From the NCBI GenBank assembly GCA_030532575.1, contig JAUNKV010000003.1:62001-126000 (forward strand): a DNA stretch of 64,000 nt, in the 5' to 3' direction. Shown here one piece after another: positions 1 to 64,000 of the stretch (position 1 is its first letter; the number at the start of each line of letters is the position of its first letter). A model generated the notes under the pieces. It made no database searches. It was not told the origin of the DNA and saw only the letters and a list, made by a program, of their open reading frames with translations. The position numbers and the translations under genes were made by a program. The stretch comes from Propionibacteriaceae bacterium (GTDB lineage Bacteria > Actinomycetota > Actinomycetes > Propionibacteriales > Propionibacteriaceae).

Positions 1-72
1 CTGCAGCTCCGCGCGGGTGTCGGGGTCCGGGTCGATGGCCAGCCAGCCCCGGGCTGCTTCCGTGGGACTCAC
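1..72 (-). CDS. phosphosugar mutase (phosphomannomutase/phosphoglucomutase family), N-terminal fragment
   Basis: Only the first 24 codons lie in the window; the gene continues past the left edge. It starts with GTG and overlaps the stop of the nucleoside phosphorylase as GTGA. The residues (an Ala-rich helix, then DPDPDTRAEL) match the usual opening of actinobacterial phospho-sugar mutases, which interconvert hexose 1- and 6-phosphates. The same pairing with a purine nucleoside phosphorylase is known in mycobacteria (punA-pmmB), which supports the call. The catalytic serine region is outside the window. Confidence 0.7.
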   Translation of the reverse strand, partial: MSPTEAARGWLAIDPDPDTRAELQ

Positions 73-869
73 AACACACCCACGATCCCGGCCAGCAGGC
101 TGGCCAGCCTGGGCCCGGCGTCGCGCCCGGCCTGCAGCACCTCGGCGTGGTCCAGGTTGGTCTCGCTGAGCCCGGCCGCCGCATTGGTCACCAGGGACAG
201 CCCCAGCACCTCCAGCCCGGCCTCCCGGGCCGCGATGGTCTCCAGGGCCGTGGACATGCCCACCAGATCCCCGCCCAGGATGGCGGCCATCCGCACCTCC
301 GCCGGGGTTTCGTACTGCGGCCCACGGAACTGGACGTAGACCCCCTCCGGCAGCTCGGGCGCAACACTGTGCGCCAGGTCACGCAGCCGCTTCGAGTAGG
401 CCTCGGACAGGTCCACGAAGGTGGCCCCCAGCAGCGGGGTGTCCCCGGTGAGGTTGATGTGGTCCTTCAGCAGCACCACGGTGCCCGGCACCCAGGCCGG
501 GTTCAGGCCACCGCAGCCGTTGGTCAGCACCAGGGTCGAGGCCCCCCAGGCAGCGGCGGTGCGGACCCCGTGCACGACGGGGGCGACCCCCCGGCCCTCG
601 TAGTAGTGGGTGCGTCCCGTCAGCACCGCGGCGACCTTCCCGCTGGCGGTGCGACGCAGCAGCAGTTTGCCGCCGTGGCCGCTGACGACGGGGCGGCTGA
701 AACCGGGCACCTCACCCAGCTCGATCTCACCGATGGCCTCGCCCAGCTGCTCGGCACCACTGGACCAGCCAGACCCCAGCACCAGCGCGATGTCGATGCG
801 CTCGGTGGCGAAATGGCCCTTGAGGAAGACGGCGGCTTCAGCGGCGAGTTGCTTGGCATTGTCTGTCAT
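69..869 (-). CDS. punA: purine nucleoside phosphorylase
   Basis: This 266-residue protein is a trimeric-type purine nucleoside phosphorylase that splits (deoxy)inosine and guanosine with phosphate in purine salvage. Family motifs are visible: GSGWSSGAE near residue 32 and SGHGG for phosphate binding, RTHYYEG, TNGCGGLNP, and the purine site MSTALET followed by VTNAAAG. The ATG at 869 is preferred over upstream in-frame starts because the protein then begins where the family begins and a TAGGCT -10 lies 7 bases before it. It is coupled to the downstream phosphosugar mutase by a GTGA overlap, so ribose 1-phosphate handling is probably shared. Confidence 0.93.
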   Translation of the reverse strand: MTDNAKQLAAEAAVFLKGHFATERIDIALVLGSGWSSGAEQLGEAIGEIELGEVPGFSRPVVSGHGGKLLLRRTASGKVAAVLTGRTHYYEGRGVAPVVHGVRTAAAWGASTLVLTNGCGGLNPAWVPGTVVLLKDHINLTGDTPLLGATFVDLSEAYSKRLRDLAHSVAPELPEGVYVQFRGPQYETPAEVRMAAILGGDLVGMSTALETIAAREAGLEVLGLSLVTNAAAGLSETNLDHAEVLQAGRDAGPRLASLLAGIVGVL

Positions 870-876
870 GGTCTTC

Positions 877-882
877 AGCCTA
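877..882 (-). promoter_or_regulatory. -10 element for leaderless punA
   Basis: TAGGCT ends 7 bases before the punA ATG, with no ribosome-binding site between; transcription should start at or next to the start codon. Confidence 0.5.
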
Positions 883-973
883 CTGTGCAGTACCTGGCCT
901 TGGGGTGGGACGACCGGGCTGCGCGTCTGCGACGACATGTCGCGATGATGCGCGCTGACCAGAGCGGGTGTGC

Positions 974-979
974 CAAGAT
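974..979 (+). promoter_or_regulatory. -10 element for leaderless lpdA-type gene
   Basis: CAAGAT lies 6 bases before the GTG start at 986. It is a weaker match than the TAG-type hexamers elsewhere in this window. Confidence 0.35.
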
Positions 980-985
980 GAGCCC

Positions 986-2389
986 GTGGCAAAGGTTGCA
1001 ATCATCGGTGGTGGACCGGGTGGCTACGAGGCCGCCCTTGTGGCAGCTCAGTTGGGTGGGGAGGTGACCCTCATCGAACGTGACGGGCTGGGTGGCGCGG
1101 CGGTGCTGACCGACTGTGTGCCTTCGAAGGCCCTCATCGCGGCGGCCGAGGTGATGAGCACGATGGAGCGGGCCGGGAGCCTGGGACTCCACTTCCCGGG
1201 CAACGACGCAACCAATGTCGTCGAGGTGAACCTGGCCGAGCTGAACCAGCGGGTGCGTTCCCTGGCCGCCGCCCAGTCCCGGGACATCGCAGGTCGACTT
1301 CGGCAGGAGGGAGTCACCCTCATCCAGGGCAGCGCCCGTCTCGACGGCCGCACCACCGTCGTCGTGCAGGAGGGGGAGAGCGAGCGACGGCTCGACGCCG
1401 ATGTCATCCTGGTCGCCACCGGCACCACCCCCCGCGAGCTGCCGGACGCCCCCTGCGACGGCAGGCGGGTGCTCAACTGGAAGCAGCTCTACGACCTCGA
1501 CGAGCTGCCGAGCCGCCTCATCGTCGTCGGCTCCGGGGTGACCGGGGCTGAGTTCGCCTCGGCCTACGATGCGCTCGGTGCCGAGGTGGTGCTGGTCAGT
1601 TCCCGCAGCCAGGTGCTGCCCGGTGAGGACCCCGATGCCGCCCACGTGCTGCAGCGGGCCTTCACCGACCGGGGCATGGAGGTGATGAGCCAGTCGCGCG
1701 CCGTGGCGGCCCGCACAAAGGGCGACGGTGTGACGGTGACCTTGGCCGATGGGCGTGAAATCCACGGCTCGCACTGCCTCATGGCGGTGGGGTCCATCCC
1801 GAACACCCGAGGGCTCGGGCTGGCCGAGGCCGGGGTGGAGCTCACGGCCTCGGGGCACATCGTGGTGGACAAGGTCTCTCGTACCTCGGTGCGCAACATC
1901 TACGCGGCCGGGGATGTCACCGGGGTCTTCGCGCTGGCCTCCGTTGCCGCGATGCAGGGGCGCATCGCCATGTACCACAGCCTCGGTGACGCCGTCGCCC
2001 CGCTGAACCTGCGCAACGTCTCGGCCAACGTGTTCACCTCACCCGAGATCGCCACCGTCGGGGTCTCACAGCGCCAGGTCGATGCCGGGGCCGTGAGGGT
2101 GGCCTCCGTGCTCCTGCCGCTGGCCCCCAATGCCCGCGCCAAGATGCAGGGCTTCACCGACGGTTTCGTCAAGCTGATCTGCCTGCCCACCACCGGGATC
2201 ATCATCGGTGGGGTGGTCGTGGCCCCCAACGCCTCGGAGCTGATCCACTCGGTGTCGGTGGCGGTCAGCCAGGGACTCACCGTCGATCAGTTCAGCTCCA
2301 GCTTCACCGTCTACCCGTCGCTGTCCGGTTCGCTGGCCGAGGCCTCACGGCGGCTCCACAAGCACCACGCCGACATGGCCGACTTTTGA
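986..2389 (+). CDS. lpdA: NAD(P)H-quinone dehydrogenase of the lipoamide dehydrogenase-like (LpdA) flavoprotein family
   Basis: A 467-residue two-dinucleotide-binding flavoprotein with FAD motif GGGPGGYEAA near the start, NAD(P) motif GSGVTGAEFAS near residue 175, the ATG motif and the GD motif YAAGDVTG. The usual redox cysteine pair is absent: the active-site segment reads GGAAVLTDCVPSK, so only Cys44 remains. The same loss is known in mycobacterial LpdA, which reduces quinones and has no lipoamide dehydrogenase activity. The C-terminal dimerisation domain carries SVSVAV rather than the classical HP glutamate-pair motif. The GTG at 986 is chosen because the Rossmann fold begins immediately after it. 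Cytoplasmic or membrane-associated. Confidence 0.87.
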   Translation: MAKVAIIGGGPGGYEAALVAAQLGGEVTLIERDGLGGAAVLTDCVPSKALIAAAEVMSTMERAGSLGLHFPGNDATNVVEVNLAELNQRVRSLAAAQSRDIAGRLRQEGVTLIQGSARLDGRTTVVVQEGESERRLDADVILVATGTTPRELPDAPCDGRRVLNWKQLYDLDELPSRLIVVGSGVTGAEFASAYDALGAEVVLVSSRSQVLPGEDPDAAHVLQRAFTDRGMEVMSQSRAVAARTKGDGVTVTLADGREIHGSHCLMAVGSIPNTRGLGLAEAGVELTASGHIVVDKVSRTSVRNIYAAGDVTGVFALASVAAMQGRIAMYHSLGDAVAPLNLRNVSANVFTSPEIATVGVSQRQVDAGAVRVASVLLPLAPNARAKMQGFTDGFVKLICLPTTGIIIGGVVVAPNASELIHSVSVAVSQGLTVDQFSSSFTVYPSLSGSLAEASRRLHKHHADMADF

Positions 2390-2407
2390 GAGTTTGAGAG
2401 GCTGCAC

Positions 2408-4156
2408 TCAGCGCCGCAACCACTTCCTGGCCTGGGCGATGCGTTCGGCCACCTGCTCGGTGCTGGCCTGGGCCAGGGGAGGCCCCCCGCATTCCCGCCG
2501 CAGGTCGGCGTGGACGTGGCTGTGTGGACGCTGCTCGAGGCGGGCCAGCTGGCTGACCAGGGAGTTGAGCTCCTTGCGCTGGGAGGCGAGCGCCCGGTGG
2601 AGTGGCACCTCCGGTTGCGACTTCGGGTCCTTGCGTTCCCGGCGTCGAATCTGGCGACGCTGCCGCTCGGCCAGCAGCACACTCACCTGATCGGGTTCCA
2701 GCAGCCCGGGAAGCCCCAGGTAGTCCAGCTCGTCCTGGCTGGTCGGCTCCGCGTGCATCCCGAAGGCCTGGGAGTCGAACAGCACGTGGTCGAAGGTGGC
2801 CTGGGAGTCCAGGGCCTCGAATTCTCCCAGCAGGTCGTCGGCTGCGCCTTCGCTGCGATTCGCCGCCTCGATGAGGGCCTCGGTCTCGGCCCACAGATCC
2901 CCCTCCTCGCCCTTGGGGCGGCCCAGCACGTGGTCACGTTGTCGCTCCAGGGTGGCGGCGTGGGCCAGCAGGATCGGCACGGTCGGCAGGAACACGGTGG
3001 CCACCTCACCGCGACGGCGGGAACGCACGAACCGCCCCACCGCCTGGGCGAAGAACAACGGGGTGGAGGTGGAGGTGGCGTAGACCCCGACCGCCAGCCG
3101 GGGAACGTCCACCCCCTCGGAGACCATCCGCACCGCGACCATCCAGCGGTCCTCGGAGGCGGAGAACTCCTCGATCCGCTTGCCTGCCCTCGCATCGTCG
3201 GAGAGGATCACCGTCGGTTTGGTGCCGGTGATCTCGGTGAGCAGTTTGGCGTAGGCGCGCGCCACGGTCTGGTTCGTCGCTATCACCAGGCCTCCGGCGT
3301 CGGGCAGGGTGCGGCGCACCTGGGTCAGCCGTTGGTCGGCGGCCCGCAGCACGGCTGGGATCCACTCCCCGGTGGGGGACAGGGCGGTGCGCCAGGCGTG
3401 GGCGGTCAGGTCCTTGGTGAGCATCGCGCCGAGGTCGGCGTCCAGCACCTCACCGGAGCGCATCCGCCACCTCATCTGGCCGCCGTAGTTCATGAACACC
3501 ACGGGGCGCACCACGTGGTCGGCCAGGGCCTCCTTGTAGCCGTAGGTGTAGTCGGCGCGGGAGGTCTTCACCCCGGAGGCCGATTCCTCGTAGGTGACGA
3601 AGGGGATGGGGTTGTCATCGGAGCGGAACGGGGTTCCGGTCAGGGCCAGACGACGGGTGGCCGCGCTGAAGGCCTCCTTGATGCCATCGCCCCAGCTCTT
3701 GGCGTCTCCCGCGTGGTGGAGCTCGTCGAAGATCACCAGGGTCTTCACGTCGTGGCACAGCGCCTCGTAGATGTGGGCGCGGATCGCCACCCCGGCGTAG
3801 GTGACCACGGAGCCGTCGAACTGCTTGGAGCGACCCCGCCGGGTGCCTCCGGTACCGGGGTCGAGGTGGATGCCCACCCGGGCGGCGGCATCCGCCCACT
3901 GTGTCTTCAGGTGCTCGGTGGGGGTGACCACGACGATGCGGCGCACGGTGCGGCTGTGCAGCAGCTGGTGGGCCACCCTGAGTGCGAAAGTGGTCTTGCC
4001 CGCACCCGGGGTGGCCACGCACAGGAAGTCCCGGGGCTGGTCCCGCTCGTAGAGCTCCAGGGCCGCCACCTGCCAGGCACGCAGACTCTGCGCCGTACCC
4101 CAGGCGGCGCGCTGCGGGTAGGCGGGGGACAGGTGCTCGAATGCTGAGGAGGACAT
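2408..4156 (-). CDS. superfamily II DEAD/DEAH-type helicase
   Basis: A 582-residue SF2 helicase. Walker A ATPGAGKT is near residue 50, motif Ia VVVTPTEHL follows, motif II is DELH, motif III TGTPFR, and motif VI QAVGRFVRSRRR. The C-terminal third is charged and probably helical (RQRRQIRRRERK). The layout matches the XPB/type III restriction-like helicases conserved in Actinobacteria and often named DNA repair helicase; the actual substrate is unknown. It faces away from the TetR gene, with 114 bases between their starts, and converges with lpdA. Confidence 0.8.
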   Translation of the reverse strand: MSSSAFEHLSPAYPQRAAWGTAQSLRAWQVAALELYERDQPRDFLCVATPGAGKTTFALRVAHQLLHSRTVRRIVVVTPTEHLKTQWADAAARVGIHLDPGTGGTRRGRSKQFDGSVVTYAGVAIRAHIYEALCHDVKTLVIFDELHHAGDAKSWGDGIKEAFSAATRRLALTGTPFRSDDNPIPFVTYEESASGVKTSRADYTYGYKEALADHVVRPVVFMNYGGQMRWRMRSGEVLDADLGAMLTKDLTAHAWRTALSPTGEWIPAVLRAADQRLTQVRRTLPDAGGLVIATNQTVARAYAKLLTEITGTKPTVILSDDARAGKRIEEFSASEDRWMVAVRMVSEGVDVPRLAVGVYATSTSTPLFFAQAVGRFVRSRRRGEVATVFLPTVPILLAHAATLERQRDHVLGRPKGEEGDLWAETEALIEAANRSEGAADDLLGEFEALDSQATFDHVLFDSQAFGMHAEPTSQDELDYLGLPGLLEPDQVSVLLAERQRRQIRRRERKDPKSQPEVPLHRALASQRKELNSLVSQLARLEQRPHSHVHADLRRECGGPPLAQASTEQVAERIAQARKWLRR

Positions 4157-4270
4157 ACGGCCAGCAAGGGTACCCGAGGTCGCGCCCGAACCGACGGCGG
4201 ATCGCCGGGCCGGGGAGCGGTGATCGATACGCTATGGGGCAGGTACGAGGAGTCGCGCTAGGGAGGCGAT

Positions 4271-4870
4271 GTGTCAGGGGCGGCAGGAACAGCTTCAGGA
4301 ATGGGTAGACGGGCACGTACCGATGCGCGTTTGGAGCAGACGCTGAAGCAGCTGCTGAGGCGGCAAGGGTACGGGGGAGTGACGATCGAGCGTGTGGCTG
4401 CGGAATCGGGAGTGGCGAAAACCACGATCTATCGACGCTGGGGGACCAAGGCGGAAATGGTGTTCGCCCTCGTGGTCCACACGGGGGACGACCAGCCTCG
4501 CATTGACACCGGAAGCTTGAGAGGGGATGTCGAAGCGCTGGCGCAACGCGCCGTGAGGTTGATCGCGGATGACCTTGGTGGAGCTGTGCTTCCCGGCCTG
4601 CTCGCTGAGATGGCCACGGATGCGAGGTTGGCCGAGAAACTACGTCAAGGATTCATGGAAGCGGCGCGGGCCGAGCTTGAAGCGGTGGTCCGGCGTGCGC
4701 GGGACCGGGGAGAACTTGGTGACACCGTGGAGGTGTCTGATTTCCATGCTGCACTGCTCGGCATCCCGTATGTCCAGGTGCACCTGTTTGGGCAAACGGA
4801 CATGGAGCGGATGGCATGTTCGTTGGCCGACCAACTGATGACCTTGTTGGCAGGGTCAGCTCGACAGTAA
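4271..4870 (+). CDS. TetR/AcrR family transcriptional repressor
   Basis: A 199-residue regulator. The N-terminal helix-turn-helix is clear: ARTDARLEQTLKQLL, then VTIERVAAESGVAKTTIYRRW, followed by a ligand-binding domain of the TetR_C_11 type. GTG at 4271 is chosen because AGGGAGG sits 4 bases upstream; ATG at 4301 is an alternative that would still include the DNA-binding domain. It lies 59 bases upstream of a same-strand oxidoreductase, and a perfect 20-bp palindrome occupies that gap. The probable job is repression of the oxidoreductase in response to a small lipophilic or electrophilic compound (inference). Confidence 0.88.
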   Translation: MSGAAGTASGMGRRARTDARLEQTLKQLLRRQGYGGVTIERVAAESGVAKTTIYRRWGTKAEMVFALVVHTGDDQPRIDTGSLRGDVEALAQRAVRLIADDLGGAVLPGLLAEMATDARLAEKLRQGFMEAARAELEAVVRRARDRGELGDTVEVSDFHAALLGIPYVQVHLFGQTDMERMACSLADQLMTLLAGSARQ

Positions 4871-4891
4871 GGCGGTCCCGCTGAGCATTAT

Positions 4892-4911
4892 GCTACGCTA
4901 CGTAGCGTAGC
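4892..4911. promoter_or_regulatory. perfect 20-bp palindrome, probable TetR-family operator
   Basis: GCTACGCTACGTAGCGTAGC reads the same on both strands with no mismatch. It sits between the tetR stop (4870) and the ribosome-binding site GAAGGAGG (4918-4925) of the oxidoreductase, where a promoter is expected. Length and symmetry fit an operator for a TetR dimer. A partial half-site (ATACGCTA) occurs at 4227-4234 upstream of tetR and could allow weak autoregulation. Confidence 0.7.
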
Positions 4912-4929
4912 TTTTCTGAAGGAGGAGTG

Positions 4930-5883
4930 ATGCGCGAAGCGGAGATGTGGGCGGTGCAGTATCGCCGTTATGGTGGCCCTGAGGTCCTGGAGCTGGGCTC
5001 GGTCCCGGTTCCGCGTCCCAAGGGGGCGCAGGTGCTGGTCGAGGTTGCTGCATTCAGCGTGAACCAGGCAGACCTGATGGCTCGCGCCGGGAAGCTGAAG
5101 GGGATCAACGGCTTCGGTTTTCCCAAGGGAACCGGTGTGGACTTTGCCGGTACCGTGGTGGAGCCAGGCCCTCGCGCCACCCGTTTCAAGGAGGGCGACC
5201 GGGTATGGGGCTACATCGGTATGAAACCGCCAGGACGCCACGCTGCTGCTGCTCGGTACGTGGTGATCCAGGAGAACCGGATCGCTGAAGCGCCGAGTGC
5301 CATTGGGCTCGTCGAAGCTGCTGCTCTACCGCTGGTGGGGCTCACAGCCGTGCAGGCGCTTCGAGCGCTACGGGTGGCAGAAGGGCAGCGGGTGCTGGTC
5401 GTTGGCGGCAATGGCGGTGTTGGGTCAACAACCGTTCAGGTCGCCCGAGCACTCGGCGCACAGGTCGATGCGGTGGTTGGGAACCATGCTGAGGCGGCAG
5501 AGCGAGCTGGGGCCGTGCACATCCACAACCGCCACCTGGAGGACATCGGACAGCTGGCATCCCGATACGACGCCCTGGTCCTGACAGCAGGTGACCGCGT
5601 GCTCGACCACCGCAGGTTGCTGGCACCCCGTGGACGGATCGTTGCCCTGGCGCCTGCGATGCTTCCGTCAGTTCTTGCCTCGCTCGTCATCCCGGGGCCA
5701 ATCGTTCGTATGATCTCGGCTGGCCCGAGTGCCAGCGACCTGGCCTGGTTGAGCCGCAAGGTGGACGATGCAGAGATCGTTCCGATCATCGGCCAGAGCT
5801 ACGCGCTGGACGATGTGGTCCAGGCGCATCATGACGCGGAGAACGAGGCAGCGGGTGGAAAGCGGGTGATCCGTGCTGGGTGA
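4930..5883 (+). CDS. NAD(P)-dependent alcohol dehydrogenase/quinone oxidoreductase (zinc-free MDR family)
   Basis: A 317-residue medium-chain reductase. The catalytic GroES-like half shows GVDFAGTVVEPG and GDRVWGYI, and the Rossmann half has the nucleotide motif VLVVGGNGGVGSTTVQVA near residue 155. No structural-zinc cysteine cluster or catalytic Cys-His set is present, which places it with quinone oxidoreductases (QOR) rather than zinc alcohol dehydrogenases. ATG at 4930 follows AAGGAGG by 4 bases; GTG at 4927 and ATG at 4945 are alternatives. It is the likely target of the TetR gene just upstream. Confidence 0.85.
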   Translation: MREAEMWAVQYRRYGGPEVLELGSVPVPRPKGAQVLVEVAAFSVNQADLMARAGKLKGINGFGFPKGTGVDFAGTVVEPGPRATRFKEGDRVWGYIGMKPPGRHAAAARYVVIQENRIAEAPSAIGLVEAAALPLVGLTAVQALRALRVAEGQRVLVVGGNGGVGSTTVQVARALGAQVDAVVGNHAEAAERAGAVHIHNRHLEDIGQLASRYDALVLTAGDRVLDHRRLLAPRGRIVALAPAMLPSVLASLVIPGPIVRMISAGPSASDLAWLSRKVDDAEIVPIIGQSYALDDVVQAHHDAENEAAGGKRVIRAG

Positions 5884-5903
5884 GGGAAACCTCAGCCAGC
5901 ACG
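5872..5903. terminator. hairpin overlapping the oxidoreductase stop codon
   Basis: Arms CGTGCTGG and CCAGCACG plus TGAGG and CCTCA, with one mismatched base on each side and a GAAA loop, span the stop codon. It lies between convergent genes and can serve both. There is no T-tract on the plus strand, so it may act as a mRNA 3' stabiliser or a weak terminator. Confidence 0.55.
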
Positions 5904-5914
5904 AAATGAGTGCC

Positions 5915-6646
5915 TCAGTCGTCGAGCAGACCCATGAGCAGGGAGAGGCCGCCGAAGACCAGCGCGCCCTTGACCATGCCGTCCACCGCATGGCTGCCCA
6001 AGTGGGGCTCGTAGTAGCCGCGGGCGTAGGCGGCGTGGCCCTGGTCCTGCCAGTAGGGCACCGCGTGGTGGCCCTGCTGGACCATGCGGATGTGTGGGTT
6101 GGCGCCCGAGGTCACCCGGGCCGCGTCCAGGGCGCAGGCCGGGACCTCACGCGCGGTGCCGCCGTCGGGGGTCCACATCACGTTGCGGGTGGAGGGACCG
6201 TGCGATGGGTCGAAGAAGCACGGCGGGCGACGCTCCGGCATCGGCTCGCCGCGTGCTCCGGCACGCACGCAGGCCATCGCATAGCGGCCCTCCTCCAGGA
6301 TGTGGGCCACCGCCGTGGCGTCCGAGGCGAGCCGGGCCATGTTCATGGCCTGCTTGGCGTTCTCGTAGGCATCCAGGGCCTCGGTGTACTTCTCCTGGGC
6401 GGTGGAGTCGAGCTCGTAGCCGACGACGTCGAGGTCCAGCTCGCGTAACTCGTCACCGAAACGGGTGATGTCGGCATCCAGCGAGGCCCGGGCCGCCTCG
6501 GTCATCTCGGGCTCCTGCCCGAGTGCCGGGTGACCCCTGCCCACCAGCTGCTGGGGTTCGGGGCGGCCGCTGAGCAGACGACTGCCGCCCAGTGCGAAGA
6601 ACACCAACGCGAGCAGGATCATCATGAAGAAGAAACCGCCAGACAC
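5915..6646 (-). CDS. conserved actinobacterial membrane protein of unknown function
   Basis: A 243-residue protein with an N-terminal membrane helix (FFFMMILLALVFFALGG), a helical charged region (about residues 50-120), and a cysteine-bearing middle (ACVRAGARG, CFFDPSHGPS, VPACALDAARV). It ends in a hydrophobic segment (GALVFGGLSLLMGLL). GTG at 6646 is preferred because AGGAG lies 10 bases upstream; an in-frame ATG at 6700 would add 18 residues with no membrane or signal character. The CFFDP-HGPS block and VPYWQ motif recur, as far as I recall, in actinobacterial proteins with no assigned function. No function is proposed. Confidence 0.72.
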   Translation of the reverse strand: MSGGFFFMMILLALVFFALGGSRLLSGRPEPQQLVGRGHPALGQEPEMTEAARASLDADITRFGDELRELDLDVVGYELDSTAQEKYTEALDAYENAKQAMNMARLASDATAVAHILEEGRYAMACVRAGARGEPMPERRPPCFFDPSHGPSTRNVMWTPDGGTAREVPACALDAARVTSGANPHIRMVQQGHHAVPYWQDQGHAAYARGYYEPHLGSHAVDGMVKGALVFGGLSLLMGLLDD

Positions 6647-6814
6647 CCGAACATCACTCCTGAAACTCTGTCTGACATCGATGATACGTAGTGCCATCAA
6701 GAGTGGCCTCAGGTCTTCACCACTCGTGGGCTGGCCTTCTGGCTGACCTGCTCGACAAGGGCGTGGCTGGTAGGGTCATCGTGTCACCGTGCCCCGGCAG
6801 GAAGCGAGACCATC

Positions 6815-7297
6815 ATGGACTGGGCCGAGTTCGAGAAGAGGCTGTTGGATCAGCTCGTCACCCTCCGGGAGCGAGTCGTCTTCGTCATCGGCCCGGGGGA
6901 GAGTCAACAGCCCTACATCCAGTTCGCCGGGCTGCACGCCTTCGGCGACAACATGCACATCGTCTGCGGCTTCCAGGATGACACGTTGTTCGACCGCAAG
7001 TTCACGCCGCAGGAGGAGGCCTTGTTCGCCGAGTGCGGCTTCGAGCGCCTCGGGGAGGGCCCCACCTACTGGCAGCAGGACCTTGCCTGGCCCCCCACCG
7101 GGCAGGCCTTGGCGAAGGTGCTCAAGGCCTGCATGGTGCGGCTCCGTGATGTCGCCGCCATCGCTTCTCCTGACGAATTGATGTACAAGGCCTGGCAACA
7201 TGCCGGGTACGGCATCGGCCAGTACTCGGAGAAGTGGTACCCCGGAGGATCGAACCTCTCGTTGAGTCAGCTCGGCCTGAGAAAGATCGAATCCTGA
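6815..7297 (+). CDS. TY-Chap-like (YbjN/T3SS chaperone-fold) protein
   Basis: A 160-residue soluble protein opening with MDWAEFEKRLLDQLVTL, followed by alternating strands (ERVVFVIGPG, YIQFAGLHAF, MHIVCGF) and a C-terminal GYGIGQYSEKWYP. This pattern resembles the TY-Chap domain (YbjN- and CesT-related peptide-binding chaperones) found in actinobacterial type VII secretion and toxin islands. It is the first gene of a plus-strand trio that faces the toxin/immunity genes. A role in holding a secreted partner is an inference from domain and context; no catalytic motif is visible. Confidence 0.6.
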   Translation: MDWAEFEKRLLDQLVTLRERVVFVIGPGESQQPYIQFAGLHAFGDNMHIVCGFQDDTLFDRKFTPQEEALFAECGFERLGEGPTYWQQDLAWPPTGQALAKVLKACMVRLRDVAAIASPDELMYKAWQHAGYGIGQYSEKWYPGGSNLSLSQLGLRKIES

Positions 7298-8325
7298 GCG
7301 ACAACAACCACATTCACTGTGACGGCTGGGCCGAGGGCATCCGATTCTTCGACTCCAGTGCTTCCAAGGTTGCGCTGACCGCACCCATCCAGGCCTTCCT
7401 CCATGAGGCACGGAGTACACGCAGCCGTCCGCAGTTGCGCACCGACCCCGGTGCCCACCTCGGCTGGTTCGTCGCTGATGAGCTGCGGCGACTCGGTGGG
7501 CAGTGGCTGCTCCTCGGGGATGACGGTATTGACTATGATGCCGACTCCAGGCTTCCCGTCGAGGCCCCACCCGGCTCCCGGGCAGCCTCCCTGCCACTGG
7601 CTGCCGAGACAGTCCGCAGCTGCCCGGCCCTGACCTTTGACGTGCAGACGCGGGAACCGGCGCTGGGGAGCACCATCTGTGGCCGTGTGGCGCAGCACAT
7701 GGTGGCAGGTCTTGGTGGCGGCCGGCTCAGCAGCGTCGGTGTCGTCGAGCCCTTCGAGCACCGCTGGTCAACCAGGGACCTCACGATGCGGCTCCGCGCT
7801 GAGATGCCGCTCAGCCGACGCCACCTGGCCAGTACCCCCAGCGGCGCTCTCGCCACCGTTCAGGTTGAGCACGCCGAGCATGGTCTTGCCGAGCACAGTC
7901 GAGGCATTGTTCCGGCTCCACAGGGGAGTGCTCTGGCTTCAGAGCTGATCCGCATGGTGACCACCGTCCTCACCGATGCGGCTGCCCAGTTCCATGTCGC
8001 CAGCGCCAGCATGAAGCTGACGACGGTGGAGAAGCTGGATGGCAGGCTCGGGCACCAGGCCCGCCCTCGCCCGGCTGATCTGCCTGTTGCCGTACTGCTC
8101 GGCCCCACCCTGGTGCGTGATCTCGGTGTGGAGCCCGGTGTTCTCCGCCAGGAGTTCCAGGCCAGCACCATCGACGTGACCTCGGGGACGGCGCTGATCG
8201 TCGTCTTTGCCGGTGCCCCCGACCCACAGGGGCAGTACCGGAAGTTTCTCAGCCGGATCGGTGGAGAGGTCTTGCAGAGGTTCAGGGGAGATTCTGGCCC
8301 AGAAAGCCCAGCCGGGAGGAGCTGA
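7234..8325 (+). CDS. DUF6177-like protein of a type VII secretion-associated island
   Basis: Up to 363 residues. The main body begins around DGWAEGIRFFDSS and contains LTAPIQAFLHEA, LGWFVADELRRLGG and a C-terminal region GTALIVVFAGAPDPQGQY. I recall DUF6177 proteins, common beside actinobacterial ESX genes, with similar features, but this assignment is tentative. The start is uncertain: the GTG at 7234 would overlap the previous gene by 64 bases, while a CTG at 7294 would overlap its stop as CTGA. No membrane helix or catalytic motif is evident. It is followed 3 bases later by a small gene and probably co-translated with it. Confidence 0.55.
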   Translation: MVPRRIEPLVESARPEKDRILSDNNHIHCDGWAEGIRFFDSSASKVALTAPIQAFLHEARSTRSRPQLRTDPGAHLGWFVADELRRLGGQWLLLGDDGIDYDADSRLPVEAPPGSRAASLPLAAETVRSCPALTFDVQTREPALGSTICGRVAQHMVAGLGGGRLSSVGVVEPFEHRWSTRDLTMRLRAEMPLSRRHLASTPSGALATVQVEHAEHGLAEHSRGIVPAPQGSALASELIRMVTTVLTDAAAQFHVASASMKLTTVEKLDGRLGHQARPRPADLPVAVLLGPTLVRDLGVEPGVLRQEFQASTIDVTSGTALIVVFAGAPDPQGQYRKFLSRIGGEVLQRFRGDSGPESPAGRS

Positions 8326-8328
8326 GCG

Positions 8329-8658
8329 ATGGCTGTTGAAAAAGTGCTCGTCACCCCGGCGGAGCCGGTCTTCCAGAAGATCTGGAGGGCGTTCGCCGTC
8401 TTCGTTCCCGACGGCGGCCTGTCGAGTGAGACCTTCCCCACATCCCTGATCTCTGGCACCGATGAGCTGTGGCTCACCCTGCACGCTCCTCGGCACCCGG
8501 TCGCCCAGGAGGATGCCCGCCTGTTGCTGGCTGATCCTCCCTCCCACATCGGGTGGTGGACCGATGTCATCATCCCGGCCTGGAACCCCGAGCCGGGGAT
8601 CATTGTCATGAAGGCCCTGGCCGAGTACCTCGACGGCTCCCTCCACGACCGGGCCTGA
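8329..8658 (+). CDS. hypothetical protein, third gene of the TY-Chap/DUF6177 set
   Basis: A 109-residue soluble protein with no family I recognise. It is rich in hydrophobic and aromatic strand-like segments (FAVFVPDGG, ELWLTLHAP, IGWWTDVIIPAW). The ATG at 8329 follows GGGAGGAG at a normal distance and lies 3 bases after the previous stop, so it is probably translationally coupled. The sequence just beyond its stop (8669 on) is the remnant of a third immunity-gene copy on the other strand, so the 3' side of this gene is a recombination junction. Confidence 0.65.
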   Translation: MAVEKVLVTPAEPVFQKIWRAFAVFVPDGGLSSETFPTSLISGTDELWLTLHAPRHPVAQEDARLLLADPPSHIGWWTDVIIPAWNPEPGIIVMKALAEYLDGSLHDRA

Positions 8659-8668
8659 GGACACTCGG

Positions 8669-8696
8669 GGCGGTGTGGAAGGGGAGGTGGTTCATG
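8669..8696 (-). pseudogene. remnant 5' end of a third immunity-gene copy
   Basis: The sequence here repeats, almost base for base, the start of the two complete copies (compare 9119-9144 and 9570-9596). Read on the minus strand it encodes MNHLPFHTA, then diverges into unrelated sequence. It follows directly after the second full copy. It is what would remain if a third tandem unit had been deleted by recombination with the flanking region. Confidence 0.7.
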
Positions 8697-8697
8697 G

Positions 8698-9144
8698 TCA
8701 GCCGAGGTTGGGGTCGATGGTGTCGAAGTTGCAGCTGATGGATCGGGCCCACATGTGGATGTTGATGTAGGCGTGTTCGTGGAGTTTCCAGATGGTGTGT
8801 GTGTGGTCGGTGCTCAGGTCGGTGGGGGGTCCCCAGGTGGTGGTGGCAGCTGCGATGTAGGTGGTGTAGAGGTCGCAGATGGTGAGGTTGCCTGCCAGGT
8901 CGTCGGCGAGGTTGCGGGCGAGGGAGAAGGATGCGGCGTAGAGGGTTTGGGGGCCGTCGTTGTCGTGGATGAGGATGCGGGGGGCATCGGAGCCGTGGGG
9001 GTAGAGGTATTCGTCGGGGAGGTTGGTGGGTTCCCAGCCGAGTTCTGTGGCGATGGTGGGTATCTGGTCGAGGGGGATGGGTGGGGTGAGTTGGCTCAGG
9101 TGGGTGAGCCAGGTGTGGGCGGTGTGGAAGGGGAGGTGGTGCAT
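8698..9144 (-). CDS. candidate immunity protein, second tandem copy
   Basis: 148 residues, the same length as the neighbouring copy at 9150-9596 and, by eye, identical at about 135 positions. I do not recognise the family. It is a soluble acidic protein with IPLDQIPTIATELGW, an ILIHDNDGP segment and a C-terminal FDTIDPNLG. It starts 5 bases after the stop of the first copy. Most differences from the first copy fall after residue 95 (YIAAATT for YIHSATT, LSTDHTHT for LITDNTST, WARSISCNF for WANDISCRF). An immunity role is inferred from its position directly after a polymorphic toxin. Confidence 0.65.
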   Translation of the reverse strand: MHHLPFHTAHTWLTHLSQLTPPIPLDQIPTIATELGWEPTNLPDEYLYPHGSDAPRILIHDNDGPQTLYAASFSLARNLADDLAGNLTICDLYTTYIAAATTTWGPPTDLSTDHTHTIWKLHEHAYINIHMWARSISCNFDTIDPNLG

Positions 9145-9149
9145 GGGGG

Positions 9150-9596
9150 TCAGCCGAGGTTGGGGTCGATGGTGTCGAAGCGGCAGCTGATGTCGTTTGC
9201 CCACATGTGGATGTCGATGTAGGCGTGTTCGTGGAGTTTCCAGATGGTGCTGGTGTTGTCGGTGATCAGGTCGGTGGGGGGTCCCCAGGTGGTGGTGGCG
9301 GAGTGGATGTAGGTGGTGTAGAGGTCGCAGATGGTGAGGTTGCCTGCCAGATCGTCGGCGAGGTTGCAGGCGAGGGAGAAGGAAACGGCGTAGAGGGTTT
9401 GGGGGCCGTCGTTGTCGTGGATGAGGATGCGGGGGGCATCGGAGCCGTGGGGGTAGAGGTATTCGTCGGGGAGGTTGGTGGGTTCCCAGCCGAGTTCTGT
9501 GGCGATGGTGGGTATCTGGTCGAGGGGGATGGGTGGGGTGAGTTGGCTCAGGTGGGTGAGCCAGGTGTGGGCGGTGTGGAAGGAAAGGTGTTTCAT
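9150..9596 (-). CDS. candidate immunity protein, first tandem copy
   Basis: 148 residues beginning MKHLSFHTAHTW. The start codon overlaps the toxin stop as ATGA (9593-9596), the tight coupling usual for a toxin and its cognate immunity gene. No signal peptide or membrane helix is present, so it would act in the cytoplasm, as expected for immunity to a nuclease-type toxin domain. The longer in-frame extension upstream to 9638 lies inside the toxin gene and is rejected. The family is not recognised, and the immunity function is inferred from context. Confidence 0.72.
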   Translation of the reverse strand: MKHLSFHTAHTWLTHLSQLTPPIPLDQIPTIATELGWEPTNLPDEYLYPHGSDAPRILIHDNDGPQTLYAVSFSLACNLADDLAGNLTICDLYTTYIHSATTTWGPPTDLITDNTSTIWKLHEHAYIDIHMWANDISCRFDTIDPNLG

Positions 9597-12178
9597 GCTG
9601 GTTCCTTGGTGATGAGTTCGAAGTCGCCGCCACTCCAACGGATGCGGACCTCGTGGCCGAGGTTGAACTCTCCGGTGCGGAGGGTGCCGTTGGTGCGGGC
9701 GTTGGCGTACTGGTAGCGGACCACGACCTCGCCGCGCTCCAAGGCCCGGAAGAATCCGGGATGGTGCCCGGCATCGCGGAGTGCGATGAGGTTGTCCTTC
9801 AGGCGTGGGTCGGTGTTGTTGGTCAGCAGGTCCCTCAGATAGCTCAAGGTGCCCTGCTGGGCGGAGTTTCGGGTGTTCAGCTGGGGGCTGTCGCCGCCCT
9901 TGTTCTCCTGGAAGGTCAGCGTGTAGTGCTCATCGGCTGCCCGCTTACCGGTGGGGGACTCGATGTCGGGGCCGCTGATCCCGGCCTGGTCGAAGGCCCC
10001 GGCCCCCGGAGAGCTGTGATCAGCGGGAGAAGGACCCGTCTCACCCAGGATCACCTGATGTCCCTGGTCCTCCAACATCAGATGACCGCTACGGTCCCCG
10101 GCCCACTCCGAGCCCTTCCGCAGGGCTTTTTCCGCCTTGTGGGCATCGTCCAGCAGTTTCTGGTGGTGCTTGATCTCGGCGCGTTGGGCATCGGTCAGGT
10201 CCGACTTCTTGAGTTGTCTATCGAGGGCCTTGGCGAGGCCTTGATAGCTCTTGGAGTCGGCCTCGGGGACCAACCGGTCGGCGAATTCGACGGAGCCCTT
10301 CGCCGCTGCACGGGCAGTGCGGGCGTCCTCCCGCAGGGTGCCCCAGTGATGGTTCGTGGCATCGTGGAGGCCTTGGCGGGAGCTGTCGGGCCAGCCGTAC
10401 TCGTGAGGATGCTGACCCCAAGAAGCGCGCTCATCGATGTGGCCGGGAATCTTGTACGGGTCCTCGACGAACTGCCCATCCAGCCAGGAGTGCAGCACCC
10501 CCTGCCGGTCACGGAAGGTACCCTCCGGGTCACTGGCGTAGTGCATCCTGCCGTCGTGGCGCTCCTGGGGCAGCGGGTCGCCCCTGTCATCCACGATCAG
10601 CTCGTTGCCGTAGCGGTCCGTGCGCCTGGGCGGCGCCTCGACCTCGGGATTCTCGATCACCCTGGCCTCAGGACTGGAGGGATCATGACCGAGGGCATCG
10701 TGGTGCTGGCCGGGTGCGGCCCGCCGTGGTGCAGGATCATCGAAGCCATGCCCCGATCCTTGACCATGACCCGACCCCCTGCCGTGGCCGTCATGGACCT
10801 GGTTGAAGGAGGTGTGCTCATGCCACATCCCCGCGCCGTGACCCCTGCCATGATGGGCTCCGGCCAGCGCGGTGTTGCGCCACTGAGCATCGTGCAGTCC
10901 CCGGAGCTCCCCCAGGACCTGCCTACCCAGGTCACGAAGCCTCGCATCGACAGGATCGATGACATGGGTGACGGCGTAATTCGTGACCCGTTGCCTGAAA
11001 TCACGCACCGGACGCTCCAAGAACCGCAGAGCCTTGTCGGTGTGCTCCAACCCCCGGTGAACCCAGCGGGGCAGAACACGAGCCCCCTTCGCCGCACGCA
11101 GGACACCCCGCGCCCCGAACGATGGGACGAGCAGGTTCAGGCCCAACCTGCTGTAGGCCTTCTGCGGGTCCTCCTCATAGGCGTGCCAGCCGTTCTTGCC
11201 CGCCAGAGCAGCTTGATGGTCCCACAGGATGACATCGCCCCACCCGGCCAGCACCGTGTCCAGCTCCTCCTTCGCCTTCCCCGTGACCGGCCTGCCCACG
11301 ACGACGTGCCCGGCGGACTGGAAACCCGCCTTCGCCGTCAACCCGATGAACGCGAAATCTTCCTGCCACGTCTGCCAGGCATTCTCCAAGCTGAAGTTGA
11401 ACTCCTCATCCATACCGACATGGGCCATCGCGTCGAAGGCCAACTCCTCGCTGAACTGGGAGAAGGCCATGCCGAACGCATCCGGGAAGTTCTTCGACCT
11501 GCGCTCCACCCAGCTGCCCCACGGGTACTCCCCGTAGTGTTGGAAGTCATGGGGAAAGGTCGGGGCAGGCTCCGAGGCCAGATTCAGTCGTTTCGAGTAC
11601 AGCCGCCGGATGACACGCTCACAGTCCTCCACCGCACGCACCACCTGCTCGAACAGGAAGTTGTAGTCAGCCAGCAAGGAATTGTTCCGGTTCACCGCAT
11701 GCTGGTGCCGCCGCCAATCCGTGTTCTCCGTACGACGCGGTCCCTCATCCAGGCTCATCTGAGCCAGCTCCTCAGGTGGCGGAGGAGGACCGATCCACAA
11801 CCAGTTGCCCACCTCCTCGGGGTACCCCTGCAGGGCCTCGGCCCTGAACTCACGGGCCTGGCTCTCCACCTTCTCCAGCTTCGGCTTGATCTCCCGCAGC
11901 TCTTCCGCGAACTGCTGGATGGCGCTGCCCGCTGCCGCAAGGTCCTCGATGATCCGGGATGCAGGGGCACCAGCCCGCTGCATCAGGCCATAGACCATCT
12001 CCTGCTCCGGGGAGCGGTAGCACCAGCGAAGCTGCTGCCAAACCGTGTCCACGCCGTTGAGCTTGTGCCCCATCAGCACCCCGACGGCAACGATGGAGGC
12101 CCCGGAAGCGAAGATGGTCTCAGGGTCCAGCCCCTCGGCCCGGCACGGGAACAGGTCGGGATTGATCAGCTCGCTCAT
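9593..12178 (-). CDS. polymorphic toxin, type VII secretion-like, with C-terminal nuclease-like domain
   Basis: An 861-residue modular protein. The N-terminal third is helical and carries no signal peptide (long amphipathic stretch around residues 80-115), as in ESX/LXG-like effectors. A linker rich in His and Gly (about residues 450-500) follows, then a DRYGNELIVDDRGDPL / YASDPEGTFRD segment typical of actinobacterial polymorphic toxins. The last 110 residues hold YTLTFQENKGG and SAQQGTLSYLRDLL, which resemble E-x-K restriction-endonuclease-fold toxin domains. ATG at 12178 follows GAGGAG; a GTG one codon earlier is possible. It is coupled upstream to the DUF6507-like gene (TGATG) and downstream to immunity (ATGA). 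Confidence 0.72.
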   Translation of the reverse strand: MSELINPDLFPCRAEGLDPETIFASGASIVAVGVLMGHKLNGVDTVWQQLRWCYRSPEQEMVYGLMQRAGAPASRIIEDLAAAGSAIQQFAEELREIKPKLEKVESQAREFRAEALQGYPEEVGNWLWIGPPPPPEELAQMSLDEGPRRTENTDWRRHQHAVNRNNSLLADYNFLFEQVVRAVEDCERVIRRLYSKRLNLASEPAPTFPHDFQHYGEYPWGSWVERRSKNFPDAFGMAFSQFSEELAFDAMAHVGMDEEFNFSLENAWQTWQEDFAFIGLTAKAGFQSAGHVVVGRPVTGKAKEELDTVLAGWGDVILWDHQAALAGKNGWHAYEEDPQKAYSRLGLNLLVPSFGARGVLRAAKGARVLPRWVHRGLEHTDKALRFLERPVRDFRQRVTNYAVTHVIDPVDARLRDLGRQVLGELRGLHDAQWRNTALAGAHHGRGHGAGMWHEHTSFNQVHDGHGRGSGHGQGSGHGFDDPAPRRAAPGQHHDALGHDPSSPEARVIENPEVEAPPRRTDRYGNELIVDDRGDPLPQERHDGRMHYASDPEGTFRDRQGVLHSWLDGQFVEDPYKIPGHIDERASWGQHPHEYGWPDSSRQGLHDATNHHWGTLREDARTARAAAKGSVEFADRLVPEADSKSYQGLAKALDRQLKKSDLTDAQRAEIKHHQKLLDDAHKAEKALRKGSEWAGDRSGHLMLEDQGHQVILGETGPSPADHSSPGAGAFDQAGISGPDIESPTGKRAADEHYTLTFQENKGGDSPQLNTRNSAQQGTLSYLRDLLTNNTDPRLKDNLIALRDAGHHPGFFRALERGEVVVRYQYANARTNGTLRTGEFNLGHEVRIRWSGGDFELITKEPA

Positions 12179-12564
12179 CACCGCTCCTCATCCCAGACGG
12201 AGAAGGTCAGGGAGCCACCCTCGGCCAGGTGAGGAATCCTGGCCTCCACACTCGAGGCATTCGCCGCCCGTGTCGCCTCATCCATCTCGGTCTGCGCATC
12301 CAAGTACACCGTCGCGGCAGCCGAGACCCCCATGATTCCGGTCCCCACCTGGCTCAACACCGCAGCGAAATCCTCCTGCTGTGCCTCCACCAGCACACCC
12401 AATGCCTCGACGATGCTCCCTGTCACCTGCGGACACCACCCCAACCCGGACACCGGGTCCTCGAAGACCTCCGGGGTCATCACCGCGGCCAGTTCGTCCC
12501 GAGCCTCCTCGGTAGAATTCAGCACCCGCAGCAGCTCGGTCGGCTCAATCTGCCACCCCGTCAC
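12178..12564 (-). CDS. DUF6507-like small ESX-associated protein
   Basis: A 128-residue helical protein starting MTGWQIEP. The opening is like the (M)SGWDI-P start I recall for DUF6507 proteins, which resemble WXG100 partners and accompany ESX substrates. A central helix pair (SIVEALGVLVEAQQEDFAAVL and SAAATVYLDAQTEMDEATRAA) supports this. GTG at 12564 is chosen because AAAGGGG lies 7 bases upstream; an in-frame TTG at 12594 lacks a ribosome-binding site. It overlaps the toxin start, so the two are probably exported or folded together. Confidence 0.68.
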   Translation of the reverse strand: MTGWQIEPTELLRVLNSTEEARDELAAVMTPEVFEDPVSGLGWCPQVTGSIVEALGVLVEAQQEDFAAVLSQVGTGIMGVSAAATVYLDAQTEMDEATRAANASSVEARIPHLAEGGSLTFSVWDEER

Positions 12565-12732
12565 ACCAATGCCCCTTTCAGGTGTCTCAACCAAGCTCTC
12601 ACCCTACGAGACCCACCCAGGAGGTGCCGACTTCATGGCCAAAAAGAGGACAAGAAGGGTGGTGGGGGAGTGCTGTGCAGCGTCGGGAGCCGCTCTTTCG
12701 TACCATGTCCGAAGGACAAGGAGGCACAGCAG

Positions 12733-13173
12733 ATGATCCAGATGAAGCCGTTCCGGGAACTGGACGCGGGCGAGTTCTTCGAGATCGCGCGGCTGCGGGA
12801 GCTGGTCTTCCACCTCGAGCAGCGGATCACCGTGGCCGATTTCGACGACCTCGACCGCGCCGAGGAGACCCTGCACTGGTGGGTGACGGAGCCGGGAAGG
12901 TGCGTGGCCTATGCCCGCTCCGTGCGGTTGCCCGCACCCGAACACGGTGCCCGACTCAGCTTCGGGAGGGTCGCGGTGCACCCCGGCCGGCGCGGTGAGG
13001 GCCTGGCCGCCGGGCTGGTTGCGGCCATCATCGCGCACCACCCCGATGAGCCGATGGTCATCCACTCCCAGAGCGACGTGGTGGGGCTCTACGAACGCTT
13101 CGGGTTTCGTATCCTCGGGGAGGAGTTCATGGAGGCTGGAATCCGGCACCGCAGCATGATCCGCCAATCGTGA
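12733..13173 (+). CDS. GNAT-family N-acetyltransferase (ElaA-like)
   Basis: A 146-residue acetyltransferase. The N-terminus FRELDAGEFFEIARLRELVFHLEQ matches the ElaA subgroup (LRxxVFxxEQ). The acetyl-CoA loop is seen in GRVAVHPGRRGEGLAAGL, and the family ending in GLYERFGFRILGEEF. Substrate unknown. ATG at 12733 has AAGGAGG 8 bases upstream; a second ATG three codons later is possible. It faces away from the toxin locus and marks the return to ordinary genes. Confidence 0.85.
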   Translation: MIQMKPFRELDAGEFFEIARLRELVFHLEQRITVADFDDLDRAEETLHWWVTEPGRCVAYARSVRLPAPEHGARLSFGRVAVHPGRRGEGLAAGLVAAIIAHHPDEPMVIHSQSDVVGLYERFGFRILGEEFMEAGIRHRSMIRQS

Positions 13174-13202
13174 GATAGGTTGTCGCTGCAGAAAGGAGCA
13201 CA

Positions 13203-14510
13203 ATGCGGATCGGCACGGTGGTGCGCTCATCCCTGACGGTTGGACTCATCGGTTTCGGGGGTGGGGCTGTGCTCATCCCCCTGCTGCACACCCAGTTCGT
13301 GGAACGCTCCCGGCTGATCGACGAGGACACCTTCGGCACCCACACCGTCGTCACCAACCTCACCCCCGGGGCCTTCCCCGTCAAGATGGCGGCCCTGGCC
13401 GGAACCCGGGCAGGGGTCCTGGCCAGCGTGCTCGCCGGATTCGCGATGGGGCTGCCGGGGGCGCTGCTCGCCGTGGTCCTCCTGGCCGCCTTCGCCTCCC
13501 TGGGGCAGGCCGCAATCCGCTGGATCGAGTACGCCGCCTTCGGGATCGCGCTGTTCATCCTGCTGGTCGTGGCGGGCTACATCGCCGGGGTGATCCGCAA
13601 GAGCGGACGAGCAAGGACCTTCATCGGCCTCACCCTGCTGTGCTTCCTCGCCACCGGGGCCGAACGACTCGCGATGCTGTTGGGGCGTCTGGTCGGCCAG
13701 GAGATCACCGTCTCAGTTCCCCAGCTCAGCACCCTGCAGCTCATCGCCCTGGCCCTGGTGGTCATCGCCGTGGCCTCCTGGCGTGGACGGGGTCAGGACC
13801 TGCCTCCCGCAGGATGCGGTGCACCGGAGCGAGGCAGCCTCAGCGCCGCATCCGTGATGTCGGGGATCACCCTGGGCTGCGTCGTGGCCGGAGGCCTCCT
13901 GCTGGCCGACGGGTGGCGCTTCATGGGGCTGGTGGTGGCCTCCACCCTGTCCTCCTTCGGGGGTGGGGCCGCCTACATCGCGGTGGCCGACGGGTTCTTC
14001 GTCGCCCCCGGGCTGATCGATCCCGACCTCTTCCACCATCAGCTGGTCCCCGTCGCGAACGCCCTGCCCGGCCCGATCCTGATCAAACTCGTCTCCGGCA
14101 TGGGATACACCACCGGTGCCGCCCAGGGGGGAGCAGTACTCGGCGTGAGCCTGGCAGTCCTGGCCTTCGCGGCAGCCATCAGCGCCTGCTCGGCCGTTGC
14201 CCTGTTCGTCATGGCCTTCTTCGACCGGATCAAGCACTCCAGCTTCGCCCACACCCTCAGCACCTGGATCCTGCCGGTGATCTGCGGGCTGCTGTGCACC
14301 ACCTCCTGCTCCCTGTGGCTCGGCTGCATCGACACCGGCACCAGCGCCGGGGCGCCGACGGCGGCGGTGGCCTGGGCCGTCCCCCTCGGTGTGGGACTGC
14401 TCCGGGTGGTGCAACGACGCTTCAGGGCCAGCGACGTCGCCCTGTTGCTGCTGGCCGGAACCACATCCACCCTGCTGCTCGCCCTGCTCGGATCAGGAGC
14501 CCCTGCATGA
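13203..14510 (+). CDS. chrA: chromate transporter (CHR family)
   Basis: A 435-residue polytopic membrane protein with two homologous CHR halves. The first has GFGGGAVLIPLL and NLTPGAFPVKMAA; the second has SSFGGGAAYIAVADGFF and ANALPGPILIKL. The duplicated FGGG and PGP/TPG motifs define the long-chain (bidomain) chromate ion transporter family, which exports chromate or related oxyanions; true substrate here is unknown. It overlaps the downstream NUDIX gene by ATGA. Confidence 0.88.
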   Translation: MRIGTVVRSSLTVGLIGFGGGAVLIPLLHTQFVERSRLIDEDTFGTHTVVTNLTPGAFPVKMAALAGTRAGVLASVLAGFAMGLPGALLAVVLLAAFASLGQAAIRWIEYAAFGIALFILLVVAGYIAGVIRKSGRARTFIGLTLLCFLATGAERLAMLLGRLVGQEITVSVPQLSTLQLIALALVVIAVASWRGRGQDLPPAGCGAPERGSLSAASVMSGITLGCVVAGGLLLADGWRFMGLVVASTLSSFGGGAAYIAVADGFFVAPGLIDPDLFHHQLVPVANALPGPILIKLVSGMGYTTGAAQGGAVLGVSLAVLAFAAAISACSAVALFVMAFFDRIKHSSFAHTLSTWILPVICGLLCTTSCSLWLGCIDTGTSAGAPTAAVAWAVPLGVGLLRVVQRRFRASDVALLLLAGTTSTLLLALLGSGAPA

Positions 14511-14899
14511 CCCCGGAAATCAACGTCAGCGCCGTCATCCTCACCAACGCCGCAGGGCAGGTGCTCCTGGTGCGCAAACGCGGCACGAGGCGCCTGTTCA
14601 ACCCCGGCGGGAAACCAGAACCGGGAGAAACACCCGCACAGTGTGCCGCCAGGGAGTTGGCCGAGGAACTGGGCCTGGGCATCGCCCCGGAGGAACTCAT
14701 CTGGCTGGGCCGGGTCCGAGCCGAGGCCGCAAACGAACCCGGACACATCGTGGTGGCCGACGTCCTGCGCCATCCGGAGCCCCTGACCGAGCTACCCCAG
14801 CCCAGGGCGGAGATCGTCGAGGCCCGGTTCGTCGATCCGCGCATCGTGGAGACGAACTGGTCCCCGCTGTTCACCCACTGCATCCGGCACCTGTTGTGA
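14507..14899 (+). CDS. NUDIX hydrolase
   Basis: A 130-residue NUDIX hydrolase. The box is complete: GGKPEPGETPAQCAARELAEELGL, fitting Gx5Ex7REUxEExGU. The protein would cleave a nucleoside diphosphate linked to another moiety; the substrate cannot be read from sequence. The start overlaps the chrA stop as ATGA, so the two are translated together. The pairing with chrA may be coincidental or may reflect repair of oxidised nucleotides (inference). Confidence 0.88.
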   Translation: MTPEINVSAVILTNAAGQVLLVRKRGTRRLFNPGGKPEPGETPAQCAARELAEELGLGIAPEELIWLGRVRAEAANEPGHIVVADVLRHPEPLTELPQPRAEIVEARFVDPRIVETNWSPLFTHCIRHLL

Positions 14900-15054
14900 G
14901 AGGCCTTGGGGTGCCATGACAGCACCGTTGCAGGGAGACAACCCGGATGCAGTGATGGCAGGTTCCCCAGGTGGGTGTGCCCAATCAATCAAACCTTCGG
15001 GCAGCGGCATCTGTCCTTCTGCTCATCTGCGGACTTGACCACGGAGGTGTTTGC

Positions 15055-15564
15055 TCAGGCGATGCGCGCGCTTCGACGGTGGTGCCAGTGGCCCCACGAT
15101 GACGCGACAACCAACGGGCCCCACAGCAGGATTGGTAGGTAGCACCAGACCATGATGACCAGCGGCCATCCCGAGACATGACCGGCGTCAGGCCGACTGC
15201 CTTGAGCGATGGCAGCCACCATCGAGATATTGAAGATCCAGGTCACCGCTACCCCACCCGTGGTGCCCAACACGAGAGGAAAGATCGGCGGAACGTGCCT
15301 CCCGAAGAGAGTGGTGCCCCACGGCTGCACCAAACCGACGGCAAGGTAGCCGGTTGCGAGTTGCATGACCGAGAGGCCAACGACGTAGGCGTAGCGGAGC
15401 GCCGGATTTCCCGCAAGCTCGAACTCGCGCAACTCGGCAGTCCCCGGGAGTAGCCCGATGATCATGAGTACCCGCCACAGCGCGGAGGGAATGACCACAG
15501 CGAACGCACCGTGGGCGCACAACCGGAGCCAACTCGGATAGGGAGATGAATCCCCAGAAGACAT
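15055..15564 (-). CDS. hypothetical integral membrane protein
   Basis: 169 residues from ATG 15564 (192 from an in-frame GTG at 15633), with about four predicted membrane helices: AFAVVIPSALWRVLMIIGLL, YVVGLSVMQLATGYLAVGL, FPLVLGTTGGVAVTWIFNI and PLVIMVWCYLPILLWGPLVVA. No family is recognised. GC content looks lower and codon use less biased than in neighbours. Neither start has a clear ribosome-binding site. Flanking gaps (14900-15054 and 15565-15822) show no further gene or clear signal. Confidence 0.6.
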   Translation of the reverse strand: MSSGDSSPYPSWLRLCAHGAFAVVIPSALWRVLMIIGLLPGTAELREFELAGNPALRYAYVVGLSVMQLATGYLAVGLVQPWGTTLFGRHVPPIFPLVLGTTGGVAVTWIFNISMVAAIAQGSRPDAGHVSGWPLVIMVWCYLPILLWGPLVVASSWGHWHHRRSARIA

Positions 15565-15822
15565 GCTCCAATCATAGGCGATGGAGTCAACGCGCACGCC
15601 AGAGCTGTACCGGTTCGCCATGGTGGTCACCAAACAGCGTCCCTATGGCATGATCCGCCCGCTCATGGGGGTGCCATCCCCACAGAACCGGATGTCTTGT
15701 GCATCGCGGCAGCAGACAAGATTCTGACTCTCAGCGATGTCTGATGCGGACTGTTCACTGAGAGCACAGCGTGGACTTGTGAGGCTGGGCTCTCACACCG
15801 GGTACGGATACCAGAACCGCCG

Positions 15823-18354
15823 CTAGCCGTCGAGACGGCTGAGGTCCAAGGTCCTCAGCACCAGCTCACCTGCCTCATCGCACTCATCCAGATCGACGGT
15901 GGCCAGTATCGACCAGTCCCGGTTTCCCGCCGGGTCGTCGAGAATCTGGCGCACCTCCCACAACCTGCCGCCACGGCGGGTCTCCACGACGAAGAAGGCA
16001 GGCCCCCGGGCGTCCGAGCCCACCCCGATGTCCTCGTGCTCGTCCCAGTAGTCACCCAGGGCCTCATCCCAGCGCTGCCTGGTCATCGGGTCCCCGCTGG
16101 TGAGCGCCGCCAACGCATCCACGTCGTCGTCGGCGCACAGCTCAACGCGACGCCACATCGCGTTGCGCACCATCACCTTGAAGGCCCGCTCGTTGCCGGT
16201 GACCGGACGGGCCGGAGCCGCCACATCGGCCCGCTGCTCCACGGCCACGCCCGCCAGATCGGCGAGTTCATTCCACTCATCCAACAGCGAGGAGTCCACC
16301 AGCCGGGTGGAGGCTCCCAGCCAGTCGATCAGGTCGTTCAACTCCTCGGTGCGCAACACTTCGGGAACGGTCTGCCGAAGCGCCCGGTAGGCATCGGTCA
16401 GGTAGCGCAGCAGCAAACCCTCGGTGCGCTGCAGTTTGTAATGGGCGACGTACTCGCCGAAGGTCATCCCCTGCAGGTACATGTCACGGACCACCGACTT
16501 CGGGCTGACCGGGGTCTCGGCCAGCCACGGGTGCAGGGCCGAGTACTCCAGGTGGGCCTGCTCCAACAGCTCGGCCAACGGCTGCGGCCAGGTCACCTCC
16601 TCCAGTGCATCCATCCGTTCCTCGTAGTCCCAACCATCGGCCTTCATCTCGGCCACCGCCTCGCCCCGGGCCTTGAACTGCTGCGCCAGCAGCAACACCC
16701 TGGGGTCCTCCAGGGTGGCCTCGATGACCGAGACCACATCCAAGGCGTACTCCGGGGAGGCGGGGTCCAAGGTCTCGATGACCGCCAGGGCAAAGGCTGA
16801 CAGGGGCTGGTTCAAGGCGAAGTCCCGCTGCAGATCGACGTTCAACTCATGGCGTCGCCCACCTGGGGTGGGCTCGTCCAGCCGGGTCACCACACCGGCC
16901 CGGATCAGGGAACGGCCCAGCTGCACCGCGCGGCGCAGCAACGCCCGCCTGGCCCTGCCGTCCACCTTGGTGGAATCCACCAGCCGGATCACCGCGATGC
17001 TGGTCTCCTCGTCGCGCTGCAGCAGGTTGAGCAGCAGTGAATGACTGATCCGCATCCGGGCGTGCAATGACTCCGGGGTGGAATCAACCAGCTTGGTGAA
17101 CGTCGCCTCCGTGTAGTTGACGAACCCCTCCGGGGGTTTCTTGCGTCTCACCGACCGAAGCTTCTTCTCATCGCCTGCGAACTTCGCCAGGATGCGGGCG
17201 TTGTCCACCTCGTGCTCCGGGGCCTGGGCCACGACATTGCCCAAGGTGTCGAACCCCGCGCGTCCGGCCCGACCCGCGATCTGGTGGAACTCGCGGCTGC
17301 GCAGCACCCGGGAACGTTTCCCGTCGAACTTCGTCAACGCGCTGAACAACACCGTGCGGATCGGGACGTTGATCCCCACCCCCAGGGTGTCGGTGCCGCA
17401 GATCACCGCCAGCAGGCCGCGCTGCGCCAGCTGCTCCACCAGCCGACGGTACCTCGGCAGCATCCCGGCGTGATGCACCCCGATCCCGCCGCGCAGCAGC
17501 TTGGCCAGGGTCTGCCCGAAGCCCCCGGCGAAGGGAAAACCCTGCAGCGCCTCCTTCAGCTCGGCGGGCACCGCGGCCGAGGCCTTGCGCACCACGCCCT
17601 GGCTCAGCAGCGCCGTCGCCTGATCCACCGCCGCACCCTGGGTGGCGTGGACGATGTAGACCGGGGCCTGGTGGGTCTCCACGATCTCGGTGATGGTCTC
17701 GTGGATCGGGGTGAGTGACCACCGATAGGTCAGCGGAACCGGCCGGGTGACCCCACCGATGACGGCGACCTCACGTCTTGTGCGTTCCTCCAGGTCGGCG
17801 GCCAGATCAGTGACATCCCCCAGGGTGGCCGACATGATGACGAACTGTGCCTGTGGCAGCTCCACCAACGGCACCTGCCAGGCCCAACCGCGCTCCGGCT
17901 CCGCGATGAAGTGGAACTCGTCCATCACCACCTGGGCGACCTCGGCGTCGCGGCCCTCCCTGAGGGCGAGATTCGCCAGGATTTCCGCGGTGCAGCAGAT
18001 GATCGGGGCCTCGGCGTTGACGGAGGCATCCCCGGTCACCATGCCGACGTTCTCCGCGCCGAAGGCTTCACACAGGGCGAAGAACTTCTCGTTCACCAAC
18101 GCCTTGATGGGGGCGGTGTAGTAGGTGCGCCTGCCCGCTGCGAAGGCAGCGAAGTGTGCCCCCAGGGCGATCAGTGACTTGCCTGAGCCGGTGGGGGTGG
18201 TCACGACGGCGTGATCTCCGGCCAGGACCGCCAGCAGTGACTCCTCCTGGTGCGGGTACAACGAGATGCCCTGCCGCTTCGTCCAGGAGACGAAGGCCTC
18301 GAACAGGGCATCGGGGCTGGGGTCAGTGGGCATCAAGGCCGTCAAAGTGGTCAT
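15823..18354 (-). CDS. Ski2-like DEAD/DEAH helicase with DUF3516 C-terminus
   Basis: An 843-residue SF2 helicase. Walker A is TPTGSGKS near residue 58, motif II is DEFH, motif III SATLGD, motif V GTDTLGVGIN and motif VI HQIAGRAGRAG. These place it in the Ski2/Brr2-like RNA helicase group. The C-terminal half matches the actinobacterial DUF3516 region attached to these helicases. A role in RNA turnover is plausible by family but not proven. ATG 18354 is the first start and fits the family's usual short leader before LYPHQEES. Confidence 0.87.
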   Translation of the reverse strand: MTTLTALMPTDPSPDALFEAFVSWTKRQGISLYPHQEESLLAVLAGDHAVVTTPTGSGKSLIALGAHFAAFAAGRRTYYTAPIKALVNEKFFALCEAFGAENVGMVTGDASVNAEAPIICCTAEILANLALREGRDAEVAQVVMDEFHFIAEPERGWAWQVPLVELPQAQFVIMSATLGDVTDLAADLEERTRREVAVIGGVTRPVPLTYRWSLTPIHETITEIVETHQAPVYIVHATQGAAVDQATALLSQGVVRKASAAVPAELKEALQGFPFAGGFGQTLAKLLRGGIGVHHAGMLPRYRRLVEQLAQRGLLAVICGTDTLGVGINVPIRTVLFSALTKFDGKRSRVLRSREFHQIAGRAGRAGFDTLGNVVAQAPEHEVDNARILAKFAGDEKKLRSVRRKKPPEGFVNYTEATFTKLVDSTPESLHARMRISHSLLLNLLQRDEETSIAVIRLVDSTKVDGRARRALLRRAVQLGRSLIRAGVVTRLDEPTPGGRRHELNVDLQRDFALNQPLSAFALAVIETLDPASPEYALDVVSVIEATLEDPRVLLLAQQFKARGEAVAEMKADGWDYEERMDALEEVTWPQPLAELLEQAHLEYSALHPWLAETPVSPKSVVRDMYLQGMTFGEYVAHYKLQRTEGLLLRYLTDAYRALRQTVPEVLRTEELNDLIDWLGASTRLVDSSLLDEWNELADLAGVAVEQRADVAAPARPVTGNERAFKVMVRNAMWRRVELCADDDVDALAALTSGDPMTRQRWDEALGDYWDEHEDIGVGSDARGPAFFVVETRRGGRLWEVRQILDDPAGNRDWSILATVDLDECDEAGELVLRTLDLSRLDG

Positions 18355-18386
18355 CGCATCCCCGATTGTCTCACCACATCAGCAAA

Positions 18387-18417
18387 CAGGGGGTCCCGGC
18401 CGGGCCGGGACCCCCTG
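18387..18417 (-). terminator. Rho-independent terminator after the sugar-acid operon
   Basis: A perfect 14-bp stem (CAGGGGGTCCCGGC and its complement) with a 3-base loop lies 13 bases beyond the MFS stop codon. On the minus strand it is followed by a short TTT run, so it should end the operon that starts at 23907. Confidence 0.85.
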
Positions 18418-18429
18418 CATCCAGCAGGA

Positions 18430-19782
18430 TCAGATCTTCTCCAGGGCGACGTTGCGGGTCTCCTTGGCGAAGAGATAGGTGATGCCGCCGATGACGAGCA
18501 GTGCGGCGAACAGGAAGAACGCCGGGGGGACCGCATCCCGGGTCACGTTCTGCTTGATGGCGTCGCCACCGATCAGGGCACCCATGAGGAAGGGGCCGAT
18601 GATCTTCGCGGTGGCACCGATGCCGTAGCCGAGGCCAAGACCGGTGGAGCGGGCCTCGTTCGGGAACTGCTCCGCACCGAAGGCGTTGAGGATGCCGAAG
18701 GCGCCGTCACCGAAGGTCATGGCGATGAGGATGCCGATGAAGAACACCCAGCCGTTGTCCGTGGTCGCTGCGATCACACAGCCGACGGCACCGACCATGC
18801 CAAACAGGAACATCACCAGACGGCGACCGATCCGGTCAGCCAGCCACGCCGACCCGAGACGCCCCACCACGTCGGCGAGGGAGACGATGGTGAACAGGGT
18901 GCCGACCATCGCCACCGAGAACCCGAAGCCGTCCTTGAGCAGCGTCTGGCCCCACGACTGCACGGTGAAGGAGCCGAGGATGAAGCTGAACGAGCCCAGC
19001 GTGATGATGGCCAGTTCCTTCGGGTACTTGCTGAAGATGACCCCGAACGAGGACTTCTTGGTCTCCTCAACCGGTGGGAGCTCCCCGATCTGGTCGACAG
19101 GCATCTCCAGGGCCCAGGCGTAGGCCTCGCGGGCCTCGTCGAAACGCCCCTGGGACTGCAGGAACCGGGGGGACTCGGGAACCACCCGCAACCACAGCAG
19201 CAGCAGGATCGGGATGGCTCCCAGGGCGATCAGGCCACGCCACCCGATGGCATCGCCAAGCCACAGCTGCGCCTGCGCCCCGAGCAGCAGACCCACGGGA
19301 ATGAACACCGAGGCCAGACCAGCCAACAGGCCACGCCGCTTCGCGGGTACGAATTCCTGAACGTACGGGATGGAGATGATGTTGAGGCCACCGACACCGG
19401 CGCCGACGATCACCCTGAGGACGGCCAGCATGATCCAGCCACGCTCCGGGGTGAGCAGGGTCACTGCTGTGAAGACGGTGAACAGCACCACGCACCAGAA
19501 GAAGGAGGCCCGACGTCCGATCCGATCGGCCAGGGCGCCCCACAGGATCGCGCCCAGCACGGTTCCGGCGCCGGAGGCCCCCAGAATCCAGGCGGCCTCG
19601 AAGCCGGTGAGGTTCCACGGCTTGGTCAGCAGGGAGACCACGAAGCCGATCAGGAACATGTCGAAGAACTCGGAGATGTTGGCCACGATGACCAAGGAGA
19701 TGAGGTTCTTCTGGTTCTTGGTGAGGGGACGGGAATCGATGAGTTCGCTCGTCGTGGGACGAGCATCAGGTGAAGTGGTCAT
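18430..19782 (-). CDS. MFS transporter, probable importer of the operon's sugar-acid substrate
   Basis: A 450-residue major facilitator with twelve hydrophobic segments. The signature GALADRIGRRASFF sits between helices 2 and 3, with a repeat (AWLADRIGRRLVMF) between helices 8 and 9. PESPRFL follows helix 6, as in the sugar-porter and acid:proton symporter families. It is the last gene of a six-gene minus-strand operon, 12 bases after the kinase, and precedes a strong terminator. There is no PTS component in the operon, so uptake is probably proton-coupled with later phosphorylation by the PfkB kinase (inference). Confidence 0.82.
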   Translation of the reverse strand: MTTSPDARPTTSELIDSRPLTKNQKNLISLVIVANISEFFDMFLIGFVVSLLTKPWNLTGFEAAWILGASGAGTVLGAILWGALADRIGRRASFFWCVVLFTVFTAVTLLTPERGWIMLAVLRVIVGAGVGGLNIISIPYVQEFVPAKRRGLLAGLASVFIPVGLLLGAQAQLWLGDAIGWRGLIALGAIPILLLLWLRVVPESPRFLQSQGRFDEAREAYAWALEMPVDQIGELPPVEETKKSSFGVIFSKYPKELAIITLGSFSFILGSFTVQSWGQTLLKDGFGFSVAMVGTLFTIVSLADVVGRLGSAWLADRIGRRLVMFLFGMVGAVGCVIAATTDNGWVFFIGILIAMTFGDGAFGILNAFGAEQFPNEARSTGLGLGYGIGATAKIIGPFLMGALIGGDAIKQNVTRDAVPPAFFLFAALLVIGGITYLFAKETRNVALEKI

Positions 19783-19794
19783 GATGGGGCTCGC

Positions 19795-20748
19795 TCATCG
19801 GATGATGTCGGTGGTGGTGGGGATGGCGAGTTCCGACGGGGTGATGTGCGTCAGGTCGCCGTGATGGGTCAGCGCGTACTTCGACACGCGCAGCCCGTAG
19901 CTGATTCCCTGACGGACATCCCCGCCGAGGAAACCGTGCAGGGTGGCAGCGACGAAGGAGTCGCCGGCACCGGGGCGGTCGATGACGGGGACGATGTCCA
20001 CCTGGCGGTCATCCAGGCCATCAGGTCCCGCGTAGTAGACGCCGTTGCAGCCATCGGTGGAGACGACGTACTCGGCCCCGAACTTCTCCCGCAACTGACG
20101 GGAGATCTCGGCCCGCTCACCGTCGAGCCCCCACAGGATGCCGGCATCCTTGCGCGAGCAGAAGATGATGCGGCACTTGTCGGCGATACCGCTCAGCACC
20201 TCAGCAGCTCGCTCCGGGCTCCACAGCAGACCCCGGTAGTTGACGTCGAGGGCCACGTCGACGCCTCGTTCGTGGGCGGCATCGACGAAGTGGGTGATGA
20301 CCTTCGCGGTGTTCTCGGTCAGCGCGGTGGTGATCCCGGTCACGAAGGCCAGCTTCGTGTTCAGCATCGAGTCCCAGTTGATGTCCGAGACCTCGATCTC
20401 ACGGAAGGCCGTGTTCAGGCGGTCGTAGGTGACCCGTGACGGCATCGGGGGCTCACCCGGCTCCATGAAGTACAGCGCGACCCGGCCCTCGGGCACCCGG
20501 ATCATGTTGCTCATGTCCACGCCGACGGCGCGGAACTCCGCCAGGCAGCGCTCCGCCAGGTCGGACTCGGGCATGACCGAGCACCAGGAGGTGGAGCGGC
20601 CGAGCTGGGACAGCAGGCCGGAGACGTTCGCCTCGGAGCAGGCGGCGGTCATCCGGAGCTGACGTGTGTTGGACAGCCGTTCCCCCTGGGGAACGGTCAA
20701 ACGGATCTGGCCTTCGCCAATGGTTGTCAAATCGAACATGGTGGTCAC
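19795..20748 (-). CDS. PfkB-family carbohydrate kinase
   Basis: A 317-residue kinase of the 2-keto-3-deoxygluconate-kinase-like group. The C-terminal PfkB signature DRPGAGDSF (around residue 266) contains the catalytic aspartate and anion hole; the N-terminal GEGQIRL and the SxLG substrate-side region are also present. The GTG start at 20748 overlaps the epimerase stop as GTGA; an ATG three codons later is equally possible. In this operon it is the only visible phosphorylating enzyme and so would phosphorylate the imported sugar acid or lactone (inference). Confidence 0.83.
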   Translation of the reverse strand: MTTMFDLTTIGEGQIRLTVPQGERLSNTRQLRMTAACSEANVSGLLSQLGRSTSWCSVMPESDLAERCLAEFRAVGVDMSNMIRVPEGRVALYFMEPGEPPMPSRVTYDRLNTAFREIEVSDINWDSMLNTKLAFVTGITTALTENTAKVITHFVDAAHERGVDVALDVNYRGLLWSPERAAEVLSGIADKCRIIFCSRKDAGILWGLDGERAEISRQLREKFGAEYVVSTDGCNGVYYAGPDGLDDRQVDIVPVIDRPGAGDSFVAATLHGFLGGDVRQGISYGLRVSKYALTHHGDLTHITPSELAIPTTTDIIR

Positions 20749-21416
20749 CTGCTCACTCCAGTGGAAGCGTTGATGGTTCCGTACCGGTTGGAGTACCGGT
20801 CGAAATTGGCTGCGATCTCTTCTGCGGGAAGGTCCTCGACCTGCCCGAGCTGCATGGCGGCGAACACCGTCGCTGCCACGTCCTCCACCATCACCGCAGC
20901 CTGGAGGGCCTTGTTGATGTTCGGCCCGATGGTGAAGACCCCGTGCTGTTTCATCAAGACAGCGGGGGAGTGTCCGATGGCGGCCAGCAGCTCACGGCCG
21001 ATGGCCTCCGACCCGATCTGTGCGTAGCCCCCACAGGGCACCGGCCCGCCGAACTCGTCGGCGATGGCGGTGAGCACGCAGGGGATGGGTTTGCCGACCG
21101 CGGCGAAGGCGGTCGCATACCTCGAGTGGGTGTGGACCACCGCCCCGACATCCTCGCGTTCCCGGTAGATGGCCAGGTGGGAGGCGGTGTCCGACGAGGG
21201 GCCACGCTCCCCGTCGATGACCTTTCCCGCCAGATCCACCACCACCATGTCAGCCGGGGTCATCTCCGAGTACAACATCCCCGAGGGCTTGATGACGATG
21301 AGGTCCCGGTCCTTCGTGATGGCGGACAGGTTCCCGCCGGTCCAGGCGACCAAGCCGTTCTCCGGAAGGGCGAGATTGCCCCTCCAGACCTGTTCGCGCA
21401 GTTCTTGCAGCATCAT
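20745..21416 (-). CDS. araD: L-ribulose-5-phosphate 4-epimerase (AraD/UlaF/SgbE family)
   Basis: A 223-residue class II aldolase-family epimerase. GNLSA and KPSGM bind phosphate, SSDTASHLAIYR and VVHTHSRYATAFA supply the zinc histidines, and a third His lies in MKQHGVF. YGTIN near the end aligns with the family C-terminus. It would convert L-ribulose 5-phosphate to D-xylulose 5-phosphate, the final step before the pentose phosphate pathway. ATG 21416 has AAGGAG upstream. It follows the UlaE gene by 12 bases. Confidence 0.85.
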   Translation of the reverse strand: MMLQELREQVWRGNLALPENGLVAWTGGNLSAITKDRDLIVIKPSGMLYSEMTPADMVVVDLAGKVIDGERGPSSDTASHLAIYREREDVGAVVHTHSRYATAFAAVGKPIPCVLTAIADEFGGPVPCGGYAQIGSEAIGRELLAAIGHSPAVLMKQHGVFTIGPNINKALQAAVMVEDVAATVFAAMQLGQVEDLPAEEIAANFDRYSNRYGTINASTGVSR

Positions 21417-21428
21417 TGCTGTCTCCTT

Positions 21429-22274
21429 TCAGACGATCCGCAGCCCGGCGGCCGTCGCTTTCTCTTCGATGAATGTGCGTGCCTCACGGCACTTGTCGAG
21501 GGAATCCGGGGCATCGTCGTGCCACATCTCCAACATCACGCGGCCAGACCAGTGCTGCCTGGCCAGCTCGGCGAAGGCGGAGTCGAAGTCCGCGACACCG
21601 GTCCCGAAGGGCACCCTGCGCGGTTGCCCCGGCAGGACATCCTTGACGTGGAGAGCAACCAGGTGCCCCTCACACGCGGCGAGTTCCGGGCCGGACTGGC
21701 CACCGTGGCCTGCGATGTTGCCCACATCCGGGTAGCACTGGAGCCAGGGGGAGTTCACCAGGTCCACCAGCTCCATCACATCCGGCACGGAGGTGATGTC
21801 GTTGCCGTCGACGTTCTCAATGGCCAGCACGACTCCCTCCCGGGCAGCCAGGGGGACAGCCGCCAGCAGGGAGTCGATGTAGCGCTGCCTGGCACCCTCG
21901 TCGGGCTCCTCGTAGTAGGCGTAGTAGCCCGCCACCTGCACGATGCCGACCCCGAGGTCCGCAGCCAGCCGAATCCCCTTGCGGTAGACCTCAACCGCCT
22001 GCCGACGGATTTCGGGGTCCTTGGAGCCGGGCATGACCGAACGATGGAGGCTGAGGCACAGCCCGCCGATCTTGGCCCCTGCGTCCTGGGCGGCGTCGCG
22101 CACCAGGCGACGGGTCGCCCGGTCCCAGTCCAGCCTGGCGGAACGCTCCGGTGACTCGTCGATGGACAGGTCGAGGAAGCTGAACCCGGCCTCGGGCACC
22201 TGGGCGAAGAACCTGGCCCAGTCCGAGGAACTGAGGAGGGCTTTCTCGTAGATCCCCAGCGTGATCCCGGTCAC
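21429..22274 (-). CDS. ulaE: L-ribulose/L-xylulose-5-phosphate 3-epimerase (UlaE/SgbU family)
   Basis: 281 residues and strongly similar, as I remember it, to E. coli UlaE: the LGIYEKAL start, SIDES, RLDWDR, LSLHR, QVAGYYAYY, YPDVGN, HVKD and PFGTGVADF. The four metal ligands of the TIM-barrel epimerase are present (Glu in AIENVDG, Asp in YPDVGN, His in ALHVKD, Glu in LEMWHD). GTG at 22274 is chosen because it overlaps the decarboxylase stop as GTGA and has GAGG 7 bases upstream; a GTG at 22280 is an alternative. Confidence 0.88.
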   Translation of the reverse strand: MTGITLGIYEKALLSSSDWARFFAQVPEAGFSFLDLSIDESPERSARLDWDRATRRLVRDAAQDAGAKIGGLCLSLHRSVMPGSKDPEIRRQAVEVYRKGIRLAADLGVGIVQVAGYYAYYEEPDEGARQRYIDSLLAAVPLAAREGVVLAIENVDGNDITSVPDVMELVDLVNSPWLQCYPDVGNIAGHGGQSGPELAACEGHLVALHVKDVLPGQPRRVPFGTGVADFDSAFAELARQHWSGRVMLEMWHDDAPDSLDKCREARTFIEEKATAAGLRIV

Positions 22275-22924
22275 GGCCACACCTCGGCGATCGCGGCCTG
22301 CATCTGCTGGGCAGCTGCCCTCGGATCCTCTGCGGCCATGATGCTGCGTCCGGCGATGACCACACCGACGGGGGAACCGGTGAAGGTGCTGAGTTCGTCA
22401 GGCTTGATCCCGCCGGTGATGGTGACGGTGAAGCCGAGGTCGGCAAGCTCCTGAATCCGGGCCAGGTCATCGGGACCCCAGGTCAGTTCCCCGGCGGCCT
22501 CCCGGTCGCGTGAACGCTTGACGATCACGTGCTGCACCCCGAGTTCCCGCCAGGCCCGGGCCCGCTCGAAGTCGTAGCCCTCCCCGAGCTCCACCTGGAC
22601 CTCACCGCCGAACTCCCGGGCCACCGCAACCACCTGCTGGATGGTGGCCAGGGAGGCCCCGGCCACGCAGGAGACCCAGCTGGCCCCGGCCTCGAAACAG
22701 TGGCGGGAGATGAGGGAACCGGCCTCGGCGATGCGGACATCGGCGAGGATCGTCTTGTCCGGGTACAGCGCCCTGATCTCGCGAACTGCGCGGAGCCCCT
22801 CGGCGATGATGAGGATGGTTCCGCACTCGATGACATCCACCACCGGTTCGGCCCGGTTCAGCGCGGACAACGCCGTCACGAGGTCGGGGTTGTCCACGGC
22901 GACCTGAAGTCGGGGACGCATCAT
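22271..22924 (-). CDS. 3-keto-L-gulonate-6-phosphate decarboxylase-like protein (UlaD/OMPDC superfamily) with altered active site
   Basis: 217 residues, colinear with E. coli UlaD, in the orotidine-decarboxylase suprafamily. UlaD converts 3-keto-L-gulonate 6-phosphate to L-xylulose 5-phosphate. Retained positions (UlaD numbering, unchanged here) are Glu33, Asp62, Glu112, Arg139, the TITGG strand and the phosphate loop IAGRS. Three catalytic positions differ: Lys64 is Arg and Asp67 is Glu (ADVRIAEAG for ADAKIADAG), and His136 is Lys (VKRSRD for YHRSRD). The overall fold and operon position remain those of UlaD. It starts at ATG 22924, overlapping the lactonase stop as ATGA; a second ATG follows immediately. 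Confidence 0.8.
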   Translation of the reverse strand: MMRPRLQVAVDNPDLVTALSALNRAEPVVDVIECGTILIIAEGLRAVREIRALYPDKTILADVRIAEAGSLISRHCFEAGASWVSCVAGASLATIQQVVAVAREFGGEVQVELGEGYDFERARAWRELGVQHVIVKRSRDREAAGELTWGPDDLARIQELADLGFTVTITGGIKPDELSTFTGSPVGVVIAGRSIMAAEDPRAAAQQMQAAIAEVWP

Positions 22925-23907
22925 GACTCCTCGACGAAGGCGAAGAAGCGCTGGCCGTTGTGCATCAGCAGGTCCTCGACGTAGGCCCGGTCGAAGCCCT
23001 CTGCCAGCATCCGGGGGCCGTCCACGGCGGGGTTGAAGTCCACCCCGGTCACGGCACCATAGGCCTTCTGGTACGAGCGCTTGCCGGAGTCGGTGCCCAG
23101 CAGGATGCGCTGGCCGTACCCCTTGGCCCCCAGCTCGCGCAGCTCCATGATCCGGTTGGAGTCGGGCTGGTACTTGATGCGGTAGGTGCCATCGATCTCC
23201 AGGTAGACCCCGGTGTCCAGGATCTGGCTGAGGTAGTAGACGTCGGCGTTGCGCTGGATGTGACCGATGGCGATCTTCTCCGGGGCGACTCCGAGCTTGA
23301 TGAGCTCCTGGGCCTGCTCCAGACCGCAGGTGCCGTAGGTGGTGTGGGTGTTGATCGGCGCGCCGGTGGCGATGGAGGCGGCGGCTGCAGCCTCCATGCA
23401 GGTGCGCTCGAACTTCGTGATCTTCCCGTAGGCAGTCGCCACCTTGATGACCCCGGCCCGGTACTTCGTGCGGTTGACGATGGGTCCTGAGTAGTCGTTG
23501 GCGTCGATACCCTCGGTGATGTCGGCGATGAGCAGGTCGGCGATCTGGTCGACGGTGTAGCGCGAGACCCAGTGGGACTGGGTCTCCAGGTAGACGTGCT
23601 CGCGGTGGAATCCGGTGGCGGCCACGACGTGCAGGTCGGGGACGCGCCGGTTGACCTCAGCGAGCTTGACCAGGTCGCGACCGCAGTTCGCCGGACACAT
23701 GTCCACGACGGTGCCGGCCTTGGCCCAGTTCTTGGAGGCCGTCACGAAGTAGGTGGCCTCCTCGACGGCCTTGTCCACGTCGTCGAGCTGGTGATCGGGG
23801 TCGATGTAGACCTCGCCTGCGCCGACTCGGATCAGGTGGTCGTGAGCGTTGACGACACCGAGCTGCTCGGGGGCGACATCGCCAAGGATGGTGCGAACCT
23901 TTGCCAT
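22921..23907 (-). CDS. phosphotriesterase-family hydrolase, probable (phospho)lactonase
   Basis: A 328-residue amidohydrolase-fold protein with the binuclear metal set of the phosphotriesterase family: HxH in NAHDHL (His22, His24), the bridging Lys in GVIKVATAYG, His in INTHTTYG, His in IGHIQRN and Asp in LGTDSGK. Family members in sugar-acid operons hydrolyse 1,4-lactone phosphates, so a lactonase step ahead of the UlaD-like enzyme is proposed; UlaG, a different fold, does this in E. coli. ATG 23907 has AGGAGGAA upstream. It is the first gene of the operon, divergent from the SorC regulator. Confidence 0.82.
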   Translation of the reverse strand: MAKVRTILGDVAPEQLGVVNAHDHLIRVGAGEVYIDPDHQLDDVDKAVEEATYFVTASKNWAKAGTVVDMCPANCGRDLVKLAEVNRRVPDLHVVAATGFHREHVYLETQSHWVSRYTVDQIADLLIADITEGIDANDYSGPIVNRTKYRAGVIKVATAYGKITKFERTCMEAAAAASIATGAPINTHTTYGTCGLEQAQELIKLGVAPEKIAIGHIQRNADVYYLSQILDTGVYLEIDGTYRIKYQPDSNRIMELRELGAKGYGQRILLGTDSGKRSYQKAYGAVTGVDFNPAVDGPRMLAEGFDRAYVEDLLMHNGQRFFAFVEES

Positions 23908-24032
23908 TGTTCCTCCTCATGTCTCCGGGGGCCCCATTGGTCCCGCAGTGCCTTCATCGTGCCTGCTGGGGTCACGCTTTCCAAGTGAGTGAAGGAACAT
24001 TTGTGCTTCTGTTTCGCCTGAGGGGCGATGTA

Positions 24033-24046
24033 TCGTGGTTTCACGA
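24033..24046. promoter_or_regulatory. short perfect inverted repeat in the regulator/operon intergenic region
   Basis: TCGTG and CACGA separated by GTTT. It lies between the divergent SorC and lactonase genes, 5 bases from a second dyad. Confidence 0.4.
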
Positions 24047-24051
24047 GTGAT

Positions 24052-24072
24052 TTTGCTGAAACTGCCAGCAAA
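24052..24072. promoter_or_regulatory. candidate SorC-family operator
   Basis: TTTGCTG and CAGCAAA are exact inverted arms with a 7-base spacer, in an unusually AT-rich patch directly upstream of the SorC-type gene. The spacing fits a dimeric helix-turn-helix site. Confidence 0.5.
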
Positions 24073-24094
24073 GGTTTGAGAGAAAGAGGCACGT

Positions 24095-25054
24095 ATGTGC
24101 GCAAAAGGGGATCGTGGGCAGGTGCAGCAGCTCCTGAACGTGGCACGGATGTACTACATGGAGAACCTCAGCCAGGCCGAGATCGCCGACCGGGTGGGGT
24201 ACTCCCGGCCCACCGTCTCCAAGATGCTGACCGAGGCGCGGGCCAAAGGCATGGTGCGGATCAGCATCGAACATCCGCTGCAACAGGCCTTCGAACTGGA
24301 GCGGCAGCTCACCAAGCGTTTCGGCCTCAAGGTCGCCCTCGTGGCAGGGGCTGACCACCGTTCATCGGCCGAGGCGGTCGGGGAGGTGGCGGCAGGGCTC
24401 GTGGCCGAGTCCGGGAACGCCCACACGGTGCTGGCGCTGTCGAATGGGACCTCCGTGGCGGCCGTCGTCCACGCCATGCCGCAACGCCACTGGCAGTACA
24501 GCAGCGTGGTGCAGATGGTGGGCTCCTTGGCCCAGGTCGGGGCAGACATGGTTGATTCTCCGGAGCTGTGCCGACTCATGGCGCGTCGCCTGGGTGGCAC
24601 CTACCGACCGATGCCGGTTCCGCTGGTGCTGGGGTCAGCGGCGATGGCCCAGGCCATGCGTCAGGAGGAGCTGGTGCTCACCACCCTGGAGCTCGCGGCC
24701 CGCTCGGACATCGCCCTGACGGGGGTTGGAGCCGTTGGGCCGGAGGGGCACCCGGGCGCGATCCTCGCTCCCTGGGTGACTCCGAGCCTGGCTGCGGAGG
24801 TGCATCGACGTGGCGCCGTCGCCCACGTCTCAGGACACTACTTCGACGCCTCGGGCAGGCACATCAAGGATCCGATGTGTGACCGACTCATCGCGATGGA
24901 TCCGGAGCGGCTGGGGGAGATCGAGTTGTCCCTTGCTGTGGCCTGGGGAGCGGAGAAGGTGGCGGCCCTGCACGCAGTGCTGCGCGCTGGTCTCATCTCA
25001 GGACTCGCGACCGACGAGGTCACTGCGCGTCTGCTGCTCAGCCATCGACCCTGA
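24095..25054 (+). CDS. SorC/DeoR-family sugar-binding transcriptional regulator
   Basis: A 319-residue regulator. The N-terminal helix-turn-helix reads LSQAEIADRVGYSRPTVSKMLTEAR (about residues 25-50). A sugar-isomerase-like effector domain follows with LALSNGTS, VVQMVGSLAQ, GVGAVGPEG and VAWGAEK, as in SorC proteins that bind phosphorylated sugars. It is divergent from the lactonase-to-MFS operon with 187 bases between, so it most likely controls that operon, with a pathway sugar phosphate as the signal (inference). Its last 17 bases overlap the convergent mutarotase gene. Confidence 0.88.
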   Translation: MCAKGDRGQVQQLLNVARMYYMENLSQAEIADRVGYSRPTVSKMLTEARAKGMVRISIEHPLQQAFELERQLTKRFGLKVALVAGADHRSSAEAVGEVAAGLVAESGNAHTVLALSNGTSVAAVVHAMPQRHWQYSSVVQMVGSLAQVGADMVDSPELCRLMARRLGGTYRPMPVPLVLGSAAMAQAMRQEELVLTTLELAARSDIALTGVGAVGPEGHPGAILAPWVTPSLAAEVHRRGAVAHVSGHYFDASGRHIKDPMCDRLIAMDPERLGEIELSLAVAWGAEKVAALHAVLRAGLISGLATDEVTARLLLSHRP

Positions 25055-25874
25055 TCTGCAGCTCGAGGGTGTGGCTGCCACCGGAGGGGATGTGCACGGC
25101 CTGTTCGGAGACGTTGCCCACCTCGATGCACACCATCGAACGCCACTCGTCGGCGGCGAAGCCGGGGAAACGCAGTTTCGGGCCCGGGTTCCACACCACC
25201 ACATTGGCCCCACCCTGCTGGGTGATCCGGGTCCGTCTGGTGCCCTCGACCAGGGTCACGGCACCGGCATGGTGGTAGACGCGATCCATGTGGCGGCCGA
25301 GCCTGAGTGGGGCCTGTTCCACGGTCACGGTCCCATCCGTGGCGAAGTCGCGGAACGGCACCCCCTCGAGCCCTTCGATCCGGGCCAGGGACACGTCGTC
25401 CACCCGCAGGTAGGTGTGCAGTGCCTGGTCAAGGATGAAAGCCGTGGTGGGGGAACGGACGGTGAGGCTGATCGCCAGGTGATCGGTGAACTGCGCCGCC
25501 AGGCGGTACCTCAGGTCCGGCGGGTAGTCGCTGGCTCCGGGAAGATGGGCCACATCGCTGTGTGAGAGCTCCCAGACCAGGCGTTCCGGGGTCTGCTCGA
25601 CCAGCCGCCACGGCACCCAGCGCACCAGGCCGTGCCCGTGTGGCACCTGCACCTCGGCCCTCCCACTGCCGAACCACGGGGCGCACACCGGCACCCCACC
25701 ATGGATCTCGTCCCCCGTGCCCACCAGGGCCTCCCGGCTGAGAAACAGCACCTCCTTTCCGCCGCGCGGTCTCCATGAGAGCACCGTCGCCCCCAGGTCG
25801 AGGGCGCTTCCCGTGGCGTGTTCATTCGTGACGGTGCGCAACCCGGCGTCGCACAGCTCCTGATCCGTGGCCAT
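25038..25874 (-). CDS. aldose 1-epimerase family protein (hexose-6-phosphate mutarotase-like)
   Basis: 278 residues with the galactose-mutarotase fold: GATVLSWRPRGGKEVLFLS at the front, GGVPVCAPWFGS, PHGHGLVRWVPW with the first His, and a late VVWNPGPK. This arrangement fits the YeaD subgroup, which interconverts alpha and beta hexose 6-phosphates. ATG 25874 is used; the longer reading frame upstream overlaps the phosphoribosyltransferase and lacks similarity. It converges with the SorC gene by 17 bases. It may serve the sugar-acid pathway or general sugar metabolism. Confidence 0.82.
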   Translation of the reverse strand: MATDQELCDAGLRTVTNEHATGSALDLGATVLSWRPRGGKEVLFLSREALVGTGDEIHGGVPVCAPWFGSGRAEVQVPHGHGLVRWVPWRLVEQTPERLVWELSHSDVAHLPGASDYPPDLRYRLAAQFTDHLAISLTVRSPTTAFILDQALHTYLRVDDVSLARIEGLEGVPFRDFATDGTVTVEQAPLRLGRHMDRVYHHAGAVTLVEGTRRTRITQQGGANVVVWNPGPKLRFPGFAADEWRSMVCIEVGNVSEQAVHIPSGGSHTLELQIRVDG

Positions 25875-25906
25875 GAGTAGGGAGCTTAAAGGGTGTGGGA
25901 ATCCTC

Positions 25907-25912
25907 TAACAT
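25907..25912 (+). promoter_or_regulatory. -10 element for leaderless phosphoribosyltransferase gene
   Basis: TAACAT ends 7 bases before the ATG at 25920, with no ribosome-binding site between. Confidence 0.45.
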
Positions 25913-25919
25913 TCCGGGT

Positions 25920-26414
25920 ATGGCCTATCACGCGGACGCCTCGGACACCGAGGGCAAGGAGATCCTGACCTGGGAGGGTCTGGGTCTGGCAACGGAGGAA
26001 CTGGCCCAGCAGGTCCACGATTCGGGTTTCAAGCCCAGCGTGGTCATCGCCATCGCACGCGGCGGCATGATCCCTGCGGGGGTGCTCACCTATCGGTTGG
26101 GCATCAAACTCACCGACGCCATCAACGTCGAGTTCTACACCGATGTGGAGCAGACCCTGCCGGACCCGGTGCTGCTCGCCCCGATGCTCGACACCGAGTC
26201 AATCGCAGGCAGGCAGCTGCTCGTGGTCGATGACGTCGCTGACTCCGGGCGCACCCTGGCGCTGGTGGTCAAGCTGCTGCGGGGTTTTGGGGCGGATGTG
26301 CGCAGTGCGGTGCTCTACACCAAGCCCTCCACCATCGTCGAACCCGATTTCTGCTGGAAACGAACCGATCAGTGGATCGTCTTCCCCTGGTCAGACAAAC
26401 CGCCGCTGGCGTGA
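25920..26414 (+). CDS. phosphoribosyltransferase (xanthine/guanine or hypoxanthine type)
   Basis: A 164-residue type I phosphoribosyltransferase. The PRPP loop LLVVDDVADSGRTL is near residue 100 and the N-terminal IAIARGGMIPAGVL is typical of xanthine-guanine and related enzymes that bind a purine and PRPP. The C-terminal WIVFPW is also family-like. Base specificity cannot be read. ATG 25920 is preferred because the family begins here. It is followed 13 bases later by a small co-oriented gene. Confidence 0.85.
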   Translation: MAYHADASDTEGKEILTWEGLGLATEELAQQVHDSGFKPSVVIAIARGGMIPAGVLTYRLGIKLTDAINVEFYTDVEQTLPDPVLLAPMLDTESIAGRQLLVVDDVADSGRTLALVVKLLRGFGADVRSAVLYTKPSTIVEPDFCWKRTDQWIVFPWSDKPPLA

Positions 26415-26427
26415 GGGAGGCTCAGGC

Positions 26428-26628
26428 ATGGCAGAGATTCGCACCCATGACCCCGATGGTGGCTCCGAGATTCGGCGTCTCGTGATGGAGGCGCTCGGGG
26501 AGGACATCCGCCCCATCCAACCCGGCAGCGCCCCTGAGGTGCTGGCCGAGGAGGAGCCGGAGGTGATCGCCGACCCGGTGACCCTCACCCCGTTCGACGG
26601 CCCCACCATCAGCATCACCGATTTTTGA
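26428..26628 (+). CDS. small acidic hypothetical protein
   Basis: 66 residues, missed by length cut-offs in many tools. ATG 26428 has GGGAGG 7 bases upstream and follows the phosphoribosyltransferase stop by 13 bases, so it is probably in the same transcript. It is acidic (EEEPE) and rich in Pro and Ile, with no recognisable domain, helix or signal. Coding potential is supported by position and ribosome-binding site only. Confidence 0.55.
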   Translation: MAEIRTHDPDGGSEIRRLVMEALGEDIRPIQPGSAPEVLAEEEPEVIADPVTLTPFDGPTISITDF

Positions 26629-26733
26629 CCCAACTGCTGAACCGGGGGGTCCCAGCGACCAGCCCCGGGTAGGGGTAGTGTGTGTCCCCAACAGGGCACA
26701 GCAGCCCATCACCGGTACGCATTAGGAAGAGAT

Positions 26734-28788
26734 ATGACCCTCGACTGGACAGAACTGGACACTCGGGCGGTGGACACCGCGCGGGTCCTTGCCGCCGATG
26801 CCGTGGAAAAGGTGGGCAACGGCCACCCCGGCACGCCGATCTCCTTGGCCCCCGTCGCCCATCTGCTTTACCACAAGGTCATGAACCTTGACGTGGCCGA
26901 CGACGCCTGGATCGGCAGGGACCGCTTCGTGTTGTCGGTGGGTCACGCCTCGCTGACCCAGTACTGTCAGCTCTACCTGGCTGGGTGCGACCTCGAACTG
27001 GACGATCTCAAGGCGCTGCGCACCTGGGGAGCCAAGTGTGCCGGTCACCCCGAGTACGGGCACACCCGGTTCGTCGAATGCACCACGGGGCCGCTCGGGG
27101 CCGGGGTCAGCAACGCCGTCGGCATGGCGATGGCGGCCCGTCGTGAGCGTGGCCTCTTCGACCCCGATGCCCCCGAGGGGGAGTCGATCTTCGACCGCCA
27201 CGTCTACTGCCTGGTCGGTGATGGCTGCCTGCAGGAGGGGGTGGCCTCGGAGGCCGCCTCGCTGGCCGCAACCCAGAACCTCGGCAACCTCATCGTCATC
27301 TACGACGCCAACCGCATCACCATCGAGGGTGACATCAACATCGCCTTCACCGAGGATGTCCTGGCCCGCCACGCCGCCTACGGCTGGCACACCCAGGAGA
27401 TCGACTGGACCAACGGCGGCAATGAGTACGTGGAGGACGTCGCCGCCCTGTATGAGGCCATCGAGAAGGCCAAGCAGGTCACGGACCGGCCCTCGATCAT
27501 CAAGGTGAACACGATCATCGGGTGGCCGTTGCCGAACAAGGCCGGGTCCCATGACGTGCACGGCAACAAGATCGGCGGCGACGAGATCGCCCAGCTGAAG
27601 GAGAAGCTTGGCTTTGAGCCGGAGCCCTTCGCCATCGATCTGGAACTGGTCGAACAGACCCGTGCGGCGGCGGCCTCCCGCAGCCGGGCGGCCCGCGAGG
27701 CCTGGAACCAGAAGTATCAGGCATGGCGCGCTGCGAACCCGCAACGTGCCGCGCTGTTCGACCGCGCTCTGGCCCGGAAGCTGCCGGAGGACCTGAAGCT
27801 GCCCGTCTTCGACGAGGGCAAGATGTCCACCCGCAAGGCCTCCGGTGAGGTCCTGGCCGCCCTGGCCCCGCAGCTGCCCGAGCTGTGGGGTGGCTCCGCC
27901 GATCTCGCAGGGTCCAACAACACCACGATGAAGGGGCAGCCGAGCTTCCTGCCCGAGAACCGGCAGAGCCATGACTGGTCCGGAAACGAGTACGGCCGCA
28001 CCCTCCACTTCGGCATCCGTGAGCACGCGATGGGTGGCATCGTGAACGGGATCAACCTGTCCGGACTGACCCGCGCCTACTGTGGCACCTTCCTCGTGTT
28101 TGCCGACTACATGCGTCCCCCGGTGCGGCTGGCAGCCTTGATGGGGGTGCCGTCGGTGTTCGTGTGGACCCACGACTCGATCGGGGTCGGGGAGGATGGG
28201 CCCACCCACCAGCCCATCGAGCACTTGGCCTCACTGCGGGCCATCCCCAACTTCGACGTGGTGCGTCCCGCTGATGCCAACGAGACCGCCGTGGCCTGGG
28301 GGGAGATCCTGCGCCGCACCGACCATCCGGCCGGGATCATCCTGTCCCGGCAGGATCTGCGCACCGTCGAGCGCGGGGGTGAGTTCTCCTCCGCCGACGG
28401 TGTGGCCTTCGGCGGCTACGTCCTCAAGGAGGCCTCGGCCCAGCCGAAGCTCATCCTCATCGCCTCCGGCTCCGAGGTGTCCCTGGCCATCGACGCGGCG
28501 GCTCGCCTGGAGTCCGAGGGAGTACCCACGAGGGTGGTCTCCATGCCCTGCCAGGAGTGGTTCGACCAGCAGGGGGAGGAGTACCGCGAGCAGGTGCTGC
28601 CTGCGGCCGTGACGGCCCGGGTCTCCATCGAGGCCGGTATCGCGATGGGTTGGGCGAAGTACGTTGGTGCCCAGGGGGCCTCGGTCAGCATTGAGCACTT
28701 CGGCGCCTCGGCCGCCGGTGCGCGCTGCTTCGAGGAGTTCGGTTTCACCGTCGACAACGTCGTGCAGGTGGCCCGCACCGTGCTGTGA
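26734..28788 (+). CDS. tkt: transketolase
   Basis: 684 residues, the usual length. Thiamine-diphosphate motif GDGCLQEGVASEAASLA followed by NRITIEGD about 30 residues on, the N-terminal GNGHPGTPISLAPVAHLLY, and the C-terminal pyrimidine domain with GIREHAMGGIVNGINLSG and THDSIGVGEDGPTHQPIEHLA. It moves two-carbon units between pentose and hexose phosphates and would consume xylulose 5-phosphate from the nearby sugar-acid operon. ATG 26734 has AGGAAGA upstream; a GTG at 26680 lies outside the conserved protein. Confidence 0.95.
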   Translation: MTLDWTELDTRAVDTARVLAADAVEKVGNGHPGTPISLAPVAHLLYHKVMNLDVADDAWIGRDRFVLSVGHASLTQYCQLYLAGCDLELDDLKALRTWGAKCAGHPEYGHTRFVECTTGPLGAGVSNAVGMAMAARRERGLFDPDAPEGESIFDRHVYCLVGDGCLQEGVASEAASLAATQNLGNLIVIYDANRITIEGDINIAFTEDVLARHAAYGWHTQEIDWTNGGNEYVEDVAALYEAIEKAKQVTDRPSIIKVNTIIGWPLPNKAGSHDVHGNKIGGDEIAQLKEKLGFEPEPFAIDLELVEQTRAAAASRSRAAREAWNQKYQAWRAANPQRAALFDRALARKLPEDLKLPVFDEGKMSTRKASGEVLAALAPQLPELWGGSADLAGSNNTTMKGQPSFLPENRQSHDWSGNEYGRTLHFGIREHAMGGIVNGINLSGLTRAYCGTFLVFADYMRPPVRLAALMGVPSVFVWTHDSIGVGEDGPTHQPIEHLASLRAIPNFDVVRPADANETAVAWGEILRRTDHPAGIILSRQDLRTVERGGEFSSADGVAFGGYVLKEASAQPKLILIASGSEVSLAIDAAARLESEGVPTRVVSMPCQEWFDQQGEEYREQVLPAAVTARVSIEAGIAMGWAKYVGAQGASVSIEHFGASAAGARCFEEFGFTVDNVVQVARTVL

Positions 28789-28815
28789 CCCCGGACGGGG
28801 TGGGCCGCCGCTGGG

Positions 28816-28821
28816 TAGGGT
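28816..28821 (+). promoter_or_regulatory. -10 element for leaderless sppA
   Basis: TAGGGT ends 6 bases before the ATG at 28828. Confidence 0.5.
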
Positions 28822-28827
28822 TGGGCC

Positions 28828-30516
28828 ATGGCGCTCAAGAAACTGCTCGGCAAGCTGGCCCGCCCCACCCGTCGCATCGTGCTGGAGCTCGATCTGGCAC
28901 GCGGCGTGCTGGAGACCTTCCCCCGTAACCCGCTCCAGATGATGCAGCTGGTCGGGGCCACCTCGCTGACCGATCTGCGCGATGTCCTGCGGGATGCCGC
29001 TGACGACCCCCGGGTGGCCGGGCTGATCGTCCATGTCGCCGACTGTGGTCAGCCGTTGCAGGTGCTCGACGAGATCGGTGAGGTGCTGCAGGAGTTCGCC
29101 GCCACCAAGCCGACCGCCGCCTGGAGTGAGTCCTTCGGTGAACTCGGGGACGCGCTCGGGCTGTTCAAGCTGGCCACGGCCTGCCGACAGGTGTTCCTCC
29201 AACCGACGGGCGGGCTCGGTATCGGTGGACTCGAGGTCCAGATCACCCTGCTCAAGGGGATGTTGAACAAGGCCGGGGTCGATCCGCAGTTCGGGCAACG
29301 CTACGAGTACAAGACCGCAGCCGACCAGTTCGCTGCCGATGAGGTGAGCGAGGCGAACCGGGAGATGACCACCCGCATCGCGCAGTCCGTCGTCGATGAC
29401 GCCGTCGCCACCATTGCGCGACGACGAGGGCTCGACCAGGAGCAGGTGTGGCAGGCCATGAACGCCTCCCCACTGACCGCCCGGCAGGCCCAAGAAGCCG
29501 GGCTCGTCGATCAGCTGGCCTACCGGGACGAGGTCTACGCCCAGCTGCTGAGCCAGTGGCAGGCCACCCCGGAGCAGCTGCTGTTCGTCTCCCGGCACCA
29601 GGCGCGCAGCCAAGGGATGCGGAAGCTGTGTGGCCGGGGCCGGGGCAAGGTGGCGGTGATCTCGCTGCGCGGCGGGATCGTCACCGGTCGGGGAGGGCGT
29701 TCCCCGTTCGGCGGGGAGACCGCCGGCTCCGATCTGGTCGATGAGCACTTCCGGGCCGTGCTCCGCGACGACGACGTCAAGGCGGTGCTGTTCGACGTGG
29801 AGAGCCCGGGTGGTTCTGCTGTCGCCTCCGATCTCATCCGGCGCAGTGTGCTGCGGGTGCGGGAGTCGGGCCGTCCCGTGGTGGCCAGGATGGGGAAGGT
29901 CGCGGCTTCGGGCGGGTACTACGTGTCGATGCCCTGCGATGAGATCGTGGCGCTGCCCACCACCTTGACCGGTTCCATCGGTGTGGTGGCGGGCAAGTTC
30001 GTCACCCGGCGGCTCCAGGAGCTGCTGGGGATCACGCGGGAACCGGTCAGGATCGGGGCTGCGGCGGGGATGATGAGTTCTGCGACAGAGTTCACCACTG
30101 AGGACTGGGAGCGGCTGAACCAGGAGCTGGACCGCATCTACGAGACCTTCACCACCTTCGCGGCCGAGGACCGGGGCATGTCCAAGGAGATGCTGGAGAC
30201 CGTCGCCAAGGGACGGGTGTGGACCGGCGCGGATGCGAGGGAGCGTGGCCTGATCGATCACCTGGGTGGGTGGAACCTGGCCTGGCAACGGGCCTGCGCC
30301 CTGGCCGACATCGACCCGCGTACGGCGGTGGCACAGCGCATCGGGACGGGTTCACTGCTGGAGAAGGTCATCCCAGCCCGCTCGAGCGAGCACCGGGCTG
30401 GTTCCACCCGCACCATCTGGCCGGGCAGTGAGCAGAGCTGGATTGGCCTCGCAGCGCACGTCGGCCTCCATGTTGAAGGGGCCTTGGCCCTGCCGTGGCG
30501 CTTCGACCTCAGGTGA
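28828..30516 (+). CDS. sppA: signal peptide peptidase SppA (S49 protease, long form)
   Basis: 562 residues with two tandem S49 domains, as in the 67-kDa E. coli enzyme. The general-base Lys lies in YEYKTAAD of the first half and the nucleophile Ser in ESPGGSAVASD of the second (about residue 335). AASGGYYVSMPCDEIVA and TGSIGV follow the nucleophile as usual. It would digest cleaved signal peptides. No N-terminal membrane helix is evident, which is unlike E. coli SppA, so anchoring may be peripheral. The last ~40 residues are not family-like. Confidence 0.88.
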   Translation: MALKKLLGKLARPTRRIVLELDLARGVLETFPRNPLQMMQLVGATSLTDLRDVLRDAADDPRVAGLIVHVADCGQPLQVLDEIGEVLQEFAATKPTAAWSESFGELGDALGLFKLATACRQVFLQPTGGLGIGGLEVQITLLKGMLNKAGVDPQFGQRYEYKTAADQFAADEVSEANREMTTRIAQSVVDDAVATIARRRGLDQEQVWQAMNASPLTARQAQEAGLVDQLAYRDEVYAQLLSQWQATPEQLLFVSRHQARSQGMRKLCGRGRGKVAVISLRGGIVTGRGGRSPFGGETAGSDLVDEHFRAVLRDDDVKAVLFDVESPGGSAVASDLIRRSVLRVRESGRPVVARMGKVAASGGYYVSMPCDEIVALPTTLTGSIGVVAGKFVTRRLQELLGITREPVRIGAAAGMMSSATEFTTEDWERLNQELDRIYETFTTFAAEDRGMSKEMLETVAKGRVWTGADARERGLIDHLGGWNLAWQRACALADIDPRTAVAQRIGTGSLLEKVIPARSSEHRAGSTRTIWPGSEQSWIGLAAHVGLHVEGALALPWRFDLR

Positions 30517-30576
30517 GCGCTCCCGAAGCCTCAGCGGAACGACGTCCCGCGGCCACATCGCTCTGGTCGTCATGCG

Positions 30577-31779
30577 TCACGGTGTGCGGTTGAGGAAGGA
30601 GCGGTCCAGGTCCTTCGGGATCAGGGCGGAGGCCAGCGCTCCGAGCAGGAAGATGCAGCCACCCACTGCGAAACCTGCGGGATGGCCGAGATGATCGACG
30701 ATTGTCCCGACCACCAGGGGGCCGATGATCGCCCCGAGGTCCAGGATCATCGAGTAGACGGCGATGGGGGTACCGCCTCGGCCGTGGGTGGCATCCCCGA
30801 TGGCCGCGGCAGGAGCGGTGCCCTGCATCGCACCCCCGACCCCGTAGATGCACAACAGAGCGATCAGGACCCACACGTTCGGGGCGAAGGGCATGGCGAA
30901 GGTCGTGACCCCGCACAGCAGGCCGGTTGCGATCATCACAGGTCTGCGGCCGAGGCGATCCGTCGCGATCCCTGCGGGGGTGAGGGCCAGAGTCTGCACC
31001 ACCGCAGCGACGGCGAAGGCGACACCGGCCCATCCGGTGTCCTTGTTGTGGATTTCGGCGATCATGACGGGAATCAGCGCGGAGCGCACCCCGATGGACT
31101 GCCAGCCCTGTGCGAATCCCATGAGGCAGGCCGCCTGGTAGCGGATGTCACGCGCCACCTCCTGGAACGGGCGCGGTTCCTGCCGGGTGCCGGGCAACGG
31201 GGTGGCATGGGCAGGAAGCAGCAGGAAGGCCGCCAGCCCCGCCACCAGCAGCATCACGGAGTAGAACAGGAACGGGGCCTGCAGGGAGATGGCCCCGAGC
31301 AGACCACCCAGGGCCGGGCCTGCCATGTTGCCGAGCAGGAAACCACCTTGGTTGAGGCCGGAGGCGCGGCCTCGGAGCCGCTGCGGGGTGGTGGCGATCA
31401 TCAGATTGAACGCCGCGATGGTGAAGGTGACCGAACCGATCCCGCCCAGGGCGCGAATGGCGATCATCCACCACAGGTTCGGGGCCATCGCCACCCCGAG
31501 CGTGGTGGTGGCGACGATCACCATGCCGAGGGTGATGGCGTTGCGCTCCCCGATGTGGCGCGAGATTCGGGTGGCGAAGGGGGCCGAGACCAGCCGCATC
31601 AGGGCGAACATCGAGACCACCAGGCCGAGTTGGAAATTGTTGGCCCCGAAGGTACGGGCGAAGGGGCCGAGCACCGGGATCACGACGCCGAAGCCGATGG
31701 CGACCAGGAAGTTCGTGGTCGCCAGCACCCAGGCGGTGCGGGGCAGCCCCGTTGCCCGTAACCTGTCGCGCAGACCCAT
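30577..31779 (-). CDS. MFS transporter, drug-proton antiporter type
   Basis: A 400-residue, twelve-helix transporter with the DHA1-type loop MSRHIGERN-like sequence after helix 2 (TRISRHIGERNAITLG), motif ATDRLGRRPVMIATG in the second half and a proline/glycine-rich GLNQGGFLLGNMAGPALGG in helix 5. Efflux of small compounds is suggested by family. ATG 31779 has GGGAGGA 9 bases upstream. Single-gene unit, convergent with sppA. Confidence 0.82.
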   Translation of the reverse strand: MGLRDRLRATGLPRTAWVLATTNFLVAIGFGVVIPVLGPFARTFGANNFQLGLVVSMFALMRLVSAPFATRISRHIGERNAITLGMVIVATTTLGVAMAPNLWWMIAIRALGGIGSVTFTIAAFNLMIATTPQRLRGRASGLNQGGFLLGNMAGPALGGLLGAISLQAPFLFYSVMLLVAGLAAFLLLPAHATPLPGTRQEPRPFQEVARDIRYQAACLMGFAQGWQSIGVRSALIPVMIAEIHNKDTGWAGVAFAVAAVVQTLALTPAGIATDRLGRRPVMIATGLLCGVTTFAMPFAPNVWVLIALLCIYGVGGAMQGTAPAAAIGDATHGRGGTPIAVYSMILDLGAIIGPLVVGTIVDHLGHPAGFAVGGCIFLLGALASALIPKDLDRSFLNRTP

Positions 31780-31891
31780 GCCCGTCGTCCTCCCAAAGCG
31801 TCGATTTCGTCACCGGAACAACCTGCAACCCTACTCGCGTACCATTGGGGACGCTGTTCCCCCGCGTGTAGATGATGTTGCAAGGAGAAAC

Positions 31892-33634
31892 ATGACCGAG
31901 AAGAAGTCAGGATCAGCCCGGAAGTGGCTGATCGGTGGCGGTGTGGGGCTGGTGGTGCTCCTGGCCGGTGGTTATGTGGCAGCACACTTCGCAGCGGGGG
32001 ACAAGGTGCCCTCCAACGCCGTCGTCGCAGGGGTGTCCATCGGGGGACTGGCACCTGCTGAGGCCGAGACGAAACTGCGCTCTGCGCTCTCGGAGCGATA
32101 TTCCGCACCGATCAGTCTCACTGATGATGCCGGGAACGAGGCGACCATTGAACCGGCTGCCAGCGGCCTGAGCGTGGACTGGAGTGCGTCCGTCACCGAG
32201 GCCGGGGGTGGCGCCAGCTGGAACCCCGTGGACATCGCCAAGACGCTGTTCGGCGGGGGCGAGTCCCAGTTGGTCATCACGGTTGACGAGCAGGCCCTGA
32301 GAACCCAGCTGGAGAGCAACGCAGGTGTGTTCCAGGTGGAAGGGGTGGACGCCACGCTCGGTTTCGAGGGTGGACGGATCGTGCGCACCGAGTCCACGGA
32401 TGCCACGGTGCTGGATGTGGCTGCGAGCGTGGAGGCTGTTGCTGGAGCCTTCAAGCAGGGCCAGCAGGCCGCGACGGTGACGGTGGTGCGTGAGGCTCCC
32501 GCTGTCACGACGGCGATGGTGGATCAGGCCGTGACCGAGTTCGCCGAACCTGCGATCAGCGGCCCCGTTCCGGTGGCCGTCGGCAGCCACGGCACCTTCA
32601 ACGTGACCCCTGAGCACATCGCTGGGGCCACCACCTTCGCCGTCGAGGGGGACAAACTGGTGCCCCACCTCGACCCCAGGAAGCTGTTCGAACTCACCAG
32701 CGAGGCGCGGGCCGAGCTGGGGTTGCAGGTCGGCAAGAACGCCTCCTACACCATGAGTGGTGGCTCCATCCAGGTGGTGCCCTCCGAGGACGGCCAGCAG
32801 GTCGATGTCGAGGGACTGGCCGCCGGGGTGCTCGCGGCCGCGACGAAGAGCGGTGATGCCCGCAGCGCCAGCGTCGAGGTGGTGCAGGGGCCAGCCGAGT
32901 TCGCCACGGAGGACGCGGAACGGCTCAAGCCCACCCAGGTGATCGGCGAGTTCACCACCAGGTACCCTCACGCCCCTTACCGCAACACCAACATCGGGCG
33001 CGCGGCTGAGCTGGTCAACGGCACCGTGCTGATGCCGGGAGAGACCTTCAGCCTCAACGGGAGGCTGGGGGAGCGAACCGCGGCGAACGGCTTCACCGAG
33101 GGCTACATGATCAAGGACGGCGTGCTGGTCAAGGACTTGGGCGGCGGCGTCTCCCAGGCCGCAACGACGCTGTACAACGCGGGTTTCTTCGCCGGCTACG
33201 AGGATGTCGAGCACAAACCACACAGCCTCTACTTCGACCGCTACCCGGTGGGACGGGAGGCCACCGTCGTCTACGGGGCACTCGACATGTCCTTCAAGAA
33301 CAACACCGAGTACCCGGCCTACATCGAGGGCTTCATCGAGCCCTCCTCCTCGGGCAACAAGGGCAGCGTGACCTTCAGGATCCACTCCATCCCCACCTGG
33401 GACAAGGTGGAGTCCACCGAGCCGGTGAAGTCCGACTACTACTACGGCAGGGAGCGGGTGCTCGACACCCCGGACTGCAAGCCGCAGTCCCCCATCAAGG
33501 GGTTCACCGCGACCTGGCAGCGGTTGTTCCACAAGGACGGGGCTGTCGCGAAGACCGAGAACTACACCTGGAAGTACTCTGCGGGGGACAAGATCACCTG
33601 CGCCCCGAAGACTCCGGCACCGGGCGAGAACTGA
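31892..33634 (+). CDS. VanW-domain cell-wall protein with peptidoglycan-binding-like repeats
   Basis: A 580-residue exported protein. One N-terminal membrane anchor (about residues 12-34, WLIGGGVGLVVLLAGGYVAA) is followed by a repeated PG_binding_4-like region, then a VanW domain with NIGRAAELVNGTVLMPGE and GGGVSQAATTLYNAGFFAG. The usual Cys in GGGVCQ is Ser, a change found in other actinobacterial members. A charged C-terminal tail with two Cys follows. ATG 31892 has AAGGAGA upstream; the longer frame before it overlaps the divergent MFS. Function in cell-wall remodelling is inferred. Confidence 0.82.
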   Translation: MTEKKSGSARKWLIGGGVGLVVLLAGGYVAAHFAAGDKVPSNAVVAGVSIGGLAPAEAETKLRSALSERYSAPISLTDDAGNEATIEPAASGLSVDWSASVTEAGGGASWNPVDIAKTLFGGGESQLVITVDEQALRTQLESNAGVFQVEGVDATLGFEGGRIVRTESTDATVLDVAASVEAVAGAFKQGQQAATVTVVREAPAVTTAMVDQAVTEFAEPAISGPVPVAVGSHGTFNVTPEHIAGATTFAVEGDKLVPHLDPRKLFELTSEARAELGLQVGKNASYTMSGGSIQVVPSEDGQQVDVEGLAAGVLAAATKSGDARSASVEVVQGPAEFATEDAERLKPTQVIGEFTTRYPHAPYRNTNIGRAAELVNGTVLMPGETFSLNGRLGERTAANGFTEGYMIKDGVLVKDLGGGVSQAATTLYNAGFFAGYEDVEHKPHSLYFDRYPVGREATVVYGALDMSFKNNTEYPAYIEGFIEPSSSGNKGSVTFRIHSIPTWDKVESTEPVKSDYYYGRERVLDTPDCKPQSPIKGFTATWQRLFHKDGAVAKTENYTWKYSAGDKITCAPKTPAPGEN

Positions 33635-33669
33635 TTCGTTGGTTTTCAGCGGTTGGTGAAGGCTCTAAG

Positions 33670-33684
33670 CTTGTCCGCGACAAG
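33670..33684. promoter_or_regulatory. inverted repeat in the fdxA leader
   Basis: CTTGTC and GACAAG flank a 3-base spacer directly upstream of the fdxA ribosome-binding site and next to a TCTAAG -10-like hexamer at 33664-33669. It could be a repressor site or an mRNA hairpin; not assigned. Confidence 0.4.
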
Positions 33685-33699
33685 TGTGAAGGAGTGGAA

Positions 33700-34020
33700 G
33701 TGACCTACATCATCGGTTTGCCGTGCGTTGACGTCAAGGACCGGGCCTGCGTGGAGGAATGTCCCGTCGACTGCATCTACGAGGGAAACCGGATGCTCTA
33801 CATCCACCCGGAGGAGTGCGTGGACTGCGGGGCCTGCGAGCCGGTGTGCCCGGTTGAGGCCATCTACTACGAGGATGACCTGCCCGCCGATCAGGCGGAG
33901 TACTACGACGTGAACGCCCAGTTCTTCGACTCCATCGGCTCCCCGGGTGGGGCTGCGCGGCTCGGTCCTGTCGATGGTGACCACCCGATCGTCGAGGCAC
34001 TGCCCCCGCAGGGGGAGTGA
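33700..34020 (+). CDS. fdxA: ferredoxin, 7Fe type
   Basis: A 106-residue ferredoxin. The N-terminus matches the family (TYIIGLPCVDVKDRACVEECPVDCIY). The first cluster motif has the 3Fe-4S pattern and CVDCGACEPVCPVEAI supplies the 4Fe-4S cluster. It carries electrons to unknown partners. GTG 33700 is chosen because GAAGGAG lies 5 bases upstream and family proteins begin TY; GTG at 33694 is an alternative. The dapC start overlaps its stop, a pairing conserved in Actinobacteria (fdxC-dapC in M. tuberculosis). Confidence 0.93.
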   Translation: MTYIIGLPCVDVKDRACVEECPVDCIYEGNRMLYIHPEECVDCGACEPVCPVEAIYYEDDLPADQAEYYDVNAQFFDSIGSPGGAARLGPVDGDHPIVEALPPQGE

Positions 34021-35123
34021 TGGGGCTCGCGGAGTCGCTGCCGGATTTCCCCTGGGACACTCTGGCGGAGGCCAGACGGATCGCCTCCGCGCACCCGGAC
34101 GCCCTGGTGGATCTCTCCGTCGGGACCCCGGTGGATCCCACTCCTCAGATCGCCCGGGAGGCGCTCAGCGCGGCCGGTGACTCCCACGGTTACCCGACGG
34201 TGTGGGGCACGCCCGCGTTGCGCGAGGCGATCATCGACCATCTGGAGCGTCGCTGGCGGGCCACGGGACTCAGCCATGAGGCGGTGCTGCCGGTCATCGG
34301 CACCAAGGAATTGGTCGGCTGGCTGCCGGAACTGCTCGGGGTCACGGCTGAGGACTCCGTGGTGTTCCCGGAGATCGCCTATCCCACCTACGAGGTGGGT
34401 GCCAGGGTGGCCGGGGCAACCCCGGTGCCCTGCGATGACCCGCAGTCGATTCCGCAGAACACCCGACTGATCTGGATCAACTCGCCGGCCAACCCGAGCG
34501 GACGAATCCTCGATGTCGCCGAGCTGCGGGCCTGGGTTGCGGCGGCTCGTCGCCTTGGGGCGGTGCTGGCCAGCGACGAGTGCTACGGCGAGTTCGCCTG
34601 GGAGGCCGAGGCCGTCAGCATCCTGGACCCTGTGGTGTGCGACGGCGACCTCACCGGTCTGCTCGCTGTTCATTCGGTCTCCAAACGCTCCAACGCGGCT
34701 GGATACCGGGCCGGTTTCGTGGCGGGGGATCCGGTGTTGGTCCAAGCGTTGGTGCAGGCCCGCAAGCATCTGGGGATGATGGTGCCGGGTCCCATCCAGG
34801 CGGCCTTGATCGCGATGCTCGGCGATCAGGAGCATGTGAACCTGCAGCGGGAACGCTACTTGGCGCGTCGTGCGGTGCTGCGCCCGGCCTTGGAGGCCGC
34901 TGGGTTCCGGATCGATGACTCGCAGGGGTCGCTGTACCTGTGGGCGACCCGCGACGAGCCATGCCGGGACACCGTCGCATGGCTGGCGGAGCGGGGAATC
35001 CTGGTGGCTCCAGGGGACTTCTACGGCACTCGTTCCGGCTCCCACGTCCGGGTGGCCCTGACCGCGACGGATGAACGGATCGCCGCCGCGGCTGAGCGAC
35101 TCACTGGAGCGTTGGATCGCTGA
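34020..35123 (+). CDS. dapC: succinyldiaminopimelate transaminase
   Basis: A 367-residue fold-type I PLP aminotransferase: VGTPVDPTPQ near the start, GTKELVGWLP for PLP, WINSPANPSGRI, SDECYGEF and the Schiff-base Lys in SVSKRSNAAGYRAGF. This is the actinobacterial DapC layout, which makes N-succinyl-LL-diaminopimelate for lysine and peptidoglycan. ATG 34020 overlaps the fdxA stop (TGATG). Its last 23 bases overlap the convergent serpin gene. Confidence 0.9.
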   Translation: MGLAESLPDFPWDTLAEARRIASAHPDALVDLSVGTPVDPTPQIAREALSAAGDSHGYPTVWGTPALREAIIDHLERRWRATGLSHEAVLPVIGTKELVGWLPELLGVTAEDSVVFPEIAYPTYEVGARVAGATPVPCDDPQSIPQNTRLIWINSPANPSGRILDVAELRAWVAAARRLGAVLASDECYGEFAWEAEAVSILDPVVCDGDLTGLLAVHSVSKRSNAAGYRAGFVAGDPVLVQALVQARKHLGMMVPGPIQAALIAMLGDQEHVNLQRERYLARRAVLRPALEAAGFRIDDSQGSLYLWATRDEPCRDTVAWLAERGILVAPGDFYGTRSGSHVRVALTATDERIAAAAERLTGALDR

Positions 35124-36336
35124 TCGCGGCGAGGAACAGGCTCCAACCGGTGGCCTCGAAGGCGATGTCCATCAGGTAGGGCCGATCCACGACGAAGGGC
35201 AGGGCGCCCTCGGTGCCCGGGGCGGCGACCTCCACCACCATGATCTCGGTCACCGCAGCGCCGACGGTGCCCTGAGCGGTGATCTGGAGTCGGGCCTGCT
35301 GGGTTGCCTCGCCCACGACGGCTTCGGGGAAGATGCCATCGACCTCTTTGAACTCCACCCCGTGCCGGGCCAGCAGAGCCGACAGATCGAGGGTGCTGCG
35401 GGTGTCCAGCGTCGGCAGGTGCACCATCACCTCGCGCTGGGCAGCGGAGTCCAGCAGCTCCCGGATTCGGGCGAGGCGGGTGGCGTCGGCCTCGTGGGGG
35501 GAGATGCGCTCCGGGGGCAGGATGATGTCCACGGCGAAGGCCTCGGTGTAGGGCAGCCGGATGGCCTGCCAGCCATCCTGGTCGACGTGTGGGCAGCGGA
35601 AGGTGTGCATGATGCCGTCGACGGTGACGCTCTGGCCGCCTGGGCGACGGAACAGCAGCGGTTCCTCCCGGTCGAAGCGGGTCCGCCAGGCCGCTGCGAA
35701 GAGGATGGCGTCCTGGAGAACGAGCAGGCTGTCCGGGCGCACCGTGACTGCGGATTCCTTGATGAGACCAGCGCTGTGCTTCGTGACCCACGCATCCAGG
35801 GCAGCCTTGGCGGACCCGCGCTCGGTGCGCTCCATGGTGCTGGAGAAGTAGCGGGCGGCGTCGTCCAGGAACGCCGGTCTCACGGCAGCGTCATCGATGA
35901 TGAGCAGGTGGGACTCCTGGTGGAGGACGGGGCGTTCCGGCGGGTGCTTCGCATCCACCTTCTCGGGCAGGGAGTCGTAGCCGGACATGGCGGTGCGCAA
36001 CGCATTGGTTGCTGCCGCACCCTCCTGTGCGCCCATGCCGAAGACCCGGTCGAGGGATTCGGCAGTGCTGCCGCTGGCCCCGAGCCTGATCAGGGCCAGT
36101 GCCGAGACCAGGGAGGCGGGGGAGACGACGGTGTTGCCCGCGTGGTCCTCCAGCTGCATCAGCTGCCATGCCAGGTCCCGCGAGACCGCCACCAGGTCAG
36201 GAACACTGGGTGTGGTCAGCGGCAACTGCTGGTGGGCGGCGGTACCGGCCAGCCGTTCCGTCCTCGGTGCGGCACAACCGGCCAAGGCCATGACGGCCAG
36301 ACCGCCCAACAAGAGGCCACGTCGATTCAACTGCAT
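35101..36336 (-). CDS. serpin-family serine protease inhibitor, predicted lipoprotein
   Basis: 411 residues. A lipobox (LAVMALAGC) ends the signal peptide, so it is probably lipid-anchored outside. Serpin features follow: NTVVSPASLVSALALIRLGASGSTAE at the start of the fold, DAILFAAAWRTRFDRE, and the reactive-centre hinge and loop ITAQGTVGAAVTEIMVV with a DRPYLMDI-like shutter near the end. ATG 36336 is the third of three consecutive ATGs and lies 6 bases after AAGGAG. Serpins are uncommon in bacteria and usually protect against host or competitor proteases. It sits between dapC and dapD, breaking the usual order. Confidence 0.85.
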   Translation of the reverse strand: MQLNRRGLLLGGLAVMALAGCAAPRTERLAGTAAHQQLPLTTPSVPDLVAVSRDLAWQLMQLEDHAGNTVVSPASLVSALALIRLGASGSTAESLDRVFGMGAQEGAAATNALRTAMSGYDSLPEKVDAKHPPERPVLHQESHLLIIDDAAVRPAFLDDAARYFSSTMERTERGSAKAALDAWVTKHSAGLIKESAVTVRPDSLLVLQDAILFAAAWRTRFDREEPLLFRRPGGQSVTVDGIMHTFRCPHVDQDGWQAIRLPYTEAFAVDIILPPERISPHEADATRLARIRELLDSAAQREVMVHLPTLDTRSTLDLSALLARHGVEFKEVDGIFPEAVVGEATQQARLQITAQGTVGAAVTEIMVVEVAAPGTEGALPFVVDRPYLMDIAFEATGWSLFLAAISDPTLQ

Positions 36337-36433
36337 CATCATCTCCTTGGGTTTCATCTCAGAAGACGTTTCCGGCAGCCCTGTGGATCATGTCGTGACC
36401 TTTTCGTTGTGAAAAATTCGTCACATGGTGGTC

Positions 36434-37270
36434 TCACCCGGTGGTCAGGGCCACCACCACGACGTCGGACTCTCCCGGGGCGCTGCGGGTGGTCCCCCAC
36501 TGTTTCGCGGTTGAGGTCCACTCCTGCTCGCCGTAAGTGATGCGGGTGATGCCCGCAGTGCGGGTGTGCGTCATTGCCAGCTGGGCAGCTGCCCACATGG
36601 AGGTGGAGTCACCACCTCGGACCGTGAACAGTGTGTCCTGGGCTGTGACCTCCACACCCGGCACCGCATCGAGGACCTTCGCCAGCTCAGTGGTGTCGTT
36701 GCCCGAGCCGACCCGGTCGATGCAGGCCAGGGTGGCGGGGCGGGAACCACGCAGCGCCCCCGCCAGGGCACGGGAGTTCGTCTCGTGCTTGCGGTAGGCC
36801 TCGGGATGCCCGGAGCGCTGCACCTTCTGCGCCATGTCGTTGACGTCCGTGGTCTCCCAGTTGTCGAATTTCACGATCTCCTCGTAGAACCGCCCGGAGC
36901 TGTACCAGGGATCCATGATCTGCTCCTCGGTGCCCCAGCCGTAGGAGGGGCGCTGCTGGAACAGCCCGAGTGAGTCCCGGTCCCCGTGGTCCAGGTTCCG
37001 CAGCCCAGACTCCTGCCACGCGGTGGCCAGGGCCACGATGGCGGCCTGCTCCGGCAGATCGCGGTTGAAGGACTCCGCGACGATGATGGAGGCGTTCACC
37101 GCCTGCTCATGGGTGAGCCGCAGCGGCTCCTCGGCACCATCCACCTGAAGGTAGCAGCGTTCTGGGGTGAGCTTGGTGCTGAGCCATTCCCAGCCCTTCC
37201 ACCCGGCGAACCCGAGACCTGCGACGAGGCAAACTGCGACGACCAGTGCGACGACGGACCGGCGGCTCAT
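36434..37270 (-). CDS. membrane-anchored lytic-transglycosylase-like protein
   Basis: 278 residues. An N-terminal membrane helix (VVALVVAVCLVAGLGFAGW) is followed by an extracellular domain with IVALATAWQESGLRNLDHGDRDSLGLFQQRPSYGWG, the catalytic-Glu and FQQRPS segment typical of actinobacterial soluble transglycosylase-like proteins. It would act on peptidoglycan. The C-terminal region is Trp- and Thr-rich with no motif. Its start overlaps the dapD stop (TGATG), so it is cotranscribed with dapD. Confidence 0.78.
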   Translation of the reverse strand: MSRRSVVALVVAVCLVAGLGFAGWKGWEWLSTKLTPERCYLQVDGAEEPLRLTHEQAVNASIIVAESFNRDLPEQAAIVALATAWQESGLRNLDHGDRDSLGLFQQRPSYGWGTEEQIMDPWYSSGRFYEEIVKFDNWETTDVNDMAQKVQRSGHPEAYRKHETNSRALAGALRGSRPATLACIDRVGSGNDTTELAKVLDAVPGVEVTAQDTLFTVRGGDSTSMWAAAQLAMTHTRTAGITRITYGEQEWTSTAKQWGTTRSAPGESDVVVVALTTG

Positions 37271-38202
37271 CAGTTCGCGTGCAATTCGTCGTTGAGCACC
37301 ACGGTGCGGCCGTGACGCGGCCGAGCGATGACCTTGCCGGTCTGTGAATCACGCAGGTAGAGCAGGTCGGCCACCTTCGACAGCTCGCGGGCCTTGACCA
37401 CCCGGCCATCGGGAAGCTCCACCTTCGTCCCGGCGGTGACGTACAGCCCGGCCTCGACGACGCAGTCGTCACCGAGCGAGATCCCGATCCCGGACTCGGC
37501 CCCGAGCAGGCATCGCTCACCGATGCTGATGACCTCCTGGCCGCCACCGGACAGGGTGCCCATGATGGAGGCGCCACCCCCGATGTCAGAGCCGTTGCCG
37601 ATGACGACACCGGCCGAGATGCGCCCCTCCACCATCGAGGTGCCGAGGGTGCCGGCGTTGAAGTTGATGAAGCCCTCGTGCATGACGGTGGTGCCGGAGG
37701 CGACGTGAGCCCCCAGCCTCACCCGGTCGGCATCCGCGATGCGCACGCCGGAGGGAGTGACGTAGTCGGTCATCCGGGGGAACTTGTCGATGCCGTGGAC
37801 CTGGAGGTGCTCGCCCTGGGCACGCAGGGCCAACTTCACTGCGGCCACGTCCTCAACGCGCACCGGGCCGCGACTGGTCCAGGCGTTGTTCGGCAGCTTG
37901 CCGAAGATGCCGTCGAGGTTGAGACCGTGAGGTTGGACCAGACGGTGGGACAGCAGGTGGAGGCGCAGATAGGCGTCCTCGGTGGAGGCAGGGGCCTCGT
38001 CGAGGTCGATCTGCACCCGCACCACCTTCGAGGAGACCCGGCGTAGGGAATCGTCCACCTCGGCGGCGAGAAGTGCCTCGGGGGCGGTCTCGGTGACGGC
38101 CTCACCGAGTTCAGGAGCGGGGAAGAACACGTCGAGAACGGAGCCTGAGGTGTGGACGGTGGCGAGGCCCCAGCCCCACGCACGACGCTGCGAGTCAGTC
38201 AT
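37270..38202 (-). CDS. dapD: 2,3,4,5-tetrahydropyridine-2,6-dicarboxylate N-succinyltransferase
   Basis: 310 residues, the actinobacterial DapD length. The left-handed beta-helix hexapeptide region is visible ([52 protein letters not shown]). It catalyses the succinyl-CoA step of DAP synthesis. ATG 38202 is used because it follows a TATAAA -10 by 9 bases; an in-frame extension upstream is not conserved. It is divergent from dapE, the next pathway gene but one. Confidence 0.93.
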
Positions 38203-38211
38203 GGCGGCAAG

Positions 38212-38217
38212 TTTATA
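38212..38217 (-). promoter_or_regulatory. -10 element for dapD
   Basis: TATAAA ends 9 bases before the dapD ATG on the minus strand; transcript would be leaderless or nearly so. Confidence 0.5.
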
Positions 38218-38263
38218 GTCCCCCACCGACACGTCATGGCAGAGGTGGGGATGACGGAACGAG

Positions 38264-38269
38264 TAGGCT
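38264..38269 (+). promoter_or_regulatory. -10 element for leaderless dapE
   Basis: TAGGCT ends 6 bases before the dapE ATG at 38276. Confidence 0.5.
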
Positions 38270-38275
38270 GCACGC

Positions 38276-39343
38276 ATGATCCTGGACCCGAGTGCAGACC
38301 TGGTCACGTTGCTGCGGAGCGTGGTGGACGTGGAGAGCGTGTCGGGCAACGAGGCGGAGCTCGCTGGTCACGTCGAACAGGTGCTGCGTGAGCAGCCACA
38401 CCTGATCGTCGAGCGGGACGGGGACTGCGTCGTGGCCCGGACCGAGCTGGGACGCGACCAGCGCATCATCATCGCCGGGCATCTCGACACCGTTCCGGTG
38501 GCCGACAACCTGCCCTCCAGGCTGGTCGAGACCTCTGAGGGGCTGATGATCCACGGTCGGGGCACCTGCGACATGAAGGGCGGGATCGCCGTCGCCCTGA
38601 AGCTGGCCTGTGAGCTGAGCGAGCCGTGCGTCGATGTCACCTGGATCTTCTACGACAACGAGGAGGTCGAGTCCCACCGCAACGGCCTCGGGCGGCTGGC
38701 ACGCAACCGGCCGGAGTTGCTGAGCGCTGACCTCGCGGTACTGATGGAACCGACGGCGGCCCGGATCGAGGGCGGATGCCAGGGCACCATTCGGGTCCGG
38801 GTCCACGCCACGGGGCAGGCTGCCCACAGCGCCCGGGCGTGGATGGGGCACAACGCCATCCATGACCTCGCCGAGGTGTTGACCCGGCTGGCCGCGTACG
38901 AGCCGAGACAGGTCGAGGTGGAGGGCCTGGTCTACCGGGAAGGGCTGAACGCCGTGCGCATCGGCGGGGGAGTCGCAGGCAACGTGATTCCTCCCGAGGC
39001 GTGGGTGGAGGTCAATTATCGTTACGCCCCGGACAAGTCGCCGGAGGAAGCACTGGCCGAGCTGGGTGATCTGCTGGGTGGGCAGGACTACGAGGTGCTC
39101 GATGTCTCCCAGGCGGCCCGGCCCGGTCTGGACCAACCGCTGGCCCAGGCCTTCGTGGCGGCAGTCGGCGGTCAGGCCCGCCCCAAGTACGGCTGGACCG
39201 ATGTCGCCCGGTTCTCGGCGCTGGGCATTCCCGCCGTCAACTACGGTCCGGGGGACCCGTCGCTCGCGCATCGTGACGACGAGCACTGCCCGGCCTCGCA
39301 TCTCGTGAGCTGCGCCGAGGGCCTGCGCCGCCTGCTGACCTGA
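38276..39343 (+). CDS. dapE: succinyl-diaminopimelate desuccinylase
   Basis: A 355-residue M20 metallopeptidase-family enzyme. Zinc ligands are in AGHLDTVPV (His), GTCDMKGG (Asp, bridging), DNEEVES (Glu) and a C-terminal HRDDEHC (His). It produces LL-diaminopimelate from the DapC product. The dimerisation lid domain lies between about residues 180 and 290. ATG 38276 follows a leaderless -10. It shares a 73-base divergent promoter region with dapD. Confidence 0.9.
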
Positions 39344-39370
39344 TGCCGTAACCACACTGAAGGAGAACCG

Positions 39371-40084
39371 ATGTCTGATCGTCGTCAAGGAGCCGTCGTG
39401 CTTCGTGGCCACGCCCACACCGTCCCCACCGCGGATGAGGCCCTGTTGGCCTCTGACCGGGCCGACTGGGCGACGAAGGACCCGTGGCGGGTGCTGCGCA
39501 TCCAGTCGGAGTTCGTCGAGGGGTTCGACACCCTGCACGACCTGCCCCCGGCCGTCAGCATCTTCGGCTCGGCCCGCACCCCGGCTGATGCCCCGATGTA
39601 CCGGGCTGCCGAGCAGATCGCCCGGGATCTGACCACGCAGGGGTGGGCGGTCATCACCGGGGGTGGCCCGGGGATCATGGAAGCCGGGAACAAGGGAGCG
39701 CAGGAGGCCGGTGGCACCTCCGTCGGGCTCGGCATCGAGCTGCCCCATGAGCAGGGGCTCAACCCCCACGTGGGCCTCGGTATCAACTTCCGCTACTTCT
39801 TCGTCCGCAAGACGATGTTCCTGAAGTACTCACGGGGATTCATCGCGATGCCGGGTGGCTTCGGCACCCTGGATGAGCTCTTCGAGTCGCTGACCCTGAT
39901 CCAGACGGGCAAGGTCAGGCACTTCCCCGTGGTGCTGTTCGGCACGACGTTCTGGGGGCCGCTGCTGGAATGGATCGCCCAGACGATGGAGGCCGGTGGT
40001 TTCATCAGCCCGGGAGATCTCGACCTCATCACCGTGACCGACGACATCGCCGAGGCCGTCGCTGCCATGGGAACGCCCCGATAG
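39371..40084 (+). CDS. LOG-family (TIGR00730) Rossmann-fold phosphoribohydrolase
   Basis: 237 residues with the lysine-decarboxylase-like signature GGGPGIMEAGNKGA and PGGFGTLDELFE. LOG proteins release cytokinin bases or other N-linked groups from nucleotide 5'-monophosphates; bacterial members have related roles. Located just after dapE in the conserved actinobacterial order. ATG 39371 has AAGGAGA upstream. Confidence 0.88.
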   Translation: MSDRRQGAVVLRGHAHTVPTADEALLASDRADWATKDPWRVLRIQSEFVEGFDTLHDLPPAVSIFGSARTPADAPMYRAAEQIARDLTTQGWAVITGGGPGIMEAGNKGAQEAGGTSVGLGIELPHEQGLNPHVGLGINFRYFFVRKTMFLKYSRGFIAMPGGFGTLDELFESLTLIQTGKVRHFPVVLFGTTFWGPLLEWIAQTMEAGGFISPGDLDLITVTDDIAEAVAAMGTPR

Positions 40085-40089
40085 GCCGG

Positions 40090-40095
40090 TAGGCT
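40090..40095 (+). promoter_or_regulatory. -10 element for leaderless DivIVA-like gene
   Basis: TAGGCT ends 6 bases before the ATG at 40102. Confidence 0.5.
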
Positions 40096-40101
40096 CGCCT
40101 C

Positions 40102-40548
40102 ATGGTGTGGTTGATCGTGGTTGCCGCGATGGTGATTCTCGGGGTGGCTGCCGTGGCCGGTACCGGACGTTTCGGTGAGATGCCCGAGGTGGTCAACGAC
40201 CGGCCGAAGCCGGTGTTTCCTGACCTCCCTTTCGGGCCCGAGTACCTGGCCCGGTTGCGGCTGCCGCGCGTGAGCACGGGCTACGATCCGGGACAGGTTG
40301 ACGATTTCCTCGCCGCCGTTGCGGCAGGGCAGCACCGACAGGAACCGATGCTCGACGTGGTGGCCGGTGGCTATGACATGCAGGCCACGGATCAGGTGAT
40401 CGCCGAGGCCATGCGGGAGCTCGAGGAGCAGAGGGTCTCGGCCACTCACGTGGAGTCTCCAGATGTGTCAGCCGAACAACCGACCGAAGCTCTCGAAACC
40501 CAGGCGACACCCCGTCGAGGGGCGAGTACGCCCGAAGATGCGGAATAA
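40102..40548 (+). CDS. DivIVA-domain-containing membrane protein
   Basis: A 148-residue protein with one N-terminal membrane helix (MVWLIVVAAMVILGVAAVAG). The LRLPRVSTGYDPGQVDDFLAAV segment resembles the DivIVA N-terminal motif (F-x-GYD-x-x-VDxFL). The C-terminal 60 residues are acidic and disordered. Family members bind curved membrane and cell poles; here the role is unknown. Precedes the DUF3117 gene in the conserved order. Confidence 0.78.
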   Translation: MVWLIVVAAMVILGVAAVAGTGRFGEMPEVVNDRPKPVFPDLPFGPEYLARLRLPRVSTGYDPGQVDDFLAAVAAGQHRQEPMLDVVAGGYDMQATDQVIAEAMRELEEQRVSATHVESPDVSAEQPTEALETQATPRRGASTPEDAE

Positions 40549-40590
40549 TGGAGCCAGTCGCTCGGGTTTGAGAAGGAATGAGGTTGGCCC

Positions 40591-40758
40591 ATGGCAGCAA
40601 TGAAACCCCGCACCGGTGACGGACCCATGGAGGTCACCAAGGAAGGGCGAGGCATCGTCATGCGCGTGCCGGTCGACGGCGGTGGTCGTCTCGTGGTGGA
40701 GATGAACGCCGCCGAGGCCACCGATCTGTTGAACGCCCTCAAGGACGTCGTCGGCTGA
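40591..40758 (+). CDS. DUF3117 small conserved protein
   Basis: 55 residues: MAAMKPRTGDGPMEV, then KEGRGIVMRVPVDGGGRLVVEMNAAEATDLLNAL. This is the actinobacterial DUF3117 family (Rv1211 in M. tuberculosis), a short, highly conserved protein of unknown function. It is too short for many gene finders. ATG 40591 has AAGGA about 13 bases upstream and the stop lies just before a strong terminator. Confidence 0.9.
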   Translation: MAAMKPRTGDGPMEVTKEGRGIVMRVPVDGGGRLVVEMNAAEATDLLNALKDVVG

Positions 40759-40779
40759 GCCTCGTCCGCCAGGACGCGC

Positions 40780-40813
40780 GAGGGGCCGCCCGGAATCATC
40801 CGGGCGGCCCCTC
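40780..40813. terminator. bidirectional terminator between DUF3117 gene and glgA
   Basis: A perfect 14-bp stem (GAGGGGCCGCCCGG) with the 6-base loop AATCAT sits between two convergent genes. Confidence 0.85.
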
Positions 40814-40820
40814 GGTCGGT

Positions 40821-42011
40821 TCACCGTGCCTGGTGGTGGGCGATGGCCGATTCGTAGACTGCGACGGTCTCGCGGGCGATCTGCTCCCACGAGAACTCGT
40901 CGATGCAGCGTTGCCTACCGGCCCGGCCGTAACGCTCGGCCAGGGAGACATCGCGGGTGAGGGTGTTGACCTTCGACGCGAAGTCGGCCTCGAAGGCAGC
41001 GACGAAGCTCGGGTCCTCGGCCTGCCCGGGGTCGTAGGGCACCAACAGGCCGGTCTCCTGATCCACCACGACCTCGGGGATGCCACCGACGGCGGAGGCG
41101 ACGACGGCGGTCTCGCAGGCCATCGCCTCGAGGTTCACGATCCCCAGTGGCTCGTAGATGCTGGGGCAGGCGAACACCGTGGCGTGGGTGAGCACCTGCC
41201 GTACCGAGGCCCGGGGCAACATCTCCTGGACCCAGACCACGGGGGCGTTGCGTTGGGCCTTGACCTCGGCGAAGGCGGCCTCGAACTCGGCGGCGATCTC
41301 CGGGGTGTCCGGGGCCCCGGCCAGCAGCACGAGCTGAACCTCGGGGTCGAACTGCTTGGCGGCCCGTACCAGATGGATCAGCCCCTTCTGGCGGGTGATC
41401 CGGCCGACGAAGACCACCGAGGGACGCTCCGGGTCCATGCCCAACCCGGTCACGATGTCGGTTCCCGGGTCGGGGCGGAACTCCTCGGGATCGATGCCGT
41501 TGCGCACCACGAAGACCCGCTCTGGGTCCAGCTCGGGGTAGGAGGCGAGCACATCGGTACGCATCCCGGCCGAGACCGAGATCACGGCGTCGGCGGCCTC
41601 GAAGGCGGTCTTCTCCGCCCAGGAACTCACCCGGTACCCGCCACCGAGTTGTTCGGCCTTCCACGGGCGGTGCGGCTCCAAGGAGTGGGAGGTCACCACG
41701 TGGGGGCGGTCCAGCATCAGCCCTGCCAGATGACCGCCCATGTTGGCATACCAGGTGTGGGAGTGGATGACATCGGTGTCAGGGGCGACGGCAGCAGCCA
41801 TCGACAGGTCCGCCCCCAGTACCCTCAGTGCCGCGTTCGCGTCCTTCGGCCAGCTCTCGGGATGGGCGAGAGCGCCGTCGCGTGGCTCGCCCATGCAGTG
41901 CACATCGACATCGATGAACCTGCGCAGCTGGGGAACGAGCTGGGCCACGTGAACGCCAGCGCCGCCGTAGATCGATGGGGGATACTCACGGGTCAACAGC
42001 GATAGCTTCAT
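40821..42011 (-). CDS. glgA: glycogen synthase, actinobacterial GT4 type
   Basis: A 396-residue glycosyltransferase with the GT-B layout. N-terminal LTREYPPSIYGGAGVHV, linker HSLEPHRPWK, and C-terminal donor-side motifs VGRITRQKGL and YEPLGIVNLEAMACE. The YEPLG motif and size mark the actinobacterial GlgA (retaining GT4), which transfers glucose from ADP-glucose or makes maltose 1-phosphate. ATG 42011 follows a TAGGAT -10. Divergent from glgC, which supplies ADP-glucose. Confidence 0.92.
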   Translation of the reverse strand: MKLSLLTREYPPSIYGGAGVHVAQLVPQLRRFIDVDVHCMGEPRDGALAHPESWPKDANAALRVLGADLSMAAAVAPDTDVIHSHTWYANMGGHLAGLMLDRPHVVTSHSLEPHRPWKAEQLGGGYRVSSWAEKTAFEAADAVISVSAGMRTDVLASYPELDPERVFVVRNGIDPEEFRPDPGTDIVTGLGMDPERPSVVFVGRITRQKGLIHLVRAAKQFDPEVQLVLLAGAPDTPEIAAEFEAAFAEVKAQRNAPVVWVQEMLPRASVRQVLTHATVFACPSIYEPLGIVNLEAMACETAVVASAVGGIPEVVVDQETGLLVPYDPGQAEDPSFVAAFEADFASKVNTLTRDVSLAERYGRAGRQRCIDEFSWEQIARETVAVYESAIAHHQAR

Positions 42012-42019
42012 GAACAGTC

Positions 42020-42025
42020 ATCCTA
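42020..42025 (-). promoter_or_regulatory. -10 element for leaderless glgA
   Basis: TAGGAT ends 8 bases before the ATG on the minus strand. Confidence 0.5.
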
Positions 42026-42062
42026 CTTTCTGCATTCTGTTGTGGGGGACCGTTGGAAGCGC

Positions 42063-42068
42063 TAGGTT
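42063..42068 (+). promoter_or_regulatory. -10 element for leaderless glgC
   Basis: TAGGTT ends 6 bases before the ATG at 42075. Confidence 0.5.
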
Positions 42069-42074
42069 TCAGGC

Positions 42075-43301
42075 ATGGTCGCTCGCCCGAAGATATTGTC
42101 CATTGTCCTTGCCGGTGGGGAGGGCAAGCGGCTGATGCCGCTCACTGCCGACCGCGCCAAGCCTGCCGTCCCGTTCGGCGGCAGCTATCGCCTGATCGAC
42201 TTCGTCCTGTCGAACCTGGCGAACTCGGGGTTGACCCGCGTGGCTGTCCTGACCCAGTACAAGTCCCACTCCCTCGACCGGCACATCTCCATGACCTGGC
42301 GGTTCTCCACGCTGATGGGAGCCTATGTCGCCCCGGTGCCCGCCCAGCAACGGCTCGGGCCACGCTGGTACCAGGGATCGGCTGATGCGATCTACCAGTC
42401 GCTGAACCTGATCCGGGACGCGAACCCTGACTACGTGGTGGTCTTCGGGGCGGACAACATCTACCGCATGGACATCGAGGCGATGGTCGAGGCCCACATC
42501 GAGTCCGGCCTGGGCTGCACCGTGGCGGGCATCCGGGTGCCACGCCACGAGGCCTCCGCCTTCGGGATCATCGACGCCGCTGCCGACAAGAAGATCAAGA
42601 GTTTCCTGGAGAAGCCAGCCGACCCCCCCGGGCTGCCGGATTCACCCGACGAGTCGTTCGCCTCGATGGGCAACTACGTGTTCAATCGGCACGCCCTGGT
42701 GGAGGCGCTGCGCGCCGATGCGGACAACCCGGCCGCGAAACACGACATGGGGGGCGACATCGTCCCCTGGTTCACCGAGCAGGGGCAGGCCCAGGTCTAC
42801 GACTTCAGGGACAACCTGGTGCCCGGGGCCACCGAGAAGGACCGCAACTACTGGCGTGACGTGGGAACCATCGACGCCTACCACGAGGCCCACATGGATC
42901 TCGTGAGCATCGATCCCGAGTTCAATCTCTACAACTCGGACTGGCCGATCCTCACCCATCACGTCCAGGCCCCGGGGGCCAAGTTCGTGATCCGGGGCAA
43001 GGCCGAGGATTCCATCGTCAACCCGGGGTGCATCATCTCCGGTGGTGAGGTGGACCGCACCGTGCTCGGCCCGAACGTTCGGGTGGACAAGTGGTCACAG
43101 ATCTCGGACTCGGTGCTCATGGACGGTGCCCAGGTCGGCCGGGACGCGGTGGTGCGCAAGGCGATCCTGGACAAACACGTCGTGGTTCCCGACGGGGTCC
43201 AGATCGGGGTGGATCACGAGCACGACCGGGCCAGGGGGTTCCACGTCTCCAGCGGCGGCGTCGTGGTGATCGGCAAGGACACGGTGGTCCCGAGGGACTG
43301 A
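42075..43301 (+). CDS. glgC: glucose-1-phosphate adenylyltransferase
   Basis: A 408-residue ADP-glucose pyrophosphorylase. The nucleotidyltransferase N-terminus [25 protein letters not shown], the glucose-1-phosphate site ([10 protein letters not shown]) and the C-terminal left-handed beta helix ([26 protein letters not shown]) are all present. Supplies ADP-glucose to glgA, which is divergent. Leaderless -10 upstream. Confidence 0.95.
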
Positions 43302-43309
43302 CCCTCGAC

Positions 43310-43344
43310 TGTTGCTGGTGGTCAGTCCTTGACCGCCAGCAACA
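43310..43344. terminator. hairpin terminator between glgC and the methyltransferase gene
   Basis: 15-bp arms with one T/G mismatch (TGTTGCTGGTGGTCA and TGACCGCCAGCAACA), 5-base loop. It overlaps the last codons of the convergent methyltransferase gene. Confidence 0.65.
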
Positions 43345-43978
43345 GGCCATTGCCCACCGGCAACAGGGTGGTGGTGTAGCAGTCTGCGGCCTTCACGGCG
43401 TCGAGGGCCTCACGGATGATGATGGTCTCGTCGTCCTCACGCTGTGGATCGGCCACCGAGTTGTGCCACAGCACGTCGTGGACCAGCAGGGAACCTCCGG
43501 AACGCAGCAGCCGGGCGGCTGAGGCCACGTACTCGACGTACTCCAGCTTGTTCCCGTTGACGAAGACGATGTCGTAGGCGGCATCACGCAGCTTCGGCAG
43601 GACCTCGAGGGGGTGACCTGCGATCAGACGGCACCGGGAGGAAGGGTAACCGGCCCTGCTCAGGAAGCCTCGGGCGGGCAGCTGGTTCTCCGCCTCGGGG
43701 TCGATGCTGGTCAGCACCCCGTCGGAGGTCATCCCGGCCAGCAGGGACAGCGCCGAGGTGCCGTAGGCGGTGCCGACCTCGACGACGGTGCGGGCGCCGA
43801 TTGCCTTGGCCAGGGCCGTGAGGGTGGCCGAGGCGCCGGGGCTGATGGGGTGAAGGCCGGCCAGGACGGCTTCGTCACGGGCGGCGCGCAGCTCATCGCT
43901 GATGGGGGACAGGTCCTCGGCGAAGAACCAGGACTGCTCGGTGGGGGCCTGGAGGCTGGTGTCTGCGGCGTCATTCAC
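43322..43978 (-). CDS. class I SAM-dependent O-methyltransferase (CAMT family)
   Basis: 218 residues. SAM motif I VVEVGTAYGTSALSLL near residue 65, the CAMT segment SIDPEAENQ, VFVNGNKLEYVEYV (a variant of the common D-A-x-K-x-x-Y) and VHDVLWHN. Corresponds to Rv1220c in the conserved order. GTG 43978 lies 6 bases after a TAGAGT -10; an out-of-frame ATG nearby is not used. Substrate unknown. Confidence 0.87.
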   Translation of the reverse strand: MNDAADTSLQAPTEQSWFFAEDLSPISDELRAARDEAVLAGLHPISPGASATLTALAKAIGARTVVEVGTAYGTSALSLLAGMTSDGVLTSIDPEAENQLPARGFLSRAGYPSSRCRLIAGHPLEVLPKLRDAAYDIVFVNGNKLEYVEYVASAARLLRSGGSLLVHDVLWHNSVADPQREDDETIIIREALDAVKAADCYTTTLLPVGNGLLLAVKD

Positions 43979-43984
43979 GCCTCA

Positions 43985-43990
43985 ACTCTA
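43985..43990 (-). promoter_or_regulatory. -10 element for leaderless methyltransferase gene
   Basis: TAGAGT ends 6 bases before the GTG start on the minus strand. Confidence 0.45.
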
Positions 43991-44107
43991 GCGACTGCTG
44001 CGAGGTTTTCCGGGAAGGCCCTATTCTGGCTTCCATGAGTCACGTGCTGCGGGGAGGGCAGCGCGACCCAGACCGGGAACCACGCCTCGTCACCCAGGAG
44101 GACTGAG

Positions 44108-44992
44108 ATGAGCTACAACCAGCCAGAGCCGATCTTCGGACGGTTGCTGACCGCGATGATCTCCCCGTTCGGGGCGAACGGCGGGATTGACTGTGACGAG
44201 GCGGCCCGGTTGGCCACCCACCTGGTCGATGATCTGAGGCACGACGGTCTGGTCATCAACGGCACCACAGGGGAGTCGCCCACCACCAGCGATGCCGAGA
44301 AGCGGGCCATGCTCGATGCCGTCATCGAGGCGGTCGGGGACCGCGCCTGCGTGCTGGCGGGGGTGGGCACCGCCGACACCCGCCACAGCGTGCGCCTCGC
44401 CGAGCAGGCCGCCGAGGCGGGGGCCGACGGGGTGTTGGTGGTGACCCCCTACTACTCCCGGCCCCCCGTCGATGCCCTGGAGGCGCACTTCCTCACGGTC
44501 GCCGACGCCACCGAGCTGCCGGTGATGCTCTACGACATCCCGCACCGGGCAGGCATCGCGATCCCGGAGGAGAGCTTCATCAGGTTGGCTGACCACCCCC
44601 GGATCGTGGCGGTGAAGGACGCCAAGGGGGACATCGGCTCCTCCTCGGTGGTGCTGGCCCGCACCACCTTGACCTACTACGCCGGTGACGATGCCTATCT
44701 GCTGCCGCTGCTCGCCGTCGGTGGTGCGGGGGTGGTGGGAACCTCCACACATTTCACCGGCCTTGCGACCCGCAACCTCATCGACGCCTTCCTGGCCGGG
44801 GACATCGCGCGCGCCCAGCAGATCAACGCCGAGGCCCTGGCGGCCTACCGGGGAGTGTTCGCCACGCAGGGGGCCATGATGGTCAAGGCTGCGCTGAACC
44901 GCAGGGGATTCGCCGTCGGCCAGTGCCGTCCCCCGATGGGGGCGGTCGCGCCGGAGGTGTTGCAGCGCTTCATCGACGTGCTCGAGCGCTGA
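44108..44992 (+). CDS. dapA: 4-hydroxy-tetrahydrodipicolinate synthase
   Basis: A 294-residue class I aldolase. [24 protein letters not shown] (Tyr near 140) and the Schiff-base Lys in [11 protein letters not shown]. It condenses pyruvate with aspartate semialdehyde, the entry to DAP synthesis. Unlike most Actinobacteria, where it sits with dapB, it lies here between the methyltransferase and sigE. ATG 44108 has GGAGGA upstream. Confidence 0.92.
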
Positions 44993-45006
44993 TTCACAGC
45001 TTCGTC

Positions 45007-45020
45007 ACAGGTTCACCTGT
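45007..45020. promoter_or_regulatory. inverted repeat upstream of sigE
   Basis: ACAGGT and ACCTGT with a 2-base spacer, ending 12 bases before the sigE ATG, where a promoter is expected. Operator not identified. Confidence 0.35.
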
Positions 45021-45032
45021 CAGGATGGCGCC

Positions 45033-45620
45033 ATGAAGGGTGCAGGAATGTTCCAGGGCAAGCCCAGGCAGAAAGCGGCCAACTGGGAGGCCCCGACCTG
45101 GGCCGAACTCGTCGCTGAGCACTCGGAACGGGTCCACCGTCTGGCATACCGACTGACCGGTAATCGGCAGGACGCGGAGGACCTCACCCAGGACGTCTTC
45201 GTTCGGGTGTTCCGCTCCATCCACACCTTCCAGCCGGGAACGTTGGAGGGCTGGCTGCACCGGATCACGACCAACTTGTTCCTGGACTCGGCGAGGCGTC
45301 GTCAACGTATCCGTATGGACGCCCTGACGGAGGCCCCCGAGCACATCTGGGGACAGGCCTCGAGCCCGGAGCAGCTCCACAGCGACGGCTCCCTCGACGC
45401 CGATGTGGCCCAGGCCTTGGCGGAGCTGAAGCCACAGCAGCGGGTCGCCGTGGTGCTGTGTGACATCGAGGGACTGTCCTACGAGGAGATCGCCCAGGTG
45501 CTTGACGTCAAGCTCGGCACGGTGCGCAGCCGCATCGCCCGGGGTCGGGCGCAGCTGCGGGAGGCGTTGGCCCACCGCGCCCCGCACGGCGAACATGCCC
45601 GGTATCTGGGGGTCTCCTAG
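45033..45620 (+). CDS. sigE: ECF RNA polymerase sigma factor, SigE type
   Basis: A 195-residue group 4 sigma factor. Region 2 shows [31 protein letters not shown] and [13 protein letters not shown]; region 4 is [48 protein letters not shown]. Directs RNA polymerase to envelope or heat stress promoters. Directly followed by its anti-sigma gene, then tatB, the arrangement of the mycobacterial sigE locus. Confidence 0.92.
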
Positions 45621-47048
45621 GTGAGCCGGGGGCGGGACTGCCGACGATTCGTCGATGACCTGTCCGGGTTCGTCGATCAGACGCTGGGGGAGCGCCGACT
45701 GGGCCAGGTGTGTCAACACCTGGCCGGTTGCGCCTCCTGCCGTGAGGCCGTGGCAGGCATCCAGGCATTGCGCTCCCGGTTGTCCTCCAGCGCCTCGCCG
45801 TGCCCTCCGGCCCCTGCATCCCTGACCGAGAGGCTGGAGCGGATCGCAGGCGGGGAACGCGATGAACCGCTGTACCTGACTCCTGGCCGAGGCTGTTCCC
45901 TGCCCACCCGGGCTGAGCAGCTGAGACGGCGCCTCACCCGGTCGGGGGCGGTCACCGTCGTGATCCTGGCCACCCTGCTCGGACTGACGCTGGTGCTCGG
46001 GCAGGAACCGAAGCCTGTGGCCAATCCGGTGGGTCAGGCGCGGGAGCAGTACTACCTGTCGCTGACTGCTATCAGTGTGAACGAGGCTGTGGGGGCGACG
46101 ATGTGGGCGCGGGAACGAGGCATGTCCGCGCCCGTCACACCAGTGGCCCCCCGCTGGGTGGACCCGCAACCGACCACCCCGGTGGCCCCCGCCGAGGCGA
46201 TGGCGGTGCTCGGCCGGAACCGCCACGAGGTGACCTTCTCCGGTAGGCAGCGGGTGTGGTTGACCGGGGACGACGGGGTGCTGAGGGCCAACGAGGTCCA
46301 CATCGACGAGATCGCGGGGCAGGGGGCCAGCGTCACCGTGTTCGACGCCGAGGGGCAGGCTTTCTCGTCGTGGTTCGTTCCCATGCTCGGATGCTGTGGG
46401 CTCTCAGGGGAGATGGACCGGGACTTCCATGCACACGCCGCCACCCAGATGGTCGCCGGGCGTGCGGCACGGGTACTGGAGGCCAGACGCGATGGCGTCG
46501 TGGTTTCCCGCTGGTGGGTGGATGTCGAACATGATGTGGTGCTCTGGTACGAGCGCTACGACGCAACCGGTGGGCTCGTGGTTGCGGCGGGTTTCCTCGA
46601 GATCACCTTCGGGGTGGCCGAGCTCAACCAGGATGCGGTTCCTGCGATGAGCCTCCAGGCAGCCAGCTCTGCGGACCGGGCCGGTTGGTGCCAGGGCCTC
46701 CCGCGCTGCCCCATGGCGCTGGCGGGGCTGCCCCTGGTCGCCTACGCCACGAGTGGGCCCAGGGAGGGACCCTGGCAGCGCCTCGTCTACTCCGATGGGA
46801 TGCGTACCCTCAGCGTTTCCTGGACGTCCGGTGTGATCGGTGAGGTCACCCGGATGGATGACGACACCAGAGGGCAGCCGCACGTCAGCATCTGGCAGGC
46901 AGGCAACGGGGTGATCTCCGTGACCACCTCCGATTCCCGTGCCCTGCTGGCGCGGGCCTGCGCCGAACTGCCCGGGGAGCGGGCCGGTGAATTCAGCCTG
47001 GGGGATCGGTTCTCGAGCGGGTTGAGACGGCTCCTCGGGATTGGATGA
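45621..47048 (+). CDS. anti-sigma factor with zinc finger and RseB-like extracellular domain
   Basis: 475 residues. The cytosolic N-terminus has the zf-HC2/ZAS motif CQHLAGCASC (HxxxCxxC, about residues 32-41). A membrane helix lies near 108-126 (AVTVVILATLLGLTLVLG). The remaining ~350 residues are outside and resemble the MucB/RseB stress-sensing fold in length and beta content. It starts with GTG directly after the sigE stop, so stoichiometric coupling is likely. M. tuberculosis has a shorter RseA here, with htrA next; no htrA is present here. Confidence 0.83.
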   Translation: MSRGRDCRRFVDDLSGFVDQTLGERRLGQVCQHLAGCASCREAVAGIQALRSRLSSSASPCPPAPASLTERLERIAGGERDEPLYLTPGRGCSLPTRAEQLRRRLTRSGAVTVVILATLLGLTLVLGQEPKPVANPVGQAREQYYLSLTAISVNEAVGATMWARERGMSAPVTPVAPRWVDPQPTTPVAPAEAMAVLGRNRHEVTFSGRQRVWLTGDDGVLRANEVHIDEIAGQGASVTVFDAEGQAFSSWFVPMLGCCGLSGEMDRDFHAHAATQMVAGRAARVLEARRDGVVVSRWWVDVEHDVVLWYERYDATGGLVVAAGFLEITFGVAELNQDAVPAMSLQAASSADRAGWCQGLPRCPMALAGLPLVAYATSGPREGPWQRLVYSDGMRTLSVSWTSGVIGEVTRMDDDTRGQPHVSIWQAGNGVISVTTSDSRALLARACAELPGERAGEFSLGDRFSSGLRRLLGIG

Positions 47049-47065
47049 TCGCCATGGAAGCACGG

Positions 47066-47071
47066 TAGCCT
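47066..47071 (+). promoter_or_regulatory. -10 element for leaderless tatB
   Basis: TAGCCT ends 7 bases before the ATG at 47079, giving tatB its own promoter in addition to read-through from sigE. Confidence 0.5.
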
Positions 47072-47078
47072 GAACACC

Positions 47079-47519
47079 ATGTTTGGCATTGACGCTGCCG
47101 AACTCGTCCTCATCCTGGTGCTCGGTGTGGTCCTGTTCGGCCCCGAGAAACTGCCCGCCTTCTCCCGGAAGGCGGCGCGGGTGTTCGTCGCGGTCCGTGA
47201 CATCGCCAACAACGCCCAGACGCAGTTGCGCAATGAGCTGGGCCCCGAGTACGCCGACCTCAAGCTGCAGGACCTCAACCCGAAAACCTTCGTGGCCAAG
47301 CAGTTCAAGGACGAGATCGCCGCGATCGACGAGGCCAGGCGGGATCTGGTCTCAGCCGGGCAGTCGATCAAGGACGAGGCGACCGCGGCCACGCACCTCG
47401 CCAAGGGCTCAGCGGGGCCGAGTGATCCCGAGGACGTCGACGAACTGGCTCCCCTCGAGGAGCCGACAGAACTGCTCGCCCCGCCCCGGGCGGCCCCGTT
47501 CGATCCCGAGGCCACCTGA
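47079..47519 (+). CDS. tatB: Sec-independent protein translocase subunit TatB
   Basis: A 146-residue single-helix membrane protein: helix AAELVLILVLGVVLFGPEKLP with the FGPEKLP hinge, an amphipathic helix (RKAARVFVAVRDIANNAQTQL) and an acidic disordered tail. Acts with TatA and TatC to export folded proteins. Follows the sigE/anti-sigma pair, a conserved actinobacterial neighbourhood. Confidence 0.94.
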   Translation: MFGIDAAELVLILVLGVVLFGPEKLPAFSRKAARVFVAVRDIANNAQTQLRNELGPEYADLKLQDLNPKTFVAKQFKDEIAAIDEARRDLVSAGQSIKDEATAATHLAKGSAGPSDPEDVDELAPLEEPTELLAPPRAAPFDPEAT

Positions 47520-47530
47520 GCGAGCTGCTC

Positions 47531-48688
47531 TCATGCCGGGCTGATCGGCAGGAGCTTGCCGACGATGTCACGGCTGCGCGCCGCCAGATCGGCCCCGAGC
47601 TGGAGCAGGGCCTGGGCGGCAGGGTGGTCCGGGGAGCTGAGAACGATGGGTTCTCCACGGTCGCCACCGGCCAACAGCGCCTCGTCGAAAGGAATCTGGG
47701 CCAGCAGCGGGACCTCGTATCCCACCCTCTCGGTGAGGGCCTCGGCGACCATCGTGCCGCCTCCGGAACCGAACAGCTCGATCCGATACTGGGTGCCCGT
47801 GTCCGGGGCGGTGAACTCCAGCCAGCTCATGTTCTCGACCACCCCGAGCACACGCTGGGACATGATGTGGGCCATCGTCCCGGCCCGCTCCGAGACCTCG
47901 GAGGCGGCGAGTTGCGGTGTGGTCACCACCAGCACCTCGGAGTTCGGAATCTTCTGCCCCAGGCTCATGGCCACGTCACCGGTGCCGGGCGGCAGGTCGA
48001 GCAGCAGGAAGTCCACATCCCCCCAGTAGACGTCTGCCAGCAGCTGGGTCAGCGCCCGGTCGAGGATGGGGCCACGCCACGCCACCACCTGGTCCCGGGA
48101 GGGCTTCAACATTCCGACGGAGATCACCTTGAGCCCCTCGGCGGCGGGCACCGGCAGGATCATGTCGTCGACGACGGTGGGGCGGGCGTCGCCCAGACCC
48201 AGCAGATCCGGCACGGAATGCCCGTAGATGTCGGCGTCGAGGATGGCCACGCTGCGCCCCGCCTTGGCCAGGGCCACGGCCAGGTTCACCGTCACTGACG
48301 ACTTGCCGACCCCGCCCTTGCCGGAGGCCACGGCGATCACCTTGGTCAGGTTGCCGGGCTGGGCGAAGGGAATCTCCCGCTCCGCCTGGTTGCCGCGCAG
48401 CACCTGGCGCATCGCATCACGCTGTTCGTCGTTCATCACGCCGAGTTCGACCCGGCAGGAGGTCACCCCCGCCACCGGTTCGACGGCGGCCTTTACGCGG
48501 TTGGTGATCTCAGCGCGCATCGGGCATCCCGAGACGGTGAGCAGCACCCGCACGAACACCTCGCCATCGGTCGTGGCGGAGATCTCATCCACCATGCCGA
48601 GTTCGGTGATGGGGCGGCGGATCTCAGGGTCCTCGACGGTGTGGAGGGCGGCCCGGATGTGGGGGAGGAGCGGATTCTCGTCAGTCAC
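47531..48688 (-). CDS. mrp: Mrp/NBP35-type iron-sulfur cluster carrier ATPase
   Basis: 385 residues. N-terminal MIP18 (DUF59) domain with GMVDEISATTDGEV and VSGCPMRAEI, then the deviant Walker A SGKGGVGKSSV near residue 120, and the DIYGHSVPDLLG and PPGTGD switch motifs. It handles Fe-S cluster transfer. GTG 48688 is used because the DUF59 domain begins there; the longer open frame upstream covers the neighbouring gene in antisense. It converges with tatB, 11 bases apart. Confidence 0.93.
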   Translation of the reverse strand: MTDENPLLPHIRAALHTVEDPEIRRPITELGMVDEISATTDGEVFVRVLLTVSGCPMRAEITNRVKAAVEPVAGVTSCRVELGVMNDEQRDAMRQVLRGNQAEREIPFAQPGNLTKVIAVASGKGGVGKSSVTVNLAVALAKAGRSVAILDADIYGHSVPDLLGLGDARPTVVDDMILPVPAAEGLKVISVGMLKPSRDQVVAWRGPILDRALTQLLADVYWGDVDFLLLDLPPGTGDVAMSLGQKIPNSEVLVVTTPQLAASEVSERAGTMAHIMSQRVLGVVENMSWLEFTAPDTGTQYRIELFGSGGGTMVAEALTERVGYEVPLLAQIPFDEALLAGGDRGEPIVLSSPDHPAAQALLQLGADLAARSRDIVGKLLPISPA

Positions 48689-48710
48689 GCCTCGATTCTC
48701 CCCCAATCGT

Positions 48711-49070
48711 TCACACAGATTCCACCTCGTGGCCTCCCATACCCCGTCCCAGTGCATCACCCAACAGCACCAGGCTGACCCCGACCAGGGCGGCCAGCCA
48801 GACGTTGGCCAGAGTGGCCAGCACCACGATGGCTGGTCCGAGGGTGAGGTGGACCACCAGGCGTTCCTTGTAGCCCAGCCGGTGGCGGGAGGCCGGTGCC
48901 AGCCACCGTCGCCACACCAGGGCATAGGCCACCACGAGGACGAGGGCGGCCCCCAGCCCGAGCCACAGCCCACCCCCGATCACCCACAGTGCCCATGCAC
49001 CGACGCCCGCCAGCAGGGCGTGACCTGCCAGCATCACGACGGAGAACCAGCTGATGTGTCCATCAGTCAC
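48711..49070 (-). CDS. small integral membrane protein of unknown function
   Basis: 119 residues, four predicted membrane helices (SVVMLAGHALLAGVGAWALWVI, LWLGLGAALVLVVAYALVW, HLTLGPAIVVLATLANVWLAALV, GVSLVLLGDALGRGMGG). No family recognised. It starts at an ATG overlapping the DUF1003 stop as ATGA, so it is the last gene of the mgtE-DUF1003 unit before mrp. Confidence 0.7.
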   Translation of the reverse strand: MTDGHISWFSVVMLAGHALLAGVGAWALWVIGGGLWLGLGAALVLVVAYALVWRRWLAPASRHRLGYKERLVVHLTLGPAIVVLATLANVWLAALVGVSLVLLGDALGRGMGGHEVESV

Positions 49071-49573
49071 GACTGCTCCTTCCGTTCGTTCGCCTGTTCG
49101 AGACGCTCCGCGAGGTCCCGTAGTTCGTTGCGCAGCTCGGAGCGGACGAAGTCACGTGTGGCCAGCTCGCCGAGATGCATCCGGATCGAGGCGATCTCGC
49201 GGGCCAGGAAGTCCATGTCGGCGCGGGACTGCGCGGCGAGCCGACGGTCCTCGTCAAGGCTCAGTTTGTCGCGGGTCTCCTGACGGTTCTGGGCCAGCAG
49301 GATCAGCGGGGCCGCATAGGAGGCCTGGGTGGAGAAGAACAGATTGAGCAGGATGAACGGGTACTCGTCCCACCGGAAGCCGAAGATGCCGACGACGTTG
49401 AGGGTGACCCAGGCCACCACGAAGACCGTCATGTAGGCGATGAACTTGCCGGTGCCCATGAAGCGGGCGGCAGCCTCGGCGAACTCGCCGAAGGTCTCGG
49501 AGTCCAAGGAGACCTTCGGCAGCAGGCTGCGCTGCCGCTGACGCGGCTCGGACAGCGGGTTGCGCTCAGCCAC
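49067..49573 (-). CDS. DUF1003 membrane protein
   Basis: 168 residues of the DUF1003 family: GSGKFIAYMTVFVVAW-like helix (MGTGKFIAYMTVFVVAWVTLNVVG) and YPFILLNLFFSTQASYAAPLILLAQNRQ are the diagnostic segments. A charged helical C-terminus follows. Function unknown. Overlaps the MgtE-like gene by 8 bases and the small membrane gene by 4, so the three are cotranscribed. Confidence 0.88.
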   Translation of the reverse strand: MAERNPLSEPRQRQRSLLPKVSLDSETFGEFAEAAARFMGTGKFIAYMTVFVVAWVTLNVVGIFGFRWDEYPFILLNLFFSTQASYAAPLILLAQNRQETRDKLSLDEDRRLAAQSRADMDFLAREIASIRMHLGELATRDFVRSELRNELRDLAERLEQANERKEQS

Positions 49574-50840
49574 GGTTCACCTCCGCCGGGTCGGTCGGTT
49601 CATCCATCTGGGTGCCGCGCCAGTCGTCGGGCAGCATGTGGTCCAGCACGTCATCGACGGTGACCGCCCCCACGAGTGCCCCCTCGGCATCGACGACGGG
49701 GGCCACCACCAGGTTGTAGGTGGCGAAGAAGCGGCTGACCTGGGCCAGGGGGGAGTCCGGGCTCAGCGGCTCGAGGTTGAGGTCCATCATGGTGGCCACG
49801 ATCAGGGTGGGGGCTGCTCGCAGCAGCTGCTGGAAATGGACGGCCCCCACGTAGCGCCCCGAGGGGGTCTCCAGAGGGGGACGGGTGACGAAGACCATCG
49901 AGGCCAGGGCCGGGGTGAGCTCCTCGGCGCGGATGCGGGCCAGGGCCTCGGCGACGGTGGCGTCGGTGCCGACGATCACCGGCTCCGGGGTCATCATGCC
50001 GCCGGCGGTGAATTCCCCGTAGACCAGCAGACGTCGCACGTCGGAGGCATCCTCGGGCTCCATCTTGTCGAGCAGGTCCTCGGCCACGGCCTGGGGGAGA
50101 TCCTTGATGAGGTCGGCGGCGTCGTCGGGATCCATCTCGCCGAGCACGTCCGCGGCCCGTTCGGTGTCCATGCTCGAGATGAGCTGGATCTGCTCGGTCT
50201 CGGGCAGCTCCTCGATGGCCTCGGCCAAGGTCTCGTCGTCAAGGGCCTCCACGACGGCAGCGAGCCGCTCCGGGTCCAGGTCGTGCAGCTCCTGGGCGAT
50301 GTCAGCCGGTTTCATGTCGCTGAACTTCGCCACCAGGTGGGTTGGGGTACGGCCGGTGGTGAGCACCAGGTCCGGTACCTGATCCCAGTGGATGATGTCG
50401 GTGACCCGTTTCCCGCCGAAGCCGAACCGGCTGACCTTGGCCCGGGAGGAGATGGCCACCTGGTGCAGCTCCCACTCCCGGTTGCGCACCTGGATCATCG
50501 ACACATCCATGATCCGGGCCGGGGTGTCGCGGGGGACGGGGCGGTCGAACAGGTCTGCGTCGATCAACAGCTCGGTCTCGCGTTTGGTGAAACGGCGGGT
50601 GTCGACCTGGCCCAGGATCGCGACCTGGTTCACGGTGATGTTGTGGACCCGGATCATGGGGACGAAGATCTTCTGCCGGGCGAAGAGTTCGACGACCAGC
50701 CCCCGTACGCGGGGCGGCAGGTTGTTCGTCCTGAGGTGGAACACCACGTCCTTGACCCGGCCGACCTGGTCCCCGGCGGCATCGACCACGGGGAGGCCAA
50801 TGACCCGGGAGATGAAAACCGCATGATCCTTGGCACTCAT
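49566..50840 (-). CDS. MgtE N-terminal/CBS-domain protein with PRC barrel
   Basis: 424 residues. An N-terminal PRC-barrel-like region (VGRVKDVVFHLR and similar), the MgtE intracellular domain (DPERLAAVVEALDDETLAEAIEELPE, then DPDDAADLIKDLP) and two CBS domains (AGGMMTPEPVIVG, GALVGAVTVDDVLD). No channel domain follows, so this is a soluble regulator rather than a transporter. Corresponds to Rv1232c. Start ATG 50840 follows a TAGATT -10. Confidence 0.88.
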   Translation of the reverse strand: MSAKDHAVFISRVIGLPVVDAAGDQVGRVKDVVFHLRTNNLPPRVRGLVVELFARQKIFVPMIRVHNITVNQVAILGQVDTRRFTKRETELLIDADLFDRPVPRDTPARIMDVSMIQVRNREWELHQVAISSRAKVSRFGFGGKRVTDIIHWDQVPDLVLTTGRTPTHLVAKFSDMKPADIAQELHDLDPERLAAVVEALDDETLAEAIEELPETEQIQLISSMDTERAADVLGEMDPDDAADLIKDLPQAVAEDLLDKMEPEDASDVRRLLVYGEFTAGGMMTPEPVIVGTDATVAEALARIRAEELTPALASMVFVTRPPLETPSGRYVGAVHFQQLLRAAPTLIVATMMDLNLEPLSPDSPLAQVSRFFATYNLVVAPVVDAEGALVGAVTVDDVLDHMLPDDWRGTQMDEPTDPAEVNRG

Positions 50841-50847
50841 GGGGTCG

Positions 50848-50853
50848 AATCTA
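50848..50853 (-). promoter_or_regulatory. -10 element for leaderless MgtE/CBS gene
   Basis: TAGATT ends 7 bases before the ATG on the minus strand. Confidence 0.45.
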
Positions 50854-50896
50854 CACTTGACGGAGCCGCTGGTGGCAGCGGCGAACAGGAGAAGAC

Positions 50897-51388
50897 ATGA
50901 ATCCCCCGGACAACCACGGTCGTCTTTTTGAGTTGGACTACCCGCAGAAGGTCGGTGAGTACGACACCTACGACGAGGCCCAGGCCGCCGTTGACTTCCT
51001 GTCCGACTCGCTGTTCGAGGTGGAGAACCTGATGATCGTCGGCACCGGTCTGCGTTCGGTGGAGCGGGTGATGGGGCGTCGCACCTGGTCCCGCGTCATC
51101 ACCCAGGGAATGTTCTCCGGGCTCGGCACCGGGGTGTTCGTGGCGCTGATGTTCCACCTGTTCCTCGACAGGCAGACCAACTTCATCGTCGTGCTCTCGG
51201 CCGGGCTGACGCTCGGCGTGTTGTTCGGGGTGCTCTCGAGCACCCTCAGCTACGGCCTGAGCGGAGGACGCCGCGACTTCGAGTCGATGCGCCAGGTGGT
51301 GGCCACCGGCTACGAGGTGCTGTGTGAGCACAAGGTGGCGGCCAGGGCCAGGGAACTGCTGGCCTCGCGCCCGGGGACGAAGCGCTGA
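50897..51388 (+). CDS. general stress protein/membrane protein of the YflT-17M type
   Basis: 163 residues: DYPQKVGEYDTYDEAQAAVDFLSD opens a ferredoxin-like domain typical of general stress proteins, then two membrane helices (GMFSGLGTGVFVALMFHLF and VLSAGLTLGVLFGVLSSTL). Corresponds in position to Rv1234. Role unknown. Confidence 0.78.
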   Translation: MNPPDNHGRLFELDYPQKVGEYDTYDEAQAAVDFLSDSLFEVENLMIVGTGLRSVERVMGRRTWSRVITQGMFSGLGTGVFVALMFHLFLDRQTNFIVVLSAGLTLGVLFGVLSSTLSYGLSGGRRDFESMRQVVATGYEVLCEHKVAARARELLASRPGTKR

Positions 51389-51399
51389 ACACCGTTGGG

Positions 51400-51405
51400 T
51401 ATGGT
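51400..51405 (+). promoter_or_regulatory. -10 element for leaderless hydrolase gene
   Basis: TATGGT ends 6 bases before the ATG at 51412. Confidence 0.45.
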
Positions 51406-51411
51406 TCTGGC

Positions 51412-52230
51412 ATGGAGTTGACCTGGGATCTCTACAACCCTGCATCCGATGCCGATCGCATCCTCGTCCTCACCCCCAGTCTGGGGGGCAACTGCGCGCA
51501 CCAGTGGGCCAAGGTGGCTGATCTGCTGGCCGAGCGTGCGCGCGTGGTGTTCGTTGACTATCCGGGCCACGCGCTCAGCCCGGTGTGGGATGACGCCGAC
51601 GAGCCGCGACTGGAGCTCATCGCTGCTGCCCTCGCCGACGTGATCGGCCAGGTGCGTGACCGAGTGGGTGATCTCCCCGTCGTGTACGCGGGCCTGTCGA
51701 TCGGTGGGGCCACCGGTCTGCACCTGGCGCGCGACCATGCCGATGTGGTCTCCGGGGTGGCGGTGCTCGCCTCCGGGGCGACGGTGGGTGAGCCCGGCCG
51801 GTGGGTGGCGCGGGCCGAGAGGGTGGAGGCCGAGGGCACCCAGCACCTGATGGATGAGACCGTGCAGCGCTGGTTCACCCCCACCTTCCGGTCCACCCAT
51901 CCCGCTGTTGTGGCCACGATCATGGAGGGGCTCGCGGACGCCGACGACCACTCCTACGCCCAGCTGTGCCGCTGCCTGGCCGCCCACGATGTGCGCGATG
52001 ACCTGACTGACATCCGCTGCCCGCTGCTCATCGTCGCGGGGGAGCGGGACTCCTCCACCCCGATGGTCAACCAGGAGTTCGTTGCGGAGACGGTGCCCGG
52101 TGCCCGGTTCGTGGTGGTGCCTGATGCCTCCCATCAGATTCCGGTGGCGGCACCTCGTGACGTGGCCGATGCGCTGGGGGCCTTCCTGGAGCGCGTGGGG
52201 CGTCCCAGACGGGGCGAGGCCGACGACTGA
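51412..52230 (+). CDS. alpha/beta hydrolase
   Basis: A 272-residue alpha/beta hydrolase. The nucleophile elbow is AGLSIGGATG, the acid Asp is near AGERDSSTPM and the catalytic His near PDASHQIPV. The fold and length resemble 3-oxoadipate enol-lactonase, but no pathway genes are adjacent, so the substrate is unknown. Followed by a strong terminator. Confidence 0.85.
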   Translation: MELTWDLYNPASDADRILVLTPSLGGNCAHQWAKVADLLAERARVVFVDYPGHALSPVWDDADEPRLELIAAALADVIGQVRDRVGDLPVVYAGLSIGGATGLHLARDHADVVSGVAVLASGATVGEPGRWVARAERVEAEGTQHLMDETVQRWFTPTFRSTHPAVVATIMEGLADADDHSYAQLCRCLAAHDVRDDLTDIRCPLLIVAGERDSSTPMVNQEFVAETVPGARFVVVPDASHQIPVAAPRDVADALGAFLERVGRPRRGEADD

Positions 52231-52248
52231 GGCGCCAGAATCAAACCC

Positions 52249-52286
52249 GAGCAGGGGCGGGAACTGATCGGTTCCCGCCCCTGCTC
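52249..52286. terminator. bidirectional terminator between the hydrolase gene and pepP
   Basis: A perfect 16-bp stem (GAGCAGGGGCGGGAAC) with a 6-base loop lies between convergent genes. Confidence 0.88.
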
Positions 52287-52295
52287 TCATCGGGC

Positions 52296-53750
52296 TCAGC
52301 CCTGAAGCTTGGCCAGCCAGGCCTCCACGTCGTCGGGATGACGGGGCAGGGCCTCGGAGAGATTCACCGGATCGCCGTTGGTGATGAGGATGTCATCCTC
52401 GATACGCACCCCGATGCCCCGGTACTCCTCGGGGACCAGCAGGTCCGTGGACTTGAAGTAGAGGCCGGGCTCCACCGTGATGACCATGCCTGCGCGCAGC
52501 TCTGCATCGCGGTACAGCTCGCGACGTGCATGGGCGCAGTCGTGGACGTCGATACCGAGGTGATGGGAGGTGCCGTGGACCATCCAGCGGCGGTGATGGC
52601 CGCCGTCTTGGGACAGGCTCTCCTCGACGCTGCAGGGCAGCACCCCGATCTCAGCCAGGAACTCGGCGATGACCCGGATCGCAGCCTCGTGGGGGGCGAT
52701 GAACGGGTTCCCGGCGCGGCAGGCCTCGATCCCGGCGCTCTGCGCTGCCAGCACCGTCTCGTAGACGCGACGCTGGGCCGTGGAGAAACGCCCCCCGACC
52801 GGCAGGGTCCGGGTGACATCGGCGGTGTAGAGGGAGTTGACCTCGACCCCTGCGTCGAGCAGGAGCAGGGAGTCGGGCGTGAGGTCGCCGTCGTTGCGGA
52901 TCCAGTGCAGGGTGTTGGCGTGGTCGCCCCCGGCGACGATGGAGTCGTAGCCGACCGCGTTGCCCAGGTGGCGGGCGTGGAGCGCAAAGACACCCTCCAC
53001 CCAGCGCTCGCCCCGGGACACGGCGATGGCCTTGGGGAGTTCACGACCCACGGCCTCGAAGCCGACCCGGGTGGCATCGCAGGCGCGGCGGAGCTCGTCG
53101 ATCTCGAACTGGTCCTTGACGAGTCTGAGCTCGGAGAGCTGCTGGAGCAACTCGGCATCCTGCTCGGCCTCACCGCCACGCAGCTCATCGACCAGGGCGG
53201 TCACGTCGGGGTCGGACTCGCGGACCACCAGCAGGTCAGTGACGCCAGCCAGGTGCTCGCGCAGCTCTCGGATGTCGCGGCATTCCAGTCCGGTGCGTGC
53301 TGACATCTCGTCCAGCGAGTCACGCTGTCCCACCCACATCTCGCCGTAGCGGCTGGAGGCGTAGAACTCCTCGTCGGTGCGAGGGCAACGGGGACGGAAG
53401 TACAGCACTGTGTCCGCTGGGGAGACCACTGCCACGGCGTCGGGCTCACGGTCCTCTCCCAGCCCGGTGATCCAGGCGAAGGTGGAGTGGGGCCTGAATC
53501 GGTAGTCGCAGTCGTTGGAGCGCACCTTGTAGGGGCCTGCGGGGAGCACCATCGTCGCCTTCGGGAAGGCGGCGCGCAGGGCGTCCTGGCGGGCCTGGGT
53601 CCAGTCCGCGGCGGGGAGCCGGTTCGGCGGAGTGTCACTGTAGGGGGCCCAGTCGGCGACGATGAACTTCTTGAACGCCTCCGAGAAGGGGGGCTTGCGA
53701 TTGTCGGTGCGGTCCTTCGCCTCGTCCGGGGTCACTTCCTGCTCAGTCAT
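52296..53750 (-). CDS. pepP: Xaa-Pro aminopeptidase
   Basis: A 484-residue M24 metallopeptidase. The five metal ligands are visible: LLLDAGVEVNSLYTADVTRT (two Asp), HGTSHHLGIDVHD (His), ITVEPGLYF (Glu) and GVRIEDDILIT (Glu). The N-terminal domain is the AMP_N creatinase-like fold. It removes N-terminal residues before proline. Leaderless -10 upstream at 53759-53764. Confidence 0.93.
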   Translation of the reverse strand: MTEQEVTPDEAKDRTDNRKPPFSEAFKKFIVADWAPYSDTPPNRLPAADWTQARQDALRAAFPKATMVLPAGPYKVRSNDCDYRFRPHSTFAWITGLGEDREPDAVAVVSPADTVLYFRPRCPRTDEEFYASSRYGEMWVGQRDSLDEMSARTGLECRDIRELREHLAGVTDLLVVRESDPDVTALVDELRGGEAEQDAELLQQLSELRLVKDQFEIDELRRACDATRVGFEAVGRELPKAIAVSRGERWVEGVFALHARHLGNAVGYDSIVAGGDHANTLHWIRNDGDLTPDSLLLLDAGVEVNSLYTADVTRTLPVGGRFSTAQRRVYETVLAAQSAGIEACRAGNPFIAPHEAAIRVIAEFLAEIGVLPCSVEESLSQDGGHHRRWMVHGTSHHLGIDVHDCAHARRELYRDAELRAGMVITVEPGLYFKSTDLLVPEEYRGIGVRIEDDILITNGDPVNLSEALPRHPDDVEAWLAKLQG

Positions 53751-53758
53751 GGCCGATC

Positions 53759-53764
53759 AGTCTA
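53759..53764 (-). promoter_or_regulatory. -10 element for leaderless pepP
   Basis: TAGACT ends 8 bases before the ATG on the minus strand. The divergent gene has its own TAGATT at 53774-53779, with a normal leader and ribosome-binding site. Confidence 0.45.
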
Positions 53765-53810
53765 GTGACCCGGTAGATTGGCGCTGAAATTCGTTGGAAG
53801 GACCAGCACC

Positions 53811-54551
53811 ATGCTTGCCGAGCCCGCTGACCAGCAGCGCCTGATCGCCCTGGCCGATCTGGATGCCGAGTACGCCCGGTTGCAGCACGCCGCCCGCAGC
53901 CTGCCGCAGCACGCCACCATCGCGGAGCAGATGAAACAGCGGCAGCTGCTGGTGGAGGACCTCACCCGTGCCACCACCCGGGCCGATGACCACACCGTCG
54001 CGGTGAAGCGGGCGGAGGCCGATCTGGTTCCCGTGCGTGCCCGGCTGGAGCGGGAGGAGAAGCGGATTGCCGACGGCTCGGTGAGTGACCCGAAGGTGCT
54101 GCGGGGGCTCACCCAGGAGGTGGAGCGGATTCGTCGCCGGATCGAGGAGTTGGAGGATGCCCAGCTGGAGGTGATGGGGCTGCTGGAGACCGTGACGGCG
54201 GAGCGTGATGACCTTGCGTCCCGCAAGGCCGAGTTGGAGGAGCAGGTCCGGGCCGAGGTCGCGATCCGGGACGAGCAGGTCGGCAGGCTCGGCGCTGAGG
54301 CCAAGGCCGTTGCGGCGTCGCGTTCCGAGGTGGCCAAGCAGCTCCCCGCGCCGCTGCTCGCGCTCTACGAGAGGCTTCGGGAACACACCGGGTTGGGTGC
54401 GGCGAAGCTGCACCGGGGGCGCTGTGGTGGCTGTCAGCTGGAGATCACGGTGGCGGACCTGGACACCTACCGCAAGGCGGCGCCCAACGAGGTGCTGCGG
54501 TGCAGTGAGTGTGACCGGATTCTGGTGCGCACCGCGGAATCGGGGCTCTGA
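53811..54551 (+). CDS. CdsZ-like coiled-coil protein with C4 zinc ribbon
   Basis: 246 residues: a long coiled coil (about residues 15-165, many Glu/Arg heptads) ending in a C4 zinc ribbon (GRCGGCQLEI and LRCSECDRI). This is the DUF164/CdsZ family, of uncertain function, often beside RNase genes. ATG 53811 has GGAAGGA upstream. Its stop overlaps the RNase start (TGATG). Confidence 0.87.
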   Translation: MLAEPADQQRLIALADLDAEYARLQHAARSLPQHATIAEQMKQRQLLVEDLTRATTRADDHTVAVKRAEADLVPVRARLEREEKRIADGSVSDPKVLRGLTQEVERIRRRIEELEDAQLEVMGLLETVTAERDDLASRKAELEEQVRAEVAIRDEQVGRLGAEAKAVAASRSEVAKQLPAPLLALYERLREHTGLGAAKLHRGRCGGCQLEITVADLDTYRKAAPNEVLRCSECDRILVRTAESGL

Positions 54552-55990
54552 TGCCACGCCGGGCGATACGGCTGAGTGAGGTCCCGCCCCCGGTGGCCGA
54601 GGGCATCCAGCGGCTGCGGCAGCGCCTGGAACTGCCGGAGGGATTCCCTGTCGAGGTGCTGGAGCAGGCGGCCTCCCTCAGACGGGAGCCGCCGGGGTTC
54701 CCGCGTCACGAGGACCGCAGCGACATCGAGTTCGTGACGGTGGACCCGGCATCGTCGAAGGACCTGGACCAGGCGGTCTGCATCGAGGAGATCAAGCACG
54801 GCTACCGGGTGCACTACGCCATCGCGGACGTCGCGGCGTGGATCGCCCCGGGGTCGGCCTTGGACCGTGAGGCGAGGCTGCGGGGTGAGACCCTGTACGC
54901 GCCGGGGGCACGGGTCCCGCTCCATCCCGCCGACCTGTCGGAGGATGCGGCCTCGCTGCTGGCCGACGGTCGCGCCCGGCCTGCCGTGTTGTGGACCCAC
55001 GAGTTGGATGCCGACGGCGTGGTCACGGCGGTGGATGTGACGCGGGCGATGGTGCGTTCCCGGGCGAAGCTCTCCTACGAGGAGGTGGCCCGGGACCTGG
55101 AGCATGGGCGGGCTCACCCGAGCATCGCCCTGCTGCCCCGGGTGGGGGAGTTGCGGCTGCGATTGGAGGTTGAGCGGGGAGGGGTCTCGCTCAACCTGCC
55201 GGAGCAGGAGATCGTCGCCGAGAACGGCACGTGGCGCACCGAGTTCCGCACGCTGTTGCCGGTGGAGGACTTCAACGCCCAGATCTCCTTGATGACGGGG
55301 ATGGCGGCGGCCGCGCTCATGGTCAATGCCGGGGTGGGGGTGCTCAGGACCCTGCCCAGGGCTGATGAGCGGGCCATCTCCCGGCTCAGGTGGACGGCAC
55401 GGACGCTGCGGGTGCCGTGGCCGAAGGAGATGAGCTATCCCGAGTTCGTGCGGCAGCTCGACCCGACGAGTCCAAGGCAGCTGGCGGTGCTGGTGCGGTG
55501 CACCTCCCTGTTCCGGGGAGCAGGGTATGTCTCCTTCGGGGAAGGACTGCCCGAGGGGGACCTGGGTCATGCGGCTCTCGCCACCGAGTACACCCATGTC
55601 ACCGCCCCGCTCAGGAGACTTGTGGATCGGTTCACCTCTGAGATCAGCGTCTGCCTGTCGATGGGGGAGGAGATTCCCGACTGGGTGCAGGAGGCGTTGC
55701 CGGAGCTGCCGGAGAACATGGCCGTCAGTGGTCGTCGCGCCCGGGCCTGGGAGCGGGGGGTGGTGGACCTGGCTGAGGCACTGGTGCTGCACTCCCGGGT
55801 CGGGGAGGTCTTCGACGCGGTGTTGACCGATGTCAGCCCGAGGACCGGGCAGGGTACCTTCCAGATCGCAGACCCGGCGGTCGAGGCGCGGCTGCCCGCC
55901 GAGGGGCGCAAACCCGGCACCACCTTGAAGGTGAGGGTGGATGAGGTGGACCTGGCCGAGGGGATGGTGCGGTTCTCCCATCCCGGGTGA
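54551..55990 (+). CDS. RNB-domain exoribonuclease (RNase II/R family)
   Basis: 479 residues, single RNB domain without the usual N-terminal cold-shock domains. The catalytic aspartates are in TVDPASSKDLDQAV, with TETSRYAHVTAP-like EYTHVTAPLRR later. It would degrade RNA 3' to 5'. Length is short for RNase R, matching the actinobacterial RNB proteins found beside CdsZ. Ends 25 bases before rnpB. Confidence 0.9.
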   Translation: MPRRAIRLSEVPPPVAEGIQRLRQRLELPEGFPVEVLEQAASLRREPPGFPRHEDRSDIEFVTVDPASSKDLDQAVCIEEIKHGYRVHYAIADVAAWIAPGSALDREARLRGETLYAPGARVPLHPADLSEDAASLLADGRARPAVLWTHELDADGVVTAVDVTRAMVRSRAKLSYEEVARDLEHGRAHPSIALLPRVGELRLRLEVERGGVSLNLPEQEIVAENGTWRTEFRTLLPVEDFNAQISLMTGMAAAALMVNAGVGVLRTLPRADERAISRLRWTARTLRVPWPKEMSYPEFVRQLDPTSPRQLAVLVRCTSLFRGAGYVSFGEGLPEGDLGHAALATEYTHVTAPLRRLVDRFTSEISVCLSMGEEIPDWVQEALPELPENMAVSGRRARAWERGVVDLAEALVLHSRVGEVFDAVLTDVSPRTGQGTFQIADPAVEARLPAEGRKPGTTLKVRVDEVDLAEGMVRFSHPG

Positions 55991-56003
55991 GGGGGAGAAC
56001 CGC

Positions 56004-56009
56004 TACACT
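56004..56009 (+). promoter_or_regulatory. -10 element of rnpB
   Basis: TACACT lies 7-8 bases before the first paired base of RNase P RNA, the expected position. Confidence 0.55.
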
Positions 56010-56015
56010 GCTGCC

Positions 56016-56386
56016 GGATGAGTCGGCCGGATGACCGCGGCCCGGACAACCGGGCTGAGGAAAGTCCGGACTCCATAGAGCAGGGTGGTGGGTAACGCCC
56101 ACCCGGGGTGACCCGCGGGACAGTGCCACAGAGAACAGACCGCCCGGCCTCGGCCGGGTAAGGGTGAAACGGTGGTGTAAGAGACCACCAGCGTCCCAGG
56201 TGACTGGGACGGCTCGGTAAACCCCACCCGGAGCAAGACCAAGAAGGCCGGTCCGCTGGCCGCAGACGCCGTCCGAGTGTTGCTCGCGCGAGGCGTCTGG
56301 GTAGGTCGCACGAGCCCGTCGGCAACGGCGGGCCTCAGATGGATGGTCATCGACAACAAAATCCGGCTTACAGGCCGACTCGTCCC
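56016..56386 (+). ncRNA. rnpB: RNase P RNA, bacterial class A
   Basis: Conserved blocks in order: GAGGAAAGTCCGGACTCC, AGAACAGACCGCC-type P7 region, GGTAAGGGTGAAACGGTG, TAAGAGACCACCAG, and near the end ACAAAATCCGGCTTACAGGCCGACTC. The 5' segment GATGAGTCGGCC pairs with the 3' GGCCGACTCGTC to form P1, which sets the ends at about 56016 and 56386. It is the ribozyme that trims tRNA 5' ends. Confidence 0.97.
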
Positions 56387-56629
56387 TCAATCGGCCAGGC
56401 ATAGGGGCTTGTCGGGGGCAGAAATCGGTTTTGGCAAGGCGTTTTGCTGCCGTTGTGAATCATCTCGAAATGTCTGGAAATGCTCTGAAACGCAGGCCCC
56501 GAGAGGCCCCAAGGTGGCTTTCCGGGATCTTTCAGGCCCCGACGAGGCCCCAGGAGAGAACACGAAAAGAGCCCCCCCACCCGCAGCAGGGTGGGGGGCT
56601 CTTCCTCTTGTGCGCTGGGTCAGTCCGGG
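56387..56629. other. junction region between rnpB and the prophage
   Basis: No convincing gene. The left part is ordinary; the right part has direct repeats of an AGGCCCCGA(C)GAGGCCCCA type (about 56494-56512 and 56534-56552) and a terminator serving the prophage. The attachment site should be within this stretch, because lysis genes normally end next to attP. Not pinpointed. Confidence 0.5.
56567..56603 (-). terminator. terminator of the prophage late operon
   Basis: Arms AAGAGCCCCCCCACCC and GGGTGGGGGGCTCTT (one unpaired base) with a short loop; on the minus strand followed by TTTT. It lies 27 bases after the last prophage gene. Confidence 0.85.
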
Positions 56630-56941
56630 TCAGTGGTACATCTCGGCGGCCTGCGCCCCGACGAGGACGCTTTGCCGGGCCAGCTCGGTGACCTGCCCGA
56701 GCGCCCCGGCGATCGTGCGGACCGCCTGCACGGGGTCGAGGGTCTCGGTCGGGGCCTCGACGATGGCGGTGAGGGCGGCGAGCTGCTGGCCGAGCTGCTC
56801 GGCCAGGGCGACGAGCTGCTGCTGCGCGCTGACCGCCTCCTGTCGCTCTCGCTCGATGGCATCGACGTAGGCCTGCTGGGCGTCCTCGAGTAGGGTCATC
56901 AGGTCATTCGAGGACATCGAGGACAGGTCCGGGCTGGTCAC
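56630..56941 (-). CDS. small coiled-coil prophage protein
   Basis: 103 residues, almost wholly helical with heptads (DIERERQEAVSAQQQLVALAEQL, AVRTIAGALGQVTELARQS). No family recognised. GTG 56941 overlaps the holin stop as GTGA. Last gene of the late operon. Confidence 0.65.
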   Translation of the reverse strand: MTSPDLSSMSSNDLMTLLEDAQQAYVDAIERERQEAVSAQQQLVALAEQLGQQLAALTAIVEAPTETLDPVQAVRTIAGALGQVTELARQSVLVGAQAAEMYH

Positions 56942-57201
56942 TGGGTCGCCCCGGGGGCTCCGGCCTTGCCGACGCGTCCGGCGGCGTCCCACAGCCCGGC
57001 CGCGCCGAGGCCGAGGATCAGGCCCTGGACGACGGAGCCGTACAGCGCACTCCCGGCGAGGAGGTGGTCGGTGACGGCGAGGACGACGCCGAGGGCGACA
57101 GCCAGGGCGGTCGCGGCACGGCCGTTGAGGCCGAGGCTCTTGGCGAGCTCGACGAGGGCGAGGACGGCCAGCGGGGTGGCGAGGGTGGTGATCTCAGGCA
57201 T
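56938..57201 (-). CDS. holin-like prophage membrane protein
   Basis: 87 residues, with hydrophobic segments LAVLALVELAKSLGL, ALAVALGVVLAVTDHLL and VVQGLILGLGAAGLWDAAG. Size, helix count and position next to the endolysin module fit a holin. ATG 57201 has AAAGGAAA upstream. Upstream in-frame sequence lies inside the neighbouring gene and is rejected. Confidence 0.75.
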   Translation of the reverse strand: MPEITTLATPLAVLALVELAKSLGLNGRAATALAVALGVVLAVTDHLLAGSALYGSVVQGLILGLGAAGLWDAAGRVGKAGAPGATQ

Positions 57202-57925
57202 GGGTGGTTTCCTTTCGGTTGTGGGGTGCTCGGAGTGGGCGGATGAGGATGCGTTCCTCCCACTCGATGTTCGGGTGCCAGTCCCGGAGGAAGGCGCGGT
57301 TGACTCCGGCCTGGACGACCATGTGGACGGGCACGGTGGCGGGGGCGTGCGGGGTGTGGAGGGTGCGGACGACGCGCCCGTCGATGCTCCACCGCACCCG
57401 CCCGGGCTGGACATCGACGCGGTAGCGGTGCCACTGCGTGACGTCGACGGGGATCATCGCCGGATCGTGCTGGGGCTGGCCCTCCTCGTCGGGCCAGTGC
57501 AGATTCGTCATCGTCTCCCCGGAGCCGATCCTCCCCTCGACAAAGTTGATCTCCCCGAGGGGCCATTCGTCGTCCGATTCGGGCCACAGCATGGCCACCA
57601 TCTCGACGCGGTCCGTCGCGGGCGCCTTGATCTCCATCTCCCAGACCCCGTGTGCTGGGGCGTTGTGCAGGCCCGCCCACGACGGGCACAGCAGGGAGTG
57701 GTGCAGGGCCGTCTCATGGTCGACGCCGTGCTCGCGGTGCAGCTGGTAGGCGGCGCGGTCGAGGCGGAGCCGCAGCTCGAAGGTCCGACCATCCCCGAGC
57801 AGCCGGGTCATGTCGGGGCTGTACCGGCCGAGGGTCCCGAACTCGGGCCGCTGCACGGACCAGCCGCCGTAGGTGCGATACTCCAGCAGCTCCGGGCGGG
57901 GACGACGGCGACGTAGGCGGATCAT
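57194..57925 (-). CDS. GH16/concanavalin-like fold prophage protein with altered catalytic motif
   Basis: 243 residues. The jelly-roll signature GVWEMEIKAP near residue 93 and the catalytic strand WPLGEINFVEG (residues 121-131) resemble family 16 glycoside hydrolases, whose catalytic motif is ExDxxE. Here it is ExNxxE (Glu125, Asn127, Glu130). No signal peptide. In the lysis module it could bind or trim a surface glycan. ATG 57925 has GGAGGG upstream and overlaps the DUF2746 stop as ATGA. Confidence 0.65.
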   Translation of the reverse strand: MIRLRRRRPRPELLEYRTYGGWSVQRPEFGTLGRYSPDMTRLLGDGRTFELRLRLDRAAYQLHREHGVDHETALHHSLLCPSWAGLHNAPAHGVWEMEIKAPATDRVEMVAMLWPESDDEWPLGEINFVEGRIGSGETMTNLHWPDEEGQPQHDPAMIPVDVTQWHRYRVDVQPGRVRWSIDGRVVRTLHTPHAPATVPVHMVVQAGVNRAFLRDWHPNIEWEERILIRPLRAPHNRKETTHA

Positions 57926-58371
57926 GGGTTGTCCCTCCAATCGGGCTTCTCGAGGTCGTGGAGGCGGGTCGAGTGGTCATGCAGGGCATGGTCCACGCCC
58001 TGCTTGTGGGCGGTCATCCGCTGATCGAGGGCCGTGACCCGCGCATCCTGAGCGGACACGTGGTCGTTGACGCGCTTCAGCTCGGTGTCGTGGCGGGACA
58101 CGATGTCGTGGACGTGCCCGAGCGTGGTGGCGAGGCCGTCGAGCTTGCCCGAGATCTCGTCCATGTCGGAGCGCAGGTTTGTGCTGTGGGTGTTGGCGAC
58201 CTGCTCCCGGATCTCGGCGGTGGCCTTGTTCGTCGAGCGGAGGATGGGGATGATGACCTGCCAGCCCTTCCGGATGCCGAGGATGACCCCCGCCCCGACG
58301 GTGAGGGCCATCCCCGCGATCACCCCCCACGACTCCGGCGACAGGGCGGGGGCCGCGTCGAGTGGGGTCAC
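57922..58371 (-). CDS. DUF2746-like prophage protein with membrane helix and coiled coil
   Basis: 149 residues. One membrane segment (WGVIAGMALTVGAGVILGI) then a coiled coil from STNKATAEI onward. The layout matches the DUF2746 phage family, often found in the lysis or tail region of actinophages, sometimes annotated as holin. GTG 58371 overlaps the endolysin stop as GTGA. Confidence 0.7.
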   Translation of the reverse strand: MTPLDAAPALSPESWGVIAGMALTVGAGVILGIRKGWQVIIPILRSTNKATAEIREQVANTHSTNLRSDMDEISGKLDGLATTLGHVHDIVSRHDTELKRVNDHVSAQDARVTALDQRMTAHKQGVDHALHDHSTRLHDLEKPDWRDNP

Positions 58372-59117
58372 TCGGCCGCTCGATCCGGAGTCAGCAGGTC
58401 GAGGATGCGGTCGATCTTGGCCTCCAGCTCGTCGATCCTCTCGGCCTGCGCCATCGCCAAGGTCTTGGCGTCGGCGACCTCCTGGTTGAGGGGAATCCGG
58501 TCGCCGCCTCGGTGCACGGCGGCAGTGGACTGGGCGATCGTGCGGCCGCGGACTGCCAGGTCGGACATGGCCTCGGCGAAGGTTCCGGCGTTCGGGAGGT
58601 GGGTCTCCCAGATGTTGTGATTGATGACCTTGGCGATCTTGTTGAGGTCGTCCTGGGTGAGGGGCATGTCGTCGTCTCCTTCGGTGGTGGTGGATGTGAT
58701 GGGGTCGCTGGGCACGTACCCGGCGGCGTCGTCGAGGTACACGTGGACGTGGTCCAGGTGCTTGTCGGTGATCGTGCGTCTCGGGGTGGGGAGCGGTCGC
58801 CACCCCTGCTCCCGGTAGCGCCGTTTCCAGATCTTGTTCTGCCAGATGATGTGCCGGACGTGGAGGGCGTCGGCGTGCTTGATGAGCCACGCCACCAGCT
58901 GGTCCCCGGCGCGCTTCTGCTCCGGGGTCGGCAGCATCCCGACATGCGTGGAGAGGATCAGGTCGACAGCGCGGCCGGTGCCGTGCTCGGGCTCCCCGGC
59001 CTGCCAGGACCGGCCGATCCAGATCAGGGGAGAGCCTGTCCGGATCACCCACTCGGCTAGGTTGGTGATGATCTCCGCCGTCTGAGACGGGAAATGCTTG
59101 GTGTCACGCCTGCCCAT
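58368..59117 (-). CDS. prophage endolysin, M15/LAS-like peptidase with extra C-terminal segment
   Basis: 249 residues. The peptidase part has GTGRAVDLILSTH (His and Asp zinc ligands in the HGTGRAVD motif) and HLDHVHVYLDD (final His), as in D,D-peptidases of the LAS/M15 type that cut peptidoglycan cross-links. About residues 155-249 are a distinct helical segment beginning MPLTQDDLNK with no known fold. It begins at ATG 59117 and overlaps the small gene before it by 14 bases. Confidence 0.72.
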   Translation of the reverse strand: MGRRDTKHFPSQTAEIITNLAEWVIRTGSPLIWIGRSWQAGEPEHGTGRAVDLILSTHVGMLPTPEQKRAGDQLVAWLIKHADALHVRHIIWQNKIWKRRYREQGWRPLPTPRRTITDKHLDHVHVYLDDAAGYVPSDPITSTTTEGDDDMPLTQDDLNKIAKVINHNIWETHLPNAGTFAEAMSDLAVRGRTIAQSTAAVHRGGDRIPLNQEVADAKTLAMAQAERIDELEAKIDRILDLLTPDRAAE

Positions 59118-59259
59118 GCCGGGCCTCCTTCCCGGGGTTGGGCGTCCGGCGTGCGGGAACGTCCCGCGCCCACACGGGGCGGTGATCGGGGCACGGCGGC
59201 GAGGCGCGCCCGATCAGCGTGCCCGGATTGGTGGGGATGGTCTGTGCGAGATGACGCAT
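59104..59259 (-). CDS. small prophage protein
   Basis: 51 residues, missed by length cut-offs. ATG 59259 has AAAGGA 7 bases upstream. It has a Cys-Pro-Asp-His-Arg-Pro segment (CPDHRPVW) and is basic at the end. It overlaps the endolysin start by 14 bases, so it is likely translated with it. No family recognised. Confidence 0.55.
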   Translation of the reverse strand: MRHLAQTIPTNPGTLIGRASPPCPDHRPVWARDVPARRTPNPGKEARHGQA

Positions 59260-59273
59260 TAGGCGTTCCTTTC

Positions 59274-59846
59274 TCATCGGTAAAACCCTGAGGCTTGGGC
59301 CTGGACATGGACGGGGGTGCCGGGGGCGCGGGCCACGAGATCGATTCCGCGGAGACGTACCTCCGTCGTGGTGATGTCCGTCGGGGATGTCGGCCAAGAT
59401 GCGCCGGTGGCGAGTTGGAATCGTCCGCAGACGACAACCGGCGGGGCGAGGAACGGCATCGGGAAGCGCCACACCGAGCCCGCCAGATGGCCGGAGACGT
59501 AGGGGTCGGTTGACGCCAGCCCCGAGTAGGCGACTTGGCAGACCTGCCGTCCGTCTGGGTATCGCCACCACTGCCCGTTCGCATTGCTGCCCCTCAGCAC
59601 TGCCGGGGGCGGCGGGGCAGGAGCCTCGGGGCCGATGATGACGGCACGCTTCCCGCCGGTGCGGCAGTAAACCCGCTGGCCGGGAACGAGGCGTCCAGTG
59701 GCGTTCTCGGCCACCAGTGGGGTGCCGTCGGGGTCGTCCTCGAGGATCACGTGGGCGCCGTCCCAGCGGCCCCATCCCCATGAGCCGGGCGGGGGTGGGG
59801 CGGCGGCCGCACTGAGCACGTCGAGGGCGCGATCTAGAGCTGCCAC
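59274..59846 (-). CDS. prophage protein, probable minor tail
   Basis: 190 residues. A proline-rich stretch (APAPPPPAV) splits a front domain (GWGRWDGAHVILEDDPDG, LVPGQRVYCRTGGKRAVIIG) from a beta-rich rear half. No catalytic motif. Position between the tail-hub-like gene and the lysis module suggests a baseplate or fibre accessory part. Confidence 0.6.
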   Translation of the reverse strand: MAALDRALDVLSAAAAPPPPGSWGWGRWDGAHVILEDDPDGTPLVAENATGRLVPGQRVYCRTGGKRAVIIGPEAPAPPPPAVLRGSNANGQWWRYPDGRQVCQVAYSGLASTDPYVSGHLAGSVWRFPMPFLAPPVVVCGRFQLATGASWPTSPTDITTTEVRLRGIDLVARAPGTPVHVQAQASGFYR

Positions 59847-60868
59847 AGCTGACCTCCGGTGTAGATGTTGCGGGCGGTGTCGGTGACGACGGCCCCGAGG
59901 CCGAGGGTGATCTTGCGCTCCACGATCACCCCGGACATGTCGAGGGGGCGCAGGTGGATGCGGTCCCCGAGGTCGGCGTCATCCAGTGGGTGGGTCCATG
60001 TGACCCGCCGGGTCACCTCCGAGGATTCGGCGAGGAGGCGGCGCGCGTGCTGGTCGATCACTGCCTGGGAGGCGGCCTCCAGTCCGTCGACGACCCGGCG
60101 GATCACGCGCCCCCGGGCGGGGATCGACAGGGGCGAGTCGGGGGCGGTGTTCTGCGCCCGGCCGATCAGCCCGGGGCGAGTGTCGTCCCCGGCCGCGATG
60201 GCCACCACTTCGTTGGGGATGCTGCTCAGGTCGGCCTCATCCTGAAATGACGGCGTCATGAGGTAGTCGCCGTCGTTTCCGCCGTAGGTGGCGATCACCG
60301 GGCGGCGGTTGGGTGGCGTCCACGGCTCGGCCCGCCACCAGCCACGCGGATCGACCCACAGGGCCGCGTATCCGGCGGCGTCCAGCAGGTCGTTGGTCAC
60401 CTTGAGCCACGTGTCCTGCGGCTCCCACAGCAGCGCGGTGCGGGTGGTGGCGGCCGAGGGGGTCAGAGCGAGCGCCTCCTCGCCGTGGTTGCGGATGATC
60501 TGCGCCACCATGTCAGTGATGACCGTCCCGGCGGGCACCTGGTGGCGCGCCCCGACCGGCTGGTTCAGCAGCTCGGTCTTGTCGAGGACGGTGACCGAGC
60601 CGGTGACCGTGGTGGAGGTGTGCTGCCATCCGGGCAGGATCGGCAGCCACACCCCCACCGGGCGGGGCGGCTCCCCGTCGCGGTGGTGGCGGATCCGCAG
60701 CCGGGCCGTGAGCCAGTCCACGTCGGGCGGGCTGGCCAGACTCAGAGATCCTCCTCCCCGGACCGGCTTGAACTGACTCCAGTCGAGGGAGCCGCCGGTG
60801 ATGGGCAGCACCAGCCCGGTGGGTCGGTCGTTCCGGTCGAGGACATCGACCTGCCAGTGCTCAGCCAT
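59834..60868 (-). CDS. prophage tail-hub/baseplate-like protein
   Basis: 344 residues with the Siphovirus Gp37-like pattern: ITGGSLDWSQF at the start, GTVITDMVAQIIRNHGEEA in the middle and GDRIHLRPLDMSGVIVERKITLG at the end. Such proteins connect the tail tip to the baseplate. It overlaps both neighbours by a few bases, so the tail genes are one transcript. Confidence 0.68.
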   Translation of the reverse strand: MAEHWQVDVLDRNDRPTGLVLPITGGSLDWSQFKPVRGGGSLSLASPPDVDWLTARLRIRHHRDGEPPRPVGVWLPILPGWQHTSTTVTGSVTVLDKTELLNQPVGARHQVPAGTVITDMVAQIIRNHGEEALALTPSAATTRTALLWEPQDTWLKVTNDLLDAAGYAALWVDPRGWWRAEPWTPPNRRPVIATYGGNDGDYLMTPSFQDEADLSSIPNEVVAIAAGDDTRPGLIGRAQNTAPDSPLSIPARGRVIRRVVDGLEAASQAVIDQHARRLLAESSEVTRRVTWTHPLDDADLGDRIHLRPLDMSGVIVERKITLGLGAVVTDTARNIYTGGQLWQL

Positions 60869-63029
60869 CGACCCTCACCACCTGCCCGCTGATCGACCAT
60901 CGGCCGCTGCGGCCGCGATGCTCCTGGATGTCGATCCCGTTGCTCGACAGGACTCCGCGCACGATGCGCCCCGTCGGGTCGCGCCACCACAGTCGCTGCC
61001 CGAGCAGCCGCTCCCACTCGGGCTTCGGGGAGCCGTGGCGGGGGGTGACGGTGCCGGAGAACCCGACGGTCAGCCCCCGGGCACGCCCGAAGTGCGGGGT
61101 CGGCGATGCGGACCCGAGATAGGTGACCAGCTCCACCTCGTGGCTGCGCTGCTCCTGAACGCCCATGTCGAGGATCAGGTGGACGGCAGCACCGTCGTCG
61201 GCATTCAGCCAGGCGCGGGTCGTCGGGGTGCCGACGCGCACCACCTGGGAGGTGGCTTCCGACGGTAGGGCGGAGATGGCGATGGCGCGGTAGGCGACGA
61301 CGCCGCCCAGCATGGGCAGGTGGTGGGTGGTGGTGCCGTGGGTCCCGGTGACGGACCCGACCTCCTGCCATGTCGCGCCGTCGTCGCTGGACACCTCGAT
61401 GCGGATCTGCTCCGCAGCAGGCAGGGACGAGGCTCCGCGCCCATCCACTTCGAGGATCACCTGACCGGCCTCCTCGACCCAGCGGGCCGTGATGCGCGGA
61501 ACCGGCGGCTCGAGGTAGTCGACGGCGAACCGGGCCGTCGCCCATGGTGACCACAGCCCGTTCGCTGCGCGGCCGCGCACCTGGAGGGTGTAGGAGCCGC
61601 CGTCGACGAGGATCTGCGCCGGGGTGTGCTCGAGGTTGTTCGCGCCGCCGCTGTAGGTGTGCGTCCCGTCAGGCCCGGTGAGCTGCAGCTCCCACCCCGC
61701 CGACGTGCCACCCTCAGGGTCGGTGAACTCCCAGCGGGCGCGGAGCCGGTTGCTGGTGAGGGTCTGCCCGCCCCTGGGGGAGGTGATCCGCACCGTGGGC
61801 GGGTTCGCGACCAGCCATCCGGAGACGGCCGACCATGGCCCGAAGTCGGCATGCACACCCTTCGTTCGGGCCTGCCATTCCCAGCGCCCCGGGGGGAGGG
61901 TGACCGTGTGGGTGTCGCCGGTGCCGCCGGTCCGGGTGGTCCATGCGTCGGTGCCGACCGCGCGGTAGCGCACCTCGTGGCCGGTCTGCGCGGAGGCGTC
62001 GACCGGGTTGTGTCGCCAGTGGAGCACCGACGGCTGCCCGGTGGCGATCGTCCCGAGCGGCCCCAGCAGCAGCGGGGCGGCAGGAGGTGCGGGGAGGGCG
62101 ACGTGCGGGGTCATCACCCAGCCCGAGACGCGCAGCAGGTCCGAGGGCGTCAGGGACACCGCTCGGACCTGGTAGCGCACTGTCTTCCCCGGGTCCGGGG
62201 TGTGCCGCCACTCCGAGTTGGTCGCGGAGAGGCGGGTGACGAGCTGCACCCACCCGCCGCCATCGGCCTGTCCGGTGATGTCGAAGAACTGGGTCGTCCT
62301 CGACGCGCCCGGGGAGAGGCTGAGGATGACCTCGGCGCCCTCCCGCCGCACCGACACAACCGGAGCGGACGGGGAGGTGTAGACCACCGGGGACAGGGTT
62401 GCGGCCGACCCGCCAGCAGCGTTGTCCGCCGACACGCGCCACTGGTAGGCGTCGTTGAACGTCGTCCCCCGGTCGTGGAACGTGTCCCCGACGACGCCGA
62501 CCCCGATGCGCGACCACACCCCGCTGGAGCGGCTCCACCGCTCCACGGTGTAGGTCGAGGCGCCTGGGACGGTCTGCCATTTCACGTCATGGCGGCGATC
62601 CTCGGCAGGGATGATCCACACCCGAGCCGGGGCACCGGGAGCGGCAACCGCCCGTGCGGGCAGCGTCACCGACCCCGACACCGACGCCGTGACACCCGTA
62701 CCGAGGTAGTCGATGCCCGACAGGGATGCCGCCGCACTGATCGTCTGCGCGGAACCGGTCAATGCGACAGTACGGGACGCCTGCCACAGCAGCTGCGACC
62801 CACCCGTCGAAACCCGGACGTTCACGGTGCCGGACCGAGACCCCATCCCACCCGACACCGAGAACGAGTTCGTCCAGTCATAGAACGAGTACCCGGCCTC
62901 AACATAGACCGCCAAGCCCACCGTCGCCGACGAACCCGACTCCGACACCGACCACACCAACCGCAGCCGCATCCGCTTGTTGGCACTGCCGTTCGGGGCC
63001 CACGCCCCGTACTGCACCTCGACAGCCAT
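60861..63029 (-). CDS. prophage minor tail protein with fibronectin type III repeats
   Basis: 722 residues, almost all beta-strand. Fibronectin type III-like modules follow one another (around VPGAPARVWIIPAEDRRHDVKWQ, then PPVTYTS-like and PPAAPLLLGPLGTI). The N-terminal 110 residues are a separate beta domain. Such proteins form tail fibres or spikes in siphoviruses of Actinobacteria. Start one base before the preceding stop. Confidence 0.75.
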   Translation of the reverse strand: MAVEVQYGAWAPNGSANKRMRLRLVWSVSESGSSATVGLAVYVEAGYSFYDWTNSFSVSGGMGSRSGTVNVRVSTGGSQLLWQASRTVALTGSAQTISAAASLSGIDYLGTGVTASVSGSVTLPARAVAAPGAPARVWIIPAEDRRHDVKWQTVPGASTYTVERWSRSSGVWSRIGVGVVGDTFHDRGTTFNDAYQWRVSADNAAGGSAATLSPVVYTSPSAPVVSVRREGAEVILSLSPGASRTTQFFDITGQADGGGWVQLVTRLSATNSEWRHTPDPGKTVRYQVRAVSLTPSDLLRVSGWVMTPHVALPAPPAAPLLLGPLGTIATGQPSVLHWRHNPVDASAQTGHEVRYRAVGTDAWTTRTGGTGDTHTVTLPPGRWEWQARTKGVHADFGPWSAVSGWLVANPPTVRITSPRGGQTLTSNRLRARWEFTDPEGGTSAGWELQLTGPDGTHTYSGGANNLEHTPAQILVDGGSYTLQVRGRAANGLWSPWATARFAVDYLEPPVPRITARWVEEAGQVILEVDGRGASSLPAAEQIRIEVSSDDGATWQEVGSVTGTHGTTTHHLPMLGGVVAYRAIAISALPSEATSQVVRVGTPTTRAWLNADDGAAVHLILDMGVQEQRSHEVELVTYLGSASPTPHFGRARGLTVGFSGTVTPRHGSPKPEWERLLGQRLWWRDPTGRIVRGVLSSNGIDIQEHRGRSGRWSISGQVVRVDG

Positions 63030-63030
63030 G

Positions 63031-64000
63031 TCAGCTCACCTGCCATCCTGCCCGCCTCGCGGCGAGCGGTAGACGCCTCAGGAACTCCACGAGGTCCTCC
63101 AGATTCCGGAGAGCCTCTGCGGGGATCGTCAGCGTGACGTGCATCGGTGCCGTGTCGTTCCGCGCCCCGGGGCGGAGGCGCGGAAGGTGGTGGTTGGGGT
63201 GGACGTAGCTGCCCCTGGGCAGCTCCACCAGCTCCGGGCCGCGCTCGCCGACCAGGGCCAAGCCTCCGGGGGTGTAGCCGCCGTCGGCGAAATGGGGGAT
63301 CCCCACCAGGTCGGCGACCCAGTCCTTGATCCCCTGGATGAGGATTTTCGGGCTGTTCGCGGCGATCTCGCCGAACTTGCCACCAGGTGTTTGAGCGATG
63401 AACTTCGTGAATCCGGCGATGGCCTCGTTGAACATCTTCAGGGGCGCGGTGAAGAAGTCCCACGCTGCCTGCCCAGCCTTGGCGATGAAGTCCCAGGCCT
63501 TGTCCAGCCAGCCCTTGGACGCCTCAGCGGCCTCCGGGGAGGGAGCAACCAGGCTCGTGTTGACGCTGACCCTCGGGCCGTTGTCTCGACCGCCAAGCCC
63601 GTCGCCGCCTCGCAAGTAGTCCTGTGCCTGCCAGATTGCGGAGCCCCCGGCGCTGCCCGCTCCCGGTAGAGGGACGCCGTGGGCGTGGGCGACCCAGTTG
63701 CCCTTGCCCGCCCGGTCCCAGGTGGGGATCTGCACCATCCGCAACGGGGCGATGAACCGATGGTAGGAACCGGTGATGTCGAGGGCATCCCCGGCATGGC
63801 TGGTGCCCGAGTAGCTGGTGCGGGGGCGGAAGCCACCCTGACTGATGTGCATGGTGGCACCGGCGATCTTCTCGGCCGCCTGGATGCGGGAGGCGAACGT
63901 CGAGGTGAACCGGTGACCCCGGAAGGACACGATGCCGCCGGCGGCGAAGCCGTGGTCGTGGCCGTCGATGCGGTCTCGTGCGATGCTCAGCGGGATGCCG
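63031..64000 (-). CDS. prophage tape measure protein, C-terminal part, with M15-like peptidase segment
   Basis: At least 323 residues; open to the right edge. The end has GGYTPGGLALVGERGPELVELPRG, diagnostic of tape measure C-termini. The segment around SHAGDALDI with HAHGV downstream resembles the Zn-binding pattern of M15-type peptidases, suggesting cell-wall digestion during DNA entry. Membrane-helix-like stretches (WDFIAKAGQAAWDFFTAP) are also typical. Confidence 0.75.
   Translation of the reverse strand, partial: GIPLSIARDRIDGHDHGFAAGGIVSFRGHRFTSTFASRIQAAEKIAGATMHISQGGFRPRTSYSGTSHAGDALDITGSYHRFIAPLRMVQIPTWDRAGKGNWVAHAHGVPLPGAGSAGGSAIWQAQDYLRGGDGLGGRDNGPRVSVNTSLVAPSPEAAEASKGWLDKAWDFIAKAGQAAWDFFTAPLKMFNEAIAGFTKFIAQTPGGKFGEIAANSPKILIQGIKDWVADLVGIPHFADGGYTPGGLALVGERGPELVELPRGSYVHPNHHLPRLRPGARNDTAPMHVTLTIPAEALRNLEDLVEFLRRLPLAARRAGWQVS

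Follow-up and report, generated by a model that had tools for sequence, protein, structure and literature searches.

A putative PTS-free counterpart of the bacterial ascorbate pathway encoded by an actinobacterial operon

A six-gene operon with a divergent regulator

The window, a stretch of 64,000 nucleotides from a Propionibacteriaceae bacterium, carries six genes on the minus strand (18430–23907) and, divergent from them on the plus strand, a gene for a SorC-type regulator with a PF04198 sugar-binding domain (24095–25054), in agreement with the genes and coordinates of the original prediction. The operon starts with a gene for a phosphotriesterase (PTE)-type phospho-lactonase of the amidohydrolase kind (22921–23907). 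It continues with genes for a UlaD-like (KGPDC) decarboxylase (22271–22924), a UlaE-like L-xylulose-5-phosphate 3-epimerase (21429–22280), an AraD/UlaF-like L-ribulose-5-phosphate 4-epimerase (20745–21416), a PfkB-family kinase nearest to 2-keto-3-deoxygluconate (KDG) kinases (19795–20748) and an MFS transporter (PF07690) of the organic-acid/proton symport kind (18430–19782). The coordinates bear out the proposed coupling of these genes, with 4-base overlaps between PTE and UlaD and between AraD and PfkB, and a 10-base overlap between UlaD and UlaE; gaps of 12 bases separate UlaE from AraD and PfkB from MFS. The assigned families are confirmed by NCBIfam and Pfam, with most scores, including all those of UlaD, PTE, PfkB and MFS, below the curated NCBIfam cut-offs. 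The terminator that had also been proposed was not confirmed: a scan gave three sites resembling a terminator, compared with 2.0 (sd 1.6) in shuffled sequence, and none of the three is at the operon end.

The intergenic control region (23908–24094) contains a weak copy, with three mismatches, of the palindrome TGAACAnnTGTTCA, which also occurs in relatives. With at most three mismatches, this palindrome occurs in 29 of 40 intergenic regions; in 20 shuffles the average was 2.65 and the highest value 6. The palindrome was picked from the same 40 regions that were scored, and the shuffles were mononucleotide shuffles only. A search of the window's genome for operators with the pattern TGNACANNTGTTC returned three sites, none in the cluster, and two for the reversed control; nothing follows from it.

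A lack of conservation in related genomes would have spoken against the original prediction, but the gene set recurs in 42 loci from other actinobacterial genomes and is thus more than a chance association. These loci were found through PTE, whose presence is therefore by construction. UlaD adjoins PTE in all 42, and UlaE is likewise present throughout, next to UlaD in 41. PfkB is found in 40 loci, MFS in 37, and a divergent SorC gene no more than 500 bases from PTE in 38. AraD (36 of 42) is the loosest member: it is missing in L033, L040, L044 and L054, though there is room for it there, and lies on the opposite strand in 11 of the 36 loci that have it. In five of these loci, a xylulokinase-like FGGY kinase is encoded beyond AraD. 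Two relatives have ABC importers in place of MFS. In one of them (L068), genes for a sulfatase and an FGE-type protein come after the importer, a hint that the substrate may be a derivative instead of free ascorbate. Judging by organism names, we take several of the actinobacteria with the cluster to be animal-associated. Across the phylum, NF045706, the best NCBIfam model for the window's PTE, matches 5 of 396 genomes at E ≤ 1e-40. The three matches outside the cluster lie in stretches without a UlaD or UlaE relative (E ≤ 1e-5), so such a PTE alone is no marker of the pathway.

Flanking genes were scanned with Pfam, taking up to two on each side at 43 loci (159 genes in two halves of 72 and 87; commonest 25 of 130 and of 84 families). 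Among these commonest 25 families per half, no oxidoreductase family occurs in more than three of the 159 genes: NmrA/NAD_binding_10 is found in 3 of 87, Pyr_redox_2, DAO and IMPDH in 2 of 72 each, and 6PGD in 1 of 72. As there are families beyond the commonest 25 per half, a dehydrogenase may be present at one or two loci. Other flanking families include ABC_tran (5 of 72 and 4 of 87), FGGY kinase (5 of 87), transketolase (3 of 87) and Dak1 (3 of 87). Transketolase lies close to the cluster in the window, L025, L055, L061, L062 and L065; its model TIGR00232 scores over the cut-off in all three cases tested. Candidates for extra cluster genes, from a clustering of 1,478 ORFs, were largely taken for shadow ORFs and for synteny within Actinomyces, without annotation there.

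Conserved and altered residues of the predicted enzymes

Gene families, gene order, conservation and residues are established directly from the sequence. The closest solved structure to UlaD is E. coli KGPDC, both by sequence and by predicted model (TM-score of 0.96 to 1kv8). The ligand in E. coli KGPDC entries is L-threonohydroxamate 4-phosphate. The protein scores 241.4 bits against the NF009832 subfamily (cut-off 250) and 214.1 bits against the NF009831 UlaD equivalog (cut-off 294). It carries R64, E67 and K136 at the positions of K64, D67 and H136 in E. coli KGPDC, a change that the original prediction did not mention. DxRxxE replaces DxKxxD in all 44 cluster UlaD proteins, which group on a single branch within the KGPDC half of the tree; both the lysine and the aspartate are thus replaced in every member, and position 136 is lysine in 39 of the 44. 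DxKxxD is intact in the 9 other UlaDs, none of them from an actinobacterial ascorbate-PTS operon, and in the 55 HPS-like proteins compared. At the positions where KGPDC and HPS differ in the aligned rows, the KGPDC residues are kept, with E112 in 44, R139 in 43 and T169 in 44 of the 44 cluster proteins. A role as HPS in formaldehyde fixation was rejected on account of these residues.

The PTE-type protein scores 247.3 bits against the phospho-furanose lactonase model NF045706 (cut-off 630), and its closest solved structure is 3msr. H22 and H24 are present in all 46 rows that reach them, and K155, H188, H216 and D273 in 48 of 48; we take these six positions to be the metal ligands. The phosphate-site positions, reportedly described in Korczynska 2014, are kept as well: K245, Y246 and Y279 are invariant in 48 rows, and positions 219 and 276 show lysine/arginine swaps in all 44 cluster PTEs.

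The kinase matches PF00294 with 97.1 bits (cut-off 25.8) and the KDG kinase model NF041332 with 208 bits (cut-off 440). By sequence, its closest solved structure is the KDG kinase 2afb, with 1v19 in third place. The GAGD motif (G260, A261, G262, D263) is invariant in 29 aligned rows. The predicted model of the kinase has a pLDDT of 89.5. The best NCBIfam subfamily for the MFS transporter is aromatic acid/H+ symport (207.6 bits; cut-off 418.55). UlaE exceeds the cut-off of NF009688 (325.4 bits against 317), and the sole solved sequence that it matches at E ≤ 1e-10 is E. coli UlaE; its chain positions 166 and 262 stay acidic in 44 and 43 of 44 proteins, respectively. AraD similarly exceeds the cut-off of NF005123 (314 bits against 251). 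The cluster AraD keeps D76 and D120 of the E. coli enzyme, which presumably mark epimerases rather than aldolases.

Proposed pathway and alternative readings

From these families and residues we infer the reactions and their order, the substrate and the regulation. The reading that we favour, by a little, is that the operon encodes a bacterial ascorbate (Ula) pathway in a form that needs no PTS. Proton symport through the MFS transporter would bring in an acid lactone, with L-ascorbate the likeliest candidate, and the PfkB kinase would use ATP to phosphorylate its primary hydroxyl group (O6). The PTE-type enzyme would open the phosphorylated lactone to 3-keto-L-gulonate 6-phosphate, which the DxRxxE-containing UlaD of the KGPDC family would decarboxylate to L-xylulose 5-phosphate. 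UlaE and UlaF would epimerise this product to D-xylulose 5-phosphate, which would enter the pentose phosphate pathway. The divergent promoter is probably under repression by SorC, relieved when a phosphorylated intermediate binds to it.

Uptake without a PTS, as originally proposed, is consistent with the MFS gene in the operon and with the window's genome, in which EIIC-GAT (PF03611) has no match while the E. coli control matches. The suggested phosphorylation by PfkB fits a kinase nearest to KDG kinases; these act on an acid sugar, and the likeness would count for an ascorbate-type substrate. Lactone opening by the PTE-type enzyme, also part of the original prediction, is in keeping with residues suited to a phosphorylated lactone. 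Since the phosphate-site positions are kept, the lactone is probably phosphorylated first, with the kinase acting before the ring is opened.

The original prediction considered a route distinct from ascorbate. Our data weaken rather than support this idea. Three mycoplasma records place a relative of the lactonase next to an ascorbate PTS and UlaDEF, the catalytic positions of UlaE and AraD are kept, and none of the oxidoreductase families is frequent in the flanking genes; taken together, these observations are best fitted by ascorbate 6-phosphate. The last of them makes it probable that the lactone enters at the 3-keto level, as in ascorbate or a close analogue. The transketolase genes near the cluster and the absence of UlaG matches from five cluster genomes also speak for the ascorbate reading. 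The ascorbate reading is weakened by EIIC-GAT genes elsewhere in the genome in three of the five cluster genomes tested. It is also weakened by the substrates of the characterised mycoplasma lactonase MS53_0025, which is reported to act on C5 lactone phosphates, namely D-xylono- and L-arabino-1,4-lactone 5-phosphate. The NCBIfam scores of UlaD, PTE, PfkB and MFS below the curated cut-offs and the loose conservation of AraD count against it as well.

The same chemistry might instead serve a different lactone, be it a C5 aldonolactone, an ascorbate stereoisomer or an ascorbate derivative, with DxRxxE and H136K reflecting a different polyol part. We regard this as somewhat unlikely, although it survives best among the alternatives. 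DxRxxE, present throughout the cluster proteins, and the frequent lysine at 136 may indicate another substrate, and R64 and E67 keep the charge but extend the side chain, as would suit a refitted site. The motif is the strongest argument for keeping a stereoisomer or derivative in play. The name of the lactonase family and the assays reported for MS53_0025 suggest C5-acid furanolactone phosphates as substrates, and the sulfatase and FGE-type gene in L068 would also fit a derivative. However, the kept catalytic positions of UlaE and AraD fit L-xylulose 5-phosphate, and a simple aldonolactone would need an oxidoreductase to reach the 3-keto acid, for which the flanking genes offer no common family.

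It is improbable that an open acid such as 3-keto-L-gulonate is imported and phosphorylated by PfkB, as in a Yia/Sgb-like route, with the PTE merely re-opening lactones formed by chance. A Pantoea plasmid with genes for MFS, FGGY kinase, UlaD, UlaE, AraD, YiaK and an SMP-30 family protein indicates that a kinase and an MFS transporter can serve an open acid, but the placement of PTE next to UlaD in all 42 loci, which were found through PTE, goes beyond the apparent need for a repair enzyme. The window operon contains neither YiaK nor an FGGY kinase; FGGY kinase genes lie near five of the 42 loci. A UlaD-like protein with a changed reaction (e.g., an aldolase or synthase as in HPS), leaving the operon without decarboxylation, is very improbable: two DxKxxD residues are replaced, but E112, R139 and T169 stay on the KGPDC side, among solved structures KGPDCs rank nearest and HPS further down, and the partners are still UlaE- and UlaF-like.

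Returning to the ascorbate reading, we put forward more tentatively, as possible rather than probable, a wholly PTS-free catabolism of vitamin C in actinobacteria that starts with an ATP-dependent L-ascorbate 6-kinase and uses a KGPDC subfamily decarboxylating with arginine and glutamate for the lysine and aspartate of the suprafamily; sulfated ascorbate might be a feed in one lineage. We found no report of an ATP-dependent L-ascorbate 6-kinase in the openly accessible literature searched. If the pathway is as proposed, vitamin C would be phosphorylated in bacteria in two ways, either through a PTS or with an ATP-dependent kinase, and actinobacteria could use the vitamin without the ula PTS. 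With both residues replaced in every member found, the DxRxxE family would then be a natural test of the function of the conserved lysine and aspartate in the OMPDC suprafamily. A published report calls the side-chain role of that motif in OMPDC still unknown (PMC12874384).

Comparison with known systems

A Salmonella kinase, STM3547, that has a phosphotriesterase gene nearby was set aside: its neighbours differ (PMC13432705), and this is not the window cluster. The KDG kinases 2afb and 1v19 are the nearest solved relatives of the window kinase and have in common with it the GAGD motif and two arginines. In contrast, the window kinase scores below the curated cut-off and its operon lacks KDG pathway genes. 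MS53_0025 (PDB 3msr, 3ovg) resembles the window PTE in family, metal-ligand and phosphate-site positions; the window protein differs in its 247 bits against a cut-off of 630 and in the swaps at two phosphate-site positions.

The Yia/Sgb route for 2,3-diketo- and 3-keto-L-gulonate, represented by the Pantoea plasmid (L110), places a transporter and a kinase beside UlaD, UlaE and UlaF, as in the window. Its kinase is of the FGGY rather than the PfkB family, and a YiaK reductase and an SMP-30 family gene take the place of PTE.

The E. coli ula (yjf) system (UlaABC, UlaG, UlaD, UlaE, UlaF) has its UlaD, UlaE and UlaF homologues together in the window operon, and the chemistry after the phosphorylated lactone is presumably the same. 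Where E. coli has a PTS and UlaG, the window operon has MFS, PfkB and PTE. The UlaG model NF008688 has no match in the window's genome or in any of five cluster genomes; in a control set of 14 named genomes it matches 6, among them E. coli, and exceeds the cut-off in one. The regulator is SorC-type, unlike the DeoR-type UlaR of E. coli, and UlaD has DxRxxE.

Mycoplasma cynos, M. hyorhinis and M. gallopavonis have an operon in which a PTE-type lactonase is also encoded beside UlaDEF. In all three records, ascorbate PTS IIC, IIB and IIA, UlaD and two epimerases come after an annotated phospho-furanose lactonase, and no UlaG is annotated in these stretches. A phosphotriesterase-type gene has been proposed as the missing UlaG of swine mycoplasmas (PMC4866288). 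In contrast to the window operon, uptake and phosphorylation are by PTS in the mycoplasmas and their UlaD has the ordinary DxKxxD, while their lactonase is about 36–37% identical to the window PTE.

Operon layout and distribution

The operon runs from 23907 down to 18430 on the minus strand of a 3.19 Mb genome in 75 contigs, in the order phosphotriesterase-type lactonase (PTE), UlaD, UlaE, AraD, PfkB and MFS, with the SorC regulator gene (24095-25054) divergent from it. NCBIfam and Pfam assign the gene families named in the original prediction, and the overlaps it described are borne out by the coordinates (4, 10 and 4 bases, besides two 12-base gaps); no terminator of the kind it reported was found at the operon end. 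Curated NCBIfam cut-offs of subfamily models are passed by UlaE and AraD; UlaD (241.4 vs 250 for its best model), PTE (247.3 vs 630), PfkB and MFS score below theirs. An aldose-1-epimerase-like gene (25038-25946), convergent with SorC, overlaps its 3' end, as also in locus L065 of another genome; beside the cluster of L025 no match to it was found.

A contig scan with the PTE protein, designed to retrieve close relatives and with PTE present by construction, yielded 42 loci, all actinobacterial as judged by record titles. The search for conserved gene order suggested with the original prediction shows that the set recurs: UlaD adjoins PTE in all 42 of these PTE-found loci, at a spacing of 0 to 88 bases. 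UlaE is likewise present in 42/42 and lies next to UlaD in 41, being 2.6 kb further on in L057. PfkB is found in 40 loci, divergent SorC in 38, MFS in 37 and AraD in 36. Some missing genes reflect contig ends (L031 (MFS), L032, L059 (SorC)). SorC is absent beside PTE in L031, L045 and L047 despite room, and AraD is absent from the locus in L033, L040, L044 and L054. In L037, the PfkB-MFS pair sits across SorC, on its other side. Of the 36 loci with AraD, 11 have it on the opposite strand; because a xylulokinase-like FGGY gene lies beyond it in five of these, all Actinomyces (L053:16592, L056:16539, L058:16444, L061:17527, L069:14876), AraD may belong to a pentose operon there. A DhaK gene follows the FGGY kinase in L053. 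Whole-genome searches of the family with the UlaD protein gave a match at E < 1e-50 in 20/198 genomes, its own included, and a class sample gave 2/394 (its own and genome G198). Judged by these searches and the locus counts, the gene set is sporadic yet well conserved.

Between SorC and PTE, the palindrome TGAACAnnTGTTCA, which was chosen from the same regions as were scored, occurs with at most three mismatches in 29/40 loci (mean of 20 shuffles, 2.65). The window's own copy is weak.

Lactonase, kinase and epimerases

The solved structure closest to PTE is 3msr, the Mycoplasma synoviae lactonase, and the metal-ligand positions H22, H24, K155, H188, H216 and D273 are kept. If published and chain numbering differ by 2, as we infer, the reported phosphate-site residues of MS53_0025 (Korczynska et al. 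2014) map onto K245, Y246, Y279, R219 and K276 of PTE. The first three are present in 48/48 aligned proteins; R219 and K276 occur in 44/44 cluster PTEs, as against K and R in 4/4 mycoplasma proteins. The natural inference is that PTE would act on a phosphorylated lactone, in which case the kinase should act first.

Elsewhere in the phylum, a distant PTE relative (L165:4209-8988) lies beside a creatininase-family protein, an EIIC-GAT (PTS) permease, a glucuronate isomerase domain and an SDR. Relatives in different phyla (L166:5906-8201; H43, H49) adjoin or overlap genes that FAD-dependent oxidoreductase matches or annotations identify.

The nearest relatives of the PfkB protein are KDG kinases. 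Its R110 and R172, invariant in 29 aligned rows, align with the carboxylate-site residues R105 and R167 of chain 1v19, so an acid sugar would suit this enzyme. In AraD, D76, H95, H97 and H171 (E. coli AraD numbering) are found in 37/38 rows and D120 in 38/38. UlaE retains an acidic residue at chain position 166 in 44/44 and at 262 in 43/44, both presumably catalytic.

The decarboxylase and its altered motif

E. coli 3-keto-L-gulonate 6-phosphate decarboxylase (KGPDC) is the closest match to the window's UlaD, whose AlphaFold model (pLDDT 95.1) has a TM-score of 0.96 to 1kv8. Among 44 cluster proteins (window, L025, L028-L069; E. coli numbering), E33, D62, E112 and T169 are invariant, and R139 is found in 43. 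The usual DxKxxD motif is replaced by DxRxxE, with R for K64 and E for D67 in 44/44, and K stands for H136 in 39/44. K64, D67 and H136 are kept in nine other UlaDs (E. coli, Klebsiella, Pantoea, three mycoplasmas, Aerococcus and two lactobacilli), and K and D are likewise found in 55/55 related HPS-like proteins read from a sample of actinobacteria. By the rule used, eight positions, including 64, 67 and 136, are switched between the 44 and the nine. Titles of solved E. coli KGPDC structures include K64A and H136A mutants, which marks both as residues of interest.

Among the 20 genomes of the family that carry a close UlaD, 18 have full DxRxxE and K136, while L133 and L149 are only partly readable. 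The UlaD match in L149 (G017:C82:3693-4218), a relative in the same genus, is split in two, which may mean that the gene is broken. A tree was built from 40 chosen rows: 19 of the 44 cluster proteins, the nine other UlaDs and 12 HPS-like proteins. Inside its KGPDC half, a branch (94/96) separates the DxRxxE rows from the rest; the tree does not resolve how the KGPDC groups are ordered (75/35). Lactobacillaceae plasmids (L107:2919-8187, L109:2643-9334) present different partners for a KGPDC: the neighbours of UlaD are a Gnd-like dehydrogenase and a fructose-type PTS, and UlaE and AraD lie close by.

Predicted substrate and relation to known ascorbate pathways

The retention of UlaE and UlaF makes L-xylulose 5-phosphate the most likely product. 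KGPDC requires a 3-keto acid, and ascorbate is the gamma-lactone of 3-keto-L-gulonate. At most 3 of the 159 flanking genes in 43 loci matched any one oxidoreductase family (25 commonest families per half). Together with the retained epimerases, this makes L-ascorbate, via ascorbate 6-phosphate, the simplest candidate substrate: the kinase would act first, PTE would then open the phosphorylated lactone, and the pathway would exit to the pentose phosphate pathway, an exit suited by the transketolase gene near the cluster in the window (26680-28788) and in L025, L055, L061, L062 and L065.

The altered DxRxxE motif speaks against ascorbate, as do two variant clusters. In L068 (Ornithinimicrobium cavernae), the place of MFS is taken by a run of overlapping genes (L068:14312-20607) that starts 110 bases after AraD and comprises, in order, an ABC importer, a sulfatase and an FGE-type gene. 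The sulfatase (PF00884, CxPxR motif) is nearest to choline sulfatase and has no relatives at E <= 1e-8 in the 42 other loci searched; our guess is that sulfated ascorbate feeds this cluster. In L041 (a Microbacteriaceae MAG), an oligopeptide-type ABC importer after AraD (L041:14716-19996) replaces MFS. Upstream there is a Gnd gene, and also a TIM-barrel gene that matches IolE weakly.

UlaG, the lactonase of the E. coli ula pathway, had no match in the five cluster genomes tested. EIIC-GAT is absent from the window's genome and from G023, of the same genus; genomes G004, G006 and G011 carry an EIIC-GAT gene away from the cluster. In M. cynos, M. hyorhinis and M. gallopavonis, the genes after an annotated phospho-furanose lactonase encode ascorbate PTS IIC, IIB and IIA, UlaD, a 3-epimerase and a 4-epimerase, and no UlaG is annotated in this stretch of the three records. 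A phosphotriesterase-type gene of this kind had been proposed, from gene context, as the missing UlaG of swine mycoplasmas (PMC4866288). The mycoplasma records L103, L104 and L105, filed as plasmids in PLSDB, look like chromosomes or chromosome parts, given their length (0.4-1.0 Mb) and housekeeping genes (ribosomal proteins, ribonuclease R, asparagine-tRNA ligase).

Among the papers listed in searches of the open literature, a scope that mostly excludes subscription papers, we found none on the cluster as judged by title. The individual parts are known; neither the gene combination nor the DxRxxE decarboxylase was found described in that literature. Read from sequence, the cluster encodes a conserved version of the ascorbate-type pathway that does without a PTS, with predicted substrate and reactions.
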